From: an uncultured Acidobacteriia bacterium | GTDB lineage: Bacteria; Acidobacteriota; Terriglobia; Bryobacterales; Bryobacteraceae | Reading direction: 5' to 3' | DNA: 47,906 nt | Assembly (NCBI GenBank): GCA_903923395.1 | Contig: CAIXXM010000005.1 | Coordinates: forward strand, 1 to 47,906 | Shown here: positions 1 to 47,906 of the stretch, in pieces | Position numbering within the stretch: the stretch's first letter is position 1 | Layout of the letters: the number at the start of each line of letters is the position of its first letter | Notes under the pieces: model-generated | The model's database searches: none | What the model saw: only the letters and a program-made list of their open reading frames with translations | Told to the model about the DNA's origin: nothing | Position numbers and translations under genes: made by a program

Positions 1-38
1 CCTTCAAATCCGAACCGTTCTTGGATACACTCTGTCAT
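1..38 (-). CDS. Partial transposase N-terminus, IS1380-like (5' end only)
   Basis: The minus strand carries an ATG at 38-36 followed by an open frame reading MTECIQERFGFEG to the window edge. A purine-rich AGAGGAGA ribosome-binding site lies about 10-15 bases upstream. From memory, N-termini of the form MTEC...F-F are typical of IS1380-family DDE transposases, but only 12 complete codons are visible, so the family call is tentative. Bases 39-135, between this start and the end of the ABC permease, hold no other gene. If the call is right, an insertion-sequence end should lie somewhere in that stretch; I could not define a terminal inverted repeat. Confidence 0.4.
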   Translation of the reverse strand, partial: MTECIQERFGFE

Positions 39-135
39 AGCAAAGGCCGTTCTCCTCTCTGACTCAACTCGTTCTAGACAAACCAGTTATGCCAGATCAG
101 ACGGCCTTTTGCCTAATATTGGTGAGAATTCCGGG

Positions 136-900
136 CTAATCGCGTGACTCGGAGGCGTGCCAGCGGCGCAACGTCATCCAGCTCACCGCGCTGACCAAGC
201 CGAACAGGGCGAGTCCCAGCACCGATGCCAGCAGCACGGCGGCAAAGACCTTGTCGACCCGCTGCTGCGTGCGGGCCACATCGACCACCGACCCAAGCCC
301 CTGGCCGCCAATGAATTCGCCGACGATCGCACCGATCACGGCGAGTCCGCCGGCGATGCGCAGTCCTGTGAGAATTTGCGGGAGTGCGGCGGGGAAACGG
401 AGTTGAAAGAGGGTTCTCGCGGGACTCGCACCGTACAACTGGAAGAGGTCGCGCAGGGCAGGGTCAGTCGAGAGAATCCCCGTGAGGGTGTTCGCGATCA
501 CCGGAAAGATGGAGACCACAAAGGCGGAGGCGATCACCGTCCGCAGACCGTATCCAAACCAGATGACCAGCAGCGGGGCAATCGCGATCACAGGTACGGT
601 CTGAAAGAAGACAGCGTAAGGGTAGAACGCGCGCTGCACTGCCTTGGACGACGAGAGAAATACCGCGATTGCGATACCCGCAACCGTACTGAGCGCAAAC
701 CCGGCCAGCGCGGCTTCGGAGGTCTTCCACAACGCCCCGAGCAGTTCCACGCGGTTCACCAGGAGCGCCTGTGCGATGGCGGACGGTGCAGGTAGAAGGT
801 AGCTCTTGACCAACCCCATGCGGACCGCCGATTCTGTGGCACCGCACAGCACGATGAGCGGCAGGAGCGCGGGAAAAATTCCCAGGAGACGGCGCTTCAT
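136..900 (-). CDS. ABC transporter permease, SsuC/TauC/NitT type
   Basis: This 254-residue inner-membrane permease is of the binding-protein-dependent class that imports nitrate, sulfonates, taurine or pyrimidine precursors. The start is set at the ATG at 900-898 (MKRRLLG), which overlaps the stop of the upstream ATPase as ATGA, a sign of translational coupling. A longer in-frame start at 1017 would only read through the ATPase gene. Several hydrophobic segments are visible. A typical EAA-like cytoplasmic loop (GASPARTLFQLRFPAALP) marks contact with the ATPase, followed by the conserved GAIVGEFIGG segment. No periplasmic substrate-binding gene is in the window, so the substrate cannot be named. 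It may lie beyond the left edge or have been lost next to the putative transposase. Confidence 0.88.
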   Translation of the reverse strand: MKRRLLGIFPALLPLIVLCGATESAVRMGLVKSYLLPAPSAIAQALLVNRVELLGALWKTSEAALAGFALSTVAGIAIAVFLSSSKAVQRAFYPYAVFFQTVPVIAIAPLLVIWFGYGLRTVIASAFVVSIFPVIANTLTGILSTDPALRDLFQLYGASPARTLFQLRFPAALPQILTGLRIAGGLAVIGAIVGEFIGGQGLGSVVDVARTQQRVDKVFAAVLLASVLGLALFGLVSAVSWMTLRRWHASESRD

Positions 901-1661
901 TCTTCCTCCATGGCTTCGAGCAGATGGCTGATTTCCGCGGCCAGAGCCGGATCGGTCCGGAACGAAGCATAGCGTTCGAGGGGCAGGTCCAACTGACGGT
1001 CCAACTTGATCTGGCACTTGCGGCGGGTCAAGACCACGGCGCGGTTAGCGAGAAATGCTGCTTCACTAATCGAATGCGTGACGAAAATCACTGTCATGCC
1101 GTGCCACTGCCAGAGCTGGCGAAGTGCGACATCGAGGTGGAAGCGGTTGACCTCATCGAGAGCGGCAAACGGCTCATCCAGCAGCAGTAATCTGGGCTCT
1201 GTGGCGAGCGCCCGTGCGAGAGAAACGCGCATCTTCATGCCACCGGATAATTGCGCGGGATAAAGGCTTTCCGTATCCATCAACCCGACCAGAGCAAGCG
1301 CCGCGCGGGCCTTCGCTTCCCGGGCGGTCCGGTCAATGCCCATCAGTTCGAGAGGAAGCGCGGCGTTGTCCAGCACGCTGCGCCAGGGGAGCAGGTGTGC
1401 GTCCTGGAAAACGTAGGCGGTCTGAAAGGGATTGTCCGGGGTGATGGAAAGAGTGCCGGAATCAGGCTCCAGCAAGCGCGCAATAATGCGCAGCAACGTG
1501 GATTTGCCGCAACCGGATGGACCGAGAATGGCCAGGAACTCTCCAGCATTCACCTGGAGGTCCATGCCTTCGACCACGATGCGGTTGGGTTCGTAGACCT
1601 TGCGCACCTTTTCCAGTGAGACTGCGACACCTCTGGCTGTTGGAACCGGGGATTCGCTCAT
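897..1661 (-). CDS. ABC transporter ATP-binding protein, SsuB/TauB/NitT type
   Basis: This 254-residue ATPase is the energising partner of the downstream permease. Walker A (GPSGCGKS) is at residues 47-54, a Q-loop (FQDAHLLPW) follows near 85, the signature LSGGM is at 138-142, Walker B (LLLLDEP) is at 158-164 and the switch histidine lies in VTHS. The domain order and length match the nitrate/sulfonate/taurine importer ATPases. It is the first gene of a two-gene operon, with its stop overlapping the permease start by four bases. It is divergent from alr, with only 40 bases between the two start codons, so promoters for both must sit there or overlap the coding ends. Confidence 0.92.
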   Translation of the reverse strand: MSESPVPTARGVAVSLEKVRKVYEPNRIVVEGMDLQVNAGEFLAILGPSGCGKSTLLRIIARLLEPDSGTLSITPDNPFQTAYVFQDAHLLPWRSVLDNAALPLELMGIDRTAREAKARAALALVGLMDTESLYPAQLSGGMKMRVSLARALATEPRLLLLDEPFAALDEVNRFHLDVALRQLWQWHGMTVIFVTHSISEAAFLANRAVVLTRRKCQIKLDRQLDLPLERYASFRTDPALAAEISHLLEAMEEE

Positions 1662-1701
1662 TTCCTTATAGGATGCCCTGCCACACTCCGCGATTGCGAG
1701 A

Positions 1702-2805
1702 ATGAGGAGAGTGCTGCGCCCGTGCCGTTCCTACGTTGAGATTTCCCGAGCTGCTATTGCTTCCAATTACCGCGCCGTTCGGGACCTGGTGGGACCGGCA
1801 GGCGTGATCGGAGTGGTCAAGGCCGATGCCTATGGCCATGGCGCGTTGGAAGTGGCGCGTGTGTTGGAGCGCGAAGGAATCCAATGGCTGGCGGTGAGTT
1901 CCGTGGAGGAAGGTGTGGCCCTGCGCGGGGCCGGCATCGGCACAAGGATTCTCGTGATGGCCGGGGTGATGGCGTGGGAACGCGGGGCTGTGCGGGAATA
2001 CCGCCTGACGCCTGTACTCCATTCCCTGCGCGAACTTCGGGACTTCGCGGGGATGAATGTCCATCTGAAGCTGGATACGGGGATGTCGAGGCTGGGTACG
2101 GCCGCCTGCGCGGGCGAGATTGCGGAGGCTTTGCGGGATGCGCCTTCGACACGTTTGGAGGGGCTGCTTTCCCACTTTGCCTCCGCGGCCGATTTGAGCG
2201 GGGGGCAAACGCCAGAGCAAATCCGGCAGTTCCATGCGCTGGTGAAATCATTGCAGGAGCTGGGGATCCGGCCGCGGTTGCTTCACTTTTCGAGTTCGAA
2301 TGCTGTTGCTTACCCACGCCGGGATGCGTGGTTGTCTCTGGTGCGCCCAGGACATGCGATTTATGGCTATCTTTCTCCTGCGGTTGAGGCACCAGCGCTG
2401 CAGGTCAGGCCCGCGCTGAGCTGGTATGCGCGCATCATTGAGACAAAAGAGATCGCCGCGGGCACCAAAGTTGGTTATGGCGGAACATATGTTGCACGCC
2501 AGCCGATGAAGATTGCCGTAATTGCAGCGGGTTATGCAGATGGAATTCCGCACAGGCTCTCCAACCGCGGCAAAGTGATCGCGGGTGGGAAGTTCGCGCC
2601 CATGATTGGCACGGTCTCGATGGACCTGACGACGATTGACATCACCGCGTCACCCCACTTATGCCCTGGCGATGTTGTCACGCTCCTCGGTTCGGAGGGC
2701 GGAGTAAGTCTGGATGCGCAGCAGATCGCCCGCCTGGCAGGAACCATCTCCTATACCGTACTGACGGGCATCCGGTCGCGGGTCAAAAGATATTACACGG
2801 ATTAA
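1702..2805 (+). CDS. alr: Alanine racemase
   Basis: This 367-residue PLP enzyme interconverts L- and D-alanine for peptidoglycan synthesis in the cytoplasm. The PLP-binding lysine is K40 in the motif VVKADAYGHG. The LKLDTGMSRLG segment and a C-terminal-domain VGYGGTY segment, which carries the catalytic tyrosine in this family, are present, and the length is typical. The gene starts 40 bases from the divergent ABC ATPase. Its TAA stop overlaps the stop of the convergent TonB receptor gene, leaving no intergenic terminator at the 3' end. Confidence 0.95.
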   Translation: MRRVLRPCRSYVEISRAAIASNYRAVRDLVGPAGVIGVVKADAYGHGALEVARVLEREGIQWLAVSSVEEGVALRGAGIGTRILVMAGVMAWERGAVREYRLTPVLHSLRELRDFAGMNVHLKLDTGMSRLGTAACAGEIAEALRDAPSTRLEGLLSHFASAADLSGGQTPEQIRQFHALVKSLQELGIRPRLLHFSSSNAVAYPRRDAWLSLVRPGHAIYGYLSPAVEAPALQVRPALSWYARIIETKEIAAGTKVGYGGTYVARQPMKIAVIAAGYADGIPHRLSNRGKVIAGGKFAPMIGTVSMDLTTIDITASPHLCPGDVVTLLGSEGGVSLDAQQIARLAGTISYTVLTGIRSRVKRYYTD

Positions 2806-5708
2806 AACATCAGCTTCAAGGCAAACTGGAATTGACGAGGGGTGCCGCCGCCTGTCGCACCCTGATTTACCGGTGCTGTAATTACCCCGAAGTTCGCGGG
2901 CACGGAGATATCCGCGAGCGGGTTTCCGTACTGCGCCCGGTTGAACAAGTTATAAATCTCCGCACGGAACTGTGCCTGCAGCCTTTCTCTGTAGTGGAAG
3001 GTACGGGACACGGCGGCATCCATTTGCATCAGGCGTGGTCCCCGGACAAGATTCCTGCCGGCATTGCCCCATCTACCGCTGGCAGGCACGGCAAAAGCTG
3101 CAGGGTTGATCCAGTTTGTGGGAGTCTGTCCGCCGCTGGGGATCAGCGACACTCCGGGGATCAGGTTGGGGCGTTCGGAACTGGCGACGGCATATCCATC
3201 CGGAAGATCACCGTTGGCGCGGTCCACCGTGACGTTCACCGGCAGACCGGAACGGGCACTGAAGACTCCGCTCGTCTGCCAGCCTTTCATCAGCCAGGGC
3301 AATTGATAAACCGCAGTCGCATTCAATGTCTGGCGCACATCAAAATCACTACTGGCACGGTCGCAGGCGCGGCAGGAAACGTTCTGGACTGTATCGGAAT
3401 CGCCGCCCCCGATACCGCCGTCATTGATGGAATGCGACCAGGTGTAGTTAGCGGAGAACAGGAATCCATGGCTGAAGTTTTTTCTGGCTCCCAGTTGCAG
3501 CGACTGATAGGTGCTGTTGCTGTCATTCTTCCGGAACTCAATCACGCCGAACTGCGGGTACGGACGGATGGTCGTGAAGGGATAGTAAGTGTTCTGATAA
3601 GTGGTCGTGAGAATGTTGGTGCCCTTGTTGGCGGCGTAGTCCGCGTTGAGGATAACCCCGCCGGCAAGCGAATGCTGAATGGAAGCTGTCCAGGAAGAGA
3701 TATAGAAATCCTTCCTGTGCCGGTATAGATCCCGCGGCGTGACAATTCCACTCGCGGTGGCGACGTAAGCCTGGATCGGATAGGAGAGCCCGGGAGAACC
3801 GGCTGCAGTAAGGGTGTACCGCTGCACGTCATTCTGATACGGCAGGTTCTGATCATCTTCCTGTCCGTCGGAATGGTAGAGTCCGGCTCCAACGCGGACT
3901 ACCGTGTTACCGCGTGACCAAGCCAGGCCGAGTCTCGGGTCGAAGTCATTGTAGCGGGGGAAGGTAAAGGGGTCAGTATTCTTGCAGTAACCACCGCACG
4001 TTTCCAGGTCAAAGGGAATTGCCCGCTGATTCAGTTCATGCAAGACATTGAAGAAGGAGTACCGGACGCCCGCCGTGAGAGTCAGGCCGGGAGTCATTTT
4101 GTATTCGTCCTGCAGGTAGGCGAACACCTTGAACTTTCTCAGCCGCTTGAGTGGAAGCTGCGCGGTATAAGATGCGTTGTCCAGCGAATTGTTTTGAAAG
4201 TTCGTGAGGCTGGTATAGGTCAGCGTGCCATTCTCTGAATTACCCTGATTGAGGCGGATGGGGCGGTACTCGATACCGGCCTTGAAAATGTGGCGGGCCT
4301 TCACATAAGTAAGATCATTCAGGAAGTTGAAGGTGGTCCCCTGACCATCCGAAGTGCTCGATGCACTTAGTGCACTGAGACCGGAAATCTTGACCGCGAA
4401 CGGGACTCCGCTGAATGTCGCCACATGGTACTGGTCCTGATTTATTGCGAACTTGAACTCATTGACCAGAGAGGGGGAGAAGACGTGGAATAACTCCGCC
4501 ACTCCGTTCTTGATTTTTGTATCCGTTTCCTGCCGTGCGGACAATACCCCGGTGGGTATGGTGTAATCCGCTTCGTCCGCTGTGAACCGGAGAAAAGCGG
4601 CAGTTGAAGCGCTGAAATGATGATCAAGCCGGACGGAGCCGGAGTCTTCGTTGTCGACCTGTTTGGCACTTGCGACGTAATTGGAGACATTGGCGTTCAC
4701 CGGCGAACTTCCCTGCGGATAGGCCGCCAGAACCTGAGTCAGAGCAGGGGACTTCGCCAATGTCTGCGCGTCGAAAGCCGCGCTGGGAACCAGTCCGATC
4801 TGCGTCTGGTTCCGGCGCTGCCGCAGGCCTTCATAGTCCGCGAAGATGAACGTCTGGTTCTGTATGATCGCGCCCCCTGCGCTGCCTCCGAACTGGTTCA
4901 GGACGAACGGAGCCGGGGACTTTAAGTCAAAAGGAGACCGGGCATCGAAGAAGTTATTCCGAAGATAGTCAAATGCGGAACCGTGGAACTGATTGGTGCC
5001 GGAGGCGGAAGTTACTGCGATTTGTCCGCCTCCCGTCTCGCCGGTATCGGCATTGAAATTTTGCGTTTTCACTTGGAACTCAGCGATGGCATCGAGCGGG
5101 ATTGCCAGTCGGACATATTGCTTCTGAGCTTGATTCAGAACACCGGAAGCATCGACCCCATCAAAGGTGAAGTTATTATCGTCCAGGCCGTGGCCCGCAA
5201 AGCGTACGGACCGCTGGTCACTGGATCCCGTGTCCACGGCTCCAGGAACGAGGGCTGTCAGGTGAGACCAGTTGCGCCCGTTCAAAGGCAGTTCGGCAAC
5301 CTGAGCCTTTTGAAAGACCTCCCCAACTGCGGCACTGTTCGTCTCCAATTGCACCGCCGCGTCCGAAACCACAGCCGATGACGAGATCTCTCCAACTGCG
5401 AGCCTCGCATTCAATGTGCGCGTCGTACCGATGCTCTGCTGTACGCTGCTGAAGCGCTCCGGCTGGAAACCATCCTTCGAAAAGGTCACGGTGTAGAACC
5501 CAACGGGCAGGCTGTCGAGAACATAAGTGCCGTCCGCGGTCGAGCGGGTTTGCCTCTCCAGGCCGGTCGCAGGTTCGCGGGCGATAACCGTGACACCGGC
5601 GATCCGAAGATCATGCTGGTCGGTCACCGTGCCAGTGATTGCAGAACGGTCCGTTTGGGCGGCGAGTTGCAGGCTGAGGATCAAGAGGACGGGAAGTTTG
5701 GCTCGCAT
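2802..5708 (-). CDS. TonB-dependent receptor, Oar-like, with carboxypeptidase-regulatory-like N-terminus
   Basis: This outer-membrane beta-barrel protein has about 968 residues from the chosen start (MRAKLPVLLILSLQLAAQ), which begins a clean signal peptide; an in-frame start 12 codons upstream is less likely. After the signal lies a beta-sandwich domain (ITGTVTDQHDLRIAGVTV ...) of the carboxypeptidase-regulatory-like class, then a plug-like region with NGRNWSHLTALVPG. A long barrel ends in the aromatic terminus FALKLMF expected of BamA substrates. In Acidobacteriota, paralogues of this type are very numerous and their ligands are mostly unknown; plant polysaccharide or oligosaccharide uptake is often inferred. 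No adjacent SusD-like or hydrolase gene indicates a ligand here. The divergent neighbour is an SBBP-repeat surface protein. Confidence 0.9.
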   Translation of the reverse strand: MRAKLPVLLILSLQLAAQTDRSAITGTVTDQHDLRIAGVTVIAREPATGLERQTRSTADGTYVLDSLPVGFYTVTFSKDGFQPERFSSVQQSIGTTRTLNARLAVGEISSSAVVSDAAVQLETNSAAVGEVFQKAQVAELPLNGRNWSHLTALVPGAVDTGSSDQRSVRFAGHGLDDNNFTFDGVDASGVLNQAQKQYVRLAIPLDAIAEFQVKTQNFNADTGETGGGQIAVTSASGTNQFHGSAFDYLRNNFFDARSPFDLKSPAPFVLNQFGGSAGGAIIQNQTFIFADYEGLRQRRNQTQIGLVPSAAFDAQTLAKSPALTQVLAAYPQGSSPVNANVSNYVASAKQVDNEDSGSVRLDHHFSASTAAFLRFTADEADYTIPTGVLSARQETDTKIKNGVAELFHVFSPSLVNEFKFAINQDQYHVATFSGVPFAVKISGLSALSASSTSDGQGTTFNFLNDLTYVKARHIFKAGIEYRPIRLNQGNSENGTLTYTSLTNFQNNSLDNASYTAQLPLKRLRKFKVFAYLQDEYKMTPGLTLTAGVRYSFFNVLHELNQRAIPFDLETCGGYCKNTDPFTFPRYNDFDPRLGLAWSRGNTVVRVGAGLYHSDGQEDDQNLPYQNDVQRYTLTAAGSPGLSYPIQAYVATASGIVTPRDLYRHRKDFYISSWTASIQHSLAGGVILNADYAANKGTNILTTTYQNTYYPFTTIRPYPQFGVIEFRKNDSNSTYQSLQLGARKNFSHGFLFSANYTWSHSINDGGIGGGDSDTVQNVSCRACDRASSDFDVRQTLNATAVYQLPWLMKGWQTSGVFSARSGLPVNVTVDRANGDLPDGYAVASSERPNLIPGVSLIPSGGQTPTNWINPAAFAVPASGRWGNAGRNLVRGPRLMQMDAAVSRTFHYRERLQAQFRAEIYNLFNRAQYGNPLADISVPANFGVITAPVNQGATGGGTPRQFQFALKLMF

Positions 5709-5835
5709 GATTCTGAAGATTTCCTGAAAACCGTATGGTCCCAATGCTTTGTTGCGGCGCGATGAACGGGCCGTGAATATTCCCCACTAAAGCTTCCGTC
5801 CCGAACTGCCGATGAAACCTCTGAGGCAGGAACAA

Positions 5836-8565
5836 ATGACGAAGTGCGGCTGGATTTGCAGAATTCTCACATTGATCGGCCTGGCGCAGTGCCAGGGCCT
5901 GTTTGGGGCAGTTGCACCGCAAATGCCAGTGGCCTTCATTCAAAATGTGGGGCAGACCGATGCGAATGTGCGGTTCCTGGGAACCGGCCCCAAGTTCCAT
6001 GCCATGTTTTTTGACCGCAGTATTACGGTACAGACGGGTGCCGCAAGGATGAACGTGCAGTTCCGTGGAGCAAGTGCGGCGGTACTCGTGACCGGCAGCC
6101 AGCCCACGGGGGCGGTCGCCAACTATATTTCCGGCAATGACCGCAGGGATTGGAAGACCGGGCTCCCCATGCAGGGCGAAGTCCTGTACAGCGGGCTTTG
6201 GCCGGGCGTGAATCTTCGCTACCGCGGCGACGGGGGAAGTCTGAAGGCGGAATATCTGGTGAAGGCGGGTGCGGAAATTGGAGAGATCCAAATTTCCTAC
6301 TCCGGCAATGTGAGCATCGAGAATGATGGCTCACTGCTGGTCCGGGGAGAACGCGGTGACTACCGGGAGGAACATCCTGTGCTGTATCAGGTCTCGGCGG
6401 GTCGCAATGTGGCGGTTACCGGAGGCTTCCGGATGATCAACCGGAACACCGTTGGCTTCTGGGCGGGGTCGTTTGATCACTCTCTGGAATTGGTGGTGGA
6501 TCCGGTGATCACCTACAGCACCTTCTTTGGAGGAAGCTCGCAAGATAGCGTCAACGGCGTGGGGTTCGATGCGAATCTGAACACCTATATCGCGGGGTTT
6601 ACGAGTTCAAGTGACCTGCCTGTCGTCAACCCGGTCAAGCAACGCGGCGGCGGAGTGGATGCCTTTGTGGCCAAGTTTGGAGTGGGCACGGGGAAGCTTG
6701 TGTACTGCACGTTCCTGGGCGGGTCAGGCGATGACCGGGCTTTTGGGATCGCGGTGAATCCGGCAGGAGAAGCATTCGTCACGGGCTGGACCTCATCGAC
6801 GAATTTCCCGGTGCAGAATGCGATCCAAAGTCACCTTGGCGGCAGCCGGAGTGCCTTTGTCACCAAACTGAATGCGTCCGGGAGCGCGCTGTTGTATTCG
6901 ACTTATTTCGGCGGTGCGGGTGTAACGGTGGGGAACTCCATCGCGATCGATCCGGCGGGAGAGGCTGCGATTGGAGGGGACACCACCTCTTCTGGACTTG
7001 GAGGCAGCGGAACCTTCCAGAACACCTTGAAAGGCGGGCAGGATGGCTTCATCCTCAAGTTACAGCCCTCCGGCGCCAAGTCCGTGTTTGCGTATTACGG
7101 AGGTAGCAATAACGATCACATTGCCTCCATCAGCCTGGATATCTATGGCTCCATCGCCATTGGGGGCAGTACATTCTCGAATGACATCCCCACCGTCTCC
7201 GCCTATCAGGCTTCGAATGCGACGGGACAAACAGGCTTTCTTGCCTATATGCCCGGCAACGCGGCGTTCCTGTTTTGCAGCACGTATTTCGGAGGATCGT
7301 TCGGCTCCTCCACGCATCCAGAAGGAGTCACGGCGGTTGCGATTGATACCAACTCCACCGTAAGTTCCGTCTACGTGGCAGGCGTAACCAGTTCACCTGA
7401 CTTTCCAGTGACCGCCGGGGCCTATCAGACCACTTTTGCGGGGGGCAGTGATGGATATGTTGCACGGTTCACAGCGGTTGGCGGATTACTTGCCTCGACT
7501 CTGCTGGGTGGCAGTGCTCTCGACGGAGTCAACGCCCTGGCGCTGGACTTCTATGGAAATCCGCACATAGCAGGTTACACGGCATCTCTGGATTTCCCGG
7601 TGGCACGCCCGGTGCAGGCATCGAACAGAGGGCAGCGGGATGCCTTCGTCGCGAAATTCGATAAGACGCTGGATAAGTTGCTTTACTCCACCTATCTGGG
7701 TGGCTCAAGTGCGGATGCCGCAAATGCGATCGCCGTGGATGCCATGTGTACCGCCATCGTCGGAGGGCAAACCGGGTCCGCGGAATTCCCGCTGGTGAAG
7801 GCGGAACAGACCGCAAAGACAGCAGCACTCACGGGCTTCACGACAAAGATCACCCCAGGCTGGACAGCCGTCTGGTTCTATCACGGACTCTGGTTCATTG
7901 ATTCCTCGCACAGCCGCGGCTCGGACGGCACATCGTTCGCCGGTACCGTGTGGGGCTTCGGACAGACCGGCGACATTCCCATAGTGGGGGACTGGAATGG
8001 TTCGGGGAAGAAGAAAATTGGAATCTTCCGGAATGGCACATGGATTCTGGATTCCAACAACAATGGACAGATTGACAGCGGCGACCGGACCTTCACCTTC
8101 GGCCAGGCTGGTGATTTTCCCGTTGTCGGGGACTGGGATGGGAGCGGGCAGCTCAAGGCTGGATTATTCCGCAATGGCACGTTCATTCTGGACTACAGCG
8201 GGCACCTGACTGGAACATACACAGGAAAAGCCGATGTAACCTTCTCATTCGGCCAATCGGGGGATATTCCGGTGGTCGGGGACTGGAATGGATCGGGGAC
8301 TGCGAAGGTCGGAATCTTCCGCTCCGGTCAGTGGCTCGTGAACTATCCCGGAGATCAAACGACGATCACCACTTATAACTACGGGGCTGGCGGGGACTTC
8401 CCACTTACCGGAGATTGGGATGGGTCAGGCGCGACGAAGATCGGTATCTTCCGAAATCCAGCCTGGTGTTTCGATTACGATGGCGATCATGTGCTGGGTA
8501 ATCCCGGTTTTACGGAACTGATCTTCTGGTACGGTATCTCGGGAGCCTGGCCACTGATTATGTGA
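5836..8565 (+). CDS. SBBP-repeat cell-surface protein with C-terminal GDWNGSG repeats
   Basis: This protein of about 909 residues is probably exported. The start at 5836 is preferred to 5812 because an AGG-rich Shine-Dalgarno sequence precedes it and it opens directly into a hydrophobic signal segment. The N-terminal 200 residues (FIQNVGQTDANVRFLG ...) match the domain usually found before SBBP repeats. The centre holds seven or so SBBP beta-propeller units, recognised by ST-(Y/F)-FGG-S-D and GFTSS-D-FPV motifs. The C-terminus holds four units of the form GD-P-VGDW(N/D)GSG-K-GIFR-G, each with Asp/Asn-rich loops likely to bind calcium, plus a degenerate fifth. No sortase or PEP-CTERM anchor is seen. 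The 3' end overlaps the convergent rsmA gene by eight bases. Confidence 0.85.
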   Translation: MTKCGWICRILTLIGLAQCQGLFGAVAPQMPVAFIQNVGQTDANVRFLGTGPKFHAMFFDRSITVQTGAARMNVQFRGASAAVLVTGSQPTGAVANYISGNDRRDWKTGLPMQGEVLYSGLWPGVNLRYRGDGGSLKAEYLVKAGAEIGEIQISYSGNVSIENDGSLLVRGERGDYREEHPVLYQVSAGRNVAVTGGFRMINRNTVGFWAGSFDHSLELVVDPVITYSTFFGGSSQDSVNGVGFDANLNTYIAGFTSSSDLPVVNPVKQRGGGVDAFVAKFGVGTGKLVYCTFLGGSGDDRAFGIAVNPAGEAFVTGWTSSTNFPVQNAIQSHLGGSRSAFVTKLNASGSALLYSTYFGGAGVTVGNSIAIDPAGEAAIGGDTTSSGLGGSGTFQNTLKGGQDGFILKLQPSGAKSVFAYYGGSNNDHIASISLDIYGSIAIGGSTFSNDIPTVSAYQASNATGQTGFLAYMPGNAAFLFCSTYFGGSFGSSTHPEGVTAVAIDTNSTVSSVYVAGVTSSPDFPVTAGAYQTTFAGGSDGYVARFTAVGGLLASTLLGGSALDGVNALALDFYGNPHIAGYTASLDFPVARPVQASNRGQRDAFVAKFDKTLDKLLYSTYLGGSSADAANAIAVDAMCTAIVGGQTGSAEFPLVKAEQTAKTAALTGFTTKITPGWTAVWFYHGLWFIDSSHSRGSDGTSFAGTVWGFGQTGDIPIVGDWNGSGKKKIGIFRNGTWILDSNNNGQIDSGDRTFTFGQAGDFPVVGDWDGSGQLKAGLFRNGTFILDYSGHLTGTYTGKADVTFSFGQSGDIPVVGDWNGSGTAKVGIFRSGQWLVNYPGDQTTITTYNYGAGGDFPLTGDWDGSGATKIGIFRNPAWCFDYDGDHVLGNPGFTELIFWYGISGAWPLIM
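7946..8562 (+). repeat. Four-and-a-half in-frame GDWNGSG-type repeats
   Basis: Within the SBBP protein, the block GD(I/F)P(I/V)VGDW(N/D)GSG followed by (K/A)(I/V/A)G(I/L)FR recurs four times, with a period of roughly 45-50 codons. A shortened fifth unit (YGISGAWP) ends the protein. At DNA level the core GGGGACTGGAATGG and close variants recur. These are protein-level repeats resembling FG-GAP/VCBS-like calcium-binding modules, not a mobile DNA repeat. Confidence 0.8.
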
Positions 8566-9295
8566 TCTTGACTGCGTCGCGGAACATGTCGAGCAACTGC
8601 GGAATGGAGAGCTTTTCCGCACGCAGTGAGAGGTCGTGAGCTGAACTTACGTCATAGTGCCCGGCCAGATTATTCCGCAGCATCTTCCGCTTTTGCCGGA
8701 AGCAGACGGCCACAAAGGTAAGAAACCCGTCTACGTCCTCCACCTCGGGCAAACGGGGAGTGAATTGGATCACTGCGGAATCAACCTTCGGAGGGGGCTG
8801 AAAAGCCCCGGGCTTCACCGTGAAGAGATACTCGCATTTCGCAAGAAACTGACACGCCACAGAGAGAGACCCGTATTCCTTGTGGCCGGGAACCGCAGTC
8901 ATCCGCTCCGCAACTTCTTTTTGGATCAGAAATACGGCATGGCGAAGCAGGCCCGGCTTCCGGAGATAAGCCGTGATCATTGCGGTAGCAGCATAGTAGG
9001 GCAGATTGCCCGCCAGCACGCCGGGTCCCCAACGGGTGAAATCTACATGCAAGGCATTCGCTTCGAGCAACTGCAGTGATTCCCCGAACCGCTCCCGCAA
9101 GTGCACGGCAAGTGCCGGGTCGAGTTCAATCGCGATGGTTTCCGCAGCCAGAGGGATCAGGTGTTCTGTGAGTGCGCCCTTGCCCGGGCCAATCTCAATC
9201 ACCCTCTCCACGCCATCTCCGCACGCAGCTTTCGCGATACGGATCAGGGTCTTGTTTTGCACAAGGAAATGTTGGCCGAGCTTTTGTCCTGCCAC
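8558..9295 (-). CDS. rsmA: 16S rRNA (adenine1518/1519-N6) dimethyltransferase
   Basis: This 245-residue SAM-dependent methyltransferase dimethylates two adjacent adenines in helix 45 of 16S rRNA during small-subunit maturation. GQHFL is at residues 7-11, the SAM-binding motif I (IEIGPGKGALT) is near 33-43, an acidic ribose-binding segment (IAIELDP) is at 54-60 and the catalytic NLPY motif is at 97-100. Length is slightly short but normal. The gene lies 11 bases downstream of the anti-sigma factor gene on the same strand and could be co-transcribed with it. Its 3' end overlaps the convergent SBBP gene. Confidence 0.94.
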   Translation of the reverse strand: MAGQKLGQHFLVQNKTLIRIAKAACGDGVERVIEIGPGKGALTEHLIPLAAETIAIELDPALAVHLRERFGESLQLLEANALHVDFTRWGPGVLAGNLPYYAATAMITAYLRKPGLLRHAVFLIQKEVAERMTAVPGHKEYGSLSVACQFLAKCEYLFTVKPGAFQPPPKVDSAVIQFTPRLPEVEDVDGFLTFVAVCFRQKRKMLRNNLAGHYDVSSAHDLSLRAEKLSIPQLLDMFRDAVKIT

Positions 9296-9306
9296 TTAGC
9301 GGTTCA

Positions 9307-9999
9307 CTAACCCTTCACACGGCAATGCTGGATATTCACCAGAATCTTGCCCGTGACCGGATGTCCAAACCGCGTTGCCGGACGGAAGCTGCTGTAGAGC
9401 ACCAGATTCCCGATCTCGAGCATCTCCGCGGCAGACACGTTGCCCTGCGGCGTAACATCGCGCACGCTGCCCTGGTCATCCACCGTCAATTGCACCAGCA
9501 TGTCTCTGCCCTCCTTCGCGGGGTGCGCATCGAACGGAGACAGATAGTCGAGCACGACTTCGGTGTAATATCCCTGCGGCGCGTCCATGCCGGGATAGTA
9601 ATCGATATGGAGAGCATCAATGATCACGAAGAAGCAAAGGAAAGAGGCGAGCAAGCCACCCGTTGCGGGAATTGCCAGCGGCTTCAACAAATTGTCGAAG
9701 GTCATCCGGGCGCGCACCATTGCTTCGTGCAGCCACTTCGCCACCGAATTGCGGAGCCTGCGGCGGGAATGTTCGCGGGAAGCCGCGACAGCGAGCCGCA
9801 CAGCCAACATCGGCGGAGGCGTCCTTCTTGGCAGGGACCGCAGACCTGCACTCAAAAACTTCACGTCGGATTCTTCCAACTGACAGGTCTTGCAAGATTC
9901 CAGATGTGCTTCCAGGCGGCTGCGCTTGTGCCGCGCGAGCCTGCCGGAAGCGAGGTCCCAGAGCTGATTCAGGTACGAATTGCAGTTTTGGTTTTCCAT
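9307..9999 (-). CDS. Zinc-finger anti-sigma factor, single-pass membrane protein
   Basis: This protein of about 230 residues has an N-terminal zf-HC2-type anti-sigma domain: C6, H32, C36 and C39 give the HxxxCxxC zinc site. A hydrophobic segment near residues 120-140 (PATGGLLASFLCFFVIIDAL) is a probable membrane span. A C-terminal extracytoplasmic domain follows with LVQLTVDDQGSVRDV and FRPATRFGHPVTG, resembling TonB C-terminal-like folds. The ATG at 9999 overlaps the sigma-factor stop as TGATG; a GTG three bases earlier is also possible. It probably sequesters the ECF sigma factor encoded just upstream until an envelope signal frees it. The signal is unknown. Confidence 0.82.
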   Translation of the reverse strand: MENQNCNSYLNQLWDLASGRLARHKRSRLEAHLESCKTCQLEESDVKFLSAGLRSLPRRTPPPMLAVRLAVAASREHSRRRLRNSVAKWLHEAMVRARMTFDNLLKPLAIPATGGLLASFLCFFVIIDALHIDYYPGMDAPQGYYTEVVLDYLSPFDAHPAKEGRDMLVQLTVDDQGSVRDVTPQGNVSAAEMLEIGNLVLYSSFRPATRFGHPVTGKILVNIQHCRVKG

Positions 10000-10667
10000 C
10001 ACTTCACCGGCCTCGGTACCAGTTGAATTGCAGGTTGGGGTGCGAGTCGCGCGGAGAGAGCTTTGCGCAGGGCTTCTCGGCCCCGGAGAATTCTTGATTT
10101 GACAGTGCCGATGGATACTTCCAAAATCTCGGCAATCTCTTCATAGGGAAGGTCTTCGATCTCGCGCAATACCAGCGCGGAGCGGAAGACCGGATTGATG
10201 CTTTCGAGCGCCTCTTCCAGCAGAAGCTGCGCCTCGCGGTTCATCGTGAAATCGAACGGTGTCTCGCCGGAATCGGTCAAAGCCCGCTCACGGGTTTCGT
10301 TATCCTCGAAGGTTTCGTCGAGCCCCGTTTCGCCGCGGCGGTGACGGAACAGCCAGCGCCTGCGGTTGTAAGATTCGTTGACAGCAATCCGGTACACCCA
10401 GGTTCTGAGGCTGCTCGAACCACGGAAGTTGGCCACATTGCGGAATACTTTGAGAAACACTTCCTGTACCACATCACAAGCATCTGCCTGATCATTCAGG
10501 AGGCGGTAAGCAAGATTGTAGACGGGGTTCTGGAAGCGCACAATCAGCTTTTCATAAGCCGACTGGTCACCGGCCTGCAGCGCGGCAATGAGCAACTGAT
10601 CTTCCCGGGCCGCTTCCGCGTCCGGTGTCAGGTTCGAATTGAGGTTGAGGTAGTAGGTTCCCGTCAC
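9999..10667 (-). CDS. ECF-family RNA polymerase sigma factor (RpoE-like)
   Basis: This 222-residue sigma factor directs RNA polymerase to a stress or envelope regulon. Region 2 spans about 36-105, with the ACDVVQEVFLKVFRN and LRTWVYRIAVN signatures. Region 4 spans about 148-200, with LREIEDLPYEEIAEIL and the recognition-helix segment IGTVKSRILRGRE. The stop overlaps the next gene, a zinc-finger anti-sigma factor, consistent with a coupled sigma/anti-sigma operon. About 70 bases separate it from the aldehyde dehydrogenase gene upstream, enough for an autoregulated promoter, though I could not identify one. Confidence 0.93.
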   Translation of the reverse strand: MTGTYYLNLNSNLTPDAEAAREDQLLIAALQAGDQSAYEKLIVRFQNPVYNLAYRLLNDQADACDVVQEVFLKVFRNVANFRGSSSLRTWVYRIAVNESYNRRRWLFRHRRGETGLDETFEDNETRERALTDSGETPFDFTMNREAQLLLEEALESINPVFRSALVLREIEDLPYEEIAEILEVSIGTVKSRILRGREALRKALSARLAPQPAIQLVPRPVK

Positions 10668-10736
10668 GGATTCCCCGAATAGCCTCCAAGGTAACAGACT
10701 CCGGGGGAGCCGCGAAAGTTCCCGGCTGCAATTTGA

Positions 10737-12245
10737 TTACAGGAAGTGGATTCCCTGTGCCAACGGCAGTGCGCCGGACCAGTTGATGGTCGTCGTCTGC
10801 CGCCGCATATAGGCCTGCCAAGAATCACTGCCCGCTTCCCTGCCGCCTCCCGTATCCTTTTCGCCGCCAAATGCCCCGCCGATCTCCGCTCCGCTCGTGC
10901 CAAGATTCACATTCGCGATCCCGCAATCACTGCCGACGTGGCTGAGGAAAATCTCGGCCGTAGTGAGGTTCCTGGTGAAGATGGCCGAGGAAAGGCCCTG
11001 CGGCACATCATTGTGCCAAGCCAGAACCTGCGCCAAGGTTTCGAATTCCGTCACGAACAACACGGGGGCGAACAGTTCCTTCTGCACAGCCGGCAGACCC
11101 GGGGGCGCAAGAACCAGAGTTGGTTCAGCAAAAGCGCCGCCCAAATGATTCCCTCCCCTGAGCACGGTTCCACCTTGCGCGCGAATTTCGTCGAGCGCAT
11201 TCAACATGCGGGCCACGGCGGCTTCGCTCGCCAGCGGACCCATCAAGGTCTCCGGCTCCATGGGGTTTCCAATGCGGATTTGCCCGTAGATCCGCCGCAA
11301 GTTTTCAATAAACTCCGCCGCGATACCCTGCTGCAAAAATAGACGCCGGGTGCTCGTGCAACGCTGGCCCGCCGTGCCAATCGCCCCGAACACGGTGGCG
11401 CGCAACGCAAGTTCCAGATCGGCATCATCCATCACAATGAGACCGTTGTTCCCACCCAATTCCAGCAGGGATTTCCCCAAACGTGCCGCAACACCCTGTG
11501 CGACGTGCCGGCCTACTTCCGTCGATCCCGTAAAACTCAGGAGCGGCAAACGCCGGTCATGGATCATCGCCTCGCCAATCTCTTCGTTCGACCCAATGAC
11601 CAGACTGAACACGCCATCGAAACCATGGCGGGTCATCACGCGGTTCACCAGATGCTGCACGGCGAGCGCGGTCAGCGGCGTCTGCGGCGACGGCTTCCAA
11701 ATCACCGTATTCCCGCAAACGGCCGCAACAAGCGCATTCCAGGCCCAGACCGCTACTGGAAAATTGAACGCAGTAATCACCCCGACCGGACCGAGCGGAT
11801 GCCAGTGCTCATACATCCTGTGCCCCGGCCGCTCACTGTGCATCGTCTTGCCATAGAGTTGGCGGGAGAGGCCCACCGCAAAGTCGGCAATATCGATCAT
11901 TTCCTGGACTTCGCCTTCACCCTCCGCGAGGATCTTGCCCATCTCCATCGTGACGAGCGCACCAAGCCAGCTCTTTGCGGCCCGCAGTTCTTCGCCAATC
12001 TGCCGGATGATCTCGCCGCGCTTCGGTGCAGGTGTCATCTGCCAGCGCGGAAATACATGGCTCGATTCAGCAACAACACGCTCATAGTCGCCCCGGGTTG
12101 CCTGACGGACTGAACCAAGCACCGAGCCAGTGTCCGGCGTCAGGGAGTCAATGACCGGACCGCTGGTCTCGATCCAGCGGATCGAACAGGCTCCCGGATT
12201 GGTCTGCTGCAAACCGAGTTGGGCAAAAAGATCTGATACGAGCAT
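10737..12245 (-). CDS. Aldehyde dehydrogenase, ALDH7 (aminoadipate-semialdehyde dehydrogenase) type
   Basis: This 502-residue NAD(P)-dependent enzyme contains FTGSTEVG (238-245), general base E262 in ELGGNN and nucleophile C296 in GTAGQRCTSTRR. The ELGGNN (rather than ELGGK) and GQRCT(S/T)(T/A)RR combination is diagnostic of the ALDH7/antiquitin group. That group oxidises alpha-aminoadipate semialdehyde, the piperideine-6-carboxylate equivalent, to aminoadipate in lysine breakdown. The C-terminal GGEKDTGGGREAGSDSWQAYMRRQT segment is also typical. No other lysine-catabolism gene is nearby, so the substrate is inferred from family alone. Confidence 0.9.
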   Translation of the reverse strand: MLVSDLFAQLGLQQTNPGACSIRWIETSGPVIDSLTPDTGSVLGSVRQATRGDYERVVAESSHVFPRWQMTPAPKRGEIIRQIGEELRAAKSWLGALVTMEMGKILAEGEGEVQEMIDIADFAVGLSRQLYGKTMHSERPGHRMYEHWHPLGPVGVITAFNFPVAVWAWNALVAAVCGNTVIWKPSPQTPLTALAVQHLVNRVMTRHGFDGVFSLVIGSNEEIGEAMIHDRRLPLLSFTGSTEVGRHVAQGVAARLGKSLLELGGNNGLIVMDDADLELALRATVFGAIGTAGQRCTSTRRLFLQQGIAAEFIENLRRIYGQIRIGNPMEPETLMGPLASEAAVARMLNALDEIRAQGGTVLRGGNHLGGAFAEPTLVLAPPGLPAVQKELFAPVLFVTEFETLAQVLAWHNDVPQGLSSAIFTRNLTTAEIFLSHVGSDCGIANVNLGTSGAEIGGAFGGEKDTGGGREAGSDSWQAYMRRQTTTINWSGALPLAQGIHFL

Positions 12246-12271
12246 TCCGAGTCAGGATACATGGCGCAGGT

Positions 12272-14248
12272 CTACTGCACCAACACCTTGTGCGCACCCC
12301 TGGGTAAGAGGACGGCGCAACCAACTGTATCCCTGCACTGTACAGCTACCGGAACACCCCCTACCTCCAAACGCTGCGGCGGCCTGTCAAACCGCGCTAT
12401 TGCCCGGCTTTCACTCGTGTATTCGAATTGCAGCCGCTTGCTCTGGTCATAGGCCGCCCTTCGCAGCGCAGCATTCAAATCCACCAGCCGGACTGCATCC
12501 CGGCGGGGCGCCGGCTCCACCACATGCACGCCTGCGGGCAAACGAATCATACCGTTCGAAATCGCGGGCCACGGCTGTCCATCCACAAGCGCACCTTCAC
12601 CGGGCCAGCGCATTTCCACCCCATAAGGCGAATCAACCGTGACCTTCCGCTTCTCCTGGACCACACTCGTCACCACAGCGGACGATGCCGGCAGCAACTG
12701 CAGATCCGGCTTCAAAATACTGTTCTCGAAGTACAGCGCCACTCGGTGAAACGCACTGGACGCGAGATGGACCAGTTCATAAAGCTCCAGGCCGGTCTGC
12801 TGTTTGGTGGGATAAACATCCTGATAACGGTCCACGATGTTGATATCGATCGCCAGTTTCTCTGTATGCCCGGTGAGCGGTTGATAGCGCTTGGCGATTT
12901 CCGGATACCGCTGCGGCCCCAAGTTCCAGACCGTCGCCGGGTCTTCAATCAGGAACGAGAACGAATGCGAATCGAGCAGCGGCAAAACACGCGCCGCATC
13001 CGCACCGATGGAATCCGTCATCCCCGTGTCGAAGCGGTCATCCACATGGGTCAGAACAATGTCGAGATCCGGCCGGAAGCTGCGGAATCCCTCCACCGCA
13101 ACAAGCCACTCCTGCTGCATGTTCCGCGCCAGTCCAGCCCGCCAGTCAAGGAATTTGCGAAGTGACGCAGCATCATTGTGCTTCCCCCAAATCTCTATGG
13201 GGTCCCAGCCAGCGGCGGACTGGAACTGCTGGCGCGCATCGTCATTCATCGGCGTAAACCGCGCTGGATTCGAAGCACCTTCGAGCGACTCGAAATACAA
13301 CTCCGCCAGGTTCACACCATCCCAGTCGAAGCCCCGGATCATCTGCTCCAACCCTTTACGGATGGCTGCCGTGCACTCCCTGTTCTGCAGGTTCATCAAT
13401 TTCCGCCAGTCCAGTTGCGCGTCTTGCAGCGCAGCCGTCTTTTCGCGCCATTCTGGATGCGCATTCCAGAAGGTTTCGGAAACATGTGGCAGTTCCACCC
13501 ATGCGTAAACCAGGACGCCATGGCGATGGCAGGCGGCGATCAAGCGCTGCAGGTAATGATCATCGCGGTCGCCGTCATAGAAGTGCCAGGCAGCGACATG
13601 GAGGGCGGAAATACCTGCGTCGCGCCATCGCTGGGCGAGATAGTCGAGGTCGGCGCGGGTGCGGTAGGAGTAATCGAAGAAGGCCCAGAGCCGTGAATCG
13701 CGAAAAGCGGGCTGTACACCCAAGCTATACAGCGATTGCAGAAGATACGGGAACCGCTCATACCCGTTCTTCCCCGGACTCGCCGCCAGCCACAGAACCG
13801 CGCCGGCGCCGATCTTCATGCCCGCTGTCAGAGGAGCCTTCGACCAATGCTCCCTGGCAAAGACGTGCGCCTGCCGGGGCAACTCATAAACGGGGATTTC
13901 AAGCTTGCGCTCCCAAATGATCGGGATTGCGGGGTTGTTCTCGTCATCCACATGAACAGCCTGCACCGTCTCGGTCTTGGGCCGGAAGCCCAAGCTGGCA
14001 GCCAGCGGGGAAGAACCTTCCAGCACCAGGACCGCACCGCCTTCCACGCGCGCGCGCCAATCCGCGGCAGCGGGTGTTCCCGGCAATGCCACAAAGATAT
14101 CGGCTGCGGGAGCAGGGCCCGGTAAGTGTCCGCCAGACGACAGGATCAACGGCCAGGCACCACCAGCGGCAGGATTCCCAATGACCGTAAATGTGCCCGC
14201 CTGCGCCAGCACCGCACAGAAACACAGCCAACTATTTCGTAAACGCAT
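12272..14248 (-). CDS. Secreted TIM-barrel glycoside-hydrolase-like protein
   Basis: This 658-residue protein has a signal peptide (MRLRNSWLCFCAVLAQA). Residues 20-190 look like a Rossmann or amidotransferase-like domain. Residues 195-440 look like a (beta/alpha)8 barrel, with ISALHVAAWHF (213-223), VLVYAWVELPHV (246-257) and FDWDGVNLAELYFE (307-320). In barrel glycosidases, strand-end Asp/Glu residues such as those in the last segment are the usual catalytic or substrate ligands. The overall plan recalls the glycosidase domains of exopolysaccharide-export proteins such as PgaB or PelA. A beta-sandwich-like C-terminus follows. It overlaps the upstream TPR/beta-barrel gene by 17 bases, so the two are almost certainly co-translated. 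The family is not recognised with certainty. Confidence 0.7.
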   Translation of the reverse strand: MRLRNSWLCFCAVLAQAGTFTVIGNPAAGGAWPLILSSGGHLPGPAPAADIFVALPGTPAAADWRARVEGGAVLVLEGSSPLAASLGFRPKTETVQAVHVDDENNPAIPIIWERKLEIPVYELPRQAHVFAREHWSKAPLTAGMKIGAGAVLWLAASPGKNGYERFPYLLQSLYSLGVQPAFRDSRLWAFFDYSYRTRADLDYLAQRWRDAGISALHVAAWHFYDGDRDDHYLQRLIAACHRHGVLVYAWVELPHVSETFWNAHPEWREKTAALQDAQLDWRKLMNLQNRECTAAIRKGLEQMIRGFDWDGVNLAELYFESLEGASNPARFTPMNDDARQQFQSAAGWDPIEIWGKHNDAASLRKFLDWRAGLARNMQQEWLVAVEGFRSFRPDLDIVLTHVDDRFDTGMTDSIGADAARVLPLLDSHSFSFLIEDPATVWNLGPQRYPEIAKRYQPLTGHTEKLAIDINIVDRYQDVYPTKQQTGLELYELVHLASSAFHRVALYFENSILKPDLQLLPASSAVVTSVVQEKRKVTVDSPYGVEMRWPGEGALVDGQPWPAISNGMIRLPAGVHVVEPAPRRDAVRLVDLNAALRRAAYDQSKRLQFEYTSESRAIARFDRPPQRLEVGGVPVAVQCRDTVGCAVLLPRGAHKVLVQ

Positions 14249-16247
14249 ACCAGACCCCCGCGCGAAGATCCCAGAAGTTCGGACGTCTGGGGTTGTTGAT
14301 GTTGGTGAGATAGATGCCCCGAATCATGGAAGTCGTGAACGCGAACGAAGGAGGCGCTTTCGCGGGCCGCAGGCGTATGCCGGGCCCCGTTTCGATGAAG
14401 TTGGCCCAATACTGATGTTCTGCGTCCACCGTCGCGTTCCAATTCCAGAAGACTTGGGCACGAAGCGGTGCGGGTGGTGCTGTCCAACCGGTTTTGTTCT
14501 GGATCACATTCAACCAGTCATTGTTGAACTGGCTCACATAGACACTGTCGAGGTTGGCCTCATGAAAGAATCCGGTTTTCCCAGAGAGAATCGAGGCGCC
14601 CCGCGATCGACTCCACGCCACGCCCCCGCGAATATCTTTGCTCGCGGTCTTATACACATAGCCGAGGGAGCTGCCGGCTTCGAACCAACCCGTCATGCCA
14701 TGCCAGTACCTGGTGGCGACGCCAGCCGCGAGAATGAATGAGCTCTCGGAAAGCGTCTGCGTCACGCGTCCCTGGGTATAAACCCGCGTATCCCCCACGA
14801 AGCGAACCGAGAGATAAGGCCGGATAGGCAAATCGCCCCATTTGATCTCGGACTTCACTTGTCCATAGCCAAACAAGTCGCTCCAGCGCGTGGAATACAT
14901 GGGCGCGATCCAGACAGTGGTGCGAATCCGCTCGAGTCCCGGCAGCAGACTCCGGTAGGCTTTGTCTGCTTCGCCTGCAACCTGGGAATCTGCTGACTTG
15001 CGGGCAATTCCGAACCAGCGCAGGGCCTCTGCATCATCGTGCAGCATATTGTTGGTCCAGCCCAGTTTGAGAGCGATTTCTGCATCGACCGGATTCGCCT
15101 CGCGGGCCTGCCGGTAATAGTGCAGCGCATCTTTGAGGAAGCCGCTGTCATAGCTGCGTGCCGCCAGGATGCGCGGATCAACCGCATTTGGCTCGGTCGC
15201 GCTGCGGTCTTCGAGAATCGTTGGCTGATTCAAGGCCATTCGAATGCGGTTTGCAACAACGGGCGGCGCATTTTTCAGCACCAGATCGAAGAGAGGCGCA
15301 GCTTTAATTTCTTCCTTGTCGCGCAGGTAGAGCAGGCCCAGTTGTGCGGCCGCCACATAGTCATCCGGAGTTTGTTCCAGAATCTGTTCGAACTCCCGTT
15401 TGGCTGCGTCAGGAGAACTCTGTCCCTTTTCCGCCATGCTCAACAGCAGATACGCGAGTTCCCTGTGCAACTCCACATTCTTCGGATCCAGCGCCAGCGC
15501 ATTGCGGAACTCGTAGACATAGGGATAGCGCTCCGGCAGTTTTTCCCTCGCGAGTTCCGCCGCGCGCATTTCGCCTCCCCGCGAAGCAGCCAGCAGCGCC
15601 GCATGTGCGCCTTCGGGATTATTCCGCGCCTCCTCCACCCTGGCGAGATCGAGCAATACAGACTTGCGCTCCGTCAAGAGCTGATAGGCCGCCAGGTAGT
15701 TCGCGGCAGCCAGGGCGAATTCCTCACGCATCTCCGCGAGTTGGGCCAGTTCGAAGTGTGCGCTGAACGTGGGCTTTGAGGTGGCCAGGACAGTCTTCCA
15801 ACGGGCGATTCCGGACACCAGCGGGGCATCGATGTTCTGGAACGCCTGGAGTGCCGTGGCGCGGCTTGCCGGGTCGCCCGTTTCGCTGATGCGCTGGAAG
15901 ATGCGGCGGGACTCCGCCTTGCGGGAAGGTCCGTCCTCTTTTGCTTCATATAAGAGAAATGCGTATTCCAGAGCTGTATGTAAATCAGCAGAATCCAGTT
16001 TTACGGCAACGCCGAATTCTTCCCTCGCTCCGTCAGTATCTCCGGTCTTTAGTAGCGTGTATGCAAGATTTTTATGGATGTCAGTCCGTTGCGGTGATAA
16101 CTTGGCCGCAGCGCGGAAGGCTGTAACGGCAGCGTCATAATCCTTTGTTTTCAGGGCCTCAAACGCGCGGGCCAGATCGTTATACGCCGGATCAGGGGAC
16201 TGGCCGCACAATAATGTTGCGGCAAGCAAGTAATAACAAAAGCGCAT
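14232..16247 (-). CDS. TPR-repeat outer-membrane protein with C-terminal beta-barrel
   Basis: This 671-residue protein has a short signal peptide (MRFCYYLLAATLLCGQ). Residues about 22-430 form many TPR helical pairs (for example DYDAAVTAFRAAAKLSPQ and NLAYTLLKTGDTDGA). From about 455, alternating-hydrophobicity strands ending DLRAGVWYAFTK suggest a 12-16-strand barrel, similar to the C-terminal domain of NfrA-like proteins. TPR-plus-barrel proteins (PgaA, PelB, BcsC) form the outer-membrane port for exopolysaccharides, and the overlapping downstream gene encodes a glycosidase-like protein. A strong GGAGGTG Shine-Dalgarno sequence sits 4 bases before the start. No synthase gene is present in the window. 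Confidence 0.75.
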   Translation of the reverse strand: MRFCYYLLAATLLCGQSPDPAYNDLARAFEALKTKDYDAAVTAFRAAAKLSPQRTDIHKNLAYTLLKTGDTDGAREEFGVAVKLDSADLHTALEYAFLLYEAKEDGPSRKAESRRIFQRISETGDPASRATALQAFQNIDAPLVSGIARWKTVLATSKPTFSAHFELAQLAEMREEFALAAANYLAAYQLLTERKSVLLDLARVEEARNNPEGAHAALLAASRGGEMRAAELAREKLPERYPYVYEFRNALALDPKNVELHRELAYLLLSMAEKGQSSPDAAKREFEQILEQTPDDYVAAAQLGLLYLRDKEEIKAAPLFDLVLKNAPPVVANRIRMALNQPTILEDRSATEPNAVDPRILAARSYDSGFLKDALHYYRQAREANPVDAEIALKLGWTNNMLHDDAEALRWFGIARKSADSQVAGEADKAYRSLLPGLERIRTTVWIAPMYSTRWSDLFGYGQVKSEIKWGDLPIRPYLSVRFVGDTRVYTQGRVTQTLSESSFILAAGVATRYWHGMTGWFEAGSSLGYVYKTASKDIRGGVAWSRSRGASILSGKTGFFHEANLDSVYVSQFNNDWLNVIQNKTGWTAPPAPLRAQVFWNWNATVDAEHQYWANFIETGPGIRLRPAKAPPSFAFTTSMIRGIYLTNINNPRRPNFWDLRAGVWYAFTK

Positions 16248-16602
16248 GACACCTCCACGGAAGTGTAGTGCCGGTTACAGGGAAAGATTCGCAAATATTT
16301 TTATCGTGGTCATTGCGAGAATCGATTTCCATTTCCATCAGGGGTTTGTAAGGATAGAGTTGTGAGGAGCGCTGCTCCCCACCCCTGACAGAGAAGACCG
16401 GCGTGCCTGAGACAAGAGGTCCCTCGCATCCGGCTTGCAGCGAAGGCCCGGTTACCGTGTAATAACGGTCTCGCCTTCATCCCCTGGACTGTGCACTGCC
16501 TACCGGCATAAGCACTGTCACCCGTCCGTCCGCATTGCGGAAAGCATGCGGAGACATTCTTGGCCACAAGTGTGCGCCAACCGCAATTTGAAAGGAAAAG
16601 TA
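16248..16602. other. 355-bp intergenic region between TPR gene and small secreted protein gene
   Basis: I see no convincing gene here. The left end serves as the leader of the minus-strand TPR gene (GGAGGTG near 16254). The right end leads into the plus-strand small secreted protein. Short inverted repeats are visible: GGAGC-GCT-GCTCC at 16366-16378 and ACCGT-N6-ACGGT at 16454-16469. Either could be an operator or a leader-RNA hairpin. I did not recognise a known riboswitch class. Confidence 0.5.
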
Positions 16603-16980
16603 ATGAAAATCGCAGCCCGTTTTGTCTCCATCCTCTCCCTTGCCGCCCTGTCCCTCGGACTCGGCACGGCAGGTGCGCAGGATATCCAGACCGTAACGGT
16701 CAAGTTCCCCTTCTCCGTCACCGTCGGCAGCCGCACGCTGCCCGCAGGCGACTACACCATTAGCACCTTTGATTTTTCGAGCGATGCCCCGATCTTCCTG
16801 GTTCGCGGCGCACACGGCAGCGCGATTGCTTTCGCCACTGCCCGCACCGAAGCCGCTCCGCATACGCTGACAAAAGATGATGTGGTGCTCGCTGTGGATG
16901 GTGACAAGCACATCCTGACCCAGGTTCGCCTGCAGGATACCGACAGCGTGTACGAAATCGTCCGCCCCTCGAAGAAGTAA
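16603..16980 (+). CDS. Small secreted hypothetical protein (FPF...LPAGDY family)
   Basis: This 125-residue protein has a clear signal peptide (MKIAARFVSILSLAALSLGLGTAGAQ) followed by a compact beta-rich domain with VKFPFSVTVGSRTLPAGDYTIS and a C-terminal EIVRPSKK. The start at 16603 is chosen because AAGGAAA precedes it at the right spacing and the signal peptide begins there; an upstream in-frame start at 16435 would add an uncharged, non-signal leader. Proteins of this pattern are common in Acidobacteriota, often short and abundant, but no function is established to my knowledge. It is monocistronic, with its own terminator directly after the stop. Confidence 0.8.
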   Translation: MKIAARFVSILSLAALSLGLGTAGAQDIQTVTVKFPFSVTVGSRTLPAGDYTISTFDFSSDAPIFLVRGAHGSAIAFATARTEAAPHTLTKDDVVLAVDGDKHILTQVRLQDTDSVYEIVRPSKK

Positions 16981-16987
16981 CTTGCAT

Positions 16988-17043
16988 GGAAACGGGCCCT
17001 GCCGCGGGAAGATCTCCCCTGCTGCGGCTGGGCCCGTTTTTTT
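16988..17043 (+). terminator. Rho-independent terminator after the small secreted protein gene
   Basis: Ten bases after the stop, AACGGGCCC (16991-16999) pairs with GGGCCCGTT (17030-17038), and the internal segments TGCCGC and GCGGCT extend the stem. A run of seven T follows (17037-17043). The T-run abuts the stop codon of the convergent PIN toxin gene at 17042-17044, so termination occurs right at the convergent boundary. Confidence 0.88.
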
Positions 17044-17428
17044 ACCAGATTCGAACGACGTGAAACTCGTCGAAGACTGCATCCACGCTGATCACGGGCA
17101 TATTTTCCGCCTGTGATTGCGCGATCAGCATGCGGTCAAAGGGGTCTCTATGTTCCCCTGGCAGCAAGCCCGCCCGCTGCGCATGATTCAACCGGACAGG
17201 CAGATCCTTGAACGCGAGCACTGGAATCACATCCCCGAAACTCATCGCCAGGACCTCTGCCCCGGGCCACTTCCCCAAGCGCACTTTTGTCGAGATTTCC
17301 CAACCCGTCACCGCGCTGACGTAGACCTCATTTTCAAAGCTGGCAATCACCGAACGGGCCTTCGCGCTCAGCTTCGGGTCATCCGTCGCCCACCAGACAA
17401 ACGTGTGGGTATCCAGCAGCACCTTCAC
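17042..17428 (-). CDS. PIN-domain ribonuclease toxin (VapC-like)
   Basis: This 128-residue type II toxin is predicted to be an Mg-dependent RNase. The acidic PIN residues are visible in LLDTHTFVWW (D6), SAVTGWEIS (Glu), DPFDRMLIAQ (Asp) and VISVDAVFD (Asp). The start is a GTG three bases after the stop of the Phd-like antitoxin gene, giving a classical antitoxin-first operon. The LLDTHTFVWW and HRDPFDR motifs place it in the PIN subgroup usually paired with Phd/YefM-type antitoxins. It was probably acquired as a small mobile module and looks intact. Confidence 0.9.
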   Translation of the reverse strand: MKVLLDTHTFVWWATDDPKLSAKARSVIASFENEVYVSAVTGWEISTKVRLGKWPGAEVLAMSFGDVIPVLAFKDLPVRLNHAQRAGLLPGEHRDPFDRMLIAQSQAENMPVISVDAVFDEFHVVRIW

Positions 17429-17431
17429 CAG

Positions 17432-17659
17432 CTATTCCCAGGCTTCCAATTCAGCTTCCGGAAGCGGGTCAAAGTAGAAGGCATCCGGCAATGAAACAGA
17501 GTTCTTCAGCAACCCCGGCGTGCGTTTGCCCGGGCCCTTTTTCACAGGCACCAGGCGCAGCACCTCTGTCTTGCCCCGGGAAATGATGACCTCTTCCCCG
17601 CGTTCTGCCTGCTCAATGAACTTCGACAGGTGGGTTTTTGCTTCGTGAACCGTTGGCAT
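17432..17659 (-). CDS. Phd/YefM-family antitoxin
   Basis: This 75-residue antitoxin has a DNA-binding N-terminal half (VHEAKTHLSKFIEQAERGEEVIISRGKTEVLRLVP), the classic Phd fold, followed by a disordered acidic toxin-binding tail (FDPLPEAELEAWE). It is upstream of the PIN toxin by three bases and would repress the pair together with the toxin. Repeated CTTAG/CTAAG half-sites just before the start codon are the likely operator. Confidence 0.9.
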   Translation of the reverse strand: MPTVHEAKTHLSKFIEQAERGEEVIISRGKTEVLRLVPVKKGPGKRTPGLLKNSVSLPDAFYFDPLPEAELEAWE

Positions 17660-17662
17660 GTG

Positions 17663-17682
17663 CTTAGCTAAGTAAATCTTAG
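17663..17682 (-). promoter_or_regulatory. Candidate operator of the PIN/Phd module: CTTAG half-sites
   Basis: A perfect 10-bp palindrome CTTAGCTAAG (17663-17672) is followed after five bases by a third half-site CTTAG (17678-17682). The array begins 3 bp upstream of the antitoxin ATG. Phd/YefM dimers bind short palindromes at this position in known modules, so autoregulation is a reasonable inference. Confidence 0.45.
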
Positions 17683-17696
17683 TCCACCCAAAAGCT

Positions 17697-19181
17697 TTAG
17701 TGAACGCTCTTCTTCATCGAGAAGTACACCGGTACGCCAAGAAGCACAATCACCAATCCCGGCCAGGTTGTTGGTCCGCGATAGACGAACAGGGTGATCA
17801 GTATGGCAGTGGAACCCAGAATGTACAGCAGTGGCACCACTGGATATCCCAGCGTCTTATAGGGCCGCTCCACGTTCGGACGGGTCACACGCAGGCGCAT
17901 TACGCCGGCAATCGTCAAAATGTAGAAGATCAACGCGGCGGAGATCACCCAATCCAGCAGGTTGCTGTAAAGGTTGCCGTACTTGCCCGTGGAAGAATCA
18001 AACGTCCGGGGCAGCACCAGCGCCGCCGACCATATCCCCTGCACAATCAATGATTTCGCCGGCACGCCGGACTTGTTCAGCGTTCCCGCCGATTTCAGGA
18101 ACAACCCATCCATCGCCATCGCGTAATACACACGCGGCCCGGCCAGCACCAGCGAGTTGACGCAACCGAAGGCGGAAACCATGATCGCCACGGCCATGAT
18201 GGAACTGCCCCAGCCCGGCCAGATGGCTTCGAGCATCGCGGTTGCCACACGGTCGGCAGGCGCACCCTGGATCGCCTGGATCGGCAGCGTCATCAGGTAA
18301 GCCACGTTGGCCAGCAGATAAATTCCCATGACGATCACGGTGCCCAGCACCAACGACCTCGGCAGCGTCCGCTTCGGATCCTTCACTTCCGCGGCAGCGA
18401 AGGTGATGTCATGCCAGCTATCCGCCGCGAAGAGTGACCCCGTCTGCGAAACGCAGATCGCAATGAACAATCCAAACGATGTTGCCGCCGTGAGACCCGC
18501 GCTCACCGGTGTCAGGTTGAACTGGTCCCAAAAGTGGCCAAAGTTCACGTCAATGGCATGTGCGTTGCGGCCGATGGTGAACCCCGCAATAATGAGCCCG
18601 AACAACGACCCGAGCTTCGCCACCGTGAACGTGTTTTGGATGATCTTGCCGTACTGAATGCCCTTGGTGTTGGTCCAGGTCAGCAAAGCGATGATACAGA
18701 TCGCCGTCAACTGTGCCGTGGAAAGAGAGATCGCGTAACTGGAGCCCAGTTGATAGGGTCCCAGGATATAGTTTGATTCCGAGATTACCGGGAACAGCAG
18801 GCCGGAAAACCGCGCGAAACCCACGGCCACAGCAGCAATGGTACCGGTTTGGATCACCGTATAGAGAGTCCAGCCGTAGAGGAAGCCAATGAGCGGTGAA
18901 AAGGCTTCCCGCAGATAGACGTACATTCCGCCTGCTTCTGGAATCATGGATGCCAATTCGCCGTAGGAAATTGCAGCGGCGATGGTCAGCAATGCGGAGA
19001 CCAACCAGGCAACCAGCAGCCAGCCGCCACCACCCAACATGCGGCTCATATCGGCGGAGACAATGAAGATGCCGGACCCGATCATCGTCCCGATGACGAT
19101 CATGGTCGAATCAAACATCCCGAGGGCGCGGACAAATCCCTCTTGCTGGTTGGCGGGCTTGGTTCCAGTGGGCTGGCTCAT
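17697..19181 (-). CDS. APC-family amino acid permease
   Basis: This inner-membrane amino-acid transporter has 494 residues from the start MSQPTGTKPANQ at 19181; an in-frame start 13 codons upstream is less likely. About twelve hydrophobic segments are present. TM1 contains IVIGTMIGSGIFIVSADM, the GSGIF substrate-binding turn of the APC superfamily. Later segments (LTWTNTKGIQYGKIIQNTFTVAKLGSLFGLIIAGF) resemble the basic amino-acid/polyamine or LAT-like branch. The exact substrate and whether it is an exchanger cannot be told. It stands alone, divergent from the small Cys-containing secreted protein gene at 19276. Confidence 0.9.
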   Translation of the reverse strand: MSQPTGTKPANQQEGFVRALGMFDSTMIVIGTMIGSGIFIVSADMSRMLGGGGWLLVAWLVSALLTIAAAISYGELASMIPEAGGMYVYLREAFSPLIGFLYGWTLYTVIQTGTIAAVAVGFARFSGLLFPVISESNYILGPYQLGSSYAISLSTAQLTAICIIALLTWTNTKGIQYGKIIQNTFTVAKLGSLFGLIIAGFTIGRNAHAIDVNFGHFWDQFNLTPVSAGLTAATSFGLFIAICVSQTGSLFAADSWHDITFAAAEVKDPKRTLPRSLVLGTVIVMGIYLLANVAYLMTLPIQAIQGAPADRVATAMLEAIWPGWGSSIMAVAIMVSAFGCVNSLVLAGPRVYYAMAMDGLFLKSAGTLNKSGVPAKSLIVQGIWSAALVLPRTFDSSTGKYGNLYSNLLDWVISAALIFYILTIAGVMRLRVTRPNVERPYKTLGYPVVPLLYILGSTAILITLFVYRGPTTWPGLVIVLLGVPVYFSMKKSVH

Positions 19182-19275
19182 AGTGATTCGTTGATTGTAC
19201 CCAAGCGGGACGAACAGCATGGGGTGCCGTAGTAATCCTAAGTTCGTTGCCAGCCCGCGGGACTACACTTGGGGC

Positions 19276-19611
19276 ATGAGGTGGTTCACAGGACAACTCC
19301 TCGGGCTCGTACTCTTCGCACAACTCCTGTGTCCAGTTTCCCTCTGCTTCGGTGCACCGCGCGCGCACCACTCCTGTTGCGAGCCGGATTCCAAGACATC
19401 CTGCCCTCGTAAGATGGAGCAACCCTGCCCCTACCTCACGCTGCAAACCGGCAAGGTGGAGACGAAAACGGATACCGTGCCGCCGCAACTCTCCGTCACA
19501 GTGATCCACCGGGCAGACACCCGTGCGGAGTTCCTCCCACAGAGCAGTGCCGCCGGTTACCAAACAGATCGTTCACGCCTCTACCTCACCAACCACAATC
19601 TCCTGATCTGA
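19276..19611 (+). CDS. Small secreted Cys-containing hypothetical protein
   Basis: This 111-residue protein from the ATG at 19276 (MRWFTGQLLGLVLFAQLLCP) has an N-terminal signal or anchor. A cluster HHSCCEPDSKTSCPRK-x3-PCPYL follows, and the C-terminal half lacks cysteine. The His/Cys cluster is suited to binding a metal or forming disulfides. I do not recognise the family. It is 62 bases upstream of the CCNG mini-protein on the same strand, so the two may be one transcript with a shared metal or redox theme; that link is inference. Confidence 0.6.
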   Translation: MRWFTGQLLGLVLFAQLLCPVSLCFGAPRAHHSCCEPDSKTSCPRKMEQPCPYLTLQTGKVETKTDTVPPQLSVTVIHRADTRAEFLPQSSAAGYQTDRSRLYLTNHNLLI

Positions 19612-19673
19612 CAAACAGGGAAACGCCCCGTTCGTTTCACCGTGTCCCTCAACGAAACTTCAGGAGAAAGAAA

Positions 19674-19814
19674 ATGAAACAGGTAACGACAGTTCTACTC
19701 ACGCTGGTGATGGCCTTCGGTGCCACGCTGGCCTTCGCCGCCGGTGCAGGCTGCTGCAATGGAGCGCCCTGCTGCAACGGCTCTTCCTGCTGTAACATGC
19801 ACCATAGGAAGTAA
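19674..19814 (+). CDS. 46-residue secreted Cys-rich metallothionein-like peptide
   Basis: The frame from the ATG at 19674 has a strong AGGAGAAAG Shine-Dalgarno sequence. It encodes a signal peptide (MKQVTTVLLTLVMAFGATLAFA) and a mature part of just over 20 residues containing GCCNGAPCCNGSSCCNMHH. Three CC pairs are spaced six residues apart and followed by Met-His-His. Such a Cys/His/Met density is typical of soft-metal (Cu, Zn, Hg) binding, but the protein is exported rather than cytosolic like classical metallothioneins. It is short enough to be missed by gene callers. It ends five bases before the stop of the convergent TonB receptor. No function is established; metal capture or delivery is inferred. 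Confidence 0.72.
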   Translation: MKQVTTVLLTLVMAFGATLAFAAGAGCCNGAPCCNGSSCCNMHHRK

Positions 19815-19819
19815 CTTAA

Positions 19820-22072
19820 TCAGCGTTCGAAGAGAATACCCACACTCGGCAGGACCGGAAACATGGTCATAAAGCTCGGATAGGCCTGTCCGGTCTTGCT
19901 GTTATATCCGCCGAAAGAGTCAAACCGCTGATTGGTGCGGTTCGTAAGATTCACACATTCCGCATAGAGAGTCCACTTCCACTTATCGTGAACATAGGCT
20001 TTGTTCAACCGGAAATCGAGCCTCTGGTAAGCGGGCAGCCGTAACTGATTTCTGTTCTGCGAAAGATAGTAGAGCCCGTTGGTTTCCTTATAAAATCCGG
20101 GTACAGGGAAGCCACTGCCATACAGCCATTTCAAACTTACGTTCACTGTGGGCCGCAGCCGGTAACTGCCGAACACATTGACCGTGTGCTTCTGGTCATT
20201 ATCCGTGGGGAACGTCAAATGCAGAACCCCGTCCGTCACCTTCGCACGGCTGTAGGCATAAGAAACCCAGCCCGTGAAACCATTCGCTGTACGCCGCTGC
20301 AGGAAGACTTGCGTACCCCTCGCATAACCGCGCTGTGAGTTGACCGTGGGCGCTGAGTTTGGCGCAAAGAAGATTGCCCCGTTCGAAAGAATCCGCGGAT
20401 CGAACAGCGGACGCCACAGCAGATCCCGGTCCTGCCGGTCATAGAGCTCAATCTTGACGCGCGTCTTGTCATCAAGCGCCTGCTCCAGGGCCAGTTCGTA
20501 GTGCGTTGCCCGCTCTGGAAGCAGCCGCCGGCTTCCAAATACTGACCAGCTCTGCGCCAGCTGCGGGAACTGCGCATACTGCCCCCACGCGAGTTGCACC
20601 TTCGTTGCCCGGAACGGCTGCACGGTCACAGAACCATACGGGGAAGCGACCGAAACTCCATTCACATTCGAATGATCTTCGCGCACACCGGCCGCGAGTT
20701 GCACCATGCCATGGAATAGCCCGACTTGCTGCTGCACATAGCCGCCCGTCCGTGTTCCAGTGCCGCGGTAACGGTCTAACTGGACCAGTACGGGAGGGTT
20801 ACTCTGGTATTCGAAGTTATTGCCATCTTCCCGCAGACGGCGCATGGAAGCTCCGAAGCTGCTGACCGTGCCGGGCGACCATGCATAAGTCGCATCTGTC
20901 CGGGCGTCCCATTCGCCATAACCATCCCCGCCCAGAGATAATCCTATTGGATTGCTGGACGTCCCGCGCTCGCGCATCCAGGCCGCGCGGGTCTGGAAGA
21001 GGAACTTCGAGTTCGGCGTGAACCGGTCTCCCGCATTGACCATGGTGAAGTCAAAGTTACTCAACATCAGCGAGTTCACGCCCAAAGTACTCTTGGCGGC
21101 GGAACGGTCCAGCGAGGACATCGCTTCAAAGAAGCTGAGAGTCAACTTATGGCTGGAGGAAAGATCATAACTCAAGCGGCCCTGTCCATCTGTAAACCCA
21201 AAGGCCAGCGCCGTAACATTGGTATCAATGCGGTTCAGCAGATATTGCAGATAGCTCTTGCGGAAGGAAGTAATCCAGCGGAGTTCATTCTTCTTGCCCG
21301 CGGAACCCTCCACCGCCACACTGGTTGCGGTAAAGCCGGTGCTCACGTGGAACGAGAGGTCCTTGCTGCCATCGCGCGTTCCAATGGCGAGAATGCCTGC
21401 CGTGCGATCGCCATACTGCACCGGCCACGCCCCTTCGTAAAGGGTCATATCTCCCACTGTGTCGCCATTGAAAACAGTCAGCGAGCCGTGTGTCCCCTGC
21501 CCTTCCACCATGTGGAACGGCTCATGCAGCAGGATGCCATCGAGGAAGATCCCGATGCGGTCAAAGCCTGCACCGCGCAGCGAGAACTCTGAGTTGAAGT
21601 CGTTGTCAGAGGTGACGCCCGGCAGGCTCTGGACGGCCCGCAAGGGATCGTCCGCCAAAACGCCGGAAAGGTTCTTCGCCTCAGTGCCAGTGAGGGTTAG
21701 CGCTGCGGGGCTCTCCTGATGTTCCAGATCGTAGACGCCTGCGCTCACATCCACGCTGTCTTTCCGCGAAGCAGACGGGGTGAGCATCACGTCGAACACG
21801 CGGCTCTCGCCTTCTGCCAGGGTGAACTCCTGGCGCTCCAGGTGATACCCCACAGTGGAGACCGTCAGCGCATGGCTGCCTGCGGCAAGGCCTTGCAGCA
21901 GGAACGTGCCATCGGCCTTGCTCTCCGTCTTTGCGCCGGTGTCCGTGAGCCGAACCAGCACGCGCACCAGCGGCTCATGGGTTTTCGAATCCACCACGCG
22001 CCCGCGCACCTCCCCGGTTTGCTGTGCCCGCAGAGTAAAGATCAAGACGAAGAAAAGCGTTAAATTTCTCAC
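19820..22072 (-). CDS. TonB-dependent receptor with carboxypeptidase-regulatory-like domain
   Basis: This outer-membrane receptor has about 750 residues. The true start is most likely the GTG at 22072 (reading VRNLTLFFVLIFTLRAQQ), because the frame further upstream is only antisense to the sigma-factor gene. After the signal peptide comes a beta-sandwich (GEVRGRVVDSKTHEPLVRVLVRLTDTG). A TonB plug follows with LSGVLADDPLRAVQSLPGVTSDNDFNSEFSLRGAGFD, then a barrel ending in an aromatic-rich VGILFER. The plug is more canonical than in the two Oar-like paralogues of the window. It faces an ECF sigma/anti-sigma operon across 45 bases, an arrangement reminiscent of sigma-controlled receptors, so sigma-dependent expression is plausible. 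Confidence 0.88.
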   Translation of the reverse strand: MRNLTLFFVLIFTLRAQQTGEVRGRVVDSKTHEPLVRVLVRLTDTGAKTESKADGTFLLQGLAAGSHALTVSTVGYHLERQEFTLAEGESRVFDVMLTPSASRKDSVDVSAGVYDLEHQESPAALTLTGTEAKNLSGVLADDPLRAVQSLPGVTSDNDFNSEFSLRGAGFDRIGIFLDGILLHEPFHMVEGQGTHGSLTVFNGDTVGDMTLYEGAWPVQYGDRTAGILAIGTRDGSKDLSFHVSTGFTATSVAVEGSAGKKNELRWITSFRKSYLQYLLNRIDTNVTALAFGFTDGQGRLSYDLSSSHKLTLSFFEAMSSLDRSAAKSTLGVNSLMLSNFDFTMVNAGDRFTPNSKFLFQTRAAWMRERGTSSNPIGLSLGGDGYGEWDARTDATYAWSPGTVSSFGASMRRLREDGNNFEYQSNPPVLVQLDRYRGTGTRTGGYVQQQVGLFHGMVQLAAGVREDHSNVNGVSVASPYGSVTVQPFRATKVQLAWGQYAQFPQLAQSWSVFGSRRLLPERATHYELALEQALDDKTRVKIELYDRQDRDLLWRPLFDPRILSNGAIFFAPNSAPTVNSQRGYARGTQVFLQRRTANGFTGWVSYAYSRAKVTDGVLHLTFPTDNDQKHTVNVFGSYRLRPTVNVSLKWLYGSGFPVPGFYKETNGLYYLSQNRNQLRLPAYQRLDFRLNKAYVHDKWKWTLYAECVNLTNRTNQRFDSFGGYNSKTGQAYPSFMTMFPVLPSVGILFER

Positions 22073-22117
22073 CGTCTCAAATCGTATCGCTTTTCCCGTG
22101 TAACCTTTTCTCTGACC

Positions 22118-22705
22118 GTGAGTTTTCTCCACTTGAAGGACAGAAAAACGGATCACGACCTCATGACCGCCGTGGCGCAGGGAGAACTCGCGCTCATGGG
22201 GGAGCTCTATGAGCGCCGGCACCGCATTCTGTTCCGGTTCTTCGTCCGCCTCACTGGGCGGCAATCCATCAGCGAAGACCTGACCCATGAGGTGTTTCTG
22301 CGTATGCTGCGCTACCGCCAGACCTACAGCACGGTGAGCCGCGATGAGAAGGGCTTTGAAGCCTGGATGTACCGGATTGCGCGCAACGCCTACGCCGACC
22401 ATGGCCGCAAGAATTATCGTGAGTCGACCACGGAAGAGACCTTCGAGTTCTTGGAGAGCGGTTCGCCGAGTCCCTTCGATTCGGCCTCCCGCAAACAGGA
22501 GACTGCCCTGCTGCACCGCGCCCTGAAGGTGATGTCGCCGGAGCGCCGTGAGCTTCTTGTGCTCACCCGGTTTCAGGGCCTGTCCCATGAACAGGCCGGC
22601 AGGATTCTGGGCTGCGAAGCGAACACGGTCAAAGTCCGGGTCTTCCGGGCCATGAGAGAAATCAGCAAGATCTACCAGACCTTGCAGAGGGAGAAAGCAT
22701 CTTGA
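22118..22705 (+). CDS. ECF-family RNA polymerase sigma factor
   Basis: This sigma factor of about 195 residues starts at a GTG (22118); the ATG at 22163 (MTAVAQGELALMGELYERRH) is an alternative giving a shorter N-terminus. Region 2 includes ISEDLTHEVFLRMLRYR and FEAWMYRIARNAYADHGR. Region 4 includes MSPERRELLVLTRFQGLSHEQAG and the helix NTVKVRVFRAMREI. The stop overlaps the start of the anti-sigma gene as TTGA. It is first in a run of four genes ending with two DUF4097 proteins and is divergent from a TonB receptor gene. Confidence 0.9.
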   Translation: MSFLHLKDRKTDHDLMTAVAQGELALMGELYERRHRILFRFFVRLTGRQSISEDLTHEVFLRMLRYRQTYSTVSRDEKGFEAWMYRIARNAYADHGRKNYRESTTEETFEFLESGSPSPFDSASRKQETALLHRALKVMSPERRELLVLTRFQGLSHEQAGRILGCEANTVKVRVFRAMREISKIYQTLQREKAS

Positions 22706-23484
22706 ACTGCGATTCCGCCATACTTGCACTCACTTCCCGCTGGAACGGCGAACTGACTCCAGCCGGGGACCGCGACCTTGACGCGCATTTGGAACTCTGC
22801 GCCGCCTGCCGCGACGAAGCCGTGCGCCTCACGGCCGTCTGGAAGGAGTTTGACAGCCTGCCAGTGCCTGAACCCAGCCCGGCCATGCGCGTCCGCTTCC
22901 GCGATACCCTCGACCAGTACATTGCCGACCACGAACCGCACCGAAAGGCCTTCGCCTGGAGGTGGCCGATGTTCTGGCAGGTCGCCGTTCCCGTCTGCAC
23001 ACTCCTGTTGGGGCTGGTTGGCGGAGCCATTTGGCAAAGGCTGGGGCAGGACCACAGCGAACTGGCCACACTCCGCAATGAAGTTACCGCCACCCGCGAA
23101 ATGGCGGCCATGATGCTGCTTCGGGATAACACCGCTTCCGCACGCTTGAAAGGTGTCGACTACACGGGGCGCATGCCACGGCTCGATCCCGTGGTCACCA
23201 GCGCACTGATGGAAGCAGCGCGCAATGACAGCAACGTCAATGTCCGTCTGGCCGCCATCGATGCTCTGACGCGCGCCGCGGGTGACAGCAATGTCCGTGC
23301 CTCTCTGGCACAATCCATCCCCGCACAGGATTCCCCTATGGTGCAGGCCGCCATCATTGACTATCTTGTGGATGCTCATGACCGCCAGTCCTCTTCCGCA
23401 CTGCGGCAGCTTCTGGCACAACCGCAGCTCGACCCGGCAGTAAAGCAACGCGCCAGCCAGGCCTTGCAAATCCTCAGTCAGTAA
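22702..23484 (+). CDS. Zinc-finger anti-sigma factor with C-terminal HEAT-like repeats
   Basis: This 260-residue protein starts at a TTG that overlaps the sigma-factor stop (TTGA). The N-terminal anti-sigma zinc site is C3, H29, C33 and C36. One transmembrane helix lies near residues 92-112 (FWQVAVPVCTLLLGLVGGAIW). The extracytoplasmic part has a short coiled region and then HEAT-like helical repeats (NDSNVNVRLAAIDALTRAA and MVQAAIIDYLVDA). The repeats suggest that signal sensing works through protein-protein contact outside the cytoplasm. The partner sigma factor is encoded just upstream. Confidence 0.85.
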   Translation: MNCDSAILALTSRWNGELTPAGDRDLDAHLELCAACRDEAVRLTAVWKEFDSLPVPEPSPAMRVRFRDTLDQYIADHEPHRKAFAWRWPMFWQVAVPVCTLLLGLVGGAIWQRLGQDHSELATLRNEVTATREMAAMMLLRDNTASARLKGVDYTGRMPRLDPVVTSALMEAARNDSNVNVRLAAIDALTRAAGDSNVRASLAQSIPAQDSPMVQAAIIDYLVDAHDRQSSSALRQLLAQPQLDPAVKQRASQALQILSQ

Positions 23485-23499
23485 CTTCGAAAGGACCAA

Positions 23500-24291
23500 A
23501 TGAAAACGCTTCTCACCTTTACCGCCCTCAGTGTGTTTACACTCGTCGCCAGCGCCGCCTGGGATGATTTCAAGCTTGAGGATAAGTCAACGCTGCAGCA
23601 CAGTTTCAACGCCACACGACTCCTGGACGTGGATAACATCAACGGCTTCACGGATGTGATCAGCGATGGCGGCAAGACCATCCGGCTCGAAGGACAACGC
23701 ATCATCCGAGCCAAAGACCAGCAGGCCATGGAGCTTGCCAAGAAGGAAGTTACTGTAGATTTCACGGAAAAGGAAGGCACCGCGCGGGCTTATGTCAACG
23801 GCCCCTTCCGCTCCCGCGAACGCACCAAACGCGACTATCAGGTGACTTATAACTTCACCCTCCATGTACCCGCCGCGGTCGACTTACAACTTCGCTCCGT
23901 CAACGGACACGTCAGCGTAAAGGATGTGCGCGGCAAATTTGACATCAACACCGTGAACGGCAAGCTGGATATGACCGGCATACGCGGGTCCGGCAAGGCA
24001 CGCGCGGTCAACGGCGCCACACATGTGGAGTTCCTGGAAAACCCTGCTGCGGAGTGCTCAATAAGCACCGTCAATGGCAAGATCGATCTCACCCTGCCCG
24101 CCAAGGCGAATGCGCTGCTGAAGTTCAAGACCGTCAACGGACATGTCTACACCGACTTCGAAGGCATGTCCGGCACCATTACCGGACGGCTCGACCGCGG
24201 CACGCCGCGCGAGTTCAAGATCGGTTCCGGCAATCCAGTCATTGAGTTGCAAACGGTCAACGGCGGCATCCAGATCAAGAAGGGGAAATAA
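23500..24291 (+). CDS. Secreted DUF4097-type beta-helix protein
   Basis: This 263-residue protein has a signal peptide (MKTLLTFTALSVFTLVASA). A repetitive right-handed beta-solenoid pattern follows, with recurring VNG turns (RSVNGHVSV, NTVNGKLDM, RAVNGATHV, STVNGKIDL, KTVNGHVYT, QTVNGGIQI). This is the hallmark of DUF4097 putative adhesins. It is the third gene of the sigma/anti-sigma operon and is followed by a second DUF4097 gene with overlapping TAATG. Function is unknown; a cell-surface or periplasmic role in the envelope response is likely. Confidence 0.85.
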   Translation: MKTLLTFTALSVFTLVASAAWDDFKLEDKSTLQHSFNATRLLDVDNINGFTDVISDGGKTIRLEGQRIIRAKDQQAMELAKKEVTVDFTEKEGTARAYVNGPFRSRERTKRDYQVTYNFTLHVPAAVDLQLRSVNGHVSVKDVRGKFDINTVNGKLDMTGIRGSGKARAVNGATHVEFLENPAAECSISTVNGKIDLTLPAKANALLKFKTVNGHVYTDFEGMSGTITGRLDRGTPREFKIGSGNPVIELQTVNGGIQIKKGK

Positions 24292-25070
24292 TGGGAAATA
24301 TGAAATGGATCGTAGTTGTGCTCGCGCTGCAGGGTTTGGCGCTGGCGCAGGACAAGATCAATGTTCCTCTCAGCAAGCCCGGCCAGCCTGTCACGCTGGA
24401 CCTGCGTCTGGGCAACACCAGCGTTACGATCAATGCCGGCACGGGCAATGACGTCACCCTGGAAATTGGCTCTTCGAAGCGCACGGTGAAGCGCAAATCC
24501 CAAGTCCCCCCTGGCATGAAGCGGATTGATATCAACCCGCTCGGCTTTGAGGTGGACGAGAAGGACAACACCATCACGCTGCGTGACCGCGGCAATACCG
24601 ATGGTCCGCTGGTCATTACGGTTCCGGTGAAGACTTCCATCATCGCCAAAACGACGAACTGCCGTTTCGCCGCATCTGGTCTGGAGGGCAACGTGGAAAT
24701 TGAGAACGCCAACGGGTCCATCAACATCACCAAACTGGCTGGAGCGGCCGTGATTCACAACCGCAACGGCTCTATCACGGCAGAGTTGATCCGCGTGGCT
24801 CCAGATCAGGCGATGAGCTTCACCGCAGTCAACGGGCGCGTGGACGTCACCCTGCCGGCCGCCACCAAAGCAAAGCTGAAACTGCGTGCCGAACACGGTG
24901 CCGTCTACAGCGATTTCCCCATGGCCATGGAGGCCGGCGGGAAGGCCGAAGCCAGCGATGGCAGGTATCAGGTGAAGATGGACCGCTCGGTAACGGCCAC
25001 GATCAATGGCGGCGGCCCGGAGTACCTGTTCCAATCCATGAACGGGTCCATCCTCATCCACAAGAAGTAG
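24291..25070 (+). CDS. Second secreted DUF4097-type beta-helix protein
   Basis: This 259-residue protein has a signal peptide (MKWIVVVLALQGLALAQ) that begins four codons after the first ATG. Beta-solenoid rungs follow with NG turns (IENANGSINI, IHNRNGSITA, TAVNGRVDV, QSMNGSILI). The start overlaps the preceding stop (TAATG), so the two DUF4097 proteins are probably made together, perhaps as paralogous subunits. The gene ends 17 bases inside the convergent endonuclease III-like gene. Confidence 0.83.
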   Translation: MGNMKWIVVVLALQGLALAQDKINVPLSKPGQPVTLDLRLGNTSVTINAGTGNDVTLEIGSSKRTVKRKSQVPPGMKRIDINPLGFEVDEKDNTITLRDRGNTDGPLVITVPVKTSIIAKTTNCRFAASGLEGNVEIENANGSINITKLAGAAVIHNRNGSITAELIRVAPDQAMSFTAVNGRVDVTLPAATKAKLKLRAEHGAVYSDFPMAMEAGGKAEASDGRYQVKMDRSVTATINGGGPEYLFQSMNGSILIHKK

Positions 25071-25782
25071 CTGCAAACCGGCACATCCCGGCCACCGGAC
25101 AATCCCCGCACTTTGGTTTCGAAGCTTTGCAAAACTGCTGCCCCAGGGCCTTCAAAAGCAGATAGGCACGGCGGCGGGCATCCAGAGCTGCGGGGATTTC
25201 CGCTTCAAGCATCGCCTGCGCGGTCTGGTAATTGCGGCCGTAGTTCTCATACCCTTTGCCGCGGGAAAGTCGCACCAGCACATGCGGGCAGTTGGAAGGC
25301 ACCGCTGCTGTGGCAGTGTGTCCGGCAAAGAGCAGAATGCGGTCCGCGCCGGGGTCGCCGATGTTGGGGAATTTGCGCAAAGCCTTCCGCGCTTCCGAGG
25401 CGGATAGCGAACGCAAGGAGGATTCAAGATCGCCCTGGTGTTCTTGCAGAACCCGCGCCGCAATCTCCTTCAGCCGCAGCGCACGCAGATCCGGCACCAT
25501 GCCCCCGGCTTTGAGTGCCGCAGCCAGATGCTTCAGATCCGCCTCCAGCAATTGCTGCGGAGCCAGCCCCTGCACTTTGGTGAGCGCATTCCAGCCTTTT
25601 TCACAAGCACGGTCGCTGGCGGGATAACCGCAGTGCCACCAGATCAGGAACGCATAGGGTTCCACCGGCCACGGTGCCTGTTGCGGGCCGAAGGTGTGTT
25701 CCAGTTGGTCGAAGAGAGCTTTAGTGTCCAGCGCCTTCGCTGACGTAGTTGCGGTTCCAGCTGGGGATTTCGACAGTGACAT
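25054..25782 (-). CDS. Endonuclease III-like HhH-GPD protein with [4Fe-4S] site and atypical catalytic positions
   Basis: This protein of up to 242 residues has the endonuclease III iron-sulfur loop near the C-terminus: C218-x6-C225-x2-C228-x5-C234. The helix-hairpin-helix segment reads FPNIGDPGADRIL (138-150) where the catalytic lysine motif LPGVGRKTA normally sits. The following AVPSNCPHVLVRL (160-172) replaces the VDTHV segment that supplies the catalytic aspartate. Both active-site residues therefore appear absent, so it may bind DNA without glycosylase/lyase activity or use other residues. The start is uncertain: the first ATG overlaps the upstream ferredoxin gene by 62 bases, and a later non-ATG start is possible. 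Confidence 0.75.
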   Translation of the reverse strand: MSLSKSPAGTATTSAKALDTKALFDQLEHTFGPQQAPWPVEPYAFLIWWHCGYPASDRACEKGWNALTKVQGLAPQQLLEADLKHLAAALKAGGMVPDLRALRLKEIAARVLQEHQGDLESSLRSLSASEARKALRKFPNIGDPGADRILLFAGHTATAAVPSNCPHVLVRLSRGKGYENYGRNYQTAQAMLEAEIPAALDARRRAYLLLKALGQQFCKASKPKCGDCPVAGMCRFAATSCG

Positions 25783-26074
25783 CGCCCTTCACCACCACCT
25801 GGCAGCCGAGGCGCGAGTTGAGCTGGTAATCCGCCGCCTGTTCCACACGGTCCATTTCGTCATCGTCCATTTCGGCAACATTTTGCAGCCCAGACTTTAT
25901 CACAACGTGGCAGGTGGTGCAGGCGCAGTTGCCGCCGCAGGCGTGTTCCAGATGGAAACCGAAGTTCATGGCAACGTCCAGCAGGGAGCCGGGCAATCCA
26001 TGACCCTTATAGGGCAGCTTGCCAAGTTCATACTCAAACGTCTCATTGGCGGGCAGAAAAGTAACCTTGGGCAC
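25721..26074 (-). CDS. Adrenodoxin-type [2Fe-2S] ferredoxin (ISC Fdx-like)
   Basis: This 117-residue ferredoxin carries the cluster ligands C46-x5-C52-x2-C55 within HACGGNCACTTCHV and C91 in LGCQVVV. Other family marks are the LLDVAMNFG helix and the MDRVEQAADYQLNSRLGCQ stretch. It is the vertebrate-type/ISC-type electron carrier used in iron-sulfur cluster assembly. Its 3' end overlaps the endonuclease III-like iron-sulfur protein gene, so the two are probably co-transcribed. No other isc genes are adjacent. Confidence 0.9.
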   Translation of the reverse strand: MPKVTFLPANETFEYELGKLPYKGHGLPGSLLDVAMNFGFHLEHACGGNCACTTCHVVIKSGLQNVAEMDDDEMDRVEQAADYQLNSRLGCQVVVKGDVTVEIPSWNRNYVSEGAGH

Positions 26075-26157
26075 GATCCCAGTATAGCGTTAGGCCGGGG
26101 GAGCAGGTGAATCTACCGATTTCCTATAGACATGGTAGACTGATGGGAAGCATGACC

Positions 26158-26379
26158 ATGGAATCCAACGCCCGCAGCTTTGCAAAGGCCGTGAGCTACC
26201 GCTTTATGGGGTCGCTCGCGACCGCCGGCATTTTTTACGTGTTCACAAGCAAGGCTGGCCTGGCTCTGGGGGCAGGGGTGATGGACATGGTGGTGAAGAT
26301 TGGCATCTACTTCGTGCATGAGCGCCTGTGGAATCACATCAGCTACGGACGCCCGAAGCCGCCGGAGTATGAGATTTAG
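26158..26379 (+). CDS. DUF2061 small membrane protein
   Basis: This protein has about 73 residues from MESNARSFAKAVSYRFMGS. The start at 26158 has GGGAAG seven bases upstream; ATGs at 26143 and 26152 are alternatives. Two hydrophobic helices (LATAGIFYVFTSKAGLALGAG and MVVKIGIYFVHERLW) and the ending HERLWNHISYG match DUF2061 proteins, whose function is unknown. The gene stands between the ferredoxin and the second toxin-antitoxin pair. Confidence 0.85.
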   Translation: MESNARSFAKAVSYRFMGSLATAGIFYVFTSKAGLALGAGVMDMVVKIGIYFVHERLWNHISYGRPKPPEYEI

Positions 26380-26381
26380 GG

Positions 26382-26405
26382 GTGTAGCCAAGGGCTTGGC
26401 TACAC
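26382..26405 (+). promoter_or_regulatory. Perfect 10-bp inverted repeat before the second antitoxin gene (candidate operator)
   Basis: GTGTAGCCAA, a four-base spacer GGGC and TTGGCTACAC form a perfect inverted repeat, ending 18 bases before the antitoxin ATG. There is no T-run, so it is less like a terminator for the DUF2061 gene and more like an operator for the toxin-antitoxin pair. Both roles remain possible. Confidence 0.5.
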
Positions 26406-26423
26406 TGGGATTGAGGTAACCAA

Positions 26424-26675
26424 ATGCAGGTCAATCTCGGCGACGCCCGCGACAAGCTCAGCCAACTGGTTCAAGCCGTGCTGGACGGCGAGGAGGTAAC
26501 AATCTGCCGCAATGGAGAACCTGCCGTTGACCTTATCGTAGCCCGTGGCGGTAAATCAACTCCCCGCAGATTCGGAACAATGAAAGGTCGGATTGTGATT
26601 CACGATCCGGACTGGCACAGGGGGCCGCAAACAGATGAAGAACTGGCGGCCTGGATCGACGGAAAGTTCGAATAG
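26424..26675 (+). CDS. Phd/YefM-family antitoxin
   Basis: This 83-residue antitoxin has the Phd DNA-binding fold at its N-terminus (VNLGDARDKLSQLVQAVLDGEEVTICRNGEPAVDLIV) and an acidic tail (TDEELAAWIDGKFE) that should bind and block the toxin. The stop overlaps the GTG start of the PIN gene as TAGTG. It is not a close copy of the antitoxin at 17.5 kb, so the two modules are unlikely to be a recent duplication. Confidence 0.9.
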   Translation: MQVNLGDARDKLSQLVQAVLDGEEVTICRNGEPAVDLIVARGGKSTPRRFGTMKGRIVIHDPDWHRGPQTDEELAAWIDGKFE

Positions 26676-27067
26676 TGCGGCTATTGCTCGACACACAAGC
26701 CTTGCTTCTATTGGGAACCGGAGGGCTCGACGGCTTTCCCCCTAAAGCGCGCAGGTTTCTTCGCAACCCTGATACGGAACTTCTCCTCAGTTCCATCAGC
26801 ATCACCGAGCTGGCGACTAAATATGCAATTGGAAAATTGTCCGTTTCTGATGAGGATCTGCGCGAACTAATCGGCGATCTCCGGATCGACATTCTACCGT
26901 TCACCGCCAGACATGCTGCGAGGATGTTCTCACTCCCGCTTCATCATCGTGAACCGTTCGACCGCATGATTATCGCTGTGGCAATAGTGGAACGGGTTCC
27001 GCTCGTTGGAGCGGACAGTAAGTTTCCGGAAGACATCCAAGATGGTTTGGACGTTCTTTGGAAGTAG
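26675..27067 (+). CDS. PIN-domain ribonuclease toxin (VapC-like)
   Basis: This 130-residue toxin has PIN acidic residues in LLLDTQALLLL (D6), SSISITELATKYAIGKL (Glu) and HHREPFDRMIIAVA (Asp). A fourth acidic residue lies in VGADSKF. The GTG start overlaps the antitoxin stop, so translation is coupled. The HHREPFDRM motif shows the same PIN subgroup as the 17-kb toxin. The gene is intact and ends 27 bases before the convergent Hsp70 gene. Confidence 0.9.
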   Translation: MRLLLDTQALLLLGTGGLDGFPPKARRFLRNPDTELLLSSISITELATKYAIGKLSVSDEDLRELIGDLRIDILPFTARHAARMFSLPLHHREPFDRMIIAVAIVERVPLVGADSKFPEDIQDGLDVLWK

Positions 27068-27093
27068 ATCGGCCTTCTCCACAGAATTGCTTA

Positions 27094-29694
27094 CTACCCC
27101 AAAACCAGCCCCGAAGGCAGATCCTCCCCGAAGATCCTCCCCAGCGCCGCCTCGTCCTGCGCCGCATCCCCCTCCAACTGCGCGATCTGCTTCTCGTCCT
27201 TCAACTTCTCACGCACCTTCTGGAACACCGGCGCTGCCACATCCCGCACCGGATCCCCCGTCCGCCGCGCCATCGAAATCAACGCATCCGCCGACTTCGG
27301 CACATTCAAAACCGCCTCAATCCACCGCGTCGCCGCCGCCGGGTTCAGCACCTGATTCAAAGGTCCATAGAATAACTGCCGCGCCCCCAGACGGGACAAA
27401 CACCACAGCAGCGAATCATTGAACCCGGATTCCTTGCCCACCTTGATCAGCGCATCACCCAGTTGCATTCGCGTGGCCGCCGGAATCAATTCCATGCTCG
27501 ACGCCGCACGCCACATCTCCCGGTACAAACTCTGGTTGATCCGCTGCGGCTTCTTCCCCGGCTTCGGCAAAAGTTGCGGTGCCAGCCGCTGCACGATATC
27601 CGTCTGCTGATTGCGGTTCAAACCACCCGCCAGACGCCCCCAGAAGATCCACCAATCAATCTCGTTTTGGGTTTGATTTGCAAAATGCGGACCCGCCGCA
27701 TAAATCCGCCGGAACTGCTCAATCCGGAAATCATCGCCGATATGCCCAAAGCCCGGCCGCATGCAGAATCCGCCCAGATTCAACCAACGGACCTCCAGCG
27801 CGGGCGTCGCCTTGCGCAACTCCACCAGATCCAGGAACACGTCCGCCAGCCGCCGTGCCAAATCCGCGGGCCACGAATTCCGGCCCAACCCGAGCGCCGC
27901 TTCCAGCTTCGCCGGCAACTCCTCCGGTGCGAAAGTACGGGCCGCGAAACACTCCCTCACCAGCGCGGCCGCCGTATCCACCGCTTCCGCACTCACCACC
28001 GCTACAGGACGCTTCGGTGCCTCGGTCTTCGCTGCCTTCCGCAGTTGGAACTGCAAACGCCAGCGGTTGTCACTGATCTTCGAATCACACCAGGTTTCCA
28101 GCGTGCCAATCTCCGTCAAACGCGCGCCCAGCTTCACGGGCACCAGGCGCTCGCCACCCTTGCCGAAGCGGATTACTGCCTCCAGCGGAGCATGCTGATG
28201 AATCTCCTCGGCCGCGTCAAACTCCACCACCTGGCCCGGCAAGTCATCAGTGCGGCTCAACGAACTCAATAAACGGAACGCCACCGGACGGTTCGCCACT
28301 AACTGCAGATCTTCACGATCCACCTCAAGCGACGCACCCTCTTCGGCCCCGCGCGGCACCAGACAGACGGCAGACGAATCCTTCAGACCGATGTAATAGG
28401 CACGTGGCAAACCACCACGTACCAGCACGCCCGACCCCGTGGACCGGACATACGAGTAATACGCCGCGCCATTCGAAACCGCCAGATCCAGGTCCCGGTT
28501 CTCAAAGATCTCCGGACGCTTGCCGTACCAGCTTTCGAGCAGATCCGCCACGCGCTGCCGACAGATTTCCGGAATAAAGAAACCGCCGTTGAAGAGAATC
28601 GCATCCGGCACCTGGCCCGCACTCTCCAGGAACGCTGCCAGATGCCGGCTCACCGCGGGGTCGGAAACATAGGGCAAGCCAAGTTCCCGGAACAGGCTCT
28701 TCTTCTCTTCCTTCGGCTTCTCCCCGCGCGGACTTAGCGGTAGAAAACCCTCAAGCGTAAGTTCCAGCGCCTCAGCCCGGGTAATCTCCGTCTTGAGCGC
28801 GCCGCCAATCAAAGACGAACCACTGCCCAGGACGTTAATCTCCACGCTGTTGCGCCGGTCATCACAGAGCAGGATTTCCTTCGCCGCGGAACATTGCCGC
28901 CGCAGACCACTCCGCTGCCGGATCGATAACTGCCGGTTTAACTTACTCTCCGCCAGCCAGGCCAGAGTAAGATCCAGGTTATCGCCACCCAGCAGTAAGT
29001 GCTTGCCCACAGCGGTGCGCGTGAAATCGATCTTATCGCCATCCCGGCTGACACGAATCAAAGAGAAGTCCGTGGTGCCGCCGCCGACGTCACAGATCAA
29101 TACCACCTGGCCATCGAACAGTAACTTGCGCGACCGGTTGAAGTTATTCGCAATCCATGAATAGAAGGCCGCTGCAGGCTCTTCCAGCAGAGTAAGTTTG
29201 GGCAGACCCGCATCGCTTGCCGCCTGCACGGTCAACTCCCGCGCTTCTTCATCAAACGAAGCCGGTACGGTAAGCACGATATCCTGCTCTGCCAGCGGAC
29301 CGTATACACCCTTCGCATCCCACGCCTCACGGATGGTCGAAAGGAACTTAGCCGAGACTTCCACGGGAGACAGCACGCGCCCCGTCTCACCGGCGTCATA
29401 AGGAAGAATCTTCGCCGTGCGGTCTACATCAGGATTGGAAAGCCAGCTCTTCGCCGAATGCACCAGCCGCGTGGGAACCAGCGCACCCTGTTCGCGCGCA
29501 TAAGTGCCCACGGGCTGCCCTTCATCCAGAAACAGGAAAGACGGCAGAGTCTTGCGCGGCTCAACACGCCCGGCCGCCACAGGCTGCGGGATATCAAACG
29601 CATGGATCGGCGGAAAACTGGTATCTTCCGCATCGGCGCGGTCAATAAATGCAAGTGCGGAGTTTGTAGTGCCTAGGTCGATGCCAACGTTCAT
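27094..29694 (-). CDS. Large Hsp70-family protein (extended C-terminus)
   Basis: This protein of about 866 residues starts at MNVGIDLGTTNSALAF (29694); a 21-codon upstream extension has no sequence support. The actin-like ATPase shows phosphate 1 (DLGTTN, 6-11) and phosphate 2 (CDVGGGTTDFSLI). Its substrate-binding region differs from DnaK, and a long helical C-terminal domain of unknown function follows (rich in FWGRLAGGLNRNQQTDIVQ-type segments). It is third in an operon with DUF2760 and a shorter Hsp70. DnaJ and GrpE partners are absent. A specialised chaperone or scaffold role is likely, but the client is unknown. Confidence 0.88.
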   Translation of the reverse strand: MNVGIDLGTTNSALAFIDRADAEDTSFPPIHAFDIPQPVAAGRVEPRKTLPSFLFLDEGQPVGTYAREQGALVPTRLVHSAKSWLSNPDVDRTAKILPYDAGETGRVLSPVEVSAKFLSTIREAWDAKGVYGPLAEQDIVLTVPASFDEEARELTVQAASDAGLPKLTLLEEPAAAFYSWIANNFNRSRKLLFDGQVVLICDVGGGTTDFSLIRVSRDGDKIDFTRTAVGKHLLLGGDNLDLTLAWLAESKLNRQLSIRQRSGLRRQCSAAKEILLCDDRRNSVEINVLGSGSSLIGGALKTEITRAEALELTLEGFLPLSPRGEKPKEEKKSLFRELGLPYVSDPAVSRHLAAFLESAGQVPDAILFNGGFFIPEICRQRVADLLESWYGKRPEIFENRDLDLAVSNGAAYYSYVRSTGSGVLVRGGLPRAYYIGLKDSSAVCLVPRGAEEGASLEVDREDLQLVANRPVAFRLLSSLSRTDDLPGQVVEFDAAEEIHQHAPLEAVIRFGKGGERLVPVKLGARLTEIGTLETWCDSKISDNRWRLQFQLRKAAKTEAPKRPVAVVSAEAVDTAAALVRECFAARTFAPEELPAKLEAALGLGRNSWPADLARRLADVFLDLVELRKATPALEVRWLNLGGFCMRPGFGHIGDDFRIEQFRRIYAAGPHFANQTQNEIDWWIFWGRLAGGLNRNQQTDIVQRLAPQLLPKPGKKPQRINQSLYREMWRAASSMELIPAATRMQLGDALIKVGKESGFNDSLLWCLSRLGARQLFYGPLNQVLNPAAATRWIEAVLNVPKSADALISMARRTGDPVRDVAAPVFQKVREKLKDEKQIAQLEGDAAQDEAALGRIFGEDLPSGLVLG

Positions 29695-29702
29695 GGTTTG
29701 GG

Positions 29703-31469
29703 CTATCCCCGAAGATTGTATTCCAGTTTCCAGCGGCGCCCGTCGCGGGCCGCACACCAGAGTTGCAGTACGCCGGTTTCTGTAATTTCCGATTCAAAGC
29801 TCACCGGTACGACGCCCGGCTCACCGGTCAAATGCACTTCCACCGGAGCCAGTTCCTCCAACTCATACAGATTGTCTTCAATCATGGTGCCCGGCGCATC
29901 ATCCTTGCGCGCGGCAGAGCAGAAGAAGCGGAACTCCGCAGGCTCATCGACAATCAGGCCGAACTCACGGCCCGGCACCGGCGTGGTGGAGCCCTCTTCC
30001 GTGCCAAACTGCGCCACCGCCAGAGCCTTCAACGGCGCGGGCATGCCAGGCACCGCAGGCATCGCCGTCTCCACACCCACGTAATACGATTTCGCAATGC
30101 CGCCGCGGATCCGTATCCCCTTGCCCTGCCGGGCCGCCCCGTAATAGGCCGCCCCGCGCGCCACGGAATGCATCAGGTCTTCGCCCGTCAAAGGCTGCAC
30201 CGGACCAAAGCCCTCCGCCGCAAGCCACGCATCCAGCACCTGCAAAAGCCGCTGCCGCACGGAATCCGCATGCAGCACTCCACCGTTGAACAGGATGTGT
30301 GAGGGGCAGGCCAACCCGCTGGCACCGCGCCGGACAAAGCCCGATTGCGCTGCAGCCGCCTGCTGCCGCAGGAATCGCGCCAAGTGCCGCGTCACAGCCG
30401 GGTCAGACGCATAAGGCAGACCCATTTCCTGCAGCGCCGCCCGCCGCGTTCGCTCCGGCATGGTCTCGCTGTCCGTCTCCGGAAAGAACCCCGCAATCAC
30501 GTCTTCCACCTGCGCCCGCGTCAGCTTGGTGCGTATGGTGCCGCCAATCAGACTGGAACCCTTGCCAAGAATCGTCACAGGCACTTCTTCCGGCGCATCC
30601 GGACCCAGCAACCGCTCCTTCGCAATCCGGCAATTACTCCACAGCGCCTGCATCTGGAACGCATCAATCCGGATATTCCGCGCGGTAAGTTCCGCCGCAG
30701 CCTGGTGCGCCAGCGCGAGGTCAATGTTATCCCCGCCCAGCAGGATGTGTTCCCCCACCGCTACGCGTTCGAGTTCCAGTTCCCCGCCGCGCTCTGTAAC
30801 CGCGATCAGCGTAAAGTCCGTGGTGCCGCCACCGATATCCACCACCAGCACCAAATCGCCCGGGCGCACACGCTCCCGCCAGTCCGGATGCCGTTCCAGC
30901 CACGCATAGAACGCGGCCTGCGGCTCCTCCAGCATGGTCACGGCCGGATAGCCCGCCTGTAAAGCGGCCCTCTGCGTCAGATCCCGGGCCACGGCATCGA
31001 ATGACGCCGGTACGGTGATCAAGACCTGCTGCTCAGCGAACGGTGCTTCGGGATGTTCCGCATCCCACGCGGCCTTCAAGTGCGCGAGATACTCAGCGGA
31101 AGCCTCCACGGGCGAGACCTTCGGAATACCCTCCGCGGCTTTCCAGGGCAGAATGGCGGCAGTGCGGTCCGCAGCCGGATGCGAAAGCCAGCTCTTGGCG
31201 GATGCTACGAGACGGCTCGAAACCTCTGCGCCTCGCCTTTGTGCCAGTTTGCCTGTGACGTATTTCGGTGCCTGGTTCCACGGCAGCGCCGTAGTACCCG
31301 GCGGAAAATCATTTGCCCCCGGAATGTAGAGGAAGGAAGGCAGCAGCGTCTCGGCCTGCACTTCATTTGCACTGACGAGCTGCGGAATCGCCGCCAGAGA
31401 CACGCCGCCCGCATCCGTGTAGGCCAGCGCGCAGTTCGTGGTCCCGAGATCGATCCCGATCGAAATCAT
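29703..31469 (-). CDS. Short Hsp70-family protein
   Basis: This 588-residue Hsp70 homologue starts MISIGIDLGTTNCALAYTD (phosphate 1 at residues 7-12), with phosphate 2 in VDIGGGTTDFTLI. It ends soon after a short beta-rich substrate-binding-like region (GVLQLWCAARDGRRWKLEYN) and lacks the helical lid of DnaK. It sits 2 bases after DUF2760 and 8 bases before the larger Hsp70, so all three are co-expressed. The two Hsp70s are clearly divergent from each other and look like fixed partners rather than recent copies. Confidence 0.9.
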   Translation of the reverse strand: MISIGIDLGTTNCALAYTDAGGVSLAAIPQLVSANEVQAETLLPSFLYIPGANDFPPGTTALPWNQAPKYVTGKLAQRRGAEVSSRLVASAKSWLSHPAADRTAAILPWKAAEGIPKVSPVEASAEYLAHLKAAWDAEHPEAPFAEQQVLITVPASFDAVARDLTQRAALQAGYPAVTMLEEPQAAFYAWLERHPDWRERVRPGDLVLVVDIGGGTTDFTLIAVTERGGELELERVAVGEHILLGGDNIDLALAHQAAAELTARNIRIDAFQMQALWSNCRIAKERLLGPDAPEEVPVTILGKGSSLIGGTIRTKLTRAQVEDVIAGFFPETDSETMPERTRRAALQEMGLPYASDPAVTRHLARFLRQQAAAAQSGFVRRGASGLACPSHILFNGGVLHADSVRQRLLQVLDAWLAAEGFGPVQPLTGEDLMHSVARGAAYYGAARQGKGIRIRGGIAKSYYVGVETAMPAVPGMPAPLKALAVAQFGTEEGSTTPVPGREFGLIVDEPAEFRFFCSAARKDDAPGTMIEDNLYELEELAPVEVHLTGEPGVVPVSFESEITETGVLQLWCAARDGRRWKLEYNLRG

Positions 31470-31471
31470 TG

Positions 31472-31981
31472 CTACTCGACTTCAATTTCCACAGGCGCCA
31501 GAATCTCCAGATCGCTGCGGGAATTGAGCTTCGGAAGATTCGGCTTGGTGGATTTCCAGCCCTTGTGCCGCAACAAACCAGCCCTCGGAGAACCATTCGC
31601 TGGCAGATTGCCGACGAACTTCACCGCAGCGGCTCCCAACCCGGCGGCATCCACGGGAGTTCCCTCCACGGCATCCATCACCGGCACGGGGTTCAGGTGG
31701 CGCACCAGTACTTCACGTGTCTTTTCATGCACTTCCCGCGCGGCCGTACCCACCTGCTCATCGGTGTAAGGCGAGATATCTTCCATGAAGAAGTCGAGAA
31801 TGCGGGCATCCCGCTGCAAAATGCTGACCAGTTGCAGGGCACCGTCCGTGGCCTCAATCTTGGGGGCAGCCGGCGGAGGCGGTGGAGCCGCCTGTTTCTT
31901 CTGCAGGCCAAGTTCGGCAAGAAGCTCGGGCGACAGGGTACCGCTGAACAACAGGGCGAAGAAGACGCGGAAAGCTAGCAT
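31472..31981 (-). CDS. DUF2760-domain protein
   Basis: This 169-residue protein has a hydrophobic N-terminus (MLAFRVFFALLFSGTL), a proline/alanine linker (AAPPPPPAAPK) and a conserved domain with LQLVSILQRDARILDFFMEDISPYTDEQVGTAAREVH and a C-terminal LEILAPVEIEVE. These features match DUF2760, a family I recall as neighbouring two Hsp70-like proteins. It heads the operon. A membrane-attached or exported adaptor for the Hsp70 pair is one inference, but no function is established. Confidence 0.82.
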   Translation of the reverse strand: MLAFRVFFALLFSGTLSPELLAELGLQKKQAAPPPPPAAPKIEATDGALQLVSILQRDARILDFFMEDISPYTDEQVGTAAREVHEKTREVLVRHLNPVPVMDAVEGTPVDAAGLGAAAVKFVGNLPANGSPRAGLLRHKGWKSTKPNLPKLNSRSDLEILAPVEIEVE

Positions 31982-32051
31982 AATCAGGTGCAGCTTTTAG
32001 AATACCGTGCGGGAGCAGATTCCCCTGCGGCAACTGCGCGACAATACGGGG

Positions 32052-32873
32052 GTGACTTCCCGACGGATTTGGTTTTCGATCTTTGCGATCCCCGCGCTTT
32101 GTCTGGCGCAAGCCGCCTGGCAAACAGTTGTTGACCTCCCCGGTGTGGACTGGCAAGGTCTCACCGGACCCAAGAAACTCACCGCCCTCCAGGCCATGCG
32201 CGTGGAAGGCTGCGACTGCGGCTGCGGCATGAAGGTGGCTGAGTGCCGCGTCAAAGACCCGGCCTGCGGCGTGAGCCGGAAGCTCGCCAAGGCGGCGGTG
32301 AAATCCGCGGGTGCCGGCAATCCGCTCGCCACCGTGAAGCTCGATCTGCACAAGGAAGACCCTGTCGTGATCCCGCTCGAAGGCACGCCGATGAAAGGTG
32401 CAGCCAACGCGCGCGTGACGATTGTTGAGTATTCGGATTTCCAGTGCCCTTATTGTGCGCAGTCCGTCAAGCAGGTGAATTTGGTGCTCGCCAAGTACCC
32501 CAAGGATGTGCGAGTGTTCTTCAAGCAGTTCCCCCTCGACCAGCACGCGCAGGCCGAAATCGCCAGCGAAGCCGCCCTCGCCGCGCATAACCAGGGCAAG
32601 TTCTGGCAGTTGCACGACAAGGTGTACGCCGATTTCCGTGACTTATCGGTGGAGCATCTGCTGCTCTACGCCAAACAAATCGGCCTCGACACCGCCAAGT
32701 TCCGCGCCGAACTGGAATCGCATAAGTGGGAGAAAGAAGTGGCCCGCGAACGCGAGGAAGGCGAAAATTTTGGTGTCTCCGCAACGCCGACGTTCTTCAT
32801 CAACGGCAAGAAGTACAACGGGAGCTTCGAGTTAAGTCAAGTGTCGGCTGTGATTGAGCGGGAGTTGAAGTAA
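32052..32873 (+). CDS. DsbA-like thiol-disulfide oxidoreductase with Cys-rich N-terminal motif
   Basis: This protein of about 273 residues from the GTG at 32052 opens into a signal peptide (TSRRIWFSIFAIPALCLAQA). An earlier GTG at 32007 would bury the signal. Residues 53-74 hold CDCGCGMKVAEC and a following DPAC, a Cys cluster seen in front of thioredoxin-fold domains of Acidobacteriota. The DsbA-type domain has the active site CPYC (132-135), an inserted helical subdomain and the cis-proline SATPTFF. It probably forms or isomerises disulfides in the periplasm. It is divergent from the DUF2760/Hsp70 operon. Confidence 0.85.
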   Translation: MTSRRIWFSIFAIPALCLAQAAWQTVVDLPGVDWQGLTGPKKLTALQAMRVEGCDCGCGMKVAECRVKDPACGVSRKLAKAAVKSAGAGNPLATVKLDLHKEDPVVIPLEGTPMKGAANARVTIVEYSDFQCPYCAQSVKQVNLVLAKYPKDVRVFFKQFPLDQHAQAEIASEAALAAHNQGKFWQLHDKVYADFRDLSVEHLLLYAKQIGLDTAKFRAELESHKWEKEVAREREEGENFGVSATPTFFINGKKYNGSFELSQVSAVIERELK

Positions 32874-32891
32874 GGGGAGCAACACAGGCCC

Positions 32892-33299
32892 ATGGCTATC
32901 AGGACTTCCCTCTGGCAGGCTGCCTTCATCCTCGGGCTGCCGCAACTGCAAGTGATAGTCATAGCCGCGCTGATCATATTTCTGTTCCTGCGGAGAAGGC
33001 ATCCGCAAATGCCGCAATGGAGAGCCACAAACTGGTCGATTTTTTCCCACTACCTCTTTGTTGCGCTTGTACTTGGCGCAGGACATCGGCGATCCGTTCC
33101 TCCGCGCAGCACCGGAGATACAACCGGGACACTTCTGCTAGACGGACTCTTCTATGCGTCGCTTCTCTCTTGTGTTTATTGGGTTTGGCGTCTCCAAGGA
33201 TTCCGCTCAATCGCGTTAGTTGCCGTCACAGTAATGGAAGCAGCGGTGTTCTTGGCCCTATTTTTCGCAGGGATGCAGGTGTCCGGCGACTGGATCTGA
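32892..33299 (+). CDS. Small multi-pass membrane protein, unknown family
   Basis: This 135-residue protein has about four hydrophobic segments (near 15-35, 48-64, 80-100 and 107-128) separated by basic loops. It starts 18 bases after the DsbA-like gene and could be its partner in the membrane. I do not recognise the family. It contains a single Cys in the third segment, so it is not an obvious DsbB analogue. Confidence 0.6.
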   Translation: MAIRTSLWQAAFILGLPQLQVIVIAALIIFLFLRRRHPQMPQWRATNWSIFSHYLFVALVLGAGHRRSVPPRSTGDTTGTLLLDGLFYASLLSCVYWVWRLQGFRSIALVAVTVMEAAVFLALFFAGMQVSGDWI

Positions 33300-33412
33300 A
33301 CCAGCCTCGCCCTCTTTGCGTTTGACTCTCCGCGCCCCTTATGAAAAATTACACAAACGTTTCCCACGGATCAGTGCAAGCGTCGTAACTTGCACCCAAG
33401 AAGGTTCCTCAC

Positions 33413-36400
33413 ATGTCCAAACTACTAGCTGTTTTGCTAGCCACCGCTGCCCTTGCGTTCAGCCAGGGAACAACCGCAACTGTTCAAGGCCGGGTTTCTG
33501 ATTCCAGCGGCGGCGTCATCGCCGGCGCGGACATCGCCGCCCTCAACATCGACACCAACGAAACACGCCGCGCCAAGACACTGGGCGACGGAAGCTACTC
33601 GCTGCAGTTCCTTCCCATCGGCACCTACCGGCTCACCATCGGCACCAAAGGCTTCAAGACCTTTGAGAGCAAGACCGTAGTCCTGGACGTCGGCACCAAC
33701 GCCCGCATTGACGCCGTTCTCGAAGTCGGCGCCGTCACCGATTCCGTCGTCGTCGAATCCGCCGCGCCCATCGTCGAAACTACCTCGCCCACCCTCGGAC
33801 AAGTGGTCACCAATGAGGAAATCAGCAATCTCCCCCTCGTGAACCGTGATATCTATACGCTCTTGTCCCTCACCGCCGGCGTGGATACCACCGGTGCCGC
33901 GACCGATAACTTCGGCGCCCCGCAGCAAGTCACTCTCGTCAATGGCGCACCGAACTCAGGCATCGGTTCCGTCAACTACACCCTCAACGGCGGCAGCAAC
34001 ACCAACGGACTCCGCAACACCGGCAACGTTGCCCCCAATCCTGATGCCATCCAGGAATTCCGCGTCCAAACCAACAGCTTTCCCGCTGATGAAGGCCGCT
34101 TCGGCGGCGGCACCGTCACCATGGTCACGAAATCTGGAACCAACGCCTTCCACGGCACCCTCTTCGAATTCTTCCGGAACTCCAAGCTGAACGCCAACCG
34201 CTGGGTCCCCGGTGCCGGCACGCTGCTGCGCGACCCTCTGCACAGAAACCAATACGGCGGGACGTTCGGTGGACCAGTCCGCCGCGACAAGACCTTCTTC
34301 TTCGGTTCCTGGTCCGGCCTGCGCGACCGCACCAGCATCTACAGCAACACCGCCACGCCACTCACCGAGAAGGAACGCACGGGTGATCTCTCTTCCACCT
34401 CCGGCACGGCCCCCGTCGACCCTCTCAGCGGCGCTGCGTTCCCTGGAAAAATCATTCCCCTCTCACGGATTGACCCCGTGGCCAAGAAGATCAACGACAC
34501 TTATCTGCCTCTGCCCAACCTGCCGGGCGGACTCTATGAAGCGCAACTCGGCCACCCAAAGAATACGGATGAGTACATCTTCAAGATCGACCACAACCTG
34601 AACGAGTCACACCGCCTCGCAGCCAGCATGTTTAAGACTTCCGGTTCGGATCTCGTCGGCCTGCTCGGGAACATCCCCTGGGTCAGCCGTAACTTCACTT
34701 GGAGCCAGCACAACTGGAATGCCAGCGATACCTGGATCGTAACTCCCACCATGGTGAATGAATTCCGGACGGCTTACATACGGGACTTCGGCGGAAGAAC
34801 GAATCTGCCGGCCGTCTCCCTTGGTGATCTCGGCTCGCTCTATAAGATTCAGGGTGCGCGTTCCCTGCCCCAGATCTCTGTTTCCGGCCGCTTCAACCTC
34901 ACCAGCGCCATCCCCGGACCCGTAGCAGGCAGCAACCTCTATCAGGTTCGTGATCTGCTCAGCATTTCCGCCTCCCGCCACTCCATTCGTATCGGCGGAG
35001 AAGCCATGCTCGAGAAGATGATTCATGACACGCTGCTGAATAACTACGGGACGTTCAGCTTCACCACATCCAACCCGCGCGGCACGAAGAACGCCACCGC
35101 AGATTATCTTCTTGGACTTGCCGCAACCATGAATCAGGATGCGCCGACCACCAAAATCAACAATGACTGGTATTACGCGCTGTACGTACAAGACGATTTC
35201 CGCGTCAACTCCCGTCTGACGCTGAATCTTGGCGCTCGCTGGGATATCCAGACACCGATCACGGATCCCTTCAACCGCTTCCTGACTTTCGTCGCGGGCC
35301 GCAAATCCACCGTTGTGCCAAGTGCGCCGCTCGGACTGCTGTTCCCCGGTGATGAAGGTGTCGGCCGCGGTATCATCACCACGGCATGGAATCATATCTC
35401 ACCCCGCATCGGCATTTCGTTTGACCCCTTCGGTGATAGAAAGACGTCTATCCGCGCTGCTGCGGGTATCTTCTACGGCAGTATCTCGGGCAACGAATGG
35501 AACTCCTCTTCGGACAATCAGCCCTTCGCCATCCGTCAGCAGTTCAATGACGTTTACACTTTGTCAGACCCCTACCGGCTGCAGCCCGGCGGTGTGGGGC
35601 CGTTCCCCTATAGTTACTCGCCCAGTGCGCCCCGCTTTATTGCGCCTTCCGCTACCGTTGGCATCTCGCTCGACTATAAGTCGCCCTACACTTACCAGAT
35701 GAATTTCGCGGTACAGCGGGCAGTCACTTCCACCACCAGCATCACGGTGGCATATGTCAATAACCTGACGCACCGGATCCCTGCGATTGAAGATATTAAC
35801 TACCCCGTGCTGACCTCTACCGCCACGACGGCGAATGTAAACGCACGGCGGCCCTATCTTCCGGGTACTCTTTCCAGCATCGGGCTGATCAAGTCCATCC
35901 TGAACTCCGCCTATCATGGATTGCAGGTCACCGGCGAAAAGCGGCTCTCCCATCACTTCATTGCCAAGGGTTACTACACTTTGGGCAAAGGTCTGGATGC
36001 GGTGAACACCCAGAACAGTACGCTGCAGGCGGCCACGGACTGGAATAACATCCTGCTCGACCGGGGCCGCGCCAATAATGACCGCAGACACAGCGCCGTA
36101 ATCTCGGGCGTCTGGGATCTGGATTACTTCCGCCGCTCGCCGAAACCGCTCCGCCTCATCGCAGGTGGCTGGTCCCTGGCCGCTATTGCAAGTATGCGCA
36201 GCGGAACACCGTTGACGATCACCTCCGGCAGTGATTCCAACTTCGACGGCACAACGAATGACCGTGCGGACCTCATCGGCGATCCGTATCTCGATCCCCA
36301 CCGTCCGCGCAGTGCTGTCGTCGACCAGTGGTTCAACATCGCGGCTTTCAGCAAGACCACGCAGGCGAAGAACAGCTACGATGGCACCTCCGGCCGTAAC

Positions 36401-36625
36401 ATCATTGATGGCCCGGGCTTGAAGAATGTGGATATGACCATCTCACGCTCCTTCCGGGTGACGGAAAAGATGAGACTGCAGTTCCGCGGCGAAGCGACCA
36501 ATGCGCTGAACCTGGTGAATCTTTCCAACCCCGGCACGAATGCGGGCACCAGTTCCACGTTTGGAAAGATCACCACTGCAGGACCCATGCGGCAGATGCA
36601 ACTTGGCCTGAAGCTGATGTTTTGA
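33413..36625 (+). CDS. TonB-dependent receptor, Oar-like, with carboxypeptidase-regulatory-like N-terminus
   Basis: This 1070-residue outer-membrane protein has a signal peptide (MSKLLAVLLATAALAFSQG). The beta-sandwich TVQGRVSDSSGGVIAGADI follows, then a plug with NLPLVNRDIYTLLSLTAGV and EFRVQTNSFPADEGRFGGGTV. A very long barrel ends in QLGLKLMF. The architecture matches the 2.8-kb paralogue but is longer. An AAGAAGG-like Shine-Dalgarno sequence precedes the ATG. A TTGACT element at 33322-33327 may be a -35 box, but a good -10 at the right spacing is not clear. The ligand is unknown. Confidence 0.92.
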   Translation: MSKLLAVLLATAALAFSQGTTATVQGRVSDSSGGVIAGADIAALNIDTNETRRAKTLGDGSYSLQFLPIGTYRLTIGTKGFKTFESKTVVLDVGTNARIDAVLEVGAVTDSVVVESAAPIVETTSPTLGQVVTNEEISNLPLVNRDIYTLLSLTAGVDTTGAATDNFGAPQQVTLVNGAPNSGIGSVNYTLNGGSNTNGLRNTGNVAPNPDAIQEFRVQTNSFPADEGRFGGGTVTMVTKSGTNAFHGTLFEFFRNSKLNANRWVPGAGTLLRDPLHRNQYGGTFGGPVRRDKTFFFGSWSGLRDRTSIYSNTATPLTEKERTGDLSSTSGTAPVDPLSGAAFPGKIIPLSRIDPVAKKINDTYLPLPNLPGGLYEAQLGHPKNTDEYIFKIDHNLNESHRLAASMFKTSGSDLVGLLGNIPWVSRNFTWSQHNWNASDTWIVTPTMVNEFRTAYIRDFGGRTNLPAVSLGDLGSLYKIQGARSLPQISVSGRFNLTSAIPGPVAGSNLYQVRDLLSISASRHSIRIGGEAMLEKMIHDTLLNNYGTFSFTTSNPRGTKNATADYLLGLAATMNQDAPTTKINNDWYYALYVQDDFRVNSRLTLNLGARWDIQTPITDPFNRFLTFVAGRKSTVVPSAPLGLLFPGDEGVGRGIITTAWNHISPRIGISFDPFGDRKTSIRAAAGIFYGSISGNEWNSSSDNQPFAIRQQFNDVYTLSDPYRLQPGGVGPFPYSYSPSAPRFIAPSATVGISLDYKSPYTYQMNFAVQRAVTSTTSITVAYVNNLTHRIPAIEDINYPVLTSTATTANVNARRPYLPGTLSSIGLIKSILNSAYHGLQVTGEKRLSHHFIAKGYYTLGKGLDAVNTQNSTLQAATDWNNILLDRGRANNDRRHSAVISGVWDLDYFRRSPKPLRLIAGGWSLAAIASMRSGTPLTITSGSDSNFDGTTNDRADLIGDPYLDPHRPRSAVVDQWFNIAAFSKTTQAKNSYDGTSGRNIIDGPGLKNVDMTISRSFRVTEKMRLQFRGEATNALNLVNLSNPGTNAGTSSTFGKITTAGPMRQMQLGLKLMF

Positions 36626-36644
36626 TGCCCGCTTAGCCTGAATT

Positions 36645-36672
36645 GTGGCCGCCTGTAGTTTCCGGCGGCCAC
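36645..36672 (+). terminator. Perfect 9-bp stem-loop after the TonB receptor gene
   Basis: GTGGCCGCC (36645-36653) pairs with GGCGGCCAC (36664-36672) around a ten-base loop, 20 bases after the receptor stop. No T-run follows, so termination is uncertain. Because it also ends 22 bases before the DUF433 start, it could serve as an operator for that toxin-antitoxin pair. Confidence 0.45.
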
Positions 36673-36694
36673 GATACCAGTTAAGCTAAAGGAA

Positions 36695-36925
36695 GTGGCG
36701 CACACAATCTCCCCACGAATCACTTTCGATCAGGCGCAATGTGGCGGCCACCCCTGCATTCGCGGAATGCGCATCCGCGTCGCTGACGTGCTTGATCTTC
36801 TCAGTGCAGGAGCATCATTCGATGAGATTCTGGAAGATTATCCGGATCTGGAGAAAGCAGACATCCTCGCCGCGCTCGCATACGCAGCAAAACAGGCTGG
36901 CCACCCGGTACTACTCTCCGCTTGA
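36695..36925 (+). CDS. DUF433-family antitoxin
   Basis: This 76-residue protein starts at GTG (reading MAHTISPRITFDQAQ). It has the DUF433 pattern of a beta-strand lead (GGHPCIRGMRIRVADVLDLLSAGASFDEILEDYPDLEKADILAALAYAA) with a winged-helix-like fold. In this family the protein acts as antitoxin to DUF5615 PIN-like proteins. Its stop overlaps the start of the DUF5615 gene (TTGA). Confidence 0.87.
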   Translation: MAHTISPRITFDQAQCGGHPCIRGMRIRVADVLDLLSAGASFDEILEDYPDLEKADILAALAYAAKQAGHPVLLSA

Positions 36926-37251
36926 AATTTCTTATTGACGGCCAGTTGCCTCCGGCTCTTGCGAGGTACCTGCAATCTGACCTCGGTTGCGAGGCGACTC
37001 ACGTAAATGATCTTGGCCTGCGGGAAGCATCCGACGTTGAACTTTGGATCTACGCCTCCGAAAACGACCTCGTCGTCATCTCCAGGGATGAGGATTTCGT
37101 AAGCCTCGCGCTACGCCGCGAAACGACACAGCTTATCTGGGTCCGCTTAGGCAACTGTCGCCGGAGAACCCTGCTCAGTCTCTTTAGCAATGCCTGGCCA
37201 GAGATAATACGGCTGCTGACTGCGAATAACCGGATTATAGAGCTGCGGTAA
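36922..37251 (+). CDS. DUF5615 PIN-like toxin
   Basis: This 109-residue protein starts with a TTG that overlaps the antitoxin stop by four bases. MKFLIDGQLPPALARYL gives the first Asp, SRDEDFVSLALRR the later acidic residues, and QLIWVRLGNCRRRTLLSLF the C-terminal core. These are typical of the DUF5615 branch of the PIN-like superfamily, presumed RNases. Alone it should be toxic and be held in check by the DUF433 partner. Confidence 0.87.
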   Translation: MKFLIDGQLPPALARYLQSDLGCEATHVNDLGLREASDVELWIYASENDLVVISRDEDFVSLALRRETTQLIWVRLGNCRRRTLLSLFSNAWPEIIRLLTANNRIIELR

Positions 37252-37288
37252 TGTTTAGGCCCGTCTTTTCAGCAAGCCACATCTGCGC

Positions 37289-38179
37289 CTACTTGGTTCG
37301 CACACTCCGCTTCAACCGCTCCAGTTGCTTCCTCGCCGACGCAGCCCAGCCGCTTGTCCAATCCAGCGAAAGGTATTTTTGCCAGTAACCAATCGCCTTC
37401 AGCAACTCACTGCCCCGTTCGCATAGAAGCGCCAGATTGAAGTAGGCATCCGCGTACTTCGGATTCAAACGGATCGCCTCCAGGTAATGCTTTCTGGCCT
37501 CTTCTGCCTTGCCCTGCTCATCGAAGAGATTCCCCAGATTGAAGTGAGCCAGGGGATAGTCGGGGTCAGCTTCCACCGCGCGCAGATAGAAATCCTTCGC
37601 TTCGGCCAGCTTCTTCATACGGAAGCTGATGGTCCCGAGGTTCACCAGCGCCCCGGCCGCTTTCGGATTCAACTGGATTGCCCGCCGGTACGCAGCCAGA
37701 GCATCCTGCGGAGGAGCGCCGGATTCCTCCAGCATCAGGCCCCTCTGAAACCAGTGCTCCGCCTCGCGCTCCTTTGCTTCAGCCTGTGGATCTACCTTCG
37801 GAGCCGTTGAAACAGGGAAAGAACGCAGCTTTTCGGCTTCGCTGCGGTCGAAGTCCAGCAGCAATTGGCCTGTGATGGGCTCCATGCGCCCGCCCGCCAC
37901 ATGGACTGTGATGCGTTTGCCCTCAGCGGTAATGCGCAGTTGCGCCAGCGGACGTTCAATGTGGGAAAGCTTGGCCTTCAGAGACAGCAGGGCGCGCTCG
38001 ATCCGTGACGGCGCAATCCCCAGTTCGCTCAATTTCTTGAGCGCCTTGAGAGCAATCAGGTCCTCAAAGCCGAAGGCGGCCCCACCTTCGACGAAGCCCT
38101 TCTTTTCCCATGTCCGCAATAAACGCTCAGGCACATCCAACATGCGCCTTACGTCGCCGCGCGTGTATTCTGCCGCCAT
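37289..38179 (-). CDS. MerR-type DNA-binding domain fused to TPR repeats
   Basis: This protein has about 296 residues from the ATG at 38179 (MAAEYTRGDVRRMLDVPERLLRTWEKKG). The N-terminal MerR-like winged helix spans about 1-70. It is followed by a short helical and beta segment (LRITAEGKRITVHVAGGRMEPITGQLLLDF). Four to five TPR units then occupy about 140-290 (ALAAYRRAIQLNPKAAGALVNLG; HFNLGNLFDEQGKAEEARKHY). No effector cysteine pair like that of metal-sensing MerR proteins is seen. It probably controls transcription through protein contacts of its TPR domain. It is divergent from acnA, with about 87 bases between starts, so acnA could be a target. Confidence 0.82.
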   Translation of the reverse strand: MAAEYTRGDVRRMLDVPERLLRTWEKKGFVEGGAAFGFEDLIALKALKKLSELGIAPSRIERALLSLKAKLSHIERPLAQLRITAEGKRITVHVAGGRMEPITGQLLLDFDRSEAEKLRSFPVSTAPKVDPQAEAKEREAEHWFQRGLMLEESGAPPQDALAAYRRAIQLNPKAAGALVNLGTISFRMKKLAEAKDFYLRAVEADPDYPLAHFNLGNLFDEQGKAEEARKHYLEAIRLNPKYADAYFNLALLCERGSELLKAIGYWQKYLSLDWTSGWAASARKQLERLKRSVRTK

Positions 38180-38266
38180 CCCGCTCAAGTCATGAGCTTA
38201 CCAAGTCCGGGAGAAACATCAAATGAAAGTTCCGCGAAACCTGCGGCGTTAACATAAAGACAACCC

Positions 38267-40930
38267 ATGAGTCAGAACAGTTTTGGTACCGAATCCACGC
38301 TGCATGCGGGCGGTCAGGAATACCGCTATTACAATCTTGGTGCATTGAAAGCACACGGCATTGATGTTTCCTCTCTGCCGTTCTCGCACAAGATCCTCCT
38401 TGAAAACCTGCTTCGCCAGGAAGATGGCAAGCGCGTCAAGGCGGCAGACATTGAGGCCGTCGCCCGCGGCACTGCCGGTGACGACAAGGAAATCTCCTTC
38501 ATGCCCGCCCGCGTCCTGCTGCAGGATTTCACGGGCGTCCCCTGTGTGGTCGATCTCGCTGCCATGCGCGACGCCCTCGCAGCCATGGGCAAAGACCCCT
38601 CCAAGGCCAACCCCCTCATGCCGGCCGACCTTGTGATTGACCACTCCGTGCAGGTCGATGAATACGGCACCAACAAGGCCTTTGATATTAACGCGCTGCT
38701 CGAATTTGAGCGCAACCGCGAGCGCTACATGCTGCTCCGCTGGGGCCAGACCGCCTTCCGCAACTTCCGCGCCGTGCCGCCCGATACCGGCATCGTGCAC
38801 CAGGTCAACCTCGAATACCTCGCCACCGGCGTATTCCGCGCCCAGCAGGCGGATGGTTCCTGGGTCGCCTACCCGGACACCCTCGTCGGCACCGACTCCC
38901 ACACCACCATGATCAACGGCCTCGGCGTCGTCGGTTGGGGCGTCGGAGGCATTGAAGCCGAAGCCTGCATGCTCGGCCAGCCCTGCTCCATGCTGCTGCC
39001 CCCCGTGGTCGGCTTCAAGCTCCACGGCACGCTGCCCGCCGGCTGCACCGCGACCGATCTCGTCCTCACCGTCACGCAGATGCTTCGCAAGAAGGGCGTC
39101 GTCGGCAAGTTCGTGGAATTCTACGGCCCCGGCCTCAGCGCACTCTCCGTAGCGGACCGCGCCACCATCGCCAACATGGCTCCCGAATACGGCGCCACCA
39201 TCGGCTTCTTCCCCGTGGACGAAGGCACCATTGAGTTCCTGAAGACCACCAACCGCGATGCCGATATCGTCGAACTCGTTGAGGTCTACTCCAAGGCCAA
39301 CGGGCTCTTCCGCACCGACGACACCCCGGACCCCGTCTTCAGCGACAAGCTCGAACTCGACCTCGCCACCGTTGTTCCCTCCATGGCCGGCCCCAAGCGC
39401 CCGCAGGACCGCCTCACCCTGCCGCAGGTGAAAGAAAACTTCCACAGCGCCTTCAAGGACGCTCCGAAGACCGAAGCCACGTTCGAGATGTTCGGCCAGC
39501 CGACCTCGATGACCAGCGGCGCCGTTGTCATCGCCGCCATCACCAGCTGCACCAACACCTCCAACCCGTCCGTCATGATGGGTGCCGGCATTCTGGCGAA
39601 GAAGGCTGCGGAAAAGGGCCTCACCAGCAAACCGTGGGTCAAAACCAGCCTCGCGCCGGGCTCCAAGGTCGTCTTCAACTACCTCACCAAGGCTGGGCTC
39701 ATGCCTTATCTCGAAGCCCTGAAGTTCAACCTGGTGGGCTATGGCTGCACCACCTGTATCGGCAACAGCGGACCGCTGCCGGACGCTGTCTCCGCCGCCG
39801 TGAAGCAGGAAGATCTGGTCGTCGCCGCGGTGCTCAGCGGCAACCGCAACTTCGAAGGCCGCATCAACCCGCAGGTCAAGGCGAACTATCTCGCGTCCCC
39901 CCCGCTGGTAGTCGCCTATGCCATCGCCGGCACCGTGGATATCGACATGGCCACAGACCCCCTCGGCAATGACAAGGACGGAAACCCCGTATATCTCGCC
40001 GATATCTGGCCCTCGCCTGAAGAAGTGGATACCGCGATCCGTTCCACCATCGATGCCGAAATGTTCCGCTCGGAATACGAGACGGCCTTCGATGGCGATG
40101 CGAACTGGCAGGCACTGCCCGTGCCCACCGGTAACATCTATGTGTGGGATGATTCCTCCACTTACATCAAGCGTCCGCCGTACTTCGATAACATGGTGGA
40201 CCCCAACGCCCCCATCGCCGACGTTACCGGCGGGCGCGTTCTGGCTCTGCTGGGTGATTCCATCACCACAGACCATATCTCGCCCGCAGGTTCCTTTAAT
40301 GCGGCCAGCCCCGCCGGAAAGTATCTGGTCAGCCTGGGCGTGAAACCCTCTGACTTCAACTCTTATGGCGCGCGCCGCGGCAACCATGAAGTGATGGTGC
40401 GCGGTACTCTCGCGAACGTTCGTCTGAAGAACCAGATGGCCCCCGGTACGGAAGGTGGTTACACAACACACCAGCCCTCCGGCGAACAGATGTTCATCTA
40501 TGACGCCTCCGTAAAGTACAAAGAGGAAGGCACGCCGCTGCTGATCCTTGCAGGCAAGGAATACGGTTCCGGCTCCTCGCGCGACTGGGCGGCCAAGGGC
40601 GTGATGCTCCTGGGAGTGAAGGTTGTGATCGCCGAAAGCTTCGAGCGCATCCACCGGACGAACCTGGTCGGGATGGGCGTTCTTCCCCTGCAGTTCCTGC
40701 CCGGCGAAAACGCCGCCTCGCTTGGACTGACAGGCAAGGAACTCTTCGAAGTGACCGGCGTGAAGGCCGGCGTGGAAGAGGGAGCGAATGTGACCGTGAA
40801 GGCTGTGGCCGCCGATGGCAAGGTAATCGAATTCCAGGCCGCGTCTCGTGTGGATACGCCGCAGGAAGCCGAATACTACCGCAACGGCGGCATTCTGCCC
40901 TATGTTCTGCGGCAGCTCGCAGCCGAGTAA
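38267..40930 (+). CDS. acnA: Aconitate hydratase (AcnA type)
   Basis: This 887-residue cytoplasmic [4Fe-4S] enzyme of the TCA cycle isomerises citrate to isocitrate. The cluster cysteines are in [13 protein letters not shown] and [13 protein letters not shown]. Domain 4 contains the swivelling [10 protein letters not shown] motif. The length and the order of the domains match the AcnA/IRP1 group rather than AcnB. Third-position GC bias is strong, which creates a long mirror frame on the other strand that is not a gene. The gene is followed by a small convergent gene at 40934. Confidence 0.96.
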
Positions 40931-40933
40931 GTT

Positions 40934-41092
40934 TCAGTCCTCGTGCGGGGAGTGGTGCGTCAACTCCGCTTCCCGCACAATATATGCCCGCTCCAGCATC
41001 CGGCAAAGTTCCGAAGCGATCTTCTCCGGCGTTTCCTTTGCGTCGTGCTCCACAACCACCTTTAGAAACAGATTCGTTCTCATCGGTTCCAT
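40934..41092 (-). CDS. 52-residue conserved small protein
   Basis: This small gene was chosen because the ATG at 41092 (MEPMRTNLFLKVVVEHDAKE) has a perfect AGGAGG Shine-Dalgarno sequence nine bases upstream. The reading frame continues upstream only as antisense to the Zn-ribbon gene. Its sequence is an alpha/beta pattern with TPEKIASELCRMLERAY, reminiscent of small conserved Acidobacteriota proteins of unknown function. It is divergent from the Zn-ribbon gene by only 21 bases, and its stop is 3 bases from the stop of acnA. Confidence 0.7.
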   Translation of the reverse strand: MEPMRTNLFLKVVVEHDAKETPEKIASELCRMLERAYIVREAELTHHSPHED

Positions 41093-41113
41093 TGTCGTCT
41101 GCCTCCTATACTG

Positions 41114-41764
41114 GTGTGCGTGAACTGTGCCATCTGCGGTATCCGCAAGCCGCGCCGAACCTGTGTTGCCGTGCAGGGCGACATCTGTGCCATCTGCTGC
41201 GGCACGGAGCGTGAACGCTCCCTGGACTGTCCCTTCACCTGCGAATACCTGCGCGAAGCCCACCGGCATGAACCAATAACGGAAATTGCGCCCAAAGACC
41301 TCCCCAATCACAACGTCGACATCAGCGACGAATTCCTGGACGAAAACGACCAGATGCTTGCCTTCCTCTCCGGCGTCCTCTTCGAAGCGGCTGTCACAGG
41401 AAACAGCGTCATCGATCTCGATATCCGCGCCGCGCTTGAATCCCGCACAGCCACATACCTGGGCACTTCCTCTGATGCCACCGTGTCAAACCCGCGCGCC
41501 GCAGCCATTGAGGAACACATCCAGCAACGCATTCTCAATTTGAAGGAAGTCGTCGAAAAGGAAGCCCCTGCGGGCGCACCCAGCATCATGGCGGATTCCG
41601 TTGTTCTAAAGTTGCTCGTCTTTCTCCAACGCCTCGAATACCTGAACAACAACCAGCGGCCCAGGAGCAAGGCATTTATCAGTATGCTGGGGCGCCTCGT
41701 CGTCCGGTCGATTCCAACGGACCAAACTACTGTGGACCCGGAAGACCCCCGCATCATCCTATGA
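41114..41764 (+). CDS. Conserved protein with N-terminal Cys-rich zinc-ribbon
   Basis: This protein of about 216 residues starts at GTG. The first 45 residues contain nine cysteines (C2, C5, C8, C17, C25, C28, C29, C39, C43), including CAIC and CAICC, suited to bind one or two zinc ions or an iron-sulfur cluster. The remainder is helical, with a long EEHIQQRILNLKEVVEKEA stretch. I do not recognise a named family. The stop overlaps the CbiX-like gene as ATGA, so it is the first gene of the cofactor run 41.1-44.8 kb. A role in metal or cluster handling is inferred from context alone. Confidence 0.7.
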   Translation: MCVNCAICGIRKPRRTCVAVQGDICAICCGTERERSLDCPFTCEYLREAHRHEPITEIAPKDLPNHNVDISDEFLDENDQMLAFLSGVLFEAAVTGNSVIDLDIRAALESRTATYLGTSSDATVSNPRAAAIEEHIQQRILNLKEVVEKEAPAGAPSIMADSVVLKLLVFLQRLEYLNNNQRPRSKAFISMLGRLVVRSIPTDQTTVDPEDPRIIL

Positions 41765-42126
41765 GTGTGAGAACAGGAATTATCGTCTTCGGGCACGGCT
41801 CCAGCGTGGCCTCCGCCAATGAAGCAGTCCAGAGCGTTGCCGCCGAAGCAGGCGCGCTGGGCGGCTGGCCGCTCTATGAGACCGCGTTTCTGGAATGCCC
41901 GCCCACCCTGGCCGATGGCGTGGAAGCCCTGGTCAAGAGAGGTGCCACAGAGGTGCTGGTGCTGCCTTACTTTCTCACCCTGGGCATCCACTTGAAGCGC
42001 GATCTGCCGGCGCTGGTGGAAGAGCTCAGCGCACTGCACGGCATCAGCATCCGCGTGACGCCGCCTCTGCATGGCCACCCCGGCCTGAGCCAAATTCTCG
42101 TGGAAAGAGCCAACGCAGCAGTATGA
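41761..42126 (+). CDS. Small CbiX/SirB-type sirohydrochlorin chelatase
   Basis: This 121-residue single-domain protein of the CbiX-short class inserts Co2+ or Fe2+ into sirohydrochlorin on the way to cobalamin or siroheme. The metal-binding histidines are H12 in IVFGHGSS and H77 in LGIHLKRDLP, and the PPLHGHPG motif follows. It is coupled by four-base overlaps to the Zn-ribbon gene before it and the ferredoxin reductase gene after it. No other tetrapyrrole gene is near, so the metal choice is open. An archaeal-like short chelatase is common in this lineage. Confidence 0.87.
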   Translation: MSVRTGIIVFGHGSSVASANEAVQSVAAEAGALGGWPLYETAFLECPPTLADGVEALVKRGATEVLVLPYFLTLGIHLKRDLPALVEELSALHGISIRVTPPLHGHPGLSQILVERANAAV

Positions 42127-42803
42127 AAGCCAGACTCCAGGCGATCCGCGACATCGCCCCGAACACGCGCCACTTCGATTTCGAAACGCTCGGCTTTGAG
42201 GCCGCCTTTGTCCCCGGCCAGTTCTATTCGCTTACCGCGCACGTGAATGGCGAAGAGATCACCCGCGCTTACTCCATCGCCTCCGCGCCCGGCGGCAACC
42301 GCTTCTCGCTCTGCGCCAACCTGGTGGAAGATGGCCGCATGACCCCGCACTTCTTCGCGCTGGAGCCAGGCGACGAAGTTGGGCTAACCGGACCCTGGGG
42401 TTCTTTCATCCTGCGCCGCGACCCCGCCGAAACGATCTTCGTCGCCACAGGCACCGGCATCACACCGTTCCGTTCCATGCTCCAACAGCATGTGGCAGAG
42501 CGCCCCGAACAGCACTTCACGCTCATCTTCGGCGCGCGCCATGAGCTGCTCTATCACGAAGAGTTCCGCGCGCTGGCCGCACGCTGCCCGAACTTCACAT
42601 ACATCCCCACGCTCACCCGGCCGTCTGAGACATGGCATGGCCACATTGGCCGCGTGCAGCCGCTGGTGATGGAGACCGTGGGCGAACGCCGCGACGTAGA
42701 TGTCTACATCTGCGGCCTGAAGGAAATGGTGGATGACCTGCGCACCCAATTGAAAGCCTGCGGCCTGGACCGCAAGCGGATCATCTATGAGAAGTACGAC
42801 TGA
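42123..42803 (+). CDS. Ferredoxin-NADP reductase-like FAD oxidoreductase
   Basis: This 226-residue flavoprotein starts at the ATG 42123, which overlaps the preceding stop (ATGA); a longer frame from 41895 is only a shadow of the CbiX gene. The FAD motif RAYSIAS (Arg-x-Tyr-Ser), the NAD(P) motif GTGITPFRSML and the C-terminal YICGLKEMVDDLR are in the order of the FNR fold. It probably supplies electrons to the neighbouring iron-sulfur enzymes, though the donor or acceptor cannot be identified from sequence. Confidence 0.9.
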   Translation: MKARLQAIRDIAPNTRHFDFETLGFEAAFVPGQFYSLTAHVNGEEITRAYSIASAPGGNRFSLCANLVEDGRMTPHFFALEPGDEVGLTGPWGSFILRRDPAETIFVATGTGITPFRSMLQQHVAERPEQHFTLIFGARHELLYHEEFRALAARCPNFTYIPTLTRPSETWHGHIGRVQPLVMETVGERRDVDVYICGLKEMVDDLRTQLKACGLDRKRIIYEKYD

Positions 42804-42844
42804 TTCCGCCGCTGTTACCATTGGAATGGCAGTCCGCCCACGTT

Positions 42845-43774
42845 ATGGTTTCCTCACCTACCCTCGCTGAAGAGATTCTGGAGCTCAAGCAACGCCGCAA
42901 GGCCATCATTCTGGCGCATCACTACCAGGAAGCGGAGATCCAGGAGATCGCCGACTTTGTGGGCGACAGCCTCGAGCTTTCCCGCAAGGCGCTCGAAGCT
43001 TCTGGTGACGTCATCGCCTTCTGCGGTGTATGGTTCATGGCGGAAACCGCGAAGGTGCTCAACCCCACCCGCATTGTTGTGGTTCCGGACAAAGATGCCG
43101 GCTGCAGCCTGGTGGATAGCTGCCCCGCCGAACATATCCGCGAATACAAGCGGCGCAACCCGGACCATGTCATCGTCAGTTATATCAACACTTCGGTGGA
43201 AGTGAAGGCCGAAAGCGATATTCTCTGCACGTCGCGCAACGCCGTCAAGATCGTCAACTCCATTCCGGCCGAAAAGACCGTGCTCTTCCTGCCGGACCGC
43301 AATCTCGGCAACTATGTGAAAGAGCAGACGGGCCGCGAGAACATGAAGATCTGGCAGGGTGCCTGCATTGTGCACTCCACGTTCCCTGTGCGCCGTCTGC
43401 TGGATGCCAAGGCGGCCTACCCTGAGGCACTGGTCATCGCCCATCCGGAATGCCCTCTTGCCGTGCTGAAGCATGCGGACTTCATCGGGTCCACCTCCGC
43501 GCTGATTGATTACGTGGCCGCCAGCCCCGCGCAGGAATTCATCGTGATGACGGAGAGCGGCGTGCAGTATTCGTTCGAACGCGTGGGTCCCGGCAAGACC
43601 TTCCATTACGTCAACAATGAGAACTGCAATTGCAGCGAGTGCCCGTACATGCGTATGAACACGCTAGAAAAGCTGCGTGATGCTCTCGAAACCCTGTCGC
43701 CCCGCGTGGAACTGCCGGAGGACATCCTGCGCCGCGCACTCTTGCCTCTGGAACGGATGCTGGCAGTCAAGTGA
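42845..43774 (+). CDS. nadA: Quinolinate synthase A
   Basis: This [4Fe-4S] enzyme has about 309 residues and condenses iminoaspartate with dihydroxyacetone phosphate to give quinolinate in de novo NAD synthesis. It starts at the ATG 42845 (MVSSPTLAEE), preferred over a TTG at 42821. Likely cluster ligands are C87 (DAGCSLVDSC), C174 (GACIVH) and one of C261/C263/C266 (NCNCSECPYM). HHYQ near 25-28 and the triplicated domains are typical. Its stop overlaps the moaA GTG start. nadB and nadC are not in the window. Confidence 0.94.
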   Translation: MVSSPTLAEEILELKQRRKAIILAHHYQEAEIQEIADFVGDSLELSRKALEASGDVIAFCGVWFMAETAKVLNPTRIVVVPDKDAGCSLVDSCPAEHIREYKRRNPDHVIVSYINTSVEVKAESDILCTSRNAVKIVNSIPAEKTVLFLPDRNLGNYVKEQTGRENMKIWQGACIVHSTFPVRRLLDAKAAYPEALVIAHPECPLAVLKHADFIGSTSALIDYVAASPAQEFIVMTESGVQYSFERVGPGKTFHYVNNENCNCSECPYMRMNTLEKLRDALETLSPRVELPEDILRRALLPLERMLAVK

Positions 43775-44763
43775 CCGCGCCGCTGATTGACAGCTTCGCC
43801 CGCGTACACGACAGTCTGCGGATCAGTGTGACTGACCGCTGCAATATCCGCTGCTTTTACTGCATGCCCGAAGAGGGTGTGAAGTTCATGCCGCGCGAAG
43901 AGATCCTTTCATTTGAAGATATTGAGCGCTTCGTCCGCGTGGCGGTGTCTCTCGGCGTGAACAAGCTCCGCATTACGGGCGGAGAGCCGCTGGTGCGCCG
44001 CAACCTGCCGGACCTGATTGCACGTCTGCATGCTGTGCCAGGCGTGCAGGATCTGGCCCTGACCACCAATGCCGTACTGCTGGAAGAATTCGCCCAGCCG
44101 CTTTACGATGCCGGTCTACGGCGGCTGAATATCCACCTCGACACGCTGGACCGCGAACGCTTCCTCAAGATCACCCGGCGCGACGATCTGCCGAAGGTCA
44201 TGTCTGGCATAGCGACTGCGCAAAAAGCAGGCTTCCGCAAGATCAAGATCAACATCGTGGCGGTGAAGAATCTGATTGAGCCGGATATTGTACCGATGGC
44301 GAAATACTGCCGTGAGAATGGTTTCGAGCCCCGGTATATCGAGTTCATGCCGCTCGATTCGCAGGAGCTTTGGGGCAAGAGTCGCGTGCTGTCCGCCGAT
44401 GAGATGGCGGCCCTGATTTCGAAGGAAGTGGGTGAACTGGTGGAGGCACCAGACCGCGACCCGCGCGCGCCCGCGACGGACTATGTTTATGCGGATGGCG
44501 GTGGCCGCGTGGGCTTTATCGCCTCCGTGACCAAGCCCTTCTGCATGAACTGCAACCGCCTGCGCCTGACGTCAGACGGCAAGATCCGTTATTGCCTCTT
44601 CGCGATTGAAGAGACGGATGTGAAGCAACAAATCCGCACCGGGACGGGCGACGATATCGCCGCCGCAATCCGCGGTTGCGTGGCCGCGAAGTGGGTGGGC
44701 CACGAAATCAACTCCGCAAAATTCGTGCCGCCGCCGAGGCCGATGTACTCCATCGGCGGATAA
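43771..44763 (+). CDS. moaA: GTP 3',8-cyclase (molybdenum cofactor biosynthesis)
   Basis: This 330-residue radical-SAM enzyme starts at GTG, with a four-base overlap with nadA. The N-terminal [4Fe-4S] cluster is CNIRCFYC (C24, C28, C31), with the GGEP motif nearby. The C-terminal cluster is C-x2-C-x13-C (CMNCNRLRL ... YC), which holds GTP. It converts GTP to the cyclic precursor of molybdopterin. MoaC, the next step, is not encoded in the window. The C-terminal GG (YSIGG) is typical of the family. The convergent PEP-CTERM gene overlaps the last 56 bases. Confidence 0.95.
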   Translation: MTAPLIDSFARVHDSLRISVTDRCNIRCFYCMPEEGVKFMPREEILSFEDIERFVRVAVSLGVNKLRITGGEPLVRRNLPDLIARLHAVPGVQDLALTTNAVLLEEFAQPLYDAGLRRLNIHLDTLDRERFLKITRRDDLPKVMSGIATAQKAGFRKIKINIVAVKNLIEPDIVPMAKYCRENGFEPRYIEFMPLDSQELWGKSRVLSADEMAALISKEVGELVEAPDRDPRAPATDYVYADGGGRVGFIASVTKPFCMNCNRLRLTSDGKIRYCLFAIEETDVKQQIRTGTGDDIAAAIRGCVAAKWVGHEINSAKFVPPPRPMYSIGG

Positions 44764-45451
44764 CAGCTCCGCAAACCCCCAGCCCAAATAAGACGAAAGT
44801 TCCGGGCTCCGGTGTTGCCGCAACACCCGTCGACGCCACGGTGAAGTTGTCAAACCCGCCATATTGGGAACTTGCGCCCAGGCCAAGCGTCCGGAATTGG
44901 AAGGAATCGACAGCCTGCGTGGAGACGAAACCAACGAAGGCAGCGCTCGTGGTGGTGTCGGCAGTGAAGATGAACTGCGTGTCCGTGCCGCCCGTCCAAA
45001 CATCCAGTTGCACCTGCCCCACGCGATTCCCGTCGGTCCCGGTCACGGTCAGATCCGTACCGAACGCGTAGGTATTCACCGGCAGCACCGCTTCCAGATA
45101 TCCGGAAGGCGTGCCACTGGAGTCAAAGTAGCCGAACCGGTCTCCCTGCAAGGTGTCTCCGGTCCCCCAATTGAAGATGGCGTTGAGATAACTGTAGGTG
45201 CTTGAGGTGACCAGCGTGGCACCGCAACGAACGGCCCCGCCCGCAGCGGCGCCAATAAAATGAACGCCGTTCAGAGTCAAGTTGCCGCAGGTGTCGAAAT
45301 AACCACCGGCGGGCGCGATCCCCTCAAACGTGGTCACTTGCGGATTCTGAGTATTAGCGTAAAAACCGGCCCTGGTGGTGTAAACCACGATTTCCGCCCG
45401 CAAGGCGGTGGCGAGGGCAAAAAGAACCATCACCCGAAAAGTTCCGGTCAT
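44708..45451 (-). CDS. PEP-CTERM sorting-domain protein
   Basis: This protein has about 247 residues from the ATG at 45451 (MTGTFRVMVLFALATALRA), which has GGAGG nine bases upstream; a longer frame to 45493 lacks support. The signal peptide is followed by a beta-rich domain (TTFEGIAPAGGYFDTCGNLTLNGVHF; QLDVWTGGTDTQFIFTADT), and the C-terminus has the sorting tripartite tag TPEPGTFVLFGLGVCGAVIRRW. A 13-residue tail after the RR is unusual, since such tags normally end within a few basic residues. The tail overlaps the 3' end of moaA, so the original stop may have been lost. Exosortase is not in the window. Confidence 0.8.
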   Translation of the reverse strand: MTGTFRVMVLFALATALRAEIVVYTTRAGFYANTQNPQVTTFEGIAPAGGYFDTCGNLTLNGVHFIGAAAGGAVRCGATLVTSSTYSYLNAIFNWGTGDTLQGDRFGYFDSSGTPSGYLEAVLPVNTYAFGTDLTVTGTDGNRVGQVQLDVWTGGTDTQFIFTADTTTSAAFVGFVSTQAVDSFQFRTLGLGASSQYGGFDNFTVASTGVAATPEPGTFVLFGLGVCGAVIRRWSTSASAAARILRS

Positions 45452-45501
45452 GGGAACGAACCTCCGAACAGAACCAGCGCAAATTCGATCCATATCAGGA
45501 C

Positions 45502-45536
45502 AAAAAAAACGCAGGTTCTGGCGTGGGGCCTGCCGT
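45502..45536 (-). terminator. Rho-independent terminator downstream of pgi
   Basis: Read on the minus strand, GGCAGG and CCTGC form a short stem with a 13-base loop, extended outwards by ACG/CGT with one bulge. A run of eight T (A-run at 45502-45509 on the plus strand) follows. It lies 60-95 bases after the pgi stop and in front of the PEP-CTERM gene leader, so it most likely ends pgi transcription. Confidence 0.55.
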
Positions 45537-45595
45537 CCATGGATATGGAAGGCAAGCCCGCACTGTACGAATCCCTACCGCGAGGCCCCGGTCCG

Positions 45596-47236
45596 TTACT
45601 TCGCCGTTCCGCGAAGGCTGCGGTAGTGCCGGATCAAGGCATTCGTGGAACTGTCATGCTTCAAATCCGGTTCGCCAGCGGCTTCCAGTTCCGGAACAAT
45701 CTTTTCCGCCAGAACTTTGCCCAGTTCCACGCCCCATTGATCAAAACAATCGATCTGCCAGATGGTTCCCTGGGTGAAGACGCTGTGTTCATACAGGGCA
45801 ACCAGCTTGCCCAGCATCTCCGGCGTCAGCGCCTTGGCGAGGATCGTCGTCGATGGCCGGTTGCCCTCAAAAGTGCGGTGCGGCACGAGCCATTCCGCGG
45901 TGCCGGCGGCTCTAAGTTCTTCCGGCGTGCGGCCAAACGCGAGGGCCTCGGCCTGTGCGAAAACATTGGCGAGCAGCAGATCATGATGGTTGTTGCCCAG
46001 GTTGTGCAGCGCCTCGCCAAACGCGATGAAGTCGCAAGGGATGAGCTTCGTACCCTGATGGATGAGCTGATAAAAAGAGTGCTGTCCATTGGTGCCGGGC
46101 TCGCCCCAGTAGACCGGACCGGTCTGATAATCGACGCGCGTTCCGTCCAGCGTGACCTGCTTGCCTGTGCTCTCCATGGTCAACTGCTGCAGATAGGCGG
46201 GAAAGCGCTTCAAATATTGCTCGTACGGCAACACCGCGACGGTCTGCGCATCGAAGAAGCAGTTGTACCAAACCACCAGGAGCCCCATCAACACGGGCAG
46301 ATTGCTTTCGAAAGGAGCCGTCCGGAAGTGCTCATCCATGGCATGAAATCCAGAGAGCATTTCCGTGAACCGTTCGGGGCCAATCGAAATCATTGTGGAA
46401 AGGCCGATCGCGGAGTCCATCGAGTAGCGGCCGCCAACCCAATCCCAGAAGCCAAACATGTTCGCGCTGTCGATGCCGAACTCCTCGACTTTGACGCGGT
46501 TGGTGGAGACTGCCACGAAGTGCCGGGCGACGGCTGCTTCATCGCCGAGTTGCTGGAGTGCCCACTTCCGCGCCGTGTGGGCGTTCGCCATGGTCTCGAG
46601 CGTGGTGAACGTCTTCGAGCAGACGATGAAGAGCGTCTCATCGGCGTTGAGGCCATGCGTCGCTTCGGCAAAGTCGGTGCCGTCCACGTTTGAGACGAAA
46701 CGGAAATCGAGGTCGCGCTGACTGTAGTTCTTCAGTGCTTCATAGGCCATGACTGGTCCCAAATCAGAGCCGCCGATGCCAATATTGACGACGTTGCGAA
46801 TGCGTTTGCCGGTAAATCCCTTCCATGCGCCGCTGCGGACCTGTTCGGCGAACCCGGCCATTTTTTCGAGCACGGCATGAACATCTGGAACTACGTCCAC
46901 GCCATCGACAAAAATCTGTTTTCCCTTGGGGGCGCGCAAGGCGGTATGCAGGACGGCGCGCTTCTCGGTGACGTTGATTTTCTCGCCGGAGAACATGGCG
47001 TCGATGTGCTGGCGAAGGCCGGATTGTTCGGCAAGTTCAACCAGCAACCGGACCGTTTCCGGGGTGATGCGGTGCTTCGAATAATCGAAGTAGAGTCCAA
47101 GTGCCTGGACTGTGAACCGCTCATTGCGCTGGGGATCATCGGCAAACAGTTGCCGCAGGGGAATGTTTGCCAGTTCAGAGAAATGCTGGGTCAGCGCGGA
47201 CCATGCCGGCAGGTTGCGAAGGTTCGAATTTGCCAT
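45596..47236 (-). CDS. pgi: Glucose-6-phosphate isomerase
   Basis: This 546-residue enzyme interconverts glucose-6-phosphate and fructose-6-phosphate in glycolysis and gluconeogenesis. The family signatures are present: [13 protein letters not shown] (phosphate binding), [18 protein letters not shown] (catalytic region) and [20 protein letters not shown]. The glutamate in DWVGGRYS...-TAEWLV and the late catalytic lysine region ([16 protein letters not shown]) are also seen. The length is that of the proteobacterial/eukaryotic type. It is monocistronic, with a likely terminator at 45502-45536. Confidence 0.95.
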
Positions 47237-47422
47237 TTTGTCTATCCGGCTTCAGTGTACCGGGTCTTGAGGCGGTTCGAAAGCGGTTGGGGGAAGGGCG
47301 GGATGGAGAAGGACGAGAAGGGTTACGAAGATCAATCGCAGTGAGCTTAGGTCAGGGGTTTCCAGCTCTCTGACTGTGAGATTCGCCCGCCCCCGCCCCG
47401 CCTTACCGCGGAGAGCACTTTT

Positions 47423-47791
47423 CCGTGGCTGGATATGGTTCTTGACTGCTTCGTTAGAAGCTTTGGCTTCTGCCAAGTCCTGGGTGCTATACGGTACAGT
47501 TCTGTAACGGAAATTCCAACTCAGATTCAGGAGGTCCTTATAGTCATCGCGGATAGGTGTAGCACGTCATTACGACCGAGGTCATCGTTCATCTGGTGAT
47601 GGTCCCGGCATCTGGTGATGGTCCCGGCGGTAGAAGTTGTGCTTGGCGTGGCAGGACTCGACATAGTGAAGAGCGGAATAGAAAAGCGCTGTCAACGCCC
47701 AGCCAATGGCGGTCGGAGTCAGAGGAGACCATGAATCCGCGAAGATACGATTATTTCTGGCTTTCGCGAGATGTTCATCCTTGGTTGGCAT
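47423..47791 (-). pseudogene. HEPN-domain protein, broken by a 19-bp tandem duplication and a second frameshift
   Basis: The intact 5' part reads MPTKDEHLAKARNNRIFADSWSP-x7-GWALTALFYSALHYVESCHAK, the N-terminus of a known HEPN-like family of about 120 residues. The frame then ends at 47582 after a tandem duplication. Removing one copy restores the frame through NDDLGRNDVL; a second shift is then needed to reach RDDYKDLLNLSWNFRYR-x3-YS-x2-DLAEAKA and VKNHI, the usual C-terminal core of this family, near 47430. Two lesions make it a degraded gene. HEPN proteins are often RNases or parts of toxin-antitoxin or abortive-infection systems. An unrelated open stretch continues to 47252. Confidence 0.78.
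47590..47627 (+). repeat. Perfect 19-bp tandem duplication (CATCTGGTGATGGTCCCGG)
   Basis: The 19-base unit occurs twice, back to back, at 47590-47608 and 47609-47627, without mismatch. Its length is not a multiple of three, so it shifts the reading frame of the HEPN gene. The perfect identity suggests a recent event such as replication slippage. Confidence 0.95.
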
Positions 47792-47861
47792 CTGCTGTCA
47801 GCCGAGGAGTTGAGCAAAGTTGGTGTGAACGGGAGGTTCAGGAAGGGAAAGCAGTTAGAAG

Positions 47862-47906
47862 TGGTGCGCCCGGCATGATTCGAACATGCGACCTTTTGGT
47901 TCGTAG
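47862..47906 (-). tRNA. tRNA-Arg(ACG), 3' part; 5' part beyond window
   Basis: Read on the minus strand, the visible part is an anticodon loop CTACGAA with anticodon ACG, a CCAAA stem arm and a variable loop AGGTC. The T-arm is GCATG-TTCGAAT-CATGC, followed by acceptor strand CGGGCGC, discriminator A and an encoded CCA. The segment GGTC-x5-TTCGAATC matches the general form of bacterial tRNA-Arg(ACG). The D-arm and 5' acceptor strand lie outside the window, so the full cloverleaf could not be confirmed. Bases 47792-47861 between it and the HEPN pseudogene hold no gene that I can see. Confidence 0.85.

Follow-up and report, generated by a model that had tools for sequence, protein, structure and literature searches.

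The window, by which we mean the whole stretch of DNA analysed here (47,906 nucleotides), contains two adjacent small genes on its forward strand, the features of which are collected in Table 1. The second (gene 2) is the open reading frame (ORF) 19674-19814 (+), the translation of which is MKQVTTVLLTLVMAFGATLAFAAGAGCCNGAPCCNGSSCCNMHHRK (46 residues). Judged by eye, its N-terminus presents a Lys, a hydrophobic core and A-F-A preceding the mature part, which is about 23-24 residues long, contains six Cys and two His and, after A-F-A, reads AGAGCCNGAPCCNGSSCCNMHHRK. An earlier note on this DNA had described a 46-residue peptide with a signal-like start, three CC pairs plus MHH and a good Shine-Dalgarno sequence, and the ORF is indeed as described. 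The same note had pointed to a preceding small Cys/His protein, which is present and ends 62 nt upstream (gene 1, hereafter the leader). A promoter scan found none, and terminator-like sites (three versus 0.7 expected) are left out of the argument. Elsewhere in the window, we noted by eye a PIN-like toxin ORF adjoining a Phd-like antitoxin ORF (17042-17659, -), a second PIN-like ORF (26675-27067, +) and tandem Hsp70-like ORFs (27094-29757 and 29703-31469, together 27094-31469, -).

Table 1 Features of the leader and mini-protein genes in the window
Feature	Positions	Strand	Basis or remark
Leader gene (gene 1), 111-residue Cys protein with signal-like N-terminus	19276..19611	+	ATG 19276, stop 19609-19611
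HHSCC...C...C cluster of the leader, proposed metal-sensing motif	19366..19428	+	Last Cys 60 residues from C-terminus
Conserved C-terminal end LYLTNHNLLI of the leader, proposed arrest/stalling segment	19579..19608	+	Information content
Intergenic region, 62 nt	19612..19673	+	Between leader and gene 2
Shine-Dalgarno AGGAG of gene 2	19662..19666	+	7 nt before ATG
CC mini-protein gene (gene 2)	19674..19814	+	ATG start, TAA stop, 46 codons plus stop
Signal peptide of gene 2, residues 1-22	19674..19739	+	Judged by eye
Mature CC-x4-CC-x4-CC-NMHHRK part of gene 2	19740..19811	+	Translated ORF, alignment with homologues

A six-frame search of the window for CC-x4-CC-x4-CC gives a single occurrence, against a mean of 0 in 60 Markov-1 random sequences, and a peptide search of the window's own genome (G000) returned one match. 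Together with the homologues described below, which retain the three CC pairs with identical or almost identical gaps but differ in the residues that fill these gaps, this count rules out a chance ORF. Searched against Pfam and NCBIfam, neither the peptide nor the leader reaches a cut-off, and no metallothionein family is among the matches of the window's peptide and three relatives (NCBIfam) or of the window's peptide and four relatives (Pfam). Thus, the term “metallothionein-like” used in the earlier note is apt as a description of the peptide but does not hold as family membership. A sequence search of the PDB with gene 2 gave three antibody chains at E 0.09-0.72, which we regard as meaningless.

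The peptide does have homologues with a conserved CC pattern, on the existence of which the earlier note had staked its proposal. Related peptides whose Cys spacing is identical or nearly so were found in the window's order, which we take to be Bryobacterales, in a second family of its class (f8, presumably Acidobacteriaceae; phylum Acidobacteriota), in Verrucomicrobia and in Rhodospirillaceae. A peptide search of 60 relatives gave one clear homologue, in G053 (E 1e-6); the other matches were at E 0.0019 or worse, and the three-CC loci that were opened held no convincing peptide. A pattern scan of public genomes returned at least 118 stretches, most of them of low complexity or in another frame; among those listed, L113 (Verrucomicrobia) and L149 (Rhodospirillaceae) are clear relatives and L130 is perhaps one. 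The latter, at L130:6483-6653 (-), is the ORF CCGGGACCGGGICC of a Spartobacteria genome, without a clear ATG and, by eye, opposite a glutaredoxin-like ORF.

An alignment of four peptides was then matched in 6 of the 396 genomes of a draw from the phylum, i.e. in the window's and in five of one f8 genus, so the unit is patchy, and none of 18 same-genus genomes gave a peptide match; absences in these genome searches are soft, since scoring covered a subset of the first-look candidates (e.g. 18 of 43 in G000). With an alignment of eight peptides, 11 of 200 f8 genomes were matched; among these matches, two weak ones with no start or leader (G546 and a second place in G481, G481:C8) were judged chance. 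In the window's order the same alignment matched 17 of 257 genomes. Ten of these matches are real by reading (the window, G053, G811, G870, G916, G920, G922, G921, G806 and G879) and seven were judged chance, five by their reading frames (L211, L213, L214, L216 and L217) and two, L210 and L218, because a scripted search detected no Cys ORF there.

In all eight peptides of the alignment (A2) the six Cys are invariant and spaced exactly x4, x4, and the aligned homologues retain the hydrophobic N-terminal segment. The wider set is looser: the exact x4, x4 spacing is seen in 10 of 20 f8 peptides and in 4 of the 13 counted in the order, the remainder having x3-x5 gaps or other Cys patterns. The CC pairs are expanded to six in G563, G580, G644, G655 and G633 and to five in G829, and the peptides of G608, G663, G480, G898 and G900, among others, have irregular Cys patterns. 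Peptides with five to six CC pairs, mostly with a His/Lys tail, were noted at L163, L164, L193, L194, L202 and L233, and in G430 (L185) the peptide frame stays open beyond the third CC pair, for a total of about 366 codons.

The peptide gene is linked to the leader gene. A leader lies 62-99 nt upstream of the peptide at the 11 f8 loci first found through the peptide, in G053 and in the window. Of eight further peptide loci in the order, seven have a leader with its characteristic end, and the eighth, in G922, has the start of a leader with no proper end; at the CC peptide of L149 no such leader was found. A leader profile built for f8 (A4) found 23 places in 21 of 329 f8 genomes, and at 21 of them the conserved end of the leader is present and a short Cys-rich peptide, its N-terminus signal-like, begins 68-100 nt further on (in G621 the gap is 187 nt and the start codon GTG). 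At the remaining two places the leader is cut by the contig end (L199) or the match is weak and partial (L200). Nine of the 21 units are new relative to the peptide search.

In the window's order, a second profile (A5, of which the window's leader is itself a training row, matching at E 2e-35) gave 45 places in 41 of 250 genomes at E up to 0.01. Thirty of these 45 places were returned as loci. Nine of the loci belong to the training set of the profile; we opened the remaining 21, one of which (G922) was known already from its peptide. Of the 20 other leaders, 10 precede a Cys peptide (G846, G900, G902, G805, G865, G829, G883, G898, G775 and G804), 8 precede an OEP gene and 2 are unclear (G803 and G809). 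Several of these leaders are near-duplicates (G900/G902, G804/G805 and G782/G783/G785), and therefore the locus counts do not represent independent events. The two-gene unit proposed in the earlier note is thus recovered, as leader plus Cys peptide, at the 21 f8 places and at further loci of the order. Some leaders look broken or incomplete, namely those of L245 (G922), L237 (G804, which carries a stop) and L239 (G809); G922 and G804 still keep a peptide gene next to the damaged-looking leader. In G803 (L246), a leader-like ORF is followed by a different signal-like small protein ending in GCCRNCCATPE, possibly a third output.

The eight OEP genes lie 15-68 nt downstream of their leaders (G779, G780, G782, G783, G785, G796, G876 and G895), and all eight ORFs were identified as OEP by Pfam. 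The pump further downstream is CusA/CzcA (NCBIfam TIGR00914, above cut-off) in all four genomes tested (G779, G780, G782 and G796), and the adaptors of G779 and G895 score above the threshold of a general RND adaptor model, and their matches to CusB stay below the threshold of that model. Members of the leader family thus head metal efflux operons, the Cys peptide being the other output of the family.

How is the leader itself built? Its ends read VFxLKDDLRI in f8 and are mostly YLRNRVLLI-like in the window's order, where that of the window, LYLTNHNLLI, is among the more diverged. Information content over the last 10 residues averages 3.97 bits per position across 20 f8 leaders and 3.19 bits across 18 leaders of the order, against 1.1 (1.13) by chance; the preceding 10 hold 2.89 and 1.62 bits, respectively, and the body 21-60 residues before the end 1.2-1.8 bits (chance 1.1), all values having been computed on kin sequences that are not independent. 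At least four Cys fall within the last 100 residues in 37 of 38 leaders, the exception being that of G633, cut by a contig end. CxxC is present in 12 of 20 f8 leaders and in 2 of 18 leaders of the order, and the leader of the window has CC, C and C without CxxC. A hydrophobic N-terminus is visible by eye in the aligned leaders. By BLASTP, the leaders of the window and G053 match at E 0.14, which is not significant alone; their kinship rests instead on the shared end, Cys cluster and position and on profile A5.

The distance between the Cys cluster and the end is nearly constant. A cluster 54-67 residues before the end is present in 41 of 43 leaders, i.e. in 18 of 19 in f8, 17 of 18 peptide leaders of the order and 6 of 6 efflux leaders, by a rule for “cluster” that was set after the raw numbers had been seen (the raw last Cys falls at 54-67 in 36 of 43). 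The 43 comprise 19 of the 21 f8 leaders (without G633, which is cut, and G621), 18 peptide leaders of the order (without G804 and G922) and 6 of the 8 efflux leaders (without G783 and G785). Shared ancestry may account for part of this spacing.

These features bear on what the upstream gene does. The earlier note had hinted at a two-gene capture unit, and both proteins could be structural partners, exported together as a metal-capture or transfer pair in which the upstream protein is a chaperone and not a leader. Such a pair would fit the joint occurrence of the two genes at 21 of 23 f8 places and at the order loci, as well as the Cys present in both proteins, to which most leaders add His. 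However, the upstream protein is poorly conserved apart from its Cys and its last 10-20 residues, it ends abruptly in the conserved segment, and its relatives stand before efflux genes in place of the peptide, all of which makes a structural pair unlikely. Thus, the pairing claimed in the earlier note stands, but the upstream gene looks more like a regulatory leader than a second capture protein, because of its conserved C-terminal end, its poorly conserved body, the near-constant Cys-to-end spacing and the relatives that precede OEP genes.

We then examined the RNA between the two genes. Each of the 20 f8 intergenic regions folds more stably than its shuffled versions do on average (mean z -2.3, with 12 regions below -2), and in 14 of the 20 the Shine-Dalgarno pairs with the first 25 nt at a probability of at least 0.5; the others are G121, G096, G480, G663 and G563b (0-0.18) and G563 (0.49). 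In G603, for example, AUCUCCUUU after the leader stop pairs with AAAGGAGAU on the Shine-Dalgarno side. When arms were swapped between 24 sequences (f8 including G621, plus the window, G053 and L113), own arms bound at -12.4 kcal/mol versus -10.0 for swapped arms, a difference seen in 1 in 20000 permutations (P 5e-5). Within f8, the P value is 5e-5 for all 21 sequences, 0.00035 for the 10 places of one genus and 0.17 for the other 11. RNAalifold on six f8 sequences found weak covariation, with both sides changed in 1 of 14 pairs and an unfavourable covariation term. MAFFT, run on nine of the f8 regions, set the 5' arms in the wrong place, and that alignment was left unused. Together, these results lend moderate support to translational gating in f8 by a helix that masks the Shine-Dalgarno.

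The window behaves differently. Its intergenic region has no significant RNA structure (two runs gave z +0.58 and +0.48), the pairing probability of its Shine-Dalgarno with the first 25 nt is 0.00, and its own arms bind worse than most swapped arms (rank 38 of 47). Across nine intergenic regions of the window's order, the mean z is -0.13, with two below -2 (G053 and G916). Since the helix fails in this order, any gate at the window would be something else, and Rho-dependent control (as in CruR) or plain co-transcription may be considered as candidates.

What, then, is the peptide for? Beyond the efflux operons, in L149 (L149:1-2240) the CC peptide follows a gene for a copper chaperone, identified as PCuAC by Pfam, and in L113 the gene order is leader, CC peptide and HMBD protein. 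On the other side of the CC peptide in L149, ArsR-like, arsenate reductase-like and MIP channel-like ORFs were seen by eye. From the density of ligands, the expansion of CC pairs and this context, we conclude that gene 2 probably encodes an exported thiolate metal buffer; and from the leader's conserved end, the near-constant distance of its Cys cluster from that end, its relatives in efflux operons and the RNA helix of f8, that it is probably produced under the control of a metal-sensing nascent leader in a bicistron. Like a small metallothionein, the peptide would soak up metal in the periplasm or cell envelope. The buffered metal is presumably a soft one, most likely Cu(I), perhaps Ag, Zn, Cd, Hg or As; copper is our best guess because of the PCuAC, HMBD and Cus/Czc-type neighbours of the relatives. 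A point against a buffer is that the periplasm is oxidising, so that the six Cys may form disulfides.

The same chemistry suggests a thiol-disulfide mini-protein of the envelope, the CC pairs of which would cycle between thiol and disulfide or act as bait for oxidants. Adjacent Cys residues exposed to an oxidising compartment and the L130 candidate, with its glutaredoxin-like ORF on the opposite strand (by eye), are consistent with such a redox role; but the five to six CC pairs, irregular Cys patterns and His/Lys tails of many peptides suit metal clusters better, and the neighbours and leader relatives accompany PCuAC, HMBD and CusA/CzcA, so that we consider this role quite improbable.

Alternatively, the peptide might be the precursor of a modified metallophore, i.e. 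a bufferin-like RiPP matured by an MNIO enzyme, given that bufferins are exported copper-chelating Cys peptides (PMC12452194). An MNIO gene is found somewhere in 17 of 22 searched genomes with the unit. Yet PF05114 is unmatched in the window's genome and in four others of the 22; in the three genomes compared that have unit and MNIO gene on one contig, the distance between them is about 170 kb (G357), 370 kb (G481) and 510 kb (G430); and at 9 of 12 opened loci no MNIO-like ORF is seen by eye among the neighbours. On these grounds, in a test of modifying enzymes that covered MNIO (PF05114) alone, we regard such a precursor as very improbable. Equally far-fetched is an exported signalling or antimicrobial Cys peptide, or another role in the envelope: the peptide is small, Cys-rich and patchily distributed and has a signal-like start, but its neighbours vary, no immunity or transporter partner was seen by eye at nine loci, and its leader family is common to metal efflux operons.

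Returning to the metal buffer under a nascent sensor, we propose the following sequence of events, in which we infer metal binding and the identity of the metal, arrest, the direction of the response and localisation. The leader would be exported during its own translation. The ribosome tunnel and translocon together span about 60 residues. With the ribosome at the conserved C-terminal end, the Cys cluster, some 58-61 residues behind, would thus just reach the far side of the membrane, i.e. the Cys would emerge across the membrane as the end is being translated. Metal bound at the cluster would alter the dwell time of the ribosome at the leader end, and this dwell time would decide on translation or transcription of the downstream gene. 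In most members of f8, the gate would be the RNA helix, in which bases after the leader stop cover the Shine-Dalgarno of the peptide gene.

More broadly, we tentatively put forward, as a possibility somewhat short of probable, that these peptides form a family of exported mini-metallothioneins whose production is adjusted to need by a co-translational metal sensor of a new class, characterised by a Cys-to-end ruler, a non-proline arrest end and, as outputs, Cys mini-proteins and CusCBA-type pumps. If true, nascent-chain metal sensing would exist in a version with different ends and a new output. The Cys mini-proteins, of about 36-73 residues, are unlisted in Pfam and NCBIfam, and gene callers may miss them. 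Because the spacing is nearly constant, changing the linker length would test the nascent-chain idea directly. In the literature searched, we found no report of this peptide or leader, which is not proof of absence.

We compared both genes with known systems. The bacterial metallothioneins SmtA/BmtA and MymT are very short, Cys-dense thiolate metal buffers, and gene 2, likewise very short, Cys-dense and presumed to buffer metal through thiolates, differs from them by its signal-like start and presumed export and by the lack of a match to a metallothionein family. The copper storage protein Csp1 is a four-helix bundle of more than 100 residues, and membership of gene 2, with only 46, was rejected. 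SilE uses His and Met as ligands, unlike gene 2, which has Cys pairs and no Pfam match. SilE/PcoE are described as periplasmic metal sponges (PMC5008109), and like them gene 2 would be a small, presumably exported metal buffer whose relatives' leader family stands beside a Cus-like efflux system. Bufferins Buf1 (DUF2282) and Buf2, MNIO-modified exported copper-binding peptides (PMC12452194), share with gene 2 a signal peptide, Cys motifs and presumed metal buffering outside the cytoplasm; unlike them, gene 2 has no DUF2282 match (Pfam) and the window's genome no MNIO match.

The closest parallel for the leader is with CutF (Rhodobacter capsulatus cutF-cutO; PMC9973294) and CruR (Bordetella pertussis; PMC9426467), DUF2946 metal-sensing leaders alongside which CopL and CzcI are also named (PMC9973294). 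Copper elicits a response from both leaders, with opposite sign in CutF and in CruR; with their proline-rich or RAPP ends, they are the nascent exported metal sensors for which tests were found in the literature searched (PMC9973294, PMC9426467). By profile, the leader does not belong to DUF2946: in Pfam, the leaders of the window, G053, G397 and G779 had no DUF2946 match; a PF11162 search of 19 genomes matched at no leader's place; and the L113 leader, which has the only proline-rich end among the leaders (RPPVPPPRA), matches DUF2946 below cut-off (E 0.027). With the profile unmatched and the ends different, membership was rejected, and our claim is limited to a likeness in the way of working with CutF/CruR. 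The differences lie in the end, which is VFxLKDDLRI or YLRNRVLLI-like in place of proline-rich or RAPP, in the output, here a Cys mini-protein, and, compared with CutF, in the lack of a helix in the window's lineage. As with CutF/CruR, the first gene encodes a small Cys protein, its N-terminus signal-like by eye, and is followed by a gene predicted here to handle metal; relatives of the leader lie directly upstream of metal-homeostasis genes, the next gene at the window being the Cys peptide. As with most CutF-like genes, the intergenic region is mostly shorter than 100 nt; as in cutF-cutO, a helix masks the downstream Shine-Dalgarno, here in most of f8; and as with many CutF-like genes, leader relatives precede OEP and CusA/CzcA genes (PMC9973294). 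Finally, as in CruR, the spacing from Cys motif to C-terminal motif is nearly constant, 54-67 residues here and 45 in CruR (PMC9426467). By analogy, the leader is best read as CutF/CruR-like.
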